Assembly: GCA_025358575.1 (NCBI GenBank)
Contig: JANYJA010000011.1
Location: 1-36,663, forward strand
Source: Terriglobia bacterium
Lineage (GTDB): Bacteria; Acidobacteriota; Terriglobia; Bryobacterales; Bryobacteraceae
DNA: 36,663 bases
Direction of reading: 5' to 3'
Position 1 is the first letter of the stretch; every line of letters begins with the position of its first letter. The notes beneath the pieces were generated by a model. That model worked only from the letters and a program-made list of their open reading frames with translations. It made no database searches and was not told the DNA's origin. Below, piece after piece: positions 1 to 36,663 of this stretch. Both the position numbers and the translations under genes were made by a program.

Positions 1-368
1 ATGTGAGCCCAGAATCCGCCGTGCTGCGGAGTGTGCGGGTCGCCATCATGATCCGAATATTGATGATGAACGCGGTGCGTCGCCACCCAGAAAATGGGTC
101 CGCCTTCTAGCGCCATCGTCGCGCAGATCGCTAGGAAATACTCCACTCCTTTCGGAACCTTATACGAACGATGCGTCAGCAGCCGGTGATAGCACATACC
201 GATGCCTAAACAGATCGCCATCCAATAAAGCGCGGCGGCAACGAAGACCGCCTTCCACGAAAAGAAAAAGAGGGCAGCAACGGCCCCAACGTGAAACGCG
301 ATCATGATGCCGGAAGTGATCCAGTTGATGTAGTCTTTTTTGGGAAAGGTGGTAACTGTCGAGCTCAC
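1..368 (-). CDS. Acyl-CoA (delta-9 type) fatty acid desaturase, 3' part outside window
   Basis: N-terminal part (about 122 residues) of a membrane-bound fatty acid desaturase; the rest lies beyond the left edge. Reading the minus strand from a GTG at 366-368 gives a hydrophobic segment pair followed by histidine box I (HRLLTHRSY) and histidine box II ([17 protein letters not shown]), the di-iron ligands of the stearoyl-CoA/acyl-CoA desaturase family. These enzymes introduce a cis double bond into a saturated acyl chain at the inner membrane using O2 and an electron donor, so the gene probably adjusts membrane fluidity. The GTG start is favoured by an AGGAG ribosome binding site five bases upstream. 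The third histidine box is not visible because of the cut. Family assignment is firm; substrate position specificity is inferred. Confidence 0.87.
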
Positions 369-448
369 GAAATCTCCTGAGAATGGCCTAATCTCACCGT
401 ATCAGGATCAACGCCAGGGCATTGTAAGAGTTGTGTAATCTGTTTGGT

Positions 449-1357
449 TCAGAAGGCCACGCAGAGCCCCACTCCGTCGAAAGAAGCAGGACCGAGAATG
501 TTTACCGTGAGGTTGGAGGCGATGGTTCCGTCGGCGGTGCAAGGAGGAACTGCTGCAAAAGTTTGGTAGAGCGGGATCTGAAGATTGATTTGGTAGAGGC
601 CAACGAACCCTGGTGTCAAGCCGCTAAAAAGCACGTTTGTTGGCGAAGGGGCGAAACCGGTCACGTCGAACCACTCCGTGGACCCGGCACGCCCATGCGG
701 CGGCGCATTCGCCTGAAGATCGAAGCCAACGATAAATAGCTGCTGTGTGACCGCGGCGGGAGACGGACTCTTTTCCCCGGACTTGGGAACCGGACTGGTC
801 AAGCCGAGTCCCACCGCATAAATCACAAGCTCCTCGCCTGGATGAGCCGGCTGCGCTTGCGTCACATAACTCCCGTCCGCGTGCGTTGCCACCGGTTGGC
901 AGACGGCCGCGGCACTGGCGAACGTCGTATCGCAAGAGTTAGCGATATGAATCCGGTCGCTAACGATGTTCAGCGGAACGAATCCCTCGGCCACGCCGTT
1001 TTTGGCGAAGACCAGATTCGATAGCAGCGTAGGTCTTTCCGATCCCGGCGGGACCGGCGGCGGCACTTCAAACGGAATCTGCAGCGAGATGTCCGTCACC
1101 ACCCCACAAGGTATGGATGCCGTAGGACAAGGGCTTTGCGCAATGGACAGCAGCGGAACTGGAATCGGCAGTAGAGCACCCGACTGCACCGTAGCCGAGA
1201 TGCCGCCCGTCGTAGTAATTCCGAAAACGGAAATCGTGATCACCTGACCCGGCGCTACCGTCACGGCGGTTGCGCGCGGCGCGTAGCCAGCGCTCACCAA
1301 ACCGACCGGCTGCCCGAAAACTCCGGACGCCAATAATGCAAGAGCCGCGAGCCGCAT
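449..1357 (-). CDS. Secreted protein with Solibacter-type C-terminal domain (TIGR03437-like)
   Basis: A 302-residue protein with a short signal peptide (MRLAALALLASGVFGQ). The C-terminal half carries hallmarks of the domain known as TIGR03437, expanded in Solibacter: a PGEELVIYAVGLG segment, then GLTPGFVGLYQINLQIP near residue 260. The domain is an Ig-like beta-rich module of unknown function on exported proteins. The N-terminal part also looks beta-rich with proline and small residues and has no catalytic motif I can see. Its start lies 8 bases after the stop of the upstream mutarotase-fold gene, whose stop codon is part of the TAGGA ribosome binding site, so the two are probably co-transcribed. 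Function unknown; the family call is a strong lineage marker. Confidence 0.75.
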   Translation of the reverse strand: MRLAALALLASGVFGQPVGLVSAGYAPRATAVTVAPGQVITISVFGITTTGGISATVQSGALLPIPVPLLSIAQSPCPTASIPCGVVTDISLQIPFEVPPPVPPGSERPTLLSNLVFAKNGVAEGFVPLNIVSDRIHIANSCDTTFASAAAVCQPVATHADGSYVTQAQPAHPGEELVIYAVGLGLTSPVPKSGEKSPSPAAVTQQLFIVGFDLQANAPPHGRAGSTEWFDVTGFAPSPTNVLFSGLTPGFVGLYQINLQIPLYQTFAAVPPCTADGTIASNLTVNILGPASFDGVGLCVAF

Positions 1358-1365
1358 GGTTCATC

Positions 1366-2490
1366 CTACAGCGTTTGCGACGAGACCAGTGCGAAGCGCT
1401 TGCCCGCGGCGTGATCCTCGATCACGATGCGGCCGTTCTCGAAGCGCACATCATCCACATTCAAAAACCCGGCGGGCACTTCGGTAAGGAACATTAGATA
1501 GTGGCTTTCGACGGTGGATTTCGCTGGCAGCCAGCGATACTCTGGGGTGCCAAAAAGCGCGTTCTCGGTCATCGCCTGACGACGCGGAACATCGAAGGGC
1601 AGGGTCGAAAACTCCAGCCCGCGAGCCAGCTTCCCGTTCGGAGGATAAAATTCCCAGCTCTGCGTCCACGGGTATTCGGCGCGTTTGAACACGTAGCCGA
1701 GCAGCAGACGCTTTTTTGGGTTCAGCGCCGTGACAAACACGACCGAGCGAGATGGGTCCATGAGCGAGGTTGTGTGGTCGCCGGAGTTCGGCGTAGCGGG
1801 TGTCGAACGCATGTCCAGGGTCCCGCCGGCCAGCGCCGGAGCCATGGGCCACGTGAAGTCCTGACCCGAAGGCAGCCGGTGCGGAAGACCGCCAGGCCCG
1901 ACTTCATAAGGCCGCGTCTTCGCTTGTTGCGCCGACATATTAATCACCGTAACTCCCGGTTCCAGAAAGGGTGAACCGATGGTCGCGTGCTCGGCCCAGA
2001 ACACAGGCCGGTCGAATGCCACGTCACTAGTAAGATGCGTTTCCACGCTGACCACTTGTTCGCCATCAACCAGCCGGAAAGTGCGCGTAATATGCTCCTG
2101 GACCAGCGGGAGCGCAGTAGAAAACGCGATCGTGTTCTTCGATTGTTCCGTCACATCCCACTGGCGTTCGTGCGCTTCACCGTGGCCCGGCAGGCCGGCT
2201 TTGGCCTCTTCTGGCGATGTCGGGCCGAAGCCGTCAACGCAGAGGAAATGTCCCATCCCCGTCCCGAAAATGTTCGGCTCGCCAGCTTCCCTCGCCATCC
2301 GGATCGGGTCCCACAGCGGGCTCAGATGCTTAGGGTCCGCAACCAGCGAGATAGCGGCAATGCTGGTTCCTTGCTTCAAAACGGTTAGCTGCAGTTTGTC
2401 GTTAGTAAGCGACAGCGCCGGATGTCCTTCAAAGCTTGTGCTTTGGGCTTGCAGTGAAAAAGCGCAGCAAATCAATAGAGCGGTTCGCAT
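1366..2490 (-). CDS. Exported galactose-mutarotase-fold (aldose epimerase-like) protein
   Basis: About 374 residues from an ATG at 2488-2490; this start gives a clean signal peptide (MRTALLICCAFSLQAQS), whereas an upstream in-frame start would add 21 residues without signal character. The body has the alternating beta pattern of galactose-mutarotase-like beta-sandwich proteins, with 'NDKLQLTVLKQGTSIAAI' near the N-terminus, a GFGPTSPEEAKAGLPGHGEA segment and 'WAEHATIGSPFLEPG' in the middle; these resemble the substrate-cleft region of aldose-1-epimerase relatives such as DUF4432. A sugar-binding or epimerase role in the periplasm is inferred from fold only; I cannot place the catalytic His/Glu pair with certainty. 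It is divergent from the ABC transporter at 2504 with only 13 bases between starts. Confidence 0.6.
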   Translation of the reverse strand: MRTALLICCAFSLQAQSTSFEGHPALSLTNDKLQLTVLKQGTSIAAISLVADPKHLSPLWDPIRMAREAGEPNIFGTGMGHFLCVDGFGPTSPEEAKAGLPGHGEAHERQWDVTEQSKNTIAFSTALPLVQEHITRTFRLVDGEQVVSVETHLTSDVAFDRPVFWAEHATIGSPFLEPGVTVINMSAQQAKTRPYEVGPGGLPHRLPSGQDFTWPMAPALAGGTLDMRSTPATPNSGDHTTSLMDPSRSVVFVTALNPKKRLLLGYVFKRAEYPWTQSWEFYPPNGKLARGLEFSTLPFDVPRRQAMTENALFGTPEYRWLPAKSTVESHYLMFLTEVPAGFLNVDDVRFENGRIVIEDHAAGKRFALVSSQTL

Positions 2491-2503
2491 GTATCCTTTG
2501 ATA

Positions 2504-3268
2504 ATGGCATCCGAAGCGGTCTCCCCGGCGATCGATATTCGCGACCTGCGCAAAGTTTACGAAGGACGGGCCGCGGTCGACGGATTGAGCTTGACCGTTC
2601 CCCGCGGCTGTTTCTTCGGATTCCTCGGTCCTAACGGGGCGGGGAAGTCCACCACTATTCGCATGCTCACCGGACTGATTCCGGCCGATTCCGGATCTAT
2701 CGAACTGCTCGGCTTCCGGATGCCGGATCAGGACATGGAAATCAAGAAGCGCATCGGTCTGGTGCCCGATGAATCGCTGCTTTTCGACCGGCTGACGGGA
2801 CTCGAGTTTCTGGAATTCGTCGGCCGCATGTACTCGCTGGAGCGGCCGCAAGCCCGCCAGCGCGCCCAGGAACTGCTCGAACTGTTCGAACTCGGCGACG
2901 AGCGCAAGAAACTCATCGCCGGATATTCGAAAGGCATGCGCAAGCGCGTGGCCATGGCGGCGTCGCTCATACACCGGCCTGAATTGTTCTTGATGGATGA
3001 GCCGTTCGAGGGCGTGGATGCCGTTGGTGCGCGCTTGATGAAGGACATTCTTCTCGATCAAGTGAGGCACGGAGCCACGATTTTTCTCACATCCCATGTG
3101 CTTGAAGTCGTCGAGCGATTATGCGATCACGTCGCCATCATCAATAAGGGGAAAATAGTCCGCCAAAGGTCCATGGCAGAGATGCGGTCGGGCACCGAAA
3201 CACTCGAAGAAGTCTTTGTGCGCGAAGTGGGAGCCGATCGCGCCTTCGAACGGCTGGAGTGGCTTTAG
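2504..3268 (+). CDS. ABC transporter ATP-binding protein
   Basis: A 254-residue ABC ATPase, the energy-coupling subunit for the permease encoded immediately downstream. Visible motifs in order: Walker A GPNGAGKST, a signature region written GYSKGMRKR (a variant of LSGGQ), Walker B LFLMDEPFEGVD, and the H-loop TSH. This matches the DrrA/CcmA-like exporter ATPases. ATG at 2504 is chosen because homology-like sequence (IDIRDLRKVYEG) begins soon after; an earlier in-frame ATG at 2489 would overlap the start of the divergent gene. Its stop (TAG at 3266-3268) abuts the permease ATG at 3269, so the two form an operon with translational coupling. Substrate is unknown. Confidence 0.9.
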   Translation: MASEAVSPAIDIRDLRKVYEGRAAVDGLSLTVPRGCFFGFLGPNGAGKSTTIRMLTGLIPADSGSIELLGFRMPDQDMEIKKRIGLVPDESLLFDRLTGLEFLEFVGRMYSLERPQARQRAQELLELFELGDERKKLIAGYSKGMRKRVAMAASLIHRPELFLMDEPFEGVDAVGARLMKDILLDQVRHGATIFLTSHVLEVVERLCDHVAIINKGKIVRQRSMAEMRSGTETLEEVFVREVGADRAFERLEWL

Positions 3269-4885
3269 ATGATAGCCGCAATCCTCAGAGCCCAATGGCT
3301 CAGCATGCGCAGTTTCAGCATGGGCTCGCGCCGCAGCGCAACGGCTGTTTCGGCGCTTATCGGATTTGTATTTTACGGCTTTTGGGTTCTGGGCGCAGTA
3401 GCGATTGGAGCGTTCCTCTCGGCGAGCCAGGATGCAACATGGCTGCCAACTTTGATTCCGGTCGCCCTTCTAGCTGTGATGATGTACTGGCAAATCGCGC
3501 CGGTGATTTCGGCCAGCCTCGGGGCTTCGCTCGACCTCAAAAAGCTTCTGGTTTATCCCATTCCTCACGAGAAGCTGTTTCAAGTTGAAGTCTTGCTGCG
3601 TCTCACCGCCTGCGTGGAAATGCTGATCATTATCGCGGGGATTGGTATCGGTTTGATGCGCAACTCTCTATTCGGCGGCATACTGTCAGTGCCGCGCATC
3701 CTGCTCATAACTCTTCTATTCATCGTGCTGAACCTCCTCATTGCCGCTGGCTTGCGCAATCTGATGGAACGCCTGTTATTGAAACGGCGCCTCCGCGAGG
3801 TAATGGTTGTGCTTCTCATATTGGTGAGCGTGCTTCCTCAATTGCTTCTCGCTTCCAAAGTGAATCCGGAGGCGATGACGCGCTATCTCCCCGCGTCGGT
3901 GTTCTGGCCGTGGGGCGCGGCGGGGCACTTGCTGCTAGGTCTCGATTGGCAGATTGGGACAGCCGTCCTGATGGCGGCACTGGGTTGGGCTTACGCCTTT
4001 AGCCGGTGGCAGTTCGCCATCAGCTTGCGTTTCGATCCCGCAAGTTCGAGCCGTAAGGCACAAGTCATCGACCAGCCGGAAGGTAAATTGAGCCTGCTTG
4101 ATCGCGCCTGCCTGGTCCCGCGGTTTCTCTTTGCCGACCCCTTAGGAGCCATTGCCGAAAAGGAAATCCGGTCTCTAATTCGAACGCCGCGCTTTCGTCT
4201 GGTCTTCGGCATGAGCTGCCTTTTTGGATTACTGGTCTGGACGCCTCGAGTATTGCGTGGCGGCAGTGCCGGTGGCACCGCCGATCATTTCCTGACCATG
4301 GTCTGCGTATACGGTCTGGTCATGCTAGGCCAGGTCATGTACATGAATGCTTTTGGATTCGACCGGTCCGCCGCCCAGGCCTGGTTCTCTCTGCCCGTCT
4401 CCTTCGGCCGCGTGCTGGTCGGCAAGAATCTGGCGGCGGCGCTGTTCGTGATCACCGAAATGCTAGTCGTGACCGCCATCGCGATGGTTCTGCCGATTCC
4501 AAAATCCCCGGTGCGCGTGGCCGAAGCGATCGTGGTTACTCTGGTCTCCGGCATCTATTTGATCGCGTTCGGGAACTTGAGTTCGGTCTATTTCCCGCGT
4601 GCTTTGAGTCCCGAAAAAGTCACGCAGGGCGGCGGGTCGCGCAGCCTCAACATCATTTTGGTTCTCTGTTTTCCAGTCGTGTTGCTGCCCGTTGGCCTAG
4701 CTTACTGGGCGCGTTATGTGTTCGGCGGCGAAGCAATTTTCTTCGCGCTTCTCGCCCTGGCCGCAGTCTTAGGTGCACCGCTCTATTGGATTGCGCTAGG
4801 TTCCTCGGTCGAAGCCGCGATCCTTCGTCGCGAACGAATCCTCACCGAATTAGCAAAGTCCGACGGTCCCCTTTCCATCGGGTGA
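3269..4885 (+). CDS. ABC transporter permease (integral membrane subunit)
   Basis: A 538-residue multi-spanning membrane protein that begins at the base after the stop of the ATPase gene. Many hydrophobic helices are seen in two clusters: an N-terminal set (for example AVSALIGFVFYGFWVLGAV, then LLIAAGLRNL and VMVVLLILVSVLPQLLLA) and a C-terminal set (VFGMSCLFGLLVWTP, IILVLCFPVVLLPVGLAYWA), separated by a cytoplasmic stretch around residues 250-300 (RFDPASSSRKAQ... EKEIRSLIRTPRFR). The 'EKEIRSLIRTPRFR' region resembles the coupling segment of ABC-2 type exporter permeases. It would pair with the upstream ATPase as an exporter or ABC-2 type efflux system. No substrate can be named from sequence. 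The gene ends 15 bases before the convergent RNase T2 stop. Confidence 0.85.
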   Translation: MIAAILRAQWLSMRSFSMGSRRSATAVSALIGFVFYGFWVLGAVAIGAFLSASQDATWLPTLIPVALLAVMMYWQIAPVISASLGASLDLKKLLVYPIPHEKLFQVEVLLRLTACVEMLIIIAGIGIGLMRNSLFGGILSVPRILLITLLFIVLNLLIAAGLRNLMERLLLKRRLREVMVVLLILVSVLPQLLLASKVNPEAMTRYLPASVFWPWGAAGHLLLGLDWQIGTAVLMAALGWAYAFSRWQFAISLRFDPASSSRKAQVIDQPEGKLSLLDRACLVPRFLFADPLGAIAEKEIRSLIRTPRFRLVFGMSCLFGLLVWTPRVLRGGSAGGTADHFLTMVCVYGLVMLGQVMYMNAFGFDRSAAQAWFSLPVSFGRVLVGKNLAAALFVITEMLVVTAIAMVLPIPKSPVRVAEAIVVTLVSGIYLIAFGNLSSVYFPRALSPEKVTQGGGSRSLNIILVLCFPVVLLPVGLAYWARYVFGGEAIFFALLALAAVLGAPLYWIALGSSVEAAILRRERILTELAKSDGPLSIG

Positions 4886-4900
4886 ACAAGTGATTTCTTT

Positions 4901-5560
4901 TTAGCGCAGCGGCCTCAGAGTTACACTTCTAGCACTGCACGTGTCACGCACGCCGTCACTGCAATCGCGTCCTTGAAGATCCTTGGTCAGGCAAACCCGA
5001 ACTTCTTTCAAGAAGCGATTGCTCTCACATTGCAATGAAAACGCCCCTTGCGAAAAGCCCGATTCCCGCGCGAACTTCTTCACGATATCGCTCGGGCCTA
5101 CTTGGATATTCTGCAGTGGACCCTTAAAGTCTGCTGGAATCGGGACCTTGCTGAAAGCCTGAATCACCGTTTTGAAGTAGTCCGTCTCCGAAAGACCCGC
5201 ACACGTGCCGTGACTTTCCCATTCGTGCTGGATCAGGATCGGGCTCGGCATGATATTGGGAAGACCGGCGGGAACCCGATTGGGATCGAAAGGCGCCCCT
5301 GCGCAGCTTTTTGGATATCCGCGTTCGTACTGCGGCCACAATCCATGCACGATAAATCCAAATTTCTTAACGCCTCCGCATTCCGGCGCATCCGGGTGAG
5401 AAGTACAGAAATCCGGAGACCAGGAAAGGCTGAGGACATAATAGTCGAAGCTGCCAGGTGGGGAACCCTGCGTATTACGTGCGCCCCGGTGGTGGGACCG
5501 CGCAAACGCCGGCACGCCCAGGAATAAGGTGAGCAATACGAGAGCGAAACGTAGTTTCAT
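4901..5560 (-). CDS. Ribonuclease T2 family, exported
   Basis: A 219-residue RNase T2, an endoribonuclease that cleaves single-stranded RNA through a 2',3'-cyclic phosphate. The ATG at 5558-5560 gives a signal peptide (MKLRFALVLLTLFLGVPAFA). Both catalytic segments are intact: CAS1 as FIVHGLWPQ (His72) and CAS2 as HEWESHGTC (His112, Glu113, His117). Many cysteines (FCTSHPDAPEC, KSCAGAP, LQCESN, RVCLTKD, DCSDG, DTCSA) suggest disulfides, which fits a periplasmic or secreted location. Length is close to the family norm. Likely role is scavenging nucleotides from external or periplasmic RNA. No convincing Shine-Dalgarno is seen; an upstream in-frame start would overlap the divergent GNAT and lacks a signal peptide. 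Confidence 0.93.
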   Translation of the reverse strand: MKLRFALVLLTLFLGVPAFARSHHRGARNTQGSPPGSFDYYVLSLSWSPDFCTSHPDAPECGGVKKFGFIVHGLWPQYERGYPKSCAGAPFDPNRVPAGLPNIMPSPILIQHEWESHGTCAGLSETDYFKTVIQAFSKVPIPADFKGPLQNIQVGPSDIVKKFARESGFSQGAFSLQCESNRFLKEVRVCLTKDLQGRDCSDGVRDTCSARSVTLRPLR

Positions 5561-5620
5561 TGACTTTAGTCTATTCAAAGATCCTGCGAAAATGACAAGA
5601 CGTAAATCGAAGCGGCTCTT

Positions 5621-6139
5621 ATGATCGGAATTCGACAACTGAACGCAACCGAAGGTTTCCAACACATGGAGGCGCTTGCCGAAGTTTTGCTTGACTGCGT
5701 GGAGGGAGGAGCCTCCGTTAGCTTCATGGCGCCTCTTCCGCGTGCCGCTGCGACATCTTTTTTTGAAAAAGTGGTTGAAGGAGTGCAACAGGGCGATCGC
5801 ATCTTACTGGCGGCCTTCATCGATTCAAAATTGGTAGGAACCGTGCAGGTCCTCCTCTCGACGCCTCCCAACCAACCCCATCGAGCGGATGTCGCTAAGT
5901 TGCTCGTCCTAAGATCAGCGCGCGGAAATGGGGTCGGCGCGAGTCTCATGGAGCACGCGGAGGAAGCCAGCCGACGCGCGGGCAAAACTCTTCTTGTGCT
6001 GGACACAGTCACTGGCGGCAACGCCGAGAAGTTGTACACGCGCCTGGGCTGGAACCGAGTGGGAGTTATCCCAAACTATGCGCTGTTTCCCGACGGAACA
6101 TGGTGCGACACCACAGTCTTTTGGAAAAAACTGATCTAA
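5621..6139 (+). CDS. GNAT family N-acetyltransferase
   Basis: A 172-residue single-domain GCN5-related acetyltransferase. The acetyl-CoA binding motif A is clear around residues 90-108 (AKLLVLRSARGNGVGASLM, with the RxxGxG pattern in ARGNGVG), preceded by the beta-strand that contacts the cofactor and followed by a typical C-terminal strand region (KLYTRLGWNRVG, the family's 'Y.r.GF' position). It probably transfers an acetyl group to a small amine or antibiotic-like molecule, but no substrate can be assigned. It is transcribed divergently from the RNase T2 gene, with 60 bases between the two starts, and ends about 100 bases before the convergent M14 peptidase gene. Confidence 0.88.
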   Translation: MIGIRQLNATEGFQHMEALAEVLLDCVEGGASVSFMAPLPRAAATSFFEKVVEGVQQGDRILLAAFIDSKLVGTVQVLLSTPPNQPHRADVAKLLVLRSARGNGVGASLMEHAEEASRRAGKTLLVLDTVTGGNAEKLYTRLGWNRVGVIPNYALFPDGTWCDTTVFWKKLI

Positions 6140-6193
6140 CACGGAACGGTCACGCGCCTAAAGAATTCACAACGTCGAATCCGTGAAAGTTGC

Positions 6194-6234
6194 GCCAGCC
6201 AACAACTGGCCTGAGTGATTTTCCGGGCCCGGAA
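6194..6234. repeat. Small hairpin and 14-bp palindrome between convergent genes
   Basis: Between the ends of the GNAT and the M14 peptidase genes there is a 5-bp stem (GCCAG...CTGGC, 6194-6210) and, at 6221-6234, a perfect 14-base palindrome TTCCGGGCCCGGAA. Neither has a following T-tract, so intrinsic termination is only possible, not shown. The position between convergent stops fits a bidirectional transcription end or a protein binding site. Confidence 0.35.
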
Positions 6235-6241
6235 GTGGGCA

Positions 6242-8581
6242 TCATTCGATGAGCGCATTGAAAACTAGCTTGAACGTTTGATAGCTCTGCGCGCGGTACT
6301 GAGGACGCATTCCGAAGAGAATCACGTGGCCAGCGCCCACGCGCGCATCGACCAGCGCGGACCGGCTTGCGATCATCTTTTCACCGAGCAGCCATCCCGA
6401 AGCTAGCAGGTCTCTTTCGGGATATTGAGCGATTGAGCCGTCTGCGACCGCGAATGCCGGACTCGCCTCCGACCAAATAGAGATTTCAGAAGGAAGGCCG
6501 AGCGTCAGGCGGCTGCGTGTGTCGAGTTTCACTTTTAAAAGCGATCCGGGGGAGTAAAACTCTTGACTGGGAACACTGGCCAATATATTGTCGGCCTTCA
6601 CGCCGAGATTCTGGGTCGCGTAGGCGGTTGATCGATTGAAAAACAGCAGCTTTCCTCCGGCCTGCACAAATGCTAGGAGGGCTTTCGCACCGGCATCTCC
6701 TAAACCTCCGCAGAACTCTTCCGGCATCTTACCCTTCGGATAGCCCGCGACAATTTCTTCAGGGGATTGATCTGGAAAGACCAGCACATCAAATCGGCTC
6801 CGGAGATTTCCCGCCTGGATATCGGGATTTTTAGTTCGCGTGTAGGCGAATCCAAAGTTCTCCAGAAGCCATCGGGTCCAGCCTTCGTCCATGTTCGGAA
6901 CAAAGCTTTGGTAGAGCCCGATGCGCGGGCGGGCGAGTAATTTCCAGGAAGCGCCACGGCCTCTCTCGGCGAAGTCGCCGGTGTTGGCGTCGCGCCAGAC
7001 TTCGAGACTTTTCCGCCACATTTGGTTTACCGTGACCCAGCTATCGGTATCGAGTGCCGATAGTGTGGCGGTAGTTTGATGTTTCGAAAAATCTGCGCGG
7101 ACAAGCGGGCCGCCGATGGGCCGGTCGACCGCGTTTACGTCCACACCGAAAAGCAGCGGCAGTGTGTGGGCCGTGACGTCGTAGGGGCGCTTCGGCGGGC
7201 CGCCGGGATACATTCGCAGATCGGGATACCGCTGCCGCTCGAGCAACGCCTTCGCATAGCTGCTGTATGGCTGCTGCATCCGGATGATGTGGCTGCCGTC
7301 GGGAGCGCGCTCAATTTCCACGGCGCCAAACGCCAGTGTTTCCAGCATCCGGCGCGTGGCGCCGGGGTCGCGCTGCTCGGCGGGAATCACGAAGGCGGCT
7401 GGGGACGTGCGCGCAATCGCACGCTGGCCGACTTTGTAGAAGTTCCGCAGCATGTCTTCGCGATGGATCGCGGCTTGATAGAGGCACGATTCAAATGCAA
7501 TCAATTGATAATCGACTATGTCGCGGAGGCGCCATGTCCCGCCCCGCCAAGGTTCCAAGTGATTCCAACTGCGCTGCTGAGCGTTGTAGCCGAGCGCATC
7601 TTGGTCGAGCTGGCCGGAAGTCAGCGAGAGCGGCGTGGCAAGGCGCACGCTCGCCGACTCAGTCAAAATGCGCAAGCCGCCGTGAAAAGCTTGATAGTGC
7701 CGCGAGGGCGTCCAGAAGTCGTAGGACGCGCTGATGGCGACGCCGCTCTTGCCCGCTGAGGTGAGGTCCGTGGCGATGGACGTGCCAATCATGTTCATCT
7801 CCTGGGCGAGGATGGCATCAACATTAGGCTCGATAGGATCCAGCCACGGCGGGATAAAAATGCGCGATCCCGTGGAGCCCTGCTGATGAACGTCATAGAC
7901 AATCTCGGGGTGCCATACATTGTGCAACTGCGAAATCACGGCCCGCGTTTCGGGCTGCGAAAAGATATACCAGTCGCGATTGTTATCATGACCGACGTAT
8001 TTTTGATACAGCTCGGGCGGGGATGTGCCCTCGAAGGGCGTGCCGAGAGTTTTGCGATACCAGCGGGTCACGATGTCCACTCCGTCGGGATTGAGAGACG
8101 GAACCAGGATCAGAATTGTTCCGGCGCGGATGGCCTGGAATCGCGTCGAGTCATCCGTGAGCATGCGGTAGGCGAATTCGACAGCCGTATGGGTTGAGGC
8201 GACTTCGGTCGCGTGGATGGAGCAGGTGATCAGCACGACAGTTTTGCCTTCACCGATGAAGCGCTCGGCTTCGAGAGGGGTCGCGCGCCGCGGATCGGCC
8301 AGGCGCTGCTGGATGGCGAGATAGCGGTCGAGCTTGCGCATGGTTTCGGGTGACGCGATGGTTGCGGCGATCAGGGGCCGGCCTTCGGCGGACTTGCCGA
8401 TTTCGCGCACGCGGATGCGGTCGCTGCTTTTTTCAAGCGCGTAGAAATAAGAGACCACTTGGTCCCAATCGAGCAGGACCTTATCAACTCCGATGCCGTG
8501 TCCGAAGTGAGCTGCGGGCGTCGGCACCGCGGCTGCCGCGAGACCTGCCAGCACAAGGGCCGCGGCCCACAACTTCACCAC
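6242..8581 (-). CDS. M14 family zinc carboxypeptidase with C-terminal amidotransferase-like domain, exported
   Basis: A 779-residue exported metallopeptidase. After a signal peptide (about residues 1-22) comes an M14 carboxypeptidase-type domain: zinc ligands in SIHATEV (His123, Glu126) and YDVHQQGS (His232), an NPDG motif (about 164-167) and DNNRDW (199-204); a Glu in LRILTESAS is the candidate catalytic base. The region after about residue 550 (RPRIGLYQ..., FDVLVFPDQSPEEI, ALLAFVQAGGKLLFFNRS) looks like the class I glutamine-amidotransferase-like fold often fused to these peptidases in Acidobacteriota. It likely trims peptides in the periplasm. The start is GTG at 8581 or the adjacent GTG at 8578; the latter overlaps the aminotransferase stop as GTGA, so the two genes are translationally coupled. 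Confidence 0.85.
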   Translation of the reverse strand: MVKLWAAALVLAGLAAAAVPTPAAHFGHGIGVDKVLLDWDQVVSYFYALEKSSDRIRVREIGKSAEGRPLIAATIASPETMRKLDRYLAIQQRLADPRRATPLEAERFIGEGKTVVLITCSIHATEVASTHTAVEFAYRMLTDDSTRFQAIRAGTILILVPSLNPDGVDIVTRWYRKTLGTPFEGTSPPELYQKYVGHDNNRDWYIFSQPETRAVISQLHNVWHPEIVYDVHQQGSTGSRIFIPPWLDPIEPNVDAILAQEMNMIGTSIATDLTSAGKSGVAISASYDFWTPSRHYQAFHGGLRILTESASVRLATPLSLTSGQLDQDALGYNAQQRSWNHLEPWRGGTWRLRDIVDYQLIAFESCLYQAAIHREDMLRNFYKVGQRAIARTSPAAFVIPAEQRDPGATRRMLETLAFGAVEIERAPDGSHIIRMQQPYSSYAKALLERQRYPDLRMYPGGPPKRPYDVTAHTLPLLFGVDVNAVDRPIGGPLVRADFSKHQTTATLSALDTDSWVTVNQMWRKSLEVWRDANTGDFAERGRGASWKLLARPRIGLYQSFVPNMDEGWTRWLLENFGFAYTRTKNPDIQAGNLRSRFDVLVFPDQSPEEIVAGYPKGKMPEEFCGGLGDAGAKALLAFVQAGGKLLFFNRSTAYATQNLGVKADNILASVPSQEFYSPGSLLKVKLDTRSRLTLGLPSEISIWSEASPAFAVADGSIAQYPERDLLASGWLLGEKMIASRSALVDARVGAGHVILFGMRPQYRAQSYQTFKLVFNALIE

Positions 8582-9699
8582 TGCCGCAGTTCCTCCAAGA
8601 GTTTTTCGATATCTGCCGGGCTGATATAGAAATGTGGTGACGCGCGCACCCAGCCCTGGCGCGGCGCGACCGCGATTCCAGACTCCTTCAAGCGGCGCAC
8701 AATGACATGCGTTTCAGCGCCGGGTTTTCGAAAGGCCACGATGCCGGCTCCATTCAAAGGCGTGCGGTCCGGTCCCAACGTTTCGAAGCCGAGCGCGCGG
8801 GCTCCGGCGTAGATCTGGTCGGCGCGAGCTTGTACGGCGGGAGTGATGTTGTCCACACCGATGCTGAGGATTAGCTCAATGGACGCGCGCAGGCCGTAAC
8901 ATCCGATCGTGTTCAGAGTCCCGCACTCGTAACGCCCGGCATCGGCGCGCAAGGTCATATCGCGCGAGGCGTAGTCGCTGTAATACGCCACGTTGGTCCA
9001 GCCGAACTCTACCGGTTCGATTCGATCTTGCACAGCCTCGCGCACGAAGAGAACTCCGCAACCTTCGGGACCGAGGAGCCACTTGTGCCCGTCGGCGGCC
9101 AACGCATCGATGCGGGCCTTTTTTACGTCAATGGGGAAGATTCCGAGACCCTGAATGGCATCGAGAAAATAGAAGCAGCCGTGGCGCGCGCAGATTTCCC
9201 CGATCGCGTCGATGTCGACACGGTAGCCGCTCAAAAATTGAACGTAGCTAATGGCTAGGAGCTTGGCACCGTGGCAGGCTTCGTCGATGCGCTGAAGATC
9301 GTCGAAGACGGAAAGCCAGCGCACCTCGACGCCTTGAGATTCGAGGCGCTTCCAGGGAAAATAATTGGCGGGAAATTCCTCGAGAAAGGCAACCACGATA
9401 TCGCCGGGCTCCCACTTCATCCCCATAGCGATGGTCGCAATGCCTTCGGAGGTATTTTTAACCAGGGCAATTTCGCGCGGCGATGCGTTGATGAGACCGG
9501 CGGCCGCGGAACGGACGCCTTCATACGTTGCCATCCACTGGTCATAATGAAGGCTGCCGAAATTCGCGGCATCGTCGCTTAGATGCTTCATGGCTTCGGC
9601 GGCATCCCGCGATAGAGGCGCGACGGCGGCGTGGTTCAAATAAATCAGCTTCTCGCGCACCGGAAAGTGATGCGCATATCGCTCCCAGACTTGATCCAT
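8575..9699 (-). CDS. Aminotransferase class V (cysteine desulfurase / isopenicillin-N epimerase-like)
   Basis: A 374-residue PLP enzyme of aminotransferase class V. The PLP lysine is Lys206 in ADGHKWLLGPEGCGVLF, preceded by His205, and the cofactor-binding Asp180 and Gln183 lie in FLDAIQGLG. The N-terminus (YLNHAAVAPLS) and the NTSEGI phosphate-binding segment (82-87) are typical. The family includes cysteine desulfurases, epimerases and kynureninase-like enzymes. An active cysteine loop typical of NifS/SufS is not evident, so a desulfurase role is not favoured; the exact substrate is unknown. It is first in a two-gene operon with the M14 peptidase (4-7 base overlap) and divergent from galT with 35 bases between starts. 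Confidence 0.85.
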   Translation of the reverse strand: MDQVWERYAHHFPVREKLIYLNHAAVAPLSRDAAEAMKHLSDDAANFGSLHYDQWMATYEGVRSAAAGLINASPREIALVKNTSEGIATIAMGMKWEPGDIVVAFLEEFPANYFPWKRLESQGVEVRWLSVFDDLQRIDEACHGAKLLAISYVQFLSGYRVDIDAIGEICARHGCFYFLDAIQGLGIFPIDVKKARIDALAADGHKWLLGPEGCGVLFVREAVQDRIEPVEFGWTNVAYYSDYASRDMTLRADAGRYECGTLNTIGCYGLRASIELILSIGVDNITPAVQARADQIYAGARALGFETLGPDRTPLNGAGIVAFRKPGAETHVIVRRLKESGIAVAPRQGWVRASPHFYISPADIEKLLEELRQW

Positions 9700-9734
9700 C
9701 CTTATGACTATAGCGGCCCGCTCTACAATGGGGC

Positions 9735-10673
9735 GTGAGCGATCTCAGATGGCATCCGTTTCTCCGCGAGTGGGTGGGGGTGGCGGCCAATCGCCAGAAT
9801 CGACCCCAGCTTCCGAAGGATTGGTGCCCGTTCTGTCCGGGGTCGGGAAATGTCCCGGCGGAGTACGACGTTTTTCTTTACCCCAACGATTTTGCGGCGC
9901 TTAGCCGGACGAATGAACCGTTCGATCCCGGTCAGGAGCATCTCTACGGGACCACCGGCGCGCGAGGTTCGTGCGATGTGGTGCTGTATCATTCCGACCA
10001 TAACCTGCCGCCGTCGCAGATGTCCGCCGGGCAATGGCGCAAAGTAGTGGAGCTGTGGACCAGTCGGACACGCGAGCTTGCCGCGAATCCCGAGATTGCA
10101 CAGGTCTTTATTTTTGAAAATACGGGAGAGGCCATCGGCGTGACCATGCCGCATCCCCATGGCCAGATTTACGCGTTCCCTTTTATTCCGCCTCTGGTGG
10201 CGCGCGAGTTGGATGCCGCCTCGGCGGACCCGGAATGCCTCTACTGCAAAGTGCTGCGCGAAGAAATCGCTCAGGCCAAGCGCCTCGTTTGCGGCAACGC
10301 TAGCTTCGCGGCCTTTGTTCCTTTCTGGGCACGCTGGCCTGGTGAAGTGCAGTTATACGCCAGACGCCACTTCGCCGCGCTCACCGATCTCACGGACCAG
10401 GAGAAGACCGACCTCGCCGGTATCATCAAGCAAATTCGCGTGAAGTACGACAATCTTTACGGGTTCGCCATGCCGCTGATGATGCTTGTCCGGCAAGCCC
10501 CCGCGCGCGGGCACCACCACTATTTCCATTTCCACATTGAGTTCTACCCGATACAACGGAGCGCTACGAAAATCAAATTTCTGGCGGGCGTCGAGAGCGG
10601 CGCCGGCACATTTTTGAACGATACCGTTGCCGAGGATAGAGCCGAAGAGCTTCGCAGCACCGAACCGCTCTAA
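9735..10673 (+). CDS. galT: Galactose-1-phosphate uridylyltransferase
   Basis: A 312-residue HIT-superfamily nucleotidyltransferase of the Leloir pathway: it swaps UMP between UDP-glucose and galactose-1-phosphate. The uridylylated active-site motif HPHGQ is present (His140, His142, Gln144) inside ENTGEAIGVTMPHPHGQ. A CxxC pair (Cys31, Cys34) with a second zinc-site region (ECLYCKVL around residue 170, His-rich GHHHYFHFH at 259-267) fits the GalT metal sites. The start is GTG at 9735, just after the divergent aminotransferase. galK and galE are not in the window; the nearby mutarotase-fold protein is not an obvious partner. The product is slightly shorter than the E. coli enzyme (about 348 residues) but comparable with other bacterial forms. 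Confidence 0.92.
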   Translation: MSDLRWHPFLREWVGVAANRQNRPQLPKDWCPFCPGSGNVPAEYDVFLYPNDFAALSRTNEPFDPGQEHLYGTTGARGSCDVVLYHSDHNLPPSQMSAGQWRKVVELWTSRTRELAANPEIAQVFIFENTGEAIGVTMPHPHGQIYAFPFIPPLVARELDAASADPECLYCKVLREEIAQAKRLVCGNASFAAFVPFWARWPGEVQLYARRHFAALTDLTDQEKTDLAGIIKQIRVKYDNLYGFAMPLMMLVRQAPARGHHHYFHFHIEFYPIQRSATKIKFLAGVESGAGTFLNDTVAEDRAEELRSTEPL

Positions 10674-10715
10674 AACATGCATTTTGCTATAAAATACCTG
10701 TCCAGAGGTATTCCA

Positions 10716-11822
10716 TTGCGAAATATTCTACTTGTCGCCATCATTGCCGCGGGGACGCTGGCGGCGGAACACGTGCCGGTGATCGATGCGTCGACGCCGG
10801 AGGGCCAAGCGCTTCAAAAAATCGGGCAAGAACCCGATGATGCGAAAAAGACGCCTCTTCTCGAAGACTTTGTGAAAGGGTATCCCGCCAGCGCCTCCAT
10901 CGGGTGGGTTTACGAGCAACTTCAACCGGCTTACGTGAAGGCCGGCAAATTCGATGAAGCTTTGGGATTGGGAGACAAGCTGCTCACCATGGATGCCGAC
11001 GACACTGAAGCGGCACTGCAAAATCTGAAGGCGGCGGAAGGCAAGAAGGACGCGGCGCTGGTGCTTAAGTGGTCTGATCGAACGGACCATAATGCGAAGA
11101 AGGTGCTGGCGCAGCCGCAGCCGACAGGCGAGGATGAGCTGGACGCCTGGAAGAAGCGCCAGGATTACGCCAAGCAGGTGGATCAGTACACCGAATACAC
11201 GCTGTATTCGGCTGCGGTTCAGGCGACCGACCCGAAGCAGAAGCTGCAATTGGTGAGTGCGCTCAGGACGCGGAACGCGCAGAGTCAGTATCTTCCGCAG
11301 ATGGCGCAGCAGGAGTTTCTGGCTTATCGACAGTCTGGTGACAACGCCAAAGCCGTGGCGCTGGCCGAGGGCATTCTGGCTACCGACCAGACCAATGAAG
11401 ATATGCTGCTCGTGGTTACCGATAGCTACATGCAGAAGAAGAGCAATCCGGATAAGGTGTTGAGTTACTCGGCCAAAATGGTGGAGGTGATGTCGGCCAA
11501 GCCGAAGCCTGAAGGCGTCGGCGATGCCGATTGGGAAAAGCGCAAGAATCTGATCGTCGGCTTGGGCCATCAGTGGAGCGGGAAGACTTACATGGATCAG
11601 AATAAATTCCCGCAAGCCGACAGAGAATTGCGCCTGGCGCTTCCGCTCATCTCGGGCGATAACAACCTGAAGGGTGAAACCACGTTTTTGCTGGGTCTGG
11701 CAAATTACAAGATGAAGAAAGTTCCTGAGGCGATCAGGTTCAACCAGATGTGCGCGGCCACCCGCAGCCCTTACCAGGCGCAGGCGGAGAAGAACATCAA
11801 AGCTATGCAATCCGGGAAATAA
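10716..11822 (+). CDS. Exported helical-repeat (TPR-like) protein
   Basis: About 368 residues, mostly alpha-helical with low-complexity Ala/Lys/Gln helices and TPR-like pairs: for example YVKAGKFDEALGLGDKLL, AYRQSGDNAKAVALAEGILA, and YMDQNKFPQADRELRLALPL, then FLLGLANYKMKKVPEAIRF. Such repeats form protein-binding superhelices. I favour a TTG start at 10716 because AGAGG lies 7 bases upstream (10704-10708) and it gives a compact signal peptide (MRNILLVAIIAAGTLAAE); an in-frame ATG at 10677 has no Shine-Dalgarno and lies upstream of a TATAAA box at 10688-10693. The gene follows galT closely. The 3' end overlaps the convergent acyltransferase gene by 20 bases. Function unknown; probably a periplasmic scaffold. 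Confidence 0.75.
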   Translation: MRNILLVAIIAAGTLAAEHVPVIDASTPEGQALQKIGQEPDDAKKTPLLEDFVKGYPASASIGWVYEQLQPAYVKAGKFDEALGLGDKLLTMDADDTEAALQNLKAAEGKKDAALVLKWSDRTDHNAKKVLAQPQPTGEDELDAWKKRQDYAKQVDQYTEYTLYSAAVQATDPKQKLQLVSALRTRNAQSQYLPQMAQQEFLAYRQSGDNAKAVALAEGILATDQTNEDMLLVVTDSYMQKKSNPDKVLSYSAKMVEVMSAKPKPEGVGDADWEKRKNLIVGLGHQWSGKTYMDQNKFPQADRELRLALPLISGDNNLKGETTFLLGLANYKMKKVPEAIRFNQMCAATRSPYQAQAEKNIKAMQSGK

Positions 11823-13575
11823 TACGGTGGTAGTCGTGGAAGGCGCGGACGCCTTCTTTAGTCATGTAGCGGGCCAGAAGAACCGGGTCCGTTTCACGAA
11901 CGTCTACCATGACGAGGCCGTCCAGGGTATCGGAAAACTGGTTGTCGACGTTGAAGGCCAGCAGCTTTCCTCCCATTTTGACATACTGCTTGAGAAGGAT
12001 AGGGATTCCCTTGCCGTCGGTCTCCATGTCGGCGATCGGGGCGGACAGGGCGTCGAGATCCGGCAGAACGTGGCGAAGTTCCAGGCGGTCCCACTCTCGT
12101 ATCGCGCCGCTTTTGAACGGACGCCGCAGCTTGGCGAGTTGAGTAAGCTGGCGATCCTGGCCCCCTTGAAAGTAATTCACCACTAACTGTCGCGAAGCCC
12201 AGTTGTACTCATTGCTGATACTTACCGCGCCGAATACGATTGGGCGGTCGGGATTGCGTCCAATGTAAGCGGTTAATCCTTTCCACAACAAGAAGAGGGG
12301 CGCATACTTCTTTTGATACTCGGGGCGCACGAACGACCGTCCGAGTTCCAGAGCGGGGCCGATTTTTTCGAAGAAACGGGGATGATAATGGAACAAGGTG
12401 CTGGTGTAAAGTCCCTTGATCCCGAAGCGCGCGAGAATTGTTTGGGTGTCGCCGATGCGGTAAGCACCGGCCAGTTCATTCTTTCGATGATTCCAAAGGA
12501 GCAGATGTTGGTAGTAGGGGTCGAAGGCATCGAGGTCCAGAGCGCGGCCGGTGCCCTCGACGGCTTCGCGGAAAGTCATCTCGCGGAGACGCCCGAGTTC
12601 GAGCATGAGAATCGGGATTTGGCTTGACGACGCGATGTAGACGGAGAAGCCCTCGGATGCGTCGAGCAGTTGCGCTTCGGGCAAGGCGGAAATCTCGGCG
12701 CACATATCGAACTGTGATTGAGGCCCCGCGACCGCGACCGCTAGCTTGCGCCGGCGGTCCTTAATAGCTTCTCGGCGATTGGCGAGTAAATAGGTGCGCC
12801 AACGCAAGTAACTAGTAGCTGCGGTCAAGTTGTCCACCGCGCACACTGTCTTGGCAGGGATGGGCGTGCCGACGCGGACCTCTACGGTCTTGCCAACCTT
12901 ATTGAGCAGTTCCTGCGGCAGGCAAAGCGTTCGTAATCTTGGATGCAGCATCCCGATGAGCTGAAACGGTACGCCGTTGGCGCCATTGAAGAATAGCGGG
13001 AGCGCCGCCGCCCCGGTTATGTGGATCAGGCGCGGGATCGTCTCGCTCCATTTGGGATCGGCAATTTCACCATTGCGGAAGCTCCAGTGTGAAACTTCGC
13101 CCGCTGGGAAGACCGCCAGCATTCCCCCGTGCTTGAGCCACGCGACGGCCTGCTTCAGAGCACGGCGGTTCAACGCCGCGGAGCTCTTCTGCTGAAACGG
13201 ATCGACGAAAATGCACCGGTCGCGCAGTTCGGAGATTTCTTCGAGCAGATAATTCGTCATGATTTTTACGTCTGGACGAATGCGCGCGAGCATGGTTCCG
13301 AGAATCGCCCCCTCGATCAAACCGAAGGGGTGGTTGGCTATTACGATCACCGGACCGGACGCGGGAATCCGCGCCATGTCGCAGTCTGCTACGGTATATC
13401 GCACGTCCATGACTTCCAGCAGATTCTCCATGATCGAGCGCTCGGCGGGAAGCTTGATCTTTCGATACAAGGCGCGCATGGAATCCACCGCGAGGAATTT
13501 TTGCATCAGCGGATTCACGTGGGGTCTTTGCCCGTCGCCCGGATTCAGGAACGCAAGCGATAGCGCGGTTGGCAT
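11803..13575 (-). CDS. Two-domain acyltransferase: PlsC-like plus OlsB-like GNAT (OlsF-like)
   Basis: A 590-residue fusion. Residues about 60-260 form a lysophospholipid (PlsC-type) acyltransferase: ANHPFGLIEGA (Asn81, His82, with Glu88 where relatives have Asp) and VFPAGEVSHW (155-164), matching the family's catalytic and glycerol-phosphate binding blocks. Residues about 290-500 resemble the ornithine-acyl-ACP N-acyltransferase/autoinducer-synthase-like GNAT (OlsB family): LELGRLREMTFR, the LWN segment, and a conserved VSISNEYN block. This order matches bifunctional OlsF, in which the C-terminal part acylates ornithine and the N-terminal part adds the second chain, giving phosphorus-free ornithine lipids. 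Substrate is inferred from architecture. The gene is alone on its strand and its 3' end overlaps the convergent TPR gene. Confidence 0.78.
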   Translation of the reverse strand: MPTALSLAFLNPGDGQRPHVNPLMQKFLAVDSMRALYRKIKLPAERSIMENLLEVMDVRYTVADCDMARIPASGPVIVIANHPFGLIEGAILGTMLARIRPDVKIMTNYLLEEISELRDRCIFVDPFQQKSSAALNRRALKQAVAWLKHGGMLAVFPAGEVSHWSFRNGEIADPKWSETIPRLIHITGAAALPLFFNGANGVPFQLIGMLHPRLRTLCLPQELLNKVGKTVEVRVGTPIPAKTVCAVDNLTAATSYLRWRTYLLANRREAIKDRRRKLAVAVAGPQSQFDMCAEISALPEAQLLDASEGFSVYIASSSQIPILMLELGRLREMTFREAVEGTGRALDLDAFDPYYQHLLLWNHRKNELAGAYRIGDTQTILARFGIKGLYTSTLFHYHPRFFEKIGPALELGRSFVRPEYQKKYAPLFLLWKGLTAYIGRNPDRPIVFGAVSISNEYNWASRQLVVNYFQGGQDRQLTQLAKLRRPFKSGAIREWDRLELRHVLPDLDALSAPIADMETDGKGIPILLKQYVKMGGKLLAFNVDNQFSDTLDGLVMVDVRETDPVLLARYMTKEGVRAFHDYHRIISRIA

Positions 13576-13639
13576 GTACGTTAAATACCGCGCGAGTCTT
13601 ACAGGGCGATGAACGCGGGGTTACGGGATAATCAAGTCA

Positions 13640-14797
13640 GTGACTCTCTGTTATCTCGATGCTTTTTCCGGACTAAGCGGCGACATGTTGGTAGGCGCGC
13701 TGGCGGATGCCGGCGCCGACCGCGATGCAATTGCTCAATCGCTTGATTCTCTCTCCACCGGCGCGCAGGTTTCATTCGAACGTGTCAAACGCCGCGACCT
13801 CACGGCAACCAAGTTTCACGTCACTGTGATGGAGCAGCCGAAGCATCGCCACCTGAACCACATTTTGCGGATAATCGAAGCCGCCACACTCCCCGAACGC
13901 GTAAAACAAAATTCGGCTGCCGTGTTTCAGCGTCTCGCCGCGGCCGAAGCTTCGGTTCATGGCGTTCCGATCGAGAAAGTGCACTTCCACGAAGTAGGCG
14001 CGGCGGATTCCATCTGTGACATCGTCGGCGCGTGCCTCGGGTTTCATCTCCTGGGCGTCGAGACCATCTATACCTCGCCGGTGAACGTGGGCAGCGGAAC
14101 CGTGGAGACTGAGCATGGCACACTGCCTGTTCCTGCTCCCGCAACGGCCGTGCTGCTTCGCGATCGCCCGATTTATGCGCGTGGTCCCGCTATGGAGCTG
14201 ACAACTCCGACCGGAGCCGCCGTCGCTGCCGCACTCTCATCGGGCTTTGGCGGGATGCCGCCCATGTCGATCGACAAGATCGGCTACGGCGCGGGCGGCA
14301 AGGATTTCCGCGAGCATGCCAATGTGCTGCGTATCCTCGTCGGCCAGGCCACCGGCGCTAGCGAAGCGACCACGGTCTTCGTAATAGAGGCAAATATCGA
14401 CGATTCCAACCCGCAGGTGCTGGGCTTTACGCTAGAGCGTTTGCTGGATGCCGGAGCGCTGGACGCCACTTTGCAGGCGCTCTCGATGAAGAAGGGCAGG
14501 CCGGGGGTGCTGCTCAGCGTGATGACCACGGCGGAGCATCGCGAGACCCTGGCGCAGCTTATCTTCAGCGAAACATCCACGCTGGGGTTGCGCATCTACT
14601 CAGCCGAGCGGCGCGTGCAACCGCGCGATTGGGTCGAGGTGGAAACCCCGCATGGTAAAGTACGAATCAAGGTCTCTGGCGACGGATCCTTCGCGCCTGA
14701 GTACGAGGACGCCCGCAAACTGGCGCTCGCCACCGGCATCCCGCTCAAACAGATCTTCAACGAAGCCAGCTTCGCCTATTTGAAAAACTCGCGATGA
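13640..14797 (+). CDS. larC: LarC-type nickel insertion protein (nickel-pincer cofactor biosynthesis)
   Basis: A 385-residue LarC/DUF111 protein. LarC inserts nickel into the pyridinium bisthiocarboxylate mononucleotide precursor to make the nickel-pincer nucleotide cofactor of lactate racemase. The family's N-terminal block is clear (CYLDAFSGLSGDMLVGAL), with conserved KVHFHEVGAADSICDIVG near residues 113-130 and TPTGAAVAAAL near 193-203. In Lactobacillus the protein is split by programmed frameshifting (LarC1/LarC2); here it is one uninterrupted frame. The start is GTG at 13640. No larA, larB or larE is in the window. It heads a tightly packed run: its stop overlaps the metG ATG by 4 bases (ATGA). 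Confidence 0.88.
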   Translation: MTLCYLDAFSGLSGDMLVGALADAGADRDAIAQSLDSLSTGAQVSFERVKRRDLTATKFHVTVMEQPKHRHLNHILRIIEAATLPERVKQNSAAVFQRLAAAEASVHGVPIEKVHFHEVGAADSICDIVGACLGFHLLGVETIYTSPVNVGSGTVETEHGTLPVPAPATAVLLRDRPIYARGPAMELTTPTGAAVAAALSSGFGGMPPMSIDKIGYGAGGKDFREHANVLRILVGQATGASEATTVFVIEANIDDSNPQVLGFTLERLLDAGALDATLQALSMKKGRPGVLLSVMTTAEHRETLAQLIFSETSTLGLRIYSAERRVQPRDWVEVETPHGKVRIKVSGDGSFAPEYEDARKLALATGIPLKQIFNEASFAYLKNSR

Positions 14798-16719
14798 AAT
14801 ATTATTTAACGACGCCGATTTACTACGTCAACGCAGCGCCGCATATTGGCCACACTTACACCACTCTGGCCGCGGACACCATCAAGCGCTTCAAGCGCAT
14901 GCAAGGTTACGACGTCACACTGACGACGGGCACCGACGAGCATGGACAAAAAGTCGAGAGGTCGGCTCAGGCGGCGGGGAGAACACCGGAAGAGTTTGCG
15001 GGCTTGGTCTCTGCTGAATTTCGCCAGCAGTGGGACACGCTCGGCCTGAAGTACGACCACTTCATCCGCACTACCGATCCGAAACATCACAAGACGGTGC
15101 AGTGGCTATTCGAACGGTGCATGGCCAACGGTTACGTTTATAAGGGAAGTTACACCGGACAGTACTGCGTGTTCGATGAGCTCTATGTGAGCGATGCCAA
15201 ACCAGGTGATAAGTGCCCCGACTGCGGGCGGCCCACCGAAACCGTGACTGAAGAGAATTACTTCTTCAAGCTGTCGGCGTTCACGCGGAAACTGCTGGAT
15301 TTTTACGAAGCGAATCCAAAATTTATCCAGCCGGATTCCAAGCGCAATGAAGTGCTGAGTTTTGTGCGGCAAGGCCTGAGCGATCTCTCCATCAGCCGCA
15401 CCACCATCAATTGGGGCATTCCGCTTCCCGTTGAAGGACACCACGTTTTCTACGTCTGGTTCGACGCCCTCATCGCCTATATAACCGCGGTGCAGGGGAC
15501 GGATCTGTGGCCCGCGAACCTTCACTTGGTTGGCAAAGAGATCGTGCGTTTCCACGCGATCTTCTGGCCTGCGTTCCTCATGGCGGCGGATCTTCCTCTG
15601 CCAAAACAAGTGTTCGCCCATGGCTGGCTGCTGTTCGAGGAAGATAAGATGAGCAAGTCGCGCGGCAATATCGTGCGCGCCGAACCCATTCGCCAAGTGA
15701 TGGGCTTCGAAGCGCTTCGATACTTTCTGCTCCGCGAAATCGTGTTCGGGCAGGATGGCAGTTTCAGTTATGACGCCTTGATCGGGCGCTACAATTCGGA
15801 ACTCGCCAACGGCCTCGGGAATCTGGCAAGCCGGACGCTATCGATGATTCAGCAGTATCGTGGCGGCATGATACCGCGGGGGTCGGACGACGCTGTTGTG
15901 GAAAAGGCGCGCGAGACCATCGTCACGGCGACCCAGTGCTTCGAAAACCTGGAATTTTCCAAAGGGCTTGAAGCCGTTTGGACGATGCTCTCGACCGTCG
16001 ATAAATTTATAGTTGAACAGGCGCCCTGGAAGCTCGCGCGCGTGGAAGCCTCCCGCGCCCAGCTTGATTCCACGTTGCACACCGCAGCCGAGACGCTGCG
16101 CATCGCCTGTATTCTGCTCTCGCCCGTGCTCCCGGAATCCGCCGCCAAGATCTGGAAGCAGCTTGGGATGGCGACATTGCTCGAAACAGTGCAGCTCGAT
16201 AGTGTCGAATGGGGACAGATTCCCGAAGGCCAGAAAATCGGAGAGATCGCTGCGGTGTTTCCGCGCATCGAATTGAAAGAAGCCGTGGAAAAGATGCGTG
16301 CACTGGAACTGGAGGCGACGGCGGAGCAGGCCAAGCTGCTGGGTAAGACGCCCGCGCCGCATGCAAATGAAGGAGTTTCGCCGCCATCGCCAAAGATGAC
16401 CATCGACGATTTTGTGAAGGTGGATTTGCGCGTGGGCCGGATTCTTTCCGCGGATCCGATAAAGGGCGCGGACAAGCTGTTGCATTTGAAGGTGGATATA
16501 GCGGAAGCGGAGCCGCGCACTATCGTTGCGGGCATCGCGTTGGCTTATCCCGTCGAAACTCTGGTGGGTCGCAAAGTCGTGATCGTCGCAAATTTGGAGC
16601 CACGAAAGCTGCGCGGCATCCTCTCTAATGGGATGATCGTCGCGGCTTCGCTCGAAGGCGGAAAGCCTGTGCTTGCGGGTTTTCTTGAAGACGTGCCAGT
16701 GGGAGCGCGCCTGAAGTGA
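14794..16719 (+). CDS. metG: Methionyl-tRNA synthetase
   Basis: A 641-residue class I aminoacyl-tRNA synthetase that charges tRNA-Met. The HIGH motif is exact (His17-His20 in APHIGHTYTT) and KMSKS is exact (285-289 in EEDKMSKSRGN). Between them is a connective-peptide zinc knuckle (Cys125, Cys141, Cys144). After the anticodon-binding helices a linker leads into a C-terminal OB-fold tRNA-binding domain from about residue 530 (IDDFVKVDLRVGRILSADPI), as in the dimeric long form. Start and stop overlap neighbours by 4 bases on both sides (ATGA with larC, GTGA with tatD), so it is embedded in one operon. Confidence 0.97.
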   Translation: MKYYLTTPIYYVNAAPHIGHTYTTLAADTIKRFKRMQGYDVTLTTGTDEHGQKVERSAQAAGRTPEEFAGLVSAEFRQQWDTLGLKYDHFIRTTDPKHHKTVQWLFERCMANGYVYKGSYTGQYCVFDELYVSDAKPGDKCPDCGRPTETVTEENYFFKLSAFTRKLLDFYEANPKFIQPDSKRNEVLSFVRQGLSDLSISRTTINWGIPLPVEGHHVFYVWFDALIAYITAVQGTDLWPANLHLVGKEIVRFHAIFWPAFLMAADLPLPKQVFAHGWLLFEEDKMSKSRGNIVRAEPIRQVMGFEALRYFLLREIVFGQDGSFSYDALIGRYNSELANGLGNLASRTLSMIQQYRGGMIPRGSDDAVVEKARETIVTATQCFENLEFSKGLEAVWTMLSTVDKFIVEQAPWKLARVEASRAQLDSTLHTAAETLRIACILLSPVLPESAAKIWKQLGMATLLETVQLDSVEWGQIPEGQKIGEIAAVFPRIELKEAVEKMRALELEATAEQAKLLGKTPAPHANEGVSPPSPKMTIDDFVKVDLRVGRILSADPIKGADKLLHLKVDIAEAEPRTIVAGIALAYPVETLVGRKVVIVANLEPRKLRGILSNGMIVAASLEGGKPVLAGFLEDVPVGARLK

Positions 16720-17528
16720 AGTTGGTGGATTCACACTGCCACCTGGATCACGAAAAATATCAGGGCGATCTGGATGCCGTGCTGGAACGCGCGGCTGCCA
16801 GCGGTGTTGATCGCATGCTTTGCATCGGCACGGGCGACGGTCCGCCGGACCTGGAGCATGCCATTGAACTGGCGCGGCGATATCCTCGGATTATGGCAAC
16901 GGTCGGCGTGCATCCGCATGATGCCGACAGCGCCACGCCCGCGACATTCGATGCGCTGGGTGCGCTCTTAAAGCACGAAGAAGTCGTCGCCCTTGGGGAA
17001 ATCGGCCTCGACTATCACTATGACCTCTCGCCTCGTGAGGTGCAGCGCGATGTGTTCGTCGAACAGATGCGGCTCGCGCGAGAAGCTTCCAAACCAATCA
17101 TCATCCACACTCGCGAAGCCTGGGACGACACTCTTGCGCTGATTCGCGAGCACTGGCGATCGCGCACCGGCATCATGCATTGCTTCACTGGCGACGCGGC
17201 GCAAGCGCGCCAGGCTCTCGACCTCGGATTTCTTCTCGGCTTCGGTGGCGTCATCACTTTTCCGCGTTCGGAAAGCTTGCGTGAAGCTCTGCGCCAAGTG
17301 CCGGACGATCGTCTTCTTGTCGAGACGGACTGCCCCTATCTGGCTCCGGTTCCGCATCGCGGCAAGCGCAATGAGCCGGCCTTCATTATGGATTCCGTAC
17401 GCGCCATTGCGGCGGTGCGCGGGACCACTGCCGAACGCATCGCCGAGATCACCACAGCCAATTTCGACCGCTTCTGTTTGCGCGTCGCGAGTGTCAATGA
17501 GTACACTGAAAGTTCTCCATGGAATTAG
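16716..17528 (+). CDS. tatD: TatD family metal-dependent hydrolase
   Basis: A 270-residue TIM-barrel metal hydrolase of the TatD/YcfH family, a 3'-5' exonuclease class acting on DNA or RNA and possibly on D-aminoacylated species. Metal ligands are visible: VDSHCHLDH at the N-terminus (HxH), the bridging Glu in ALGEIGLDYHYD, His in IIIHTREAWDD, His in IMHCFTGD, and the Asp in VETDCPYLAP. The GTG start at 16716 overlaps the metG stop (GTGA). YcfH-type TatD genes commonly sit beside metG in bacteria, so the context fits. Its 3' end overlaps the polyprenyl synthase start by 10 bases. Confidence 0.94.
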   Translation: MKLVDSHCHLDHEKYQGDLDAVLERAAASGVDRMLCIGTGDGPPDLEHAIELARRYPRIMATVGVHPHDADSATPATFDALGALLKHEEVVALGEIGLDYHYDLSPREVQRDVFVEQMRLAREASKPIIIHTREAWDDTLALIREHWRSRTGIMHCFTGDAAQARQALDLGFLLGFGGVITFPRSESLREALRQVPDDRLLVETDCPYLAPVPHRGKRNEPAFIMDSVRAIAAVRGTTAERIAEITTANFDRFCLRVASVNEYTESSPWN

Positions 17529-18520
17529 GCAAGCTAGGGCAGATTTTTAGCGCACGGGAGATTTTCGATCTGCTCCACGACGATCTGTTGCGCGTCGAAA
17601 GTGAAATTGGCCTGGAATCGGTGGCGTCGGTCGATGCAGTTACCACCATCGGCCAGTATCTGCAAAAAAGCGGCGGAAAGCGTTTGCGTCCCGCGCTGTT
17701 GCTGCTCTGCGCGAGGCTCGTTGGCGAGTCCGGGCCCAGCGCCATCCGGCTCGGCGCGGTAGTCGAGATTCTGCACGCCGCTACGCTGGTGCACGACGAT
17801 GTTATCGACATGGCGCAAACGCGGCGCGGGCGCCCTTCTTCAAATGTGCAATGGGGCAATCACATCTGCGTGCTGTCGGGTGATTGGCTGTACATGCAGG
17901 CCTTCCAGATTGCGTTGCGCGAACGCAATTTCCACATCCTAGATCTCCTTATCAGCCTCACGCAAATGATGGTCGAAGGCGAATTGATTCAGCTTGAGCG
18001 CATTGGCAAGAGGGATGTGAGCGAAGCCGATTGCATGGAACTGGCGGATCGCAAGACCGCAGGGCTCTTCTCGGTCTGCGCGCGCCTGGGCGCGGTCTGC
18101 GGCGGGGCGGATTCCGCGCTCGAAGATAAGCTCGGCGATTATGCCTGGAACCTCGGCATGGCGTTTCAGGTGATCGACGACCTACTGGATTTCACGGCGC
18201 GCGAGAAGACACTCGGCAAGCCTGTCGGCGGCGATTTAAAAGAAGGCAAGGTTACGCTTCCGCTGGTTTACGCGCTGGAATCCGCGACTTCCGAAGAGCG
18301 GCGCATGGTCGAAACCGTTTTGCGCGAACGCAGTTATGACACCGTTCCTTTCCGCGATATTCTTGCGTTAATTGAAAAGTACGATAGCATTCAGCGGGTG
18401 CAGGAGCGGGCTCACCAGTTCACCGGCAAGAGTCGGCAGATTATGGCCGAGTTTCCAGACAGCTCGTATCAGCGCGCGCTGGTTGCCGTGGTGAATATCG
18501 TCACGGACCGGGACCACTAG
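17519..18520 (+). CDS. Polyprenyl diphosphate synthase (octaprenyl-type)
   Basis: A 333-residue trans-isoprenyl diphosphate synthase. The first aspartate-rich motif is HDDVIDMAQTRRGRPSSN and the second is FQVIDDLLDF, both of which bind the Mg-diphosphate of the allylic substrate. The GGKRLRP block near residue 55 binds IPP. The enzyme extends farnesyl diphosphate with IPP to make the side chain of the respiratory quinone (menaquinone is usual in Acidobacteriota; inferred). Exact chain length cannot be read from sequence. The ATG at 17519 lies inside the end of tatD, and the gene closes a four-gene run. It ends one base before the convergent amidase stop. Confidence 0.92.
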   Translation: MELGKLGQIFSAREIFDLLHDDLLRVESEIGLESVASVDAVTTIGQYLQKSGGKRLRPALLLLCARLVGESGPSAIRLGAVVEILHAATLVHDDVIDMAQTRRGRPSSNVQWGNHICVLSGDWLYMQAFQIALRERNFHILDLLISLTQMMVEGELIQLERIGKRDVSEADCMELADRKTAGLFSVCARLGAVCGGADSALEDKLGDYAWNLGMAFQVIDDLLDFTAREKTLGKPVGGDLKEGKVTLPLVYALESATSEERRMVETVLRERSYDTVPFRDILALIEKYDSIQRVQERAHQFTGKSRQIMAEFPDSSYQRALVAVVNIVTDRDH

Positions 18521-18521
18521 G

Positions 18522-19970
18522 CTATTTGAAGCCCGATTCGGGCGCGCGCTGCGCAATTTCGAAGTGACTCAGCGTCTGCATGTACCGCGACACGCCCTTA
18601 TAAAGCGCTTCAGCCAATCGCTGTCGATGCTCTGGTTTTGAAAGCAAACTTTCCTCGCGAGAGTTACTTAGAAATCCGATTTCCGCCAGGATCGACGGCA
18701 TCTGCGCGCCGATCAGCACCACAAACGGGGCTTTGCGAATTCCGCGATCCTTAGCGGCCGGCGAGTACTTCGCCGCGAAGGTTTGCAGCGAAGCCTGCAC
18801 GTCGCTGGCAAACTCTTTTGACTCCTCAACCTTGTCATGCTTGGCGATGGAATCCACCAGATCGCGCAATTCGTAAATAGATTTTTCGGAAGTGGCGTTC
18901 TCTCGCGCCGCGACATCCATGCCTTCGGACGACGATGTCAGATTGAGGTAATAAGTCTCAACGCCGGCAACGTGCACCGCCGGGGAAGAGTTGGCATGGA
19001 TCGAGAGAAAAAGATCCGCTTTCTTTTCGTTCGCGAGAGCGGTTCGTTCGTGCAGCGGAATAAAAGTGTCGTCGGTTCTGGTGTAAATGACTTCGCTTCC
19101 CATGCGCTGCTCGATAAGCTTGCCAAGCCGCAACGCCACATCCAACACCAGGTCTTTCTCCAGAAGGCCGTTATCCCCTCTGGTACCTTGATCGTGTCCG
19201 CCGTGACCTGCATCAATCACCACGCGATTGACCTTGAGCCCCAGCGCGCGAATCAGTGAGCGGTTGCCATCCGTCGTGGTGCGTTGCGCGGCATTGGCTG
19301 CGGACCGCGAAAGCGGCGGCGGTTTTGGCATCGCTGTCACCACCACAGCGGCTTCATGAACACGGCGGCTCGTCACGGGCGGCGCGATTTTAGCCAGGTT
19401 TCCGAAAGACGCGGGAGCCTCGAAAGTCGGTATCAGCGCCGGGGGTGTCGGCACCGTGACGCGGCTCAAGACCACCTGGGTTGGCGGCGGAGGTACGAAA
19501 ATATTTGCACTTGGCGGTGCCGTCGCGCGAGTCACTAACCGCGGGGCGGTTTGCAGAGAGCGCAGTTCGACGATCAGTCGATCGGGGTTCTCAAGCTGAG
19601 ACGCGACGTAATCGACCGGCGACGCGAGGTCAAGCACAATTCGCGTGACACCGGGCAAAGTCTCAGCCACACGGATGCGCTTCACCAGCTTGTCGTTCAC
19701 CTCTCGCGTGAAAAGACGCCTGCCATTGACGTGCGGACGAGCGCCGATTAGGTCGAAGAAAAGACGGTCGGGATTGTCGATGTGGTCAGAACGAAAACGA
19801 AATTCGCCGTTCACCTCGATGGCTACGCGGGTCACTTCGGAGAACGAACGGAAGCGGACGGCTTTTACTTCCAGAGGCGCATTCTGGGCCCGCGAAATCT
19901 GTGAAAGTTGAGTGGCGCAGATGACCAGCGCGGCTAGCTTCGTCGAAGCTGGAATTAGCCGCGTGAGCAT
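18522..19970 (-). CDS. N-acetylmuramoyl-L-alanine amidase with AMIN domain
   Basis: About 482 residues. After a signal region (MLTRLIPASTKLAALVICAT...) there is an AMIN domain (about residues 30-130: VKAVRFRSFSEVTRVAIEV, DNPDRLFFDLIGA), which binds peptidoglycan or the septum, a proline-rich linker, and a C-terminal Amidase_3 domain. Zinc and catalytic residues are present: VVIDAGHGGHDQGT (His), NGLLEKDLVLDVA (Glu), LFLSIHANSS (His) and ILAEIGFLSN (catalytic Glu). It cleaves the bond between muramic acid and L-alanine, as AmiC does in daughter-cell separation. The ATG at 19970 is one base after the upstream transglycosylase stop, so the pair is co-transcribed. Confidence 0.92.
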   Translation of the reverse strand: MLTRLIPASTKLAALVICATQLSQISRAQNAPLEVKAVRFRSFSEVTRVAIEVNGEFRFRSDHIDNPDRLFFDLIGARPHVNGRRLFTREVNDKLVKRIRVAETLPGVTRIVLDLASPVDYVASQLENPDRLIVELRSLQTAPRLVTRATAPPSANIFVPPPPTQVVLSRVTVPTPPALIPTFEAPASFGNLAKIAPPVTSRRVHEAAVVVTAMPKPPPLSRSAANAAQRTTTDGNRSLIRALGLKVNRVVIDAGHGGHDQGTRGDNGLLEKDLVLDVALRLGKLIEQRMGSEVIYTRTDDTFIPLHERTALANEKKADLFLSIHANSSPAVHVAGVETYYLNLTSSSEGMDVAARENATSEKSIYELRDLVDSIAKHDKVEESKEFASDVQASLQTFAAKYSPAAKDRGIRKAPFVVLIGAQMPSILAEIGFLSNSREESLLSKPEHRQRLAEALYKGVSRYMQTLSHFEIAQRAPESGFK

Positions 19971-19971
19971 T

Positions 19972-20625
19972 CTAGGGGGTCCTGTAGTAAACCTTGCCAT
20001 CGGAATTCACCGATGCTTCAATTGGATTGTACGCCGCAATAGACGCAATCTGCACCGGCGACGGTTTCACCTTGCGCGCGGCACGGGTGCGCGCGACCCT
20101 AAGATTCTTCGCAACCTGAGTAACGTAATTCCGTGTTTCAGGATACGGCGGAATGCCACCGTATTTGGCGATCGCGCCTTCGCCGGCGTTGTAGGCCGCG
20201 ATGGCTTTCACGTAATCCTGATGGTAAAGCTCAAGGAGATATTTCAGATATTTCACGCCGCCTTCAATATTCTGTTCGGGATTGAAAGAATTGGCGACAC
20301 CGAAACGGCGGGCCGTGGAGGGGATCAACTGCATTAACCCTTGCGCGCCTTTCGGCGAGATAGCCGAGGGGTTGTAATTGCTTTCGGCCTTGATAACGGA
20401 TTCGACGAGCGGACCTTCCACTTCATTCAAGGTGGCGGACCGGTCGATGAAGGCATCAAGTTCGGCGCTCGCAACCGGAGCCAGCGGCGCCGGTCTGGCG
20501 GCTACCACCGTTCGCACCAGTCTGCCCGTTCGCGCGTCGGGTCGCACCACGCTGGTTACGCGAGTCTGGGCAAAAAGAACACTCGATGCCGCCACGGCAG
20601 CTAATAGTATAAAACAGGAACGCAT
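19972..20625 (-). CDS. Lytic transglycosylase (SLT domain), exported
   Basis: A 217-residue protein with a signal peptide (MRSCFILLAAVAASSVLFAQ) and a compact SLT catalytic domain: the catalytic Glu81 lies in VIKAESNYNPSAISPKGAQG, followed by GLMQLIPSTARRFGV and AIAAYNAGEGAIAKYGGIPP, the GLMQ and AYNAG motifs of family 1 transglycosylases. It cleaves the MurNAc-GlcNAc bond to give 1,6-anhydro ends. The start at 20623-20625 is chosen for the signal peptide; the frame stays open far upstream across the divergent mobA gene, which is coincidental. Together with the following amidase it forms a peptidoglycan-remodelling operon. Confidence 0.92.
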   Translation of the reverse strand: MRSCFILLAAVAASSVLFAQTRVTSVVRPDARTGRLVRTVVAARPAPLAPVASAELDAFIDRSATLNEVEGPLVESVIKAESNYNPSAISPKGAQGLMQLIPSTARRFGVANSFNPEQNIEGGVKYLKYLLELYHQDYVKAIAAYNAGEGAIAKYGGIPPYPETRNYVTQVAKNLRVARTRAARKVKPSPVQIASIAAYNPIEASVNSDGKVYYRTP

Positions 20626-20679
20626 GGTTCTGTTTACAAGTTCGTCGGCTTTTGTAATCTCCAATGATACCATTTCTCC

Positions 20680-21243
20680 ATGTCCCCGCAGCCTCGCGCC
20701 GGTTTCGTGCTGGTAGGCGGCGCCAGCTCCCGCATGGGTGCCAACAAGGCTTTTCTGAATTTGCATAACCGGCCAATGGCCCTGCATGTCGCCGAAATGG
20801 TCGCTGACGTTGCCGGAAACGTCACGCTGATAGGTCCTCCTGATGTATATAGGCATCTCGGTTTGTCCGTAGTCCCCGACCGGCGTTCCGGATGCGGCCC
20901 GCTCGCTGGCATCGAGACCGCTCTTGGACTGACCACAGCCGACGTCAACCTCATCGTGGCGTGCGATCTTCCCGGCCTCTCGGCCCAACTCCTGGAAGTC
21001 ATTTTCGACGCCGCGGAAGCGCATCCCGAGGCAGACGTCACCATGCCCGCCGGTCCCCAACCGCTCTGCGCCGTTTACCGAAGCCGAGCGCTCCCGGCCA
21101 TCCGAAACGCGCTCGATCAAGGCACCAGGAAGATCACCGATGCCTTCGCTGGCCTTCGCTTGCAAATGTTGCCGATCGCCGATATTCGTCCCTTCGCCAA
21201 CATCAACACGCCCGGCGACTGGCGGCGTTACACTCAGGGCTAG
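20680..21243 (+). CDS. mobA: Molybdenum cofactor guanylyltransferase
   Basis: A 187-residue nucleotidyltransferase that joins GMP to molybdopterin to form the bis-MGD cofactor. The nucleotide-binding N-terminus LVGGASSRMGANKA (about residues 11-24) is the MobA/GlmU-type pattern, and VACDLPGL carries the metal-binding Asp. The C-terminal TPGDWRRY matches the 'NtPeD' region of MobA. No molybdoenzyme gene is in the window. It is divergent from the transglycosylase, with 54 bases between starts, and its stop (TAG) directly precedes the ATG of the MlaF-like ATPase. Confidence 0.88.
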   Translation: MSPQPRAGFVLVGGASSRMGANKAFLNLHNRPMALHVAEMVADVAGNVTLIGPPDVYRHLGLSVVPDRRSGCGPLAGIETALGLTTADVNLIVACDLPGLSAQLLEVIFDAAEAHPEADVTMPAGPQPLCAVYRSRALPAIRNALDQGTRKITDAFAGLRLQMLPIADIRPFANINTPGDWRRYTQG

Positions 21244-22041
21244 ATGTCGACGTCGACCGAACAGTTCCCGCACTACATCGAATTTCGCCACGTGTATAAG
21301 ACGTTCGACAAGCCGGTTTTAGTCGATGCCAATTTTTTTGTGGACAGCGGGCAGACGGTGGCGATTATCGGGCGAAGCGGCGTGGGCAAATCAGTCACTC
21401 TTGGCCACATTATGGGATTTATCAAGCCCGACGAGGGGCAAGTGATTGTGGCGCATGAGGATGTGACGCACTGTTCGGAAGCCGAGATGTCGCGGGTGCG
21501 CAAGAAAGTGACCATGGTGTTTCAGTCGGGCGCGCTTTTCGATTCGTTGACGGTGTCTGAAAACGTTCTGTTCTCGCTGGAACAACGCGCGGATTATGAC
21601 GAGCAGAACAAAGAAGATGTGGTCGAGGGTCTTTTGAAACTGGTGGACATCTGGGACGCCCGCGACTCGTATCCAAACGACCTTTCGACGGGCTACAAGC
21701 GCGCCGTGGCGATTGCACGCGCGCTGGCGGCACAACCGCAGTGTATTCTCTACGATGAACCGACGACCATGGTGGACCCGATCATGTCGGATCATTTGGC
21801 TGAACTCATGTTGCGGTTGAAGACGCAATTAGGTCTGACGTCCGTGGTGGTGACGCACGACCTCGATTTGATGAATCGCGTCGCCGATGCCGTCGTGTTC
21901 CTGTATCAGGGCACGATCATCTTCTTTGGGCCGCCCAACGATTTGGTGAAATCGGAACACCCGCACATCCGCGAGTTTTTAGAGCTGGATAGGATTGTGC
22001 GCGGGAATGCGGCGAGCGCGGTTCAACCGGCGGCGCCGTAG
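21244..22041 (+). CDS. MlaF-like ABC ATPase (lipid transport across the envelope)
   Basis: A 265-residue ABC ATPase with the MlaF pattern. Walker A is GRSGVGKS (43-50), the Q-loop region MVFQSGALFDSLTVSENV (Gln94) is very characteristic of MlaF/Ttg2A/Mkl, and Walker B is CILYDEPTT. The signature is unusual: LSTGYKR (147-153) instead of the usual LSGGM. The H-loop is VTHD. MlaF powers retrograde or anterograde phospholipid movement with the MlaE permease and an MCE substrate protein, none of which are encoded here, so this gene is an orphan in the window. Translation is probably coupled to mobA because the start follows its stop directly. Confidence 0.85.
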   Translation: MSTSTEQFPHYIEFRHVYKTFDKPVLVDANFFVDSGQTVAIIGRSGVGKSVTLGHIMGFIKPDEGQVIVAHEDVTHCSEAEMSRVRKKVTMVFQSGALFDSLTVSENVLFSLEQRADYDEQNKEDVVEGLLKLVDIWDARDSYPNDLSTGYKRAVAIARALAAQPQCILYDEPTTMVDPIMSDHLAELMLRLKTQLGLTSVVVTHDLDLMNRVADAVVFLYQGTIIFFGPPNDLVKSEHPHIREFLELDRIVRGNAASAVQPAAP

Positions 22042-22331
22042 CCATGCCGGAAACTTGTGACGGGGGCCTTTAGTTCGTTACCTTGCGGCGGAATGGATAG
22101 ATGGAAAATCTCCCGGGGTAAATCGCCACGAGCCCCCACTGAACAAACAGATTGAACGCCTCACTGTTCCACAATGTCAGCGTCAGTCTCGTGCCGGTAA
22201 ACGATATACCCCGGCCAAGCCAAAATCTTGCTGAATTCGCGCTCTGTCAAACACGCGATTTTATCTTAACCTGTTCACATTCCTGCGCAGAACCGTATTT
22301 GTTTTGCGCTGCTGCGGGTTGCTCAGGAAGC
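22042..22331. other. Intergenic stretch with no recognisable gene
   Basis: Left part of the only long gene-free interval (22042-22835). I see no reading frame with protein-like composition, no tRNA-like cloverleaf and no convincing terminator after the MlaF-like gene. The composition is more mixed and less GC-rich than the flanking genes. The rest of the gap holds the two remnants listed next, so this piece probably belongs to the same decayed area. Confidence 0.4.
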
Positions 22332-22382
22332 AATCTCCTGGTCAATCAAGGATTCGAAACCGGCTCTGGTTTGAGCAATGCG
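22332..22382 (+). other. Possible remnant of an exported PEP-CTERM-like protein
   Basis: A short plus-strand stretch translates to SNLLVNQGFETGSG followed by a stop. N-L-L-V-N-x-G-F-E-x-G is the start of the mature part of many PEP-CTERM or sugar-binding-type exported proteins, usually just after the signal peptide; the preceding residues (CAAAGCSG) could be the end of such a signal. Nothing downstream in any frame continues it. It may be a remnant or chance. Confidence 0.28.
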
Positions 22383-22521
22383 TAGGAGCGCTTCGCCCTT
22401 ATCCCAGCTCTTCGGTGTGTCCTTTCTTCAGCATGTTGACCCCCTCATTTCGTTTCCGAGGGACACAGCCGACTACGATAACTCCAGTTTTAGTTGTTAC
22501 AGTTTTTGGGGTTTGGGTCAT

Positions 22522-22738
22522 AGCGTTGAAGCCCTTGTATTCACCCCTAGCCAACTCGGCGATCCGTTCTCGAATCGCCTCCGGACATCGGATTCACGAG
22601 TTTGCGGCCGGTGTTGCCGTGCAACACCCACGCATGATCGTTCGTTTCGAAGCGAGCCTTGTACCGTTTTACCTGACGCATTCTCACATCGAGCAGCGCC
22701 GCCAGCCGTCGCCATCTCCTTCGGAGGGTGACAAAATC
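22522..22738 (-). pseudogene. Decayed N-terminal fragment of an ISNCY-type (IS1202-like) transposase
   Basis: On the minus strand, from about 22738, one frame gives a helix-turn-helix stretch (RLAALLDVRMRQVKRYKARF) followed by WVLHGNTGRKLVNP. That is the expected N-terminus of ISNCY-family transposases (family pattern A..LGVS.RQV.R....Y...G...LVHGN.GR.SN). The frame is then lost; the continuation (EAIRERIAELARGEYKGFN) is found in another frame just after it, meaning at least one indel around 22598. A stop codon lies close upstream of the fragment, and sequence beyond 22522 shows no DDE domain. No terminal inverted repeats or target duplication were recognised. A fragment of a dead insertion sequence. 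Confidence 0.68.
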
Positions 22739-22768
22739 CCTCGGCAGCTACAAACGGGAAGATGGAAT

Positions 22769-22798
22769 TTGACAATTTGGTTGGCATTTCGATAGCCT
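22769..22798 (+). promoter_or_regulatory. Candidate sigma-70 promoter for the rplM operon
   Basis: A perfect TTGACA (22769-22774) is followed after 18 bases by TAGCCT (22793-22798), which keeps the TAxxxT core of a -10 element. It lies about 40 bases upstream of the rplM start, immediately right of the transposase remnant, where the promoter of this essential operon is expected. Confidence 0.5.
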
Positions 22799-22835
22799 AA
22801 ATGGGTAAGTAGCGATCATCGGAGACGTGTGTCAA

Positions 22836-23279
22836 ATGAGTACTCAGTTCCCCTCCAAGCCTGCCATTGAACGAAAATGGCATATTTTGGATGCCAACGA
22901 CGCCGTGCTGGGCAAGCTCGCCAGCCTCGCGGCCAACCTTTTGATGGGAAAGCATAAAGCTTCCTATACGCCGTTCCTCGACACGGGCGATCATGTGATC
23001 GTTATTAATGCCGAGAAGGTCAAGCTGACGGGCAAGAAAGACGACCAAAAAATCTACCGCCATTTCACCGGATATCCCGGTGGATTGGTGGAAATCGGTG
23101 CCCGGCGCGTTCGCGCGACCCGGCCCCAGCGCATGATCGAAGATGCCATCTCGGGTATGCTTCCGAAGAATAAACTCGGCAAGCAAATGTACCGGAAGCT
23201 CAACGTCTACGCGGGCGATAAGCACCCCCACATTGCACAGAAGCCGGTGGCTATGGCCATGGCGAAAAAGACCGCATAG
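22836..23279 (+). CDS. rplM: 50S ribosomal protein L13
   Basis: A 147-residue ribosomal protein L13, an early-assembly protein of the large subunit. Family blocks are present: RKWHILDANDAVLGKLAS, GDHVIVINAEKVKLTGKK, YRHFTGYPGG and the RMIEDAISGMLPKNKLGK segment. I place the start at ATG 22836 because a GGAG at 22821-22824 lies at a usable distance; an in-frame GTG at 22827 would be too close to it. It opens a six-gene translation operon with rpsI 21 bases downstream, the usual rplM-rpsI pairing. Confidence 0.97.
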   Translation: MSTQFPSKPAIERKWHILDANDAVLGKLASLAANLLMGKHKASYTPFLDTGDHVIVINAEKVKLTGKKDDQKIYRHFTGYPGGLVEIGARRVRATRPQRMIEDAISGMLPKNKLGKQMYRKLNVYAGDKHPHIAQKPVAMAMAKKTA

Positions 23280-23300
23280 TTTCAGAAAGGTATCTAAAGA

Positions 23301-23699
23301 GTGGCAGCGAAACAGCAGCAACATCTCGGAACGGGCCGCCGCAAGCGCAGCGTCGCCCGCGTATTCCTCCGTCCTGGCAGCGGTACCATCACCGTAAATG
23401 GCAGGACACTTGAACATTACTTTCCCACCGAAGCCGGTCGCACGCCCGTGCGCCAAGCGCTTCTCGCCACGGAAACCGCGGACAAATACGACATTCTGAT
23501 TCTGGCTCACGGCGGCGGCATTTCGGGACAGGCTGGGGCGATGCGCCTCGGCATCTCGCGCGCCCTGGTGGCGGCCAATTCGGAATTTCGAGGCACCCTG
23601 AAGAAGCTCGGCTACCTGACGCGTGACGCGCGCCAGCATGAGCGCAAGAAGTATGGCCAAAAGGGCGCTCGCAAGCGGTTCCAGTTCTCCAAGCGGTAG
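23301..23699 (+). CDS. rpsI: 30S ribosomal protein S9
   Basis: A 132-residue S9 protein, whose basic C-terminal tail reaches the P-site tRNA. It shows [19 protein letters not shown] at the N-terminus, [20 protein letters not shown] in the middle and ends in [17 protein letters not shown], the invariant S9 terminus. The start codon is GTG at 23301. It follows rplM directly. Confidence 0.97.
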
Positions 23700-23717
23700 T
23701 AGTTTGTCCGATATTTC

Positions 23718-23760
23718 AACTTGCGCGCGCAAATCTCGCTTTGGATCGCGCGCGCGAGTT
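23718..23760 (+). terminator. Strong GC-rich hairpin between rpsI and rpsB
   Basis: Arms AACTTGCGCGCGC (23718-23730) and GCGCGCGCGAGTT (23748-23760) pair over 13 bases with one G-U wobble and a 17-base loop. The stem is followed by GTCATTTG rather than a clean T-run, so it could be an intrinsic terminator, a processing site or a regulatory structure ahead of rpsB. It divides rplM-rpsI from rpsB-tsf-pyrH-frr. Confidence 0.55.
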
Positions 23761-23803
23761 GTCATTTGTAGTCAGCATATGCATCACCCAGCATCATTCA
23801 AAT

Positions 23804-23817
23804 AGGAGCTTATTTTG
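23804..23817 (+). promoter_or_regulatory. Ribosome binding site fixing a TTG start for rpsB
   Basis: AGGAG at 23804-23808 is followed after six bases by TTG (23815-23817). The next in-frame ATG (23830) would be 21 bases from the AGGAG, too far. The TTG start also gives the usual S2 N-terminus ([19 protein letters not shown]). Confidence 0.75.
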
Positions 23818-24711
23818 CCCGCGATCTCAATGAAAGAATTGCTCGAAGCCGGCGTTCACTTCGGGCACCAGACCAAGCGCTGGAATCCGAAGATGAAGGA
23901 ATACATCTTCGGCGAACGAAACGGGATCTACATCATCGACCTTCAGAAGACGCTGAAACTTTTCAAGGACGCAGCGCGTTTTGTGGGCGAGATGGCGGCC
24001 CAAGGAAAGAACGTGCTGTTCGTCGGCACGAAGCGTCAGGCGCAGGAAGCGGTGGCTGAAGAAGCCACGCGCTGCCAAATGTACTACGTGAATCAGCGCT
24101 GGCTCGGCGGACTTCTCACCAATATGACCACTGTGCAGAAGTCGATTAAGCGCCTCAAAGAATTGGAACTGATGGCGACGGATGGCGGATATGCCGCGCG
24201 TCCGAAGAAGGAAGTGATTCGCCTGGAGCGCGAGCGCAAGCATCTGGATTCGAATCTGGCGGGTATCAAAGACATGCCGGGCCTCCCTGACGTGGTTTTC
24301 GTTATCGATTCGAACAAGGAAGCCATTGCGGTGAAGGAAGCGCGGCGGCTGGGTATTTCGGTGGTTGCGATCGTCGACACCAACTGCGATCCCGATGAAG
24401 TGGATTGGGTGATTCCGGGCAATGACGACGCGCTGCGCGCCATTCGCTTGTTTACGAGCAAAATCGCAGATTCCGTGATTGAAGGGCGGGCGCTGGCGAC
24501 CGAACAGGACTTCACGGCTGAAAAGATCATCACCGATGAAACTCCGGCCGATGAAGCAATTCCCGAATATACGGCTTACGTGGACGAAAAGTACGCGGCT
24601 AAAATTATGGCTGAAAGCCTGATGGAAGATGAGCCCTCGGAACGCAAGGGTCCCGCATCGGAAACGGTCGAGCCTGCTGAAGAGCCGGTAGCCACGGAAG
24701 CTGGCAAGTAA
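23815..24711 (+). CDS. rpsB: 30S ribosomal protein S2
   Basis: A 298-residue S2 protein. Diagnostic stretches include [19 protein letters not shown] near the N-terminus, [14 protein letters not shown] near residue 100 and [19 protein letters not shown] near residue 190. It is longer than the usual 230-260 residues: beyond about residue 230 there is an acidic, Ala/Glu-rich tail ([21 protein letters not shown] at the end) that is not part of the core fold. Such acidic S2 tails occur in some lineages and have no assigned role. Start is TTG (see the binding-site entry). tsf follows after 33 bases, the classic rpsB-tsf arrangement. Confidence 0.97.
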
Positions 24712-24744
24712 CTCACATTTCTCGAATTTCTTAAGGAAAATAAC

Positions 24745-25353
24745 ATGGCGGAGATTACCGCGCAATTAGTGAAGCAGCTACGCGAGCGCACGGGCGCCGC
24801 AATGATGGAGTGCAAAACCGCGCTCACCGAAGCGCATGGGGACTTGGCGGAGGCCGAAGTGGTTCTGCGCAAACGCGGCATCGCTTCGGCAGGAAAGAAG
24901 AGCAGCCGCGTGACGAAGCAGGGCCTGATAGCTTCGTACATTCATCCGGGCGGGCAGTTGGGCGTTCTGATTGAAGTGAACTGCGAGTCGGATTTTGTGG
25001 CGCGCACGGACGACTTCATCACGATGGTGCACGACCTCGCGATGCATATCGCCGCGGCAGATCCGCAATTCATCCGCAAGGAAGAAGTAACGCCCGCGAC
25101 GCTCGAAAAAGAGCGCGACATTCAGAAGGCGCGCGCGCTGGCTGAAGGCAAACCGGAGAAAGTTGTCGACAAAATCGTTGAAGGCCGGCTGGCGAAATAC
25201 TACGAAGAGGTGTGTCTTTATGAGCAGCCTTTCGTCAAGGAGAACACGCTGTCCGTGGACCAGTACATCAAAACTAAAATTGCCAAGTTAGGCGAGAACA
25301 TCACTGTCACGCGCTTCGTCCGCTTCAAAGTGGGCGATGCCGTGACGGAATAA
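24745..25353 (+). CDS. tsf: Translation elongation factor Ts
   Basis: A 202-residue EF-Ts, the guanine nucleotide exchange factor for EF-Tu. The N-terminal UBA-like helix pair and TGAAMMECKTAL signature are intact, followed by the core-domain block VEVNCESDFVAR (here IEVNCESDFVARTDDF, about residues 73-88). It is a short form: one core subdomain is reduced compared with the 283-residue E. coli protein, as in Thermus-type and many other bacterial EF-Ts. Start ATG at 24745 has an AAGGA upstream. Confidence 0.96.
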   Translation: MAEITAQLVKQLRERTGAAMMECKTALTEAHGDLAEAEVVLRKRGIASAGKKSSRVTKQGLIASYIHPGGQLGVLIEVNCESDFVARTDDFITMVHDLAMHIAAADPQFIRKEEVTPATLEKERDIQKARALAEGKPEKVVDKIVEGRLAKYYEEVCLYEQPFVKENTLSVDQYIKTKIAKLGENITVTRFVRFKVGDAVTE

Positions 25354-25361
25354 ATAGCGGA

Positions 25362-25373
25362 TTGCTTCGGCAA
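25362..25373 (+). promoter_or_regulatory. UUCG tetraloop hairpin just before pyrH
   Basis: TTGC-TTCG-GCAA at 25362-25373 forms a 4-bp stem with a C(UUCG)G tetraloop, ending 4 bases before the pyrH ATG (25378) where a Shine-Dalgarno would sit; none is seen there. It may hold the start region open or limit initiation. Small, so chance is possible. Confidence 0.35.
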
Positions 25374-25377
25374 GCGA

Positions 25378-26085
25378 ATGGCAAAGTACCAGCGGATACT
25401 TCTGAAGCTCAGCGGTGAGGCCATGGCGGGCTCGCAGTCGTTTGGAATCGATCCCGAGCGGGTGGTTGGGCTTGCCAAGCAAGTGGCGGAAATCGCTCAG
25501 GCGGGCGTTCAGACCGGTGTCGTGGTGGGCGGCGGCAACATCTTCCGCGGGATCGCGCTGGCAGCTAAAAGCATGGATCGCGTGACGGGCGACCACATGG
25601 GCATGCTCGCGACAGTCATCAATTCGCTGGCGCTGCAAGACGCGCTCGAGCATATGGGCGTCCACACGCGCGTGATGAGTGCCATCGAAATGCACCAGGT
25701 GGCTGAACCATACATTCGGCGTCGCGCCATGCGGCATCTTGACAAGGGCCGCGTGGTCATTTTTGCCGCGGGCACTTCAAACCCGTACTTCTCGACCGAC
25801 ACGGCCGCGACCTTGCGCGCTCTGGAGATCAAAGCGCAGGTGATCGCCAAAGCGACTAAGGTCGACGGCGTCTATAACAAAGACCCGATGAAGCACGCCG
25901 ACGCGGTTATGTATCCGGAGATCGCGTATACCGAGGTGCTGACCAAATCGCTCGCCGTGATGGATGCGACCTCCATCGCGATGTGCCGGGATAACAAGCT
26001 TCCAATTATCGTCTTCAACTTGAACACAGACGGCAATATAATGCGAATGGCGATGGGGGAAACCATCGGGACAGTGATCCGCTAG
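25378..26085 (+). CDS. pyrH: Uridylate kinase (UMP kinase)
   Basis: A 235-residue bacterial UMP kinase of the amino-acid-kinase fold; it phosphorylates UMP to UDP in pyrimidine synthesis and is a hexamer in other bacteria. Motifs: [15 protein letters not shown] at the N-terminus (phosphate binding), [11 protein letters not shown] (about residues 48-58), [19 protein letters not shown] and the [12 protein letters not shown] segment near residue 160. It sits between tsf and frr, the standard bacterial order, and lacks an obvious Shine-Dalgarno. Confidence 0.97.
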
Positions 26086-26090
26086 CGTAT

Positions 26091-26654
26091 ATGACTTCCA
26101 TTAAAGAAATCGAAACTCACACCAAGGCGCGCATGGAGAAGGCTGTAGAGGCGCTTCAGCACGATATGGCGGGCATCCGCACGGGACGGGCGAGCATTAG
26201 CGTGCTTGACCACATTCGGGTGGATTACTATGGCACGCCGACGCCGCTCAACCAGATCGCGAATCTGCATGTGCCTGAGCCCAGCTTGATCACAGTGCAG
26301 CCGTGGGATGTGACGCAGATCGCAGCGATCGAGAAAGCGATCCGCAGCTCCGACCTCGGGTTGAACCCGGCCAACGATGGCAAGCTGATTCGTCTGCCCG
26401 TGCCTCCGCTGACTGAGGAGCGCCGGCGCGATTTCGTGAAGCGCCTGCATGCGATTGCGGAAGATCACCGCGTGGCCGTGCGCAACATCCGGCGCGATGC
26501 CAACGAGCACTTGAAGAAGCTCATGAAAGACAAGAGCATCTCCGAGGATCAAGAGCACACGGCTCTTGAGGAAGTTCAGAAGCTGACTGACAGCGTTATG
26601 GCTAAACTCGACTCCGCCGCCAAGAGTAAAGAAAAAGAGATCATGTCGGTGTAG
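26091..26654 (+). CDS. frr: Ribosome recycling factor
   Basis: A 187-residue RRF, which with EF-G splits post-termination ribosomes. Full-length with MEKAVEALQHDMAGIRTGRAS in the N-terminal helix, VDYYGTPTPLNQIANLHVPEP at the hinge and domain II, and the C-terminal helices (RRDANEHLKKLMKDKSISED). The ATG is 6 bases after the pyrH stop, so it is the last gene of the translation operon. Confidence 0.97.
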   Translation: MTSIKEIETHTKARMEKAVEALQHDMAGIRTGRASISVLDHIRVDYYGTPTPLNQIANLHVPEPSLITVQPWDVTQIAAIEKAIRSSDLGLNPANDGKLIRLPVPPLTEERRRDFVKRLHAIAEDHRVAVRNIRRDANEHLKKLMKDKSISEDQEHTALEEVQKLTDSVMAKLDSAAKSKEKEIMSV

Positions 26655-26677
26655 GGAGTTTCGGGATCTCCGCCTAC
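26651..26677 (+). terminator. Hairpin at the end of the translation operon
   Basis: GTAGGGAG (26651-26658) pairs with CTCCGCCTAC (26668-26677) with a small bulge. It includes the frr stop codon and is not followed by a T-run, so it is a weak terminator candidate or a 3'-end stabilising hairpin. Confidence 0.4.
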
Positions 26678-26785
26678 CGCGAATCCGGACAATTTTCGCG
26701 ATCTGTTTGTATCGTCGCTACTCGCGGAGTCTCCCGTGTTCTTCGTCGGCTTCCATATGGTAAATTTATCCGGCGGAGGTTTTTG

Positions 26786-27344
26786 ATGGCAATTGTGACG
26801 AAACACGACGCGAGGGAACCGAGCTGGTTTGAGTTGGCTACCACGGATCAGTCGGGCGCTAAAAAATTTTATACCGGGATGTTCGGTTGGTCGGCCGAAA
26901 ATTCTCCCATCGGCCCCGACCAGTTTTACACCATGTTTGGCATTGGCGGAGATCGCCTCGGGGCGGCTTTTTCGATGACCCCGGAGATGAAAGAACAGGG
27001 CCGTGCTCACGCCGCCCTTTGATGTTATGGAGTATGGACGCATGTCGGTCTGCAATGATTCGGGCGGGCCGTCTTCCAACTGTGGGAACCCAAGCAGCAC
27101 GACGGTCAGCGTAAACGGACGGCCGCGCGGGGGTCTTCTGCCGATGGATGAAAACTGGGGACCGGTTTCCCCGTACTGGGGAATTTACTTAATGGTCGTG
27201 GATTTCGAGGCGATGACGGCGAAGGCGAGCCTAGGAGCGACCTCGCGGATGGAGAATCACAAGGCTTCAGGGGTCGGGCAGTTTTCAATGATGGTGGATC
27301 CGCAGGGTGCGGCGTTTTCGATGATCCGGCCGGTGGGCATGTGA
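26786..27344 (+). pseudogene. Decayed two-domain VOC (glyoxalase/bleomycin-resistance fold) protein
   Basis: A good ribosome binding site (GGAGG, 26775-26779) and ATG at 26786 begin a VOC-type domain (SWFELATTDQSGAKKFYTGM, then GAAFSMTPEMKEQG), but the frame stops at 27022. From 27003 another frame picks up the second half of the first domain (VLTPPFDVMEYGRMSVCND), a third frame gives AVFQLWEPKQHDGQRK (about 27069-27120), and the 27003 frame then resumes with NWGPVSPYWGIYLMVVDFEA and VGQFSMMVDPQGAAFSMIRP to a stop at 27344. In intact relatives these pieces form two tandem VOC domains; here stretches between them are missing. The pattern implies several indels plus internal deletions, so no functional protein is expected. 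Its end overlaps the esterase start (GTGA). Confidence 0.72.
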
Positions 27345-28162
27345 AGGGCTTCGCGGTCATCGTCGCGCTGGCGCTCGTGGAGACGTTAGCGCATGCGGGA
27401 CAGGGCAAAGAAGCGATCCCAAATTACAACATACCGCTTTGGGAGGAGGGTAAGGTTCCGCTGTCGCAAGGGAACGGGCCGCTGGACAACCCTTTCCTGA
27501 CTGTCTTTCTCCCCGCGGCGGACGCGGCCAATGGCGGGTCGGTGGTGATTGCGCCGGGCGGATCGAACATCATGCTGATGTATGGCGAAGAGGGGACGGC
27601 GATCGCGGAGCGCTATAACGATTGGGGCATGACAGCGTTTGTGCTGACGTACCGTCTGTCACCTAAGTATGGAGACGATGCGCGCGTGTTGGACGCCAAG
27701 CGGGCGATTCAATTGCTGCGAGCGCGTGCCAAGGAGTGGAAACTCGATCCGCGGAAGGTGGGATTTATTGGATTCTCAGCGGGTGGATCGCTGGCGCGGC
27801 TGGTGGGAGCGAAGGGCGGGCCGGGGGATGCAAACGCGGCGGATCCGGTGGACCGCATGAGTTCGCGGGCCGACTATCTGGGTATTGTGTATGGGCCAGG
27901 GCGCGCGATGCCGGGCGAATCGCTGAAGGATTATCCGCCAACGTTTTTGCTGGCGTCGTCGGGGGACTCCGGTGCGTCGAATGGATCGGCGCAGTTGTTC
28001 ATGGATCTGAACAAGGCAGGGGCGACGGTTGAACTTCATCTGTATCAGAAGGGCCGGCATGGCCTCGGGAGCGGGTTTGGCAGCGGCTCGTTTTCAGACT
28101 GGCTGGGGAGGCTGGAGCATTTCCTCAAGCAAGACGGATTTCTCCCGGGAGGGAGGCCGTAG
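27341..28162 (+). CDS. Exported alpha/beta hydrolase (acetyl-esterase-like)
   Basis: A 273-residue alpha/beta hydrolase with a signal peptide (MKGFAVIVALALVETLAHA). The oxyanion-hole region is APGGSNIML; the nucleophile elbow GFSAGG places Ser146; an acid in LASSGDSGA and His in KGRHGLG complete a plausible triad. The layout (signal, VIAPGG, YRLSPKYG, GFSAGG, final H) resembles the BD-FAE/acetyl-xylan esterase-like proteins common in soil Acidobacteriota, so removal of acyl groups from plant polysaccharide is a reasonable guess. The GTG start overlaps the VOC pseudogene stop and the gene abuts the FGE-like gene with a 1-base overlap. Confidence 0.82.
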   Translation: MKGFAVIVALALVETLAHAGQGKEAIPNYNIPLWEEGKVPLSQGNGPLDNPFLTVFLPAADAANGGSVVIAPGGSNIMLMYGEEGTAIAERYNDWGMTAFVLTYRLSPKYGDDARVLDAKRAIQLLRARAKEWKLDPRKVGFIGFSAGGSLARLVGAKGGPGDANAADPVDRMSSRADYLGIVYGPGRAMPGESLKDYPPTFLLASSGDSGASNGSAQLFMDLNKAGATVELHLYQKGRHGLGSGFGSGSFSDWLGRLEHFLKQDGFLPGGRP

Positions 28163-29037
28163 TGAGGGCAGCACTGTTGATTGCGGTCACGACTTTGGCG
28201 TTGTTATCCGCGCCCGGAACGGTTGCGCCAATGGTGAATGACGGCTACGGCGACTTCCTGATTGTGCCGGCCGGCGCCTTTTTGATGGGCGATAACTTCG
28301 GCGACGGCGAATCGCGCGAAAGGCCCGCGCACACGGTGGATCTGGATGCGTTCTATATCGCGAAGTACGAGATGACGAATGGCGAGTGGCGGAAATTTCG
28401 CGACGACGCTGCTTATGGCGACGCGAGGTTTTGGCCGGGCGGCCGCGTGGTGCCGAAGGATCAGGTTCCGTATTGGAGCGACGCGCGTAATCATGGCGGG
28501 GGAACGCCGGGGAGCGAGAACTATCCGCTCCAGGGCGTGAATTGGGACTCGGCGACGGCTTATTGCAACTGGCTAACCGCGAAGACGGGGAAGAAATACC
28601 GGCTGCCCACCGAGGCCGAATGGGAAAAGGCCGCGCGAGGCAAAGACGGGCGTCGGTTCCCGTGGGGCAATGAAATCGACCACTCGTATGCGAACTATGC
28701 GGAGCCGATGAGTAAGTTCGATACGGGGCAAGCGGTCGGCTTTTATGACGGCAGTAAGCGTGGCGACTTACAGACGCACAATGGAGCGTCGCCTTACGGC
28801 GCGTTTGACATGGCGGGAAATGTTATGGAATGGTGCCAGGACTGGTACAGCCGGAGTTACTATTCGATTTCTCCGAAGAAGAACCCGAAGGGGCCGGCGA
28901 CGGGCGCTTACCGGGTGGTTCGAGGGGGCACGTTTTTCATGGATGGCTTTGATTTGCGGACATACGCGCGGTCGCAGGCTTGGCCTTCTTTTCAATCGCA
29001 TCGGATGACGGGGTTTCGAGCGGCGCGGGAGTTATAA
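28162..29037 (+). CDS. FGE/SUMF1-fold protein, probably not a formylglycine-generating enzyme
   Basis: A 291-residue protein of the SUMF1/EgtB-type fold (PF03781). Landmarks in order: IVPAGAFLMGDNFGDGE, YIAKYEMTNGEWRKF, VNWDSATAYCNWL, YRLPTEAEWEKAARG, FPWGNE, DMAGNVMEWCQDWY and VVRGGTFFMDGFDLRTYAR ending in MTGFRAAREL. True formylglycine-generating enzymes have a copper-binding cysteine pair in the C-terminal RGGSF...C...RC segment; here that stretch has no cysteine. I therefore infer a non-catalytic, ligand-binding or different role. An N-terminal hydrophobic stretch (LLIAVTTLALLSAPG) suggests export. The GTG start overlaps the esterase stop by one base. No sulfatase is nearby. Confidence 0.85.
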   Translation: MRAALLIAVTTLALLSAPGTVAPMVNDGYGDFLIVPAGAFLMGDNFGDGESRERPAHTVDLDAFYIAKYEMTNGEWRKFRDDAAYGDARFWPGGRVVPKDQVPYWSDARNHGGGTPGSENYPLQGVNWDSATAYCNWLTAKTGKKYRLPTEAEWEKAARGKDGRRFPWGNEIDHSYANYAEPMSKFDTGQAVGFYDGSKRGDLQTHNGASPYGAFDMAGNVMEWCQDWYSRSYYSISPKKNPKGPATGAYRVVRGGTFFMDGFDLRTYARSQAWPSFQSHRMTGFRAAREL

Positions 29038-29113
29038 GCCTCCCAGCCAATTGAGGGGCGGTGATTTCGCCTGCGAGATGTGACCCGCCGTGGCCATGTT
29101 AGATTGAAGGGTC

Positions 29114-29935
29114 ATGCCTCAAAAGAAGTCACTGGACGAATTGAAGGCGCTGTCGAAGCAGATACGGCGCGAGATTATCGAGATGATTACGGCGGCGAAG
29201 TCGGGACATCCCGGCGGGTCGCTGTCCGCGGTAGAAGTTGTTGTTGCGCTGTATTTTGGAGTGATGAAACACGATCCGGCCAATCCCAAATGGGCGGATC
29301 GCGATCGTTTCATCCTGTCAAAAGGGCACGCGGCACCGGTGCTCTATTCGGTGCTGGCGGAGTGCGGGTATACACCGAAGGAATCGCTAAATACGCTTCG
29401 CAAACTGGGTTCAATTTACCAGGGGCATCCTGACGTGCGCTTTATTCCGACACTGGACGCGTCTACAGGTTCGCTCGGCGAGGGCGTTTCGCTTGCGATC
29501 GGCATGGCGCTGGCGGCGAAATTGAATGGCAGCCCGTCGCGGACTTACTGCATGCTCGGCGATGGCGAAGTGCAGGAGGGCCAAATCTGGGAGAGCGCGA
29601 TGTACGCCTCCTTTCACAAGGTGGACAACATTGTGGTGATTGTGGATCACAATGGCATTCAATTGGATGGCTGGGTAAAGGACATCATGGGGATTGAGCC
29701 GCTGGCGGAAAAGTGGCGCGCATTCGGATGGCACGCCATCAGCTTGGACGGCAACAATATGTCCGAAGTGCTGAGCGCGTTTGAAGAAGCCGAGGCAATT
29801 AAAGCTAAGCCCACCGTGCTGATCTCTACGACACTGAAGGGCAAGGGCGTCAGTTTCATGGAGAACAATCCGAAATTTCACGGTCAGGCGCCGACTGCGG
29901 ATGAAGCCAAACTGGCACTACAGGAGCTGCAATAA
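29114..29935 (+). CDS. Transketolase, N-terminal (TPP-binding) subunit
   Basis: A 273-residue protein equivalent to the N-terminal third of transketolase. The thiamine diphosphate motif runs from GDGEVQEG (Gly149-Asp150-Gly151) to the metal-ligand Asn180 in VDHNGIQLDG; SGHPGGSLSAVE (30-41) and KGHAAPVLYS bind cofactor and substrate. The C-terminal half is encoded by the next gene, whose ATG overlaps this stop (TAATG). The two-subunit form carries out the pentose-phosphate ketol transfer or a related two-carbon transfer. Confidence 0.93.
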   Translation: MPQKKSLDELKALSKQIRREIIEMITAAKSGHPGGSLSAVEVVVALYFGVMKHDPANPKWADRDRFILSKGHAAPVLYSVLAECGYTPKESLNTLRKLGSIYQGHPDVRFIPTLDASTGSLGEGVSLAIGMALAAKLNGSPSRTYCMLGDGEVQEGQIWESAMYASFHKVDNIVVIVDHNGIQLDGWVKDIMGIEPLAEKWRAFGWHAISLDGNNMSEVLSAFEEAEAIKAKPTVLISTTLKGKGVSFMENNPKFHGQAPTADEAKLALQELQ

Positions 29936-30897
29936 TGCCCGCCAAAACTCGCTATGAACTTAAGTTGGGAATGGCCACGCGCGAGGCATTTGGCCGAACG
30001 CTGGCGGAGGTCGGCAAGAAAAATAAAGATGTGGTGGTCTTGGATGCGGACCTTTCCAAATCCACTTACACGAATTTTTTCCAGAAGGATTTTCCAGAGC
30101 GGTTTTTCGAATGCGGGATTGCGGAATCCAACATGGTGGCGATTGCGGCGGGCTTGGCCTATGCAGGAAAAATTCCATTTTGCTCCAGTTTTTCGGCATT
30201 CGTGATCAACAAAGGCTTCGAGCAATTGCGCGTGACGGTGGCTTATCCAAACACGAACGTGAAAGTGGTTGGGACGCACAGCGGAATTTCAATCGGCGAA
30301 GATGGGCCCTCCCAGATGAGCGTGGAGGAGATTGGGCTGGCGTGTTCGCTGCCTGGATTTTTGGTGTTCTCGCCGTGCGATGAAGTTTCCATGGCGGCGA
30401 TTGTGCGAATGGCTACCGACCATGTGGGACCCGTGTTCATTCGCGCGGGACGCATGAAGGCGGCGATTATTTATCAGGCCGATCAGAAGTTCGAGATAGG
30501 GAAGGGAATCGGACTCACCGACGGCAAGGATGTCACGATCATCGCGACTGGGCTGTTGGTGGCCGAAGCCCTGAAGGCCGCGGAGACTCTCGAAGGCGAG
30601 GGGATTTCCGCGCGCGTGATCGATATCCATACGGTGAAGCCGCTGGATCGCGAGATTATTGCAAAGGCCGCGAGGGAGACTGGGGCCATCGTAGTGGCGG
30701 AAGAGCATCTGGTGGATGGCGGGCTGGGAGTGCGCGTGGCCCAGATCGTGGCCGAGACGACACCTTGCTTGATGGAGTTTGTCGGTTTGACCGGGTACGC
30801 CGAGTCGGGATCGCCGGAAGAGCTGATCGATAAGTACGGCCTGCTGGCGCGGGATGTTCTGACGGCCGTGCGAAAGGTTTTGGCGCGGAAGAAGTAA
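29935..30897 (+). CDS. Transketolase, C-terminal subunit
   Basis: A 320-residue partner of the preceding subunit. It holds the pyrimidine-binding domain (VVVLDADLSKST, FFECGIAESNMVAIAAGLA with the catalytic Glu) and the transketolase C-terminal domain (ISARVIDIHTVKPLDREII). Both halves are complete, so the split is a natural architecture and not a frameshift. Translation is coupled by a 1-base overlap. Substrate cannot be told from sequence alone. Confidence 0.93.
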   Translation: MPAKTRYELKLGMATREAFGRTLAEVGKKNKDVVVLDADLSKSTYTNFFQKDFPERFFECGIAESNMVAIAAGLAYAGKIPFCSSFSAFVINKGFEQLRVTVAYPNTNVKVVGTHSGISIGEDGPSQMSVEEIGLACSLPGFLVFSPCDEVSMAAIVRMATDHVGPVFIRAGRMKAAIIYQADQKFEIGKGIGLTDGKDVTIIATGLLVAEALKAAETLEGEGISARVIDIHTVKPLDREIIAKAARETGAIVVAEEHLVDGGLGVRVAQIVAETTPCLMEFVGLTGYAESGSPEELIDKYGLLARDVLTAVRKVLARKK

Positions 30898-30918
30898 GTA
30901 AGGGAGTTAGACAAGCGC

Positions 30919-30942
30919 CCAGACACCCCGAATCTTGTCTGG
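30919..30942 (+). promoter_or_regulatory. Inverted repeat between transketolase and the repeat-protein/M64 unit
   Basis: CCAGACA (30919-30925) and TGTCTGG (30936-30942) form a 7-bp stem with a 10-base loop; an overlapping alternative pairs AGACAAG (30909-30915) with CTTGTCT (30934-30940). No T-run follows. It could end the transketolase transcript or be an operator, since it lies just upstream of the -10-like box at 30963. Confidence 0.4.
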
Positions 30943-30962
30943 TGGGGATGGCCAAAATTGGA

Positions 30963-30968
30963 TATACT
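30963..30968 (+). promoter_or_regulatory. Candidate -10 element for the repeat-protein/M64 unit
   Basis: TATACT differs from TATAAT by one base and lies 32 bases upstream of the first ATG of the unit. A -35 at normal distance is poor; TTGTCT at 30935-30940 is 22 bases away. The transcription start would fall between the inverted repeat and the AAGGAG binding site (30985-30990). Confidence 0.4.
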
Positions 30969-30999
30969 TTTCCCACGCGGTCACAAGGAGAAGGTGACT

Positions 31000-31485
31000 A
31001 TGGCTTGGACTTGGGGCACCAACACTCTGGGTGCTGGACAGACACAACGATGGTGGCTGTCGTGGCCCAAGGACCCTGGAATCGAAATGATCGGTGTGCA
31101 GGCGATCACTTCTGGAGCGGAAATCGATTTCACATCACCGGGAATTCAGGTCAACTCCGATGGGTCTGTCCTCTATTTCGTGACTATCATGAACCGCGGG
31201 AGCGTGCCGGCGCAGTATCACTTTACCGGCAGCAGCCGCGGCAGCTGGGTCTGGGGAACGAACACTTTGAACGCCGGCCAGACGCAGCGCTGGTGGCTTT
31301 CCTGGCCAGGATTCCCTGGACTCGAGATTGTTGAAGCGCTACCCGTAACACCAAGCTGCGAGATTGACTTTGCCTCAGCCGGCGTGCAGGTGAACACGGA
31401 TGGCTCGACCCTTTATTTCATTACGGTGACCAACCGAGGAAAATACGCGGTTGAATATCATTTTCGAGGCAGCGCGATCTGCTAA
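31000..31485 (+). CDS. Protein of two tandem WGTNT/QRWW repeats, unknown function
   Basis: A 161-residue protein, ATG at 31000 with AAGGAG nine bases upstream. It consists almost wholly of two repeats offset by 80 residues: residues 3-77 and 83-157. Each starts WxWGTNTLxAGQTQRWWLSWP, then xPGxExxx, EIDF-S-G-Q-VN-DGS-LYF-T--NRG and ends YHF-G. The high aromatic content and alternating pattern suggest a small beta-sandwich or beta-trefoil-like binding module, perhaps for carbohydrate or surfaces; I do not recognise it as a named family. No signal peptide or membrane segment. A third copy of the same module is at the C-terminus of the M64 peptidase three genes downstream. Synonymous positions differ widely between copies, indicating an old duplication kept by selection. 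Confidence 0.8.
   Translation: MAWTWGTNTLGAGQTQRWWLSWPKDPGIEMIGVQAITSGAEIDFTSPGIQVNSDGSVLYFVTIMNRGSVPAQYHFTGSSRGSWVWGTNTLNAGQTQRWWLSWPGFPGLEIVEALPVTPSCEIDFASAGVQVNTDGSTLYFITVTNRGKYAVEYHFRGSAIC
31006..31230 (+). repeat. WGTNT/QRWW module, copy 1
   Basis: First protein-level copy (residues 3-77 of the 161-residue protein). Conserved landmarks: WTWGTNT, GAGQTQRWWLSW, EIDF, VNSDGS and YHFTG. Confidence 0.8.
31246..31470 (+). repeat. WGTNT/QRWW module, copy 2
   Basis: Second copy (residues 83-157), offset 80 residues from the first. Landmarks: WVWGTNT, NAGQTQRWWLSW, CEIDF, VNTDGS and YHFRG. Confidence 0.8.
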
Positions 31486-31501
31486 TCGAGATAGGGAGAT
31501 T

Positions 31502-31735
31502 ATGACGCTAAATATTGTTTCGGATAGACGTGGCAATATTGTTTCCATCAGCCAATTCGGGGACGTCGGCGATAAAATTTCCGGGATAACCACTGCCGGG
31601 ATACAAGCGGAGCCTGGGCATCATATTCATGAGATCGAGGTTCCCGAAGAGCTGGGAGGAATTTCTCTTCTCGATCTTCACAAGAGCTACAAGGTTGAAA
31701 TCTCGAAGGGCGTGGGATGCCTAGTCAAAGCATAA
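31502..31735 (+). CDS. Small uncharacterised protein in the M64 unit
   Basis: A 77-residue protein starting at ATG 31502, 17 bases after the repeat-protein stop, with an AGGGAG element just upstream. Composition looks natural: MTLNIVSDRRGNIVSIS, then GITTAGIQAEPGHHIHEIEV and LLDLHKSYKVEISKG. Predicted (by eye) as beta-rich and soluble, without signal peptide or cysteine motif beyond one Cys near the end. I do not recognise a family. Its place between the repeat protein and the peptidase, on the same strand with short gaps, points to co-expression. Confidence 0.65.
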   Translation: MTLNIVSDRRGNIVSISQFGDVGDKISGITTAGIQAEPGHHIHEIEVPEELGGISLLDLHKSYKVEISKGVGCLVKA

Positions 31736-31755
31736 CCGTCTGATTGGAGGACACA

Positions 31756-32211
31756 ATGCCGCAGGTTGCACAACCGCCTCAAGTCCGTCCTTATAACGGC
31801 GCATTGCGCTTGACCTTCCAATATGAAGGGTCAAACGTGAAACTGGTATCGAAGCAAAAAGTGGAAATGATTCTGCCTCCAACGCAAGCGCTAACGGGGA
31901 ATGAAAATCAAACCGGTTTCTGGTTCATGCTGAGCAACGCGCAAGGCACGCCGGTGTATCGGCGCGCCCTCCACAATCCGATCGCATACGATCGTGAGAT
32001 TTTCTCTAATAACCCCGAGCACCCTTCCGTTCAGCGGGTACCCGTGGCTCAGCCCAAGGGCACATTCATCCTGCTGGTGCCGGATGTTCAGGAGGCAAAG
32101 ACAATCCAACTGTTCAGCCATCCGCTAAATCCGGCGGGACGCGGATTGGCCGCGAGCGAATTCGCTCGGTTCGACATTACGTCCGAACCTGACAAAGGAG
32201 AGAAGAAATAA
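31756..32211 (+). CDS. Uncharacterised beta-rich protein coupled to the M64 peptidase
   Basis: A 151-residue protein with GGAGG at 31746-31750 and ATG at 31756. It reads as an Ig-like or beta-sandwich domain: ALRLTFQYEGSNVKLVSKQK, then TGFWFMLSNAQGTPVYRRAL, and GTFILLVPDVQEAKTIQLF. No signal peptide. Its stop overlaps the peptidase ATG (TAATG), so the two products are probably made in similar amounts and may form a complex, for example as an inhibitor, chaperone or accessory domain; this is inference. I do not recognise a named family. Confidence 0.68.
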   Translation: MPQVAQPPQVRPYNGALRLTFQYEGSNVKLVSKQKVEMILPPTQALTGNENQTGFWFMLSNAQGTPVYRRALHNPIAYDREIFSNNPEHPSVQRVPVAQPKGTFILLVPDVQEAKTIQLFSHPLNPAGRGLAASEFARFDITSEPDKGEKK

Positions 32212-33320
32212 TGGGCGCGGGAGATGGGCAGGTAATTGGCACCACTCAAATTGTGGATCACGGGCCAGCGTCGCGAAAATGGAATTTAGTGATTCTGTCG
32301 GAGGGCTACCGGCAGGCCGAGTTGGCGAAGTTCCACAGCGATTGCGCGAGCTTCGTGAGCACGATGTTTGCCACGCCGCCATACGACGAGCTGTGGTGCG
32401 GCATCAACGTTTACCGAATTGACGTGGCATCGACCGATAGCGGCGCCAAAGATCCGACGGCGTGCGGAGGCACGGGCGCGAATCCGAAAACTTATTTCGA
32501 TGGGTCGTTCTGTAATGGGGGAATTCAAAGAGCGCTGGAAGTGAATAATTTAGCGGTTCACATGGTTGTGAATGCGCAGATGCCACAGGCGCACATGATT
32601 ATGGTCATCGTGAACAGCAATGAATACGGCGGGACGGGGGGGGACATTGCCACTTTTTCTCTAGCGACGGGGGCGAGCGAGATCGGTTTGCATGAGATGG
32701 GACACACCGCATTCGGATTCGCGGACGAGTATGAATATTACGCGGGTTGCGGGTCGGGCGAGACGGGACACGACAAGTACACGGGAGCGGAGCCGGCGCA
32801 ACCGAATGTAACCGCGGATTCAAACCGGGCCACTAACAAGTGGCGCGACCTAGTGTCTTCCGCGACCCCGATGCCGACGACCATAAACAAGGACTGCTCG
32901 AAATGCGATCCGCAAGGCAACCCGTCGTCAGCCGAAACGGTGGGCGCGTATGAAGGCGCATATTACAACCATTGTGGCGCTTATCGCCCGCAGTTCAATT
33001 GCAGAATGCGGGCCCTGAATAATCCCTACTGTGCCATTTGCCAGCGCGTCATCCGGCAGACTCTTGCACCCTACATGGCCAGTTGGACCTGGGGCACCAA
33101 TACGATCGGCGCCGGGCAGACACAGCGCTGGTGGTTATCCTGGGGCGCCTATCCGGGACTCGAATGGGTGGGAGTGCAACCCGCGACGCCCGGGGCGGAA
33201 TTGGACTGGGACACACCCGGCATGCAGCAGAACGCGGATGGTTCGGCACTGTACTGGATCACAGTTCGCAACAACGGTTCGACCGCGGTGCAATTCCATT
33301 TTCGCGGAAACGCACTGTAG
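32211..33320 (+). CDS. M64-type zinc metallopeptidase with C-terminal WGTNT/QRWW module
   Basis: A 369-residue protein. Residues about 10-288 are an M64 (IgA-peptidase-like) metallopeptidase: the opening block KWNLVILSEGYRQAEL (23-38), FGINVYRIDV-like segment (CGINVYRIDVASTDSG), and the zinc site HEMGHTAFGFADEY (His161, Glu162, His165, with Asp172 as likely third ligand). Cysteines at 229, 232, 255, 264, 274 and 277 lie around a C-terminal CRMRALNNPYCAICQRVI block typical of the family. Residues 292-366 are a copy of the repeat module found twice in the 161-residue protein of the same unit. No signal peptide is seen, unusual for M64 peptidases, which generally act outside the cytoplasm. Target unknown. 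Confidence 0.87.
   Translation: MGAGDGQVIGTTQIVDHGPASRKWNLVILSEGYRQAELAKFHSDCASFVSTMFATPPYDELWCGINVYRIDVASTDSGAKDPTACGGTGANPKTYFDGSFCNGGIQRALEVNNLAVHMVVNAQMPQAHMIMVIVNSNEYGGTGGDIATFSLATGASEIGLHEMGHTAFGFADEYEYYAGCGSGETGHDKYTGAEPAQPNVTADSNRATNKWRDLVSSATPMPTTINKDCSKCDPQGNPSSAETVGAYEGAYYNHCGAYRPQFNCRMRALNNPYCAICQRVIRQTLAPYMASWTWGTNTIGAGQTQRWWLSWGAYPGLEWVGVQPATPGAELDWDTPGMQQNADGSALYWITVRNNGSTAVQFHFRGNAL
33084..33308 (+). repeat. WGTNT/QRWW module, copy 3 (M64 C-terminus)
   Basis: Third copy, residues 292-366 of the peptidase: WTWGTNT, GAGQTQRWWLSW, PGLEWVGVQP, ELDWD, QNADGS and FHFRG. Confidence 0.8.
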
Positions 33321-33836
33321 TCAGCGTGCCGAGTCCGCGAGACCGACTAGGGCAGCTCCGGCGATTACCCAAATCGGGTCTCGGCGCGTAAAGGCGAGTA
33401 CTCCGAAACTAACAACTGCAATCCCAATGAGCAGTGGACTTGTGAGCGCATCTTTCGCGAGAGGCACCAAGGCGGCCCCTATCAGGCCGGCGGCGGCCAT
33501 GATCACGGCTTGGATCGCGCTCTTCACCGCGCGGATCTCGGCGCGCTTGCCGAGGTACCTGATCATGGGAATGATCAGGAAGGCGGGGGTGATCATGGCG
33601 AGCCATCCGGCGACTGCGCCCGCCGGGCCCGCGACAAAGTAACCGACGCTGACTACATAAAGTCCAAGGGGCCCCGGAGTGGCGCGACCGGCGGCCATTG
33701 ATGCGTTGAGTTGTCGTTCGGTAAGAACGTGTCGCGTTTCGACGAGGTCGTGCTGGATCACCGGCAGCGAAGTAGCGCCGCTGAATGAAGTCAGCGTCGC
33801 TTTGACCAGAAACAGGTACAACAGAAACGGGTTCAT
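33321..33836 (-). CDS. Chromate transporter subunit (second CHR half)
   Basis: A 171-residue membrane protein of the short-chain ChrA family, with about five or six hydrophobic helices. N-terminal LVKATLTSFSGATSLPVIQHDLV is a variant of the CHR signature, and ATPGPLGLYVVSVGYFVAG follows as in chromate transporters. Two-gene CHR pairs form the equivalent of one long ChrA, exporting chromate; some members move other oxyanions. Its ATG overlaps the upstream partner's stop by 4 bases, and its own stop abuts the convergent M64 peptidase stop without a gap. Confidence 0.85.
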   Translation of the reverse strand: MNPFLLYLFLVKATLTSFSGATSLPVIQHDLVETRHVLTERQLNASMAAGRATPGPLGLYVVSVGYFVAGPAGAVAGWLAMITPAFLIIPMIRYLGKRAEIRAVKSAIQAVIMAAAGLIGAALVPLAKDALTSPLLIGIAVVSFGVLAFTRRDPIWVIAGAALVGLADSAR

Positions 33837-34366
33837 GCGTGCCAGACCGCGCCCGCCGCGGCGGCTAGCGCCAGTATTTGGATGGGCGTCATTTTTAGAC
33901 GCGCGGCAAGCAGGAAGGCGAGACAGGCGATCGTGGCTGTTTTTATGGTTCGAGCACGCAGGTGGGGTTTAAGCAGAAGGTACGCGCCCGCAGCCATGAT
34001 CCCGATGGCGCCGGCAACCACACCGGAGATCGCTGCGATGGCGAGACGGTGAGAAGTCCACGAATCATATCCGGCGGATAGCAGTGCAACGAAGATTGAA
34101 GTTGGCATGGAAACGGCGAGGACGGCGAGCAAAGCGCCCGGCCACTTCGCGAGATCCCAGCCACTACCCGCGCAGAGAGCCAGAACATTGGTTCCCGGAG
34201 TGATGCGAGCAAGGCTGTAGATGAGGCCGTAACGTTCGGATGTCATCCACTCGCGCTTCACCAATTCGGCTTGCAGGGCGGCCATAGTCGGGTCGCCGCC
34301 ACCGAACGTGAGATTGCCGATTTTCAGAAACAGCGAAGTGACGCTGCGAAGTGACGGCTGAGACAT
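33833..34366 (-). CDS. Chromate transporter subunit (first CHR half)
   Basis: A 177-residue CHR-family membrane protein. The signature FLKIGNLTFGGGDPTMAALQ (residues 12-31) and the RITPGTNVLALCAGSGWDLA segment are typical of ChrA. It is transcribed before, and translationally coupled (ATGA) to, the second half. The start is only 22 bases from the start of the divergent HlyD-type gene, so their promoters must overlap the coding ends or each other. Confidence 0.88.
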   Translation of the reverse strand: MSQPSLRSVTSLFLKIGNLTFGGGDPTMAALQAELVKREWMTSERYGLIYSLARITPGTNVLALCAGSGWDLAKWPGALLAVLAVSMPTSIFVALLSAGYDSWTSHRLAIAAISGVVAGAIGIMAAGAYLLLKPHLRARTIKTATIACLAFLLAARLKMTPIQILALAAAAGAVWHA

Positions 34367-34388
34367 TGCCGTAGAGTATCATCGGTCC

Positions 34389-35381
34389 ATGTCGGTACGA
34401 ACCACGGGCATGATTGTGTGCGCCATCATGTTTGCGGCTGTGGGTGCGATTTACTTCACGCACCGTCCGCAGCCCGTGGCAGCAAAGATGTCGAAGCCAG
34501 CGAAAGCGGCAGAGCCGCCGACCATCTTCACCTTTTCCGGGACGATTCGCGCACAACATACGGTGCCAGTCGGCGTGATGGTGAACGGGCAAATCGAATC
34601 GTTCATGGTGGATGCGGGGCAGGATGTCGTTGAAGGCCAGTTGTTGGCGCGTATCGGGAATCCGAGACTCGATGCCGCCCAGGAAAATGCGCGAAGGTCG
34701 CTGGACGCGGCACAAAACAAGGTGAATTCACTGGAGTCGGAAATCGTCACAGCACGGTTGGAAGCCTCACGGGCTCTAGCGGACGCGGCGCGGGTGAAGG
34801 ACCAGTTGGAACGCAATGCGAAGACGTACAAACATCAGGAGACTCTAAATGCACAGGGCGCGACGCCGCGTCTAGCATTTGAAAAGGCAATGCACGATTA
34901 CGAATCGTCGCAAGAGGAGGCGAAAAATCTTGATGAATTGACGCGGCAGCGCCAGAGACATGTCGAGACCGCGACCCGAGAGTTGGAAGCGGGTAAGCGG
35001 GATCTTTCTGAAAAGCAGCAGGAGTTCCAAGGTGCGCAAAGCGGTCTTGCCGCCGCCGATGTGCATGCCCCGGTTTCCGGTTTAGTAATTGCTCGAAAGG
35101 GTGCAGTGGGGCGAAAGATTACGCCGGACGAAGGCAAGGATCTGTTTCAAATCGCCGTGAATTTATCGATGCTCGAAGCGGCGTTCACCGTGGACGCGCA
35201 GACCGCGGCGCGTTTGCTTCCGGGGCAGACGGCGCGGGTTTCGGTGCCCGAGATGCAGATCGATTCAGTTCCAGCGACCCTCCGCGAAGTAAAGGCTGGG
35301 CAGGGGATTGCGGAATTTCTTAGCCCGATGCCAGCGCTTCGACCGGGCACAAATTGCAGCGTTCGCGTGCAGCTAAAATAG
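34389..35381 (+). CDS. HlyD-type membrane-fusion (efflux adaptor) protein
   Basis: A 330-residue periplasmic adaptor anchored by one N-terminal helix (MIVCAIMFAAVGAIYF). It has the usual order: first half of a lipoyl-like domain (GTIRAQHTVPVGVMVNGQIE... GQDVVEGQLLARI), a long coiled-coil hairpin (about residues 95-220, rich in Ala/Glu/Arg heptads), second lipoyl half (ADVHAPVSGLVIARKGAVG) and a beta-barrel (RLLPGQTARVSVPEMQ). Such proteins link an inner-membrane pump to an outer-membrane channel. No pump is adjacent in the window: the next gene is fumarase, 7 bases downstream. Substrate unknown. Confidence 0.87.
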   Translation: MSVRTTGMIVCAIMFAAVGAIYFTHRPQPVAAKMSKPAKAAEPPTIFTFSGTIRAQHTVPVGVMVNGQIESFMVDAGQDVVEGQLLARIGNPRLDAAQENARRSLDAAQNKVNSLESEIVTARLEASRALADAARVKDQLERNAKTYKHQETLNAQGATPRLAFEKAMHDYESSQEEAKNLDELTRQRQRHVETATRELEAGKRDLSEKQQEFQGAQSGLAAADVHAPVSGLVIARKGAVGRKITPDEGKDLFQIAVNLSMLEAAFTVDAQTAARLLPGQTARVSVPEMQIDSVPATLREVKAGQGIAEFLSPMPALRPGTNCSVRVQLK

Positions 35382-35388
35382 GGACGCG

Positions 35389-36240
35389 ATGCAATTTCTT
35401 AAGAGCAGCCTGGTGGAACTGATTACGCAGACATCCACGAATCTTCCGCCGGATGTGCGCGCGGCGATGAGTGCGGCGGGGCTGGGCGAGGCACCGAACA
35501 CGCAGGCGTCGCAGGCATTGAACATCATCTTTTCCAATATCGATATGGCAAAGGACGATGAAGGGCCGATCTGCCAGGACACGGGAATGCCGACGTTTGT
35601 GGTCCACACGCCGGTGGGCGTGAATCAGATTGCGATCCGGCGCGTGATTCGCGAAGCGGTGGCGGAGGCGACGCGGCTCGGCAAGCTGCGGCCAAACTCG
35701 GTCGATTCGCTCACCGGAAAAAATAGCGGCGACAACTTGGGTGAAGAGACGCCGGTGATTCATTTCGAGCAGTGGGAAGAGGATGATATCGAGGTGAAGC
35801 TGGTGCTGAAGGGCGGCGGCTGCGAAAACAAGAACATTCAGTATTCGTTGCCGTGCACGCTGGAGAATTTGGGCCGCGCCGATCGGAATTTGGATGGCGT
35901 GAGAAAGTGCTTGCTGCATGCGGTGTGGCAGGCGCAAGGGCAGGGCTGCGCCCCTGGAGCGCTGGGCGTGTGCATCGGGAGCGATCGCGCGCATGGGTAT
36001 GCGCTCGCGAAGGGCGAGTTATTCCGGACGCTAGGCGATGTGAATCCGAACCCGGAACTGGCAGCGCTCGAGGCCGATGTGATGCGTGAAGCGAACGAAC
36101 TGGGCGTGGGCCCGATGGGATTTGGCGGGCGTGTGTCGCTGATCGGGTGCAAGGTGATGGCCGCGAATCGGCTCCCTGCCAGCTTTTTCGTCTCCACGAG
36201 AGCCTCCGTGTCGAGCAGGGCGATCACGCGCGACACGTAG
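35389..36240 (+). CDS. Class I fumarate hydratase, alpha/N-terminal domain, with foreign tail
   Basis: The first about 269 residues are the 4Fe-4S fumarase alpha domain: ICQDTGMPTFVV (cluster Cys), GGGCENKN (cluster Cys), CAPGALGVCIGSDRAHGYAL (cluster Cys) and GPMGFGGRVSLIGCKV near the C-terminus, then NRLPASFFVS. Relatives continue with an aromatic segment (VAY.CWAFRR); here the frame instead runs into TRASVSSRAITRDT and a stop at 36238-36240. The switch is at about 36190-36196, where the sequence turns GC-richer and codes better on the other strand. The real fumarase gene is therefore only partly present and the last about 15 codons are not part of it. It reversibly hydrates fumarate to malate in the TCA cycle; a beta domain gene is expected downstream but is absent. 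Confidence 0.85.
   Translation: MQFLKSSLVELITQTSTNLPPDVRAAMSAAGLGEAPNTQASQALNIIFSNIDMAKDDEGPICQDTGMPTFVVHTPVGVNQIAIRRVIREAVAEATRLGKLRPNSVDSLTGKNSGDNLGEETPVIHFEQWEEDDIEVKLVLKGGGCENKNIQYSLPCTLENLGRADRNLDGVRKCLLHAVWQAQGQGCAPGALGVCIGSDRAHGYALAKGELFRTLGDVNPNPELAALEADVMREANELGVGPMGFGGRVSLIGCKVMAANRLPASFFVSTRASVSSRAITRDT
36181..36200. other. Probable chimeric junction
   Basis: To the left, the conserved fumarase ending (SFFVS, codons up to 36195) is intact. To the right, the same frame is meaningless while the minus strand codes for an unrelated protein. The change happens within about 20 bases. A misjoined assembly is the simplest explanation; a real insertion or rearrangement is possible. Confidence 0.7.
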
Positions 36241-36663
36241 CCGGCGTCGATCGTGGTCGCCAAGGCGATCTCGCGAACGCCGGGCGGCTGCTTTTGATCG
36301 ATCAGCGCCCGTACGATTCGACCGGCCTTCGCGCCTCGGAGCGAGCGCGCCGGCCTCTTTTCGCGGTCGGGGTCCTGCGCGGCCCCCTGGGTCTCGATGA
36401 ACAGGCCGGGGTTGCGCAGGGAGATCCGCACGTTGCCCGTGAGGTCGAGCCAACTCACCTCCCGCTCTCGGAGGCGTGCCCTCGTCGCTTCGCTCAGGTA
36501 GCGGGCCACCACGATCAACGGCGCGCGTTCGGTGAGGTCGCACGCGGCTTCGACCAAGGGCATCACGCCTTTCGGGTCGAGGCGCGACCGAGCCTGGATG
36601 GCGATCGGTCCCGTCCGGCGATCGGGCCCCGTCATTTTGGCGGTTGCGTCGATGGGGCTCGAC
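36190..36663 (-). CDS. Fragment of an actinobacterial-type winged-helix protein, cut at both ends
   Basis: The minus strand is open from the right edge to the junction. It reads IAIQARSRLDPKGVMPLVEA, APLIVVARYLSEATRARLRE, SWLDLTGNVRISLRNPGLFI, a basic linker (RPARSLRGAKAGRIVRALID) and a helix-turn-helix-like end (VREIALATTIDAGYVSRVIA). This order, an endonuclease-fold-like N-terminus with LDLTGN, then a winged helix with 'aGYVSRv', is common in uncharacterised high-GC actinobacterial proteins. The frame stays open upstream of the ATG at 36635 to the edge, so the N-terminus is probably missing. At the left it runs into fumarase antisense, which is not part of it. The GC-rich codon use differs from the rest of the window. 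Confidence 0.62.

What the first reader, a model, noticed from the sequence alone, without database searches (positions are those of the whole stretch)
31000..33320. Four-gene unit: repeat protein, two small unknowns and an M64 peptidase that share a binding module
Four short-spaced genes on one strand (17, 20 and -1 base gaps) encode a protein made only of two aromatic repeats, two uncharacterised small proteins and a zinc peptidase ending in a third copy of the same repeat. Sharing a module across separate genes of one operon suggests a common target or an assembly (for example binder plus cleaver). No member has a Sec signal peptide, which is odd for M64 peptidases and raises the idea of an intracellular or non-classically exported role. 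A boundary hairpin and a TATACT box lie upstream. I know of no described system with this make-up.
Basis: partly seen in the sequence, partly recalled or inferred. Interest (0 to 1): 0.8.

Follow-up and report, generated by a model that had tools for sequence, protein, structure and literature searches.

The report
Split M64 peptidase with shared module
Four neighbouring genes that travel together between distantly related bacteria appear to make a zinc protease whose usual front domain is a separate protein, plus a small two-gene module whose building block is also fused to the protease, probably to steer it to a common target.

Summary
The four genes are real, under purifying selection, and form a unit. 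The unit is two separable pairs. C-D is a split M64 zinc peptidase: D lacks the usual N-terminal domain, and C, unrecognised by Pfam, is predicted to have that beta-sandwich (Z 10.7 to residues 21-151 of 4df9; next unrelated fold 4.9). C lies directly upstream of D in all six loci held, three of them without A or B. A-B also occurs alone, with overlapping genes, at three loci. D's tail carries A's module only where the pairs are joined, which suggests targeting. No Sec-like signal is present, unlike 22 of 26 other M64 frames examined. The proposed hairpin and promoter are not supported. What A binds, what B does and where the proteins act are unknown. Verdict: a real, rare, modular variant of a known peptidase family.

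The parts
31000..31485 (+). gene A: 161 aa, two tandem ~80-aa beta modules (GxTQxWW ... YFVTVxN)
   Evidence: AlphaFold2 model, best of five pLDDT 87.8, six strands per module
31502..31735 (+). gene B: 77 aa, partner of A; relatives directly downstream of A-type genes at five other loci
31756..32211 (+). gene C: 151 aa, free-standing beta-sandwich with the predicted fold of the M64 N-terminal domain
32211..33320 (+). gene D: 369 aa M64 metallopeptidase lacking the N-terminal domain; HEMGHTAFGFAD fits HEXXHXXXGXXD
33075..33317 (+). A-type module at the C-terminus of D
30909..30942 (+). overlapping 7-bp inverted repeats upstream of A; not significant

Best explanation
C and D are two subunits of a split M64 zinc peptidase. 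D is the catalytic subunit. C is the N-terminal beta-sandwich that other M64 enzymes carry in the same chain, and it is proposed to dock on D and narrow the cleft, as the fused domain is suggested to do in BF3526, giving selective rather than general proteolysis. D's C-terminal part is an interchangeable targeting region: an A-type beta module here, vWA plus other domains or nothing in relatives. The same module, doubled, is the stand-alone protein A, which with its small partner B forms an independent pair. A and D therefore bind the same ligand or each other, so the peptidase is brought to the site where A/B sits. Shown: genes, order, conservation, the split gene arrangement, module swapping, separate occurrence of both pairs. 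Predicted: the fold of C. Inferred: C-D binding, cleft gating, the targeting role, B as stoichiometric partner of A, site of action.
For: Full unit in L009 (G465) and in L039. Profile of C built from two sequences, searched in 396 genomes: the window's own and four others, of which three have an intact frame (G197, G121, G239), each directly upstream of a D-type M64. Profile of D in 247 genomes: 110 have an M64 but only 4 are D-type (over 500 bits; the next is 176), and all 4 have C. C's model: the top seven Foldseek chains of 350,542 are BF3526, probability 0.92-0.99; Z 10.7, rmsd 3.0, 117 residues on 4df9 21-151, 3p1v 10.6, next 4.9. An ordinary M64 (L045, the one tested) carries PF16217 at 24-145; the HEXXH lies at residue 300 or later in 22 of the 26 next-best M64 frames held, in D-type at 160-187 in 4 of 4. 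A-B: with each locus left out of the profile in turn, B is the first hit and lies directly after A at L010, L034, L035, L039, L009 (E 1e-12, 2e-12, 3e-4, 3e-17, 1e-28). Profiles of all four proteins: C and D but no A or B at L017, L018, L019; A and B but no C or D at L010, L034, L035; all four, with A's module in D, at the window, L009, L039. vWA in D of L018 and L019. Suggested role of the BF3526 N-terminal domain: PMC12402451 (section 7 and part 1 of 2 of section 15 read).
Against: Sequence methods do not link C to M64_N: no Pfam hit, hhalign probability 0, no M64 hit in the PDB by profile. Foldseek E-values are only 0.019-0.061, none at 0.001 or less, TM-scores 0.37-0.46 by query; the link rests on VIA-align's Z and one predicted model of mean pLDDT 78.9 from six sequences. 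No complex was predicted or measured. The closest structures to A's module are weak (best Z 4.9), and only one of its five models is confident (64 to 73 for the others), so the targeting role is by position only. D has seven cysteines invariant in six sequences, which suits an oxidising place, yet there is no signal peptide. The unit is rare: 2 of 141 family genomes have a D-type M64.
Confidence: 0.6

Rival explanations
1. C is an inhibitor or immunity protein of D rather than its missing N-terminal domain: a peptidase effector and its partner, with A/B as delivery or display proteins, released by lysis or by an injection machine.
For: No signal-like N-terminus in C or D at five of six loci; tight coupling of C and D (overlaps of 4 bases in L009, L018, L019); an M64 peptidase in a predicted effector/immunity pair of a Salmonella T6SS (PMC10469887, one passage seen); a Phage_sheath_1 gene in the C-D genomes G121 and G197.
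Against: C has the predicted fold of the M64 N-terminal domain, and in L019 both C and D carry hydrophobic signal-like N-termini. No Phage_sheath_1 match in G000, G465 or G239 drafts. No PADLOC or PHROGs match for the four proteins.
Confidence: 0.2
2. A-type modules self-associate: A/B build a polymer or shell and D is a built-in maturation peptidase of that assembly.
For: Same module in A (twice) and D (once); small coupled partner B; no export signal.
Against: A-B pairs occur at three loci with no C or D match in the 16-20 kb held (L010, L034, L035), so no neighbouring peptidase is needed there; no structural match to a shell or fibre protein rises above background.
Confidence: 0.12
3. The two pairs are separate functions that merely moved together.
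For: Each pair occurs alone elsewhere.
Against: D carries A's module in the three joined loci and in none of the three unjoined ones; order kept in genomes binned to two phyla.
Confidence: 0.08

Closest known systems
BF3526 / BACOVA_00663, M64 peptidases of Bacteroides (PDB 4df9, 9qdi, 3p1v)
   Same: catalytic domain related by sequence (E 5.6e-28 and 2.3e-26); N-terminal beta-sandwich has the predicted fold of C
   Different: both domains in one chain, with a signal peptide in BF3526 according to PMC12402451; no A-type module was seen in the alignment, which ends with the catalytic domain
ThomasA, M64 IgA peptidase of Thomasclavelia ramosa (PMC12402451)
   Same: M64 motif HEXXHXXXGXXD, accessory beta domains
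   Different: large secreted multidomain protein; the paper says its N-terminal domain does not much affect catalytic efficiency
D-type M64 + vWA pairs with C
   Same: C directly before D, D 47-54% identical over the M64 part
   Different: C-terminal vWA and other domains in place of the A-type module; L019 with signal-like N-termini
C-terminal beta domains of secreted peptidases (Tk-SP 3afg, ColG s3a/s3b 5iku; roles of these domains recalled)
   Same: beta module after a peptidase domain; first and 32nd rows
   Different: Z only 4.9 and 3.3, within background; no Pfam PPC match for A

Membership tests
Peptidase M64 (PF09471), for D | score over Pfam's cut-off | tested here: met
   145.6 bits, cut-off 26
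Peptidase M64 (PF09471), for D | zinc motif HEXXHXXXGXXD | tested here: met
   HEMGHTAFGFAD at residues 161-172; H161 E162 H165 D172 invariant in six sequences
Peptidase M64 (PF09471), for D | N-terminal domain PF16217 in the same chain (usual, not universal) | tested here: not met
   M64 match starts at residue 14 and no PF16217 match; positive control L045 has it
Peptidase M64 (PF09471), for D | proteolytic activity with zinc | not testable with these tools
   none
M64_N (PF16217), for C | score over Pfam's cut-off | tested here: not met
   no match for the window's C, L009's, L039's or L017's
M64_N (PF16217), for C | beta-sandwich fold of residues 21-151 of 4df9 | tested here: met
   Z 10.7, rmsd 3.0, 117 aligned; on a predicted model; Foldseek E 0.019
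M64_N (PF16217), for C | lies next to an M64 catalytic domain | tested here: met
   as a separate gene directly upstream of D in six of six loci
Contractile-injection or T6SS effector | sheath gene in the same genome | tested here: inconclusive
   PF04984: no match in the drafts G000, G465, G239; match in G121, G197, G075, G257 (4 of 7)
PPC, bacterial pre-peptidase C-terminal domain (PF04151), for A's module | Pfam match or clear fold match | tested here: inconclusive
   no Pfam PPC match for A; fold rows below Z 5
Known anti-phage defence genes | PADLOC model match | tested here: not met
   0 of 4 proteins at E 0.1

The most novel reading that the evidence does not exclude
The unit is a transferable two-part proteolytic complex of a kind not described: an A/B scaffold made of aromatic beta modules, and a peptidase whose gating domain (C) is a separate subunit, recruited to the scaffold through the same module, working without Sec export.
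Probability: 0.25. Interest if true: 0.8.

Novelty: new variant of a known kind. Interest (0 to 1): 0.56.

Why it matters
Few M64 peptidases have been characterised, and the paper read in part here (PMC12402451) leaves the role of the fused N-terminal domain as a suggestion. A lineage in which that domain appears to be a separate protein makes its role directly testable: add or omit C and measure D. The swap of C-terminal modules, and the reuse of the same module as a stand-alone operon partner, gives a handle on how such peptidases find targets. The A-B pair adds two protein families that no Pfam or NCBIfam model recognised over its cut-off.

Tried and rejected
Phage or plasmid origin: no relative of A in viral contigs, plasmids or phages, of C in plasmids, of D-type in viral contigs; D on plasmids finds 15 records with M64 at 28-33% identity; no PHROGs match for the four; no tRNA at the six sources scanned.

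Hits dropped before counting: C in G229 (E 0.005, two stops inside; no long open frame there); B in G585 (E 7.6e-4, within a 494-residue frame of another kind); A profile in G132, G291, G321 (E 0.0016-0.0057), which have no B at E below 0.4 in the stretches held. G291's frame later scored E 5.8e-13 with the wider A profile, but by seven repeats that each match only positions 33-72 of 81 (I take them, from recall, for DUF11-like).

The large genes upstream of the unit in L009 (357, 1870, 631 aa) were considered as part of it and left out: the 631-aa protein has no match in the window's genome draft, is found with other large genes in Rhizobium and Halalkalicoccus plasmids, and its loci in G075 and G257 have no A or B in the 19.5 kb held.

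Sequence proof that C is M64_N failed. Weak C-like matches are leads only: L044 C-terminus and L067 N-terminus, best-domain E 0.003 and 0.006 among 30 proteins (0.012 and 0.2), L047 upstream frame, E 0.078. Promoter and hairpin were tested and not supported. Rows for A's module are all below Z 5. Profile of B against PDB sequences: nothing convincing. Print: no split M64 and no A-type motif met in the listings (one search listed 8 of 23,982 and is uninformative); beyond listings I read parts of PMC12402451 and one passage of PMC10469887; the library holds open-licence papers only.

Full report
Observation. The window holds four short-spaced genes on the + strand: A 31000-31485, B 31502-31735, C 31756-32211, D 32211-33320, with gaps of 16, 20 and -1 bases. 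A is two tandem repeats of about 80 residues and D ends in a third copy, 59% identical to A's first. D matches Peptidase_M64 (E 2.4e-42) and solved M64 peptidases 4df9 and 3p1v. A, B and C have no Pfam match over its cut-off, and none of the four an NCBIfam match over its cut-off. Between the window and L009, non-synonymous differences per site are 0.10-0.22 and synonymous 0.71-0.78, so all four encode selected proteins. The region upstream folds no better than shuffles (z -0.99) and holds no promoter-like site that passes the scan.

Is it a unit? In the family sample (141 genomes) only the window's genome and G465 have a D-type M64, and G465 holds A-B-C-D in the same order: 78, 64, 69 and 83% by tblastn (78, 63, 68, 83% over full alignments). 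One scan of the 84,980-species collection with the A-type module, by a single degenerate peptide pattern and so of limited reach, matched 45 stretches and returned three relatives: L037 (the G075 locus), L038 (the G465 locus, a Terriglobia metagenome-assembled genome) and L039, a Geobacteraceae metagenome-assembled genome. L039 has the complete unit with the same lengths of A and D (161 and 369 residues) and 53, 41, 43 and 65% identity. Its unit has G+C of 0.54-0.60 in 500-base windows, against 0.61-0.67 in the genes at both ends of the contig and 0.46-0.55 in the gene-poor stretch before it. This suits transfer between phyla, but a mis-binned contig cannot be excluded for 5764 bases.

Two separable pairs. 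(1) C-D. A profile of C made from two sequences found, in 396 genomes of the phylum, the window's own and four others; three (G197, G121, G239) have an intact frame and one (G229) does not. In all three, C lies directly before a D-type M64: 40/56% (L017), 28/53% (L018), 25/47% identity (L019) for C/D. Independently, a profile of D found an M64 in 110 of 247 genomes, of which only four, the window's and the same three, score over 500 bits, the next being 176. A C profile finds C in those four of the 30 M64 loci held and nothing over 12 bits in the other 26 (the four also served to build that profile, so the independent evidence is). (2) A-B. A-type single modules in G075 (L010) and twice in G257 (L034, L035) are each followed, with an overlap of four bases, by a B-like gene. 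With each locus left out in turn, the B profile still finds that frame first among the frames of the locus: E 1e-12, 2e-12, 3e-4.

What C is. D's M64 match begins at residue 14. Of the 26 next-best M64 frames held from the phylum, 22 have the HEXXH motif at residue 300 or later, against 160-187 in the four D-type frames; two of the four exceptions are cut at their start. The one ordinary M64 put to Pfam, L045, carries the N-terminal family PF16217 at 24-145. I therefore guessed that C is this domain as a separate protein, and tested it by structure. The AlphaFold2 model of C (mean pLDDT 78.9, six sequences) has as its seven best Foldseek matches of 350,542 chains only BF3526 structures, though with E 0.019-0.061 and TM-scores of 0.37-0.46. 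VIA-align places it on residues 21-151 of 4df9 with Z 10.7, rmsd 3.0 over 117 residues, 3p1v 10.6, and the next unrelated fold at 4.9. Sequence comparison alone does not show it. In the published work on BF3526 the N-terminal beta-sandwich is suggested to restrict access to the active site and to serve a regulatory function (PMC12402451, section 15, part 1 of 2 read).

What A is. The model of A (mean pLDDT 87.8 for the best of five models, 64 to 73 for the others) has two six-stranded beta modules. No solved structure stands out: best Z 4.9 to residues 421-516 of a Thermococcus subtilisin (its C-terminal domain, from recall), level with unrelated rows. Position rather than fold suggests its use: the module sits after the catalytic domain in the three joined units, D carries vWA and other domains instead in L018 and L019, and nothing in L017.

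Location. By a simple hydropathy test (best 13-residue mean in the first 50), D has no signal-like N-terminus in five of six D-type loci and C in five of six, L018's C being intermediate (1.48); L019 has one on both (2.5-2.7). Of the 26 other M64 frames held, 22 score 1.77 or more, a limit I set after seeing the values, and two of the four below it are cut at their start. So the absence of a Sec signal is common to most of this branch. Seven cysteines of D are invariant in six sequences, which fits an oxidising place and leaves the question open. A sheath gene for contractile injection has no match in G000, G465 or G239 but does in G121, G197, G075 and G257, so that route is neither shown nor excluded.

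Reading. The best account is a split, targeted M64 peptidase joined to an independent A-B pair that uses the same module. I hold the split (C as detached N-terminal domain) at about 0.8, lowered from a first 0.85 on weighing the weak Foldseek scores; the joint function of the four genes at about 0.75; the cleft-gating and targeting mechanism as a whole at about 0.6. It is a new variant of the M64 family; the A-B pair is without a recognised family.

Noticed in passing
L009:1-8549: Three genes for large unknown proteins (357, 1870, 631 aa) lie upstream of the unit in G465, the last ending 884 bases before A. Relatives of the 631-aa protein are in G075 and G257, the two other A-B genomes, but not in G000 nor in the three C-D-only genomes searched, and in Streptomyces, Rhizobium (near a DUF6603 gene) and haloarchaeal plasmids.
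   Followed up: partly
L017:8469-9209: The C homologue has a long lysine- and alanine-rich N-terminal tail like that of histone H1 (comparison from recall) before the beta-sandwich part.
   Followed up: no
L018:5946-8693 and L019:1569-4286: D-type M64 fused to a von Willebrand factor A domain; L019 also shows PKD and a PPC match below its cut-off.
   Followed up: partly
L044 and L047: Two M64 peptidases of another branch whose HEXXH lies near residue 195 show weak C-like matches, one at its own C-terminus and one in a frame directly upstream with a hydrophobic start: the split may be wider.
   Followed up: partly
window 4901-5788 (-): Reading frame with an HGLWP motif, which I take from recall for an RNase T2 family secreted ribonuclease.
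   Followed up: no
window 33321-34366 (-): Two adjacent membrane-protein genes directly downstream on the other strand that look, from recall, like a split chromate-transporter pair.
   Followed up: no
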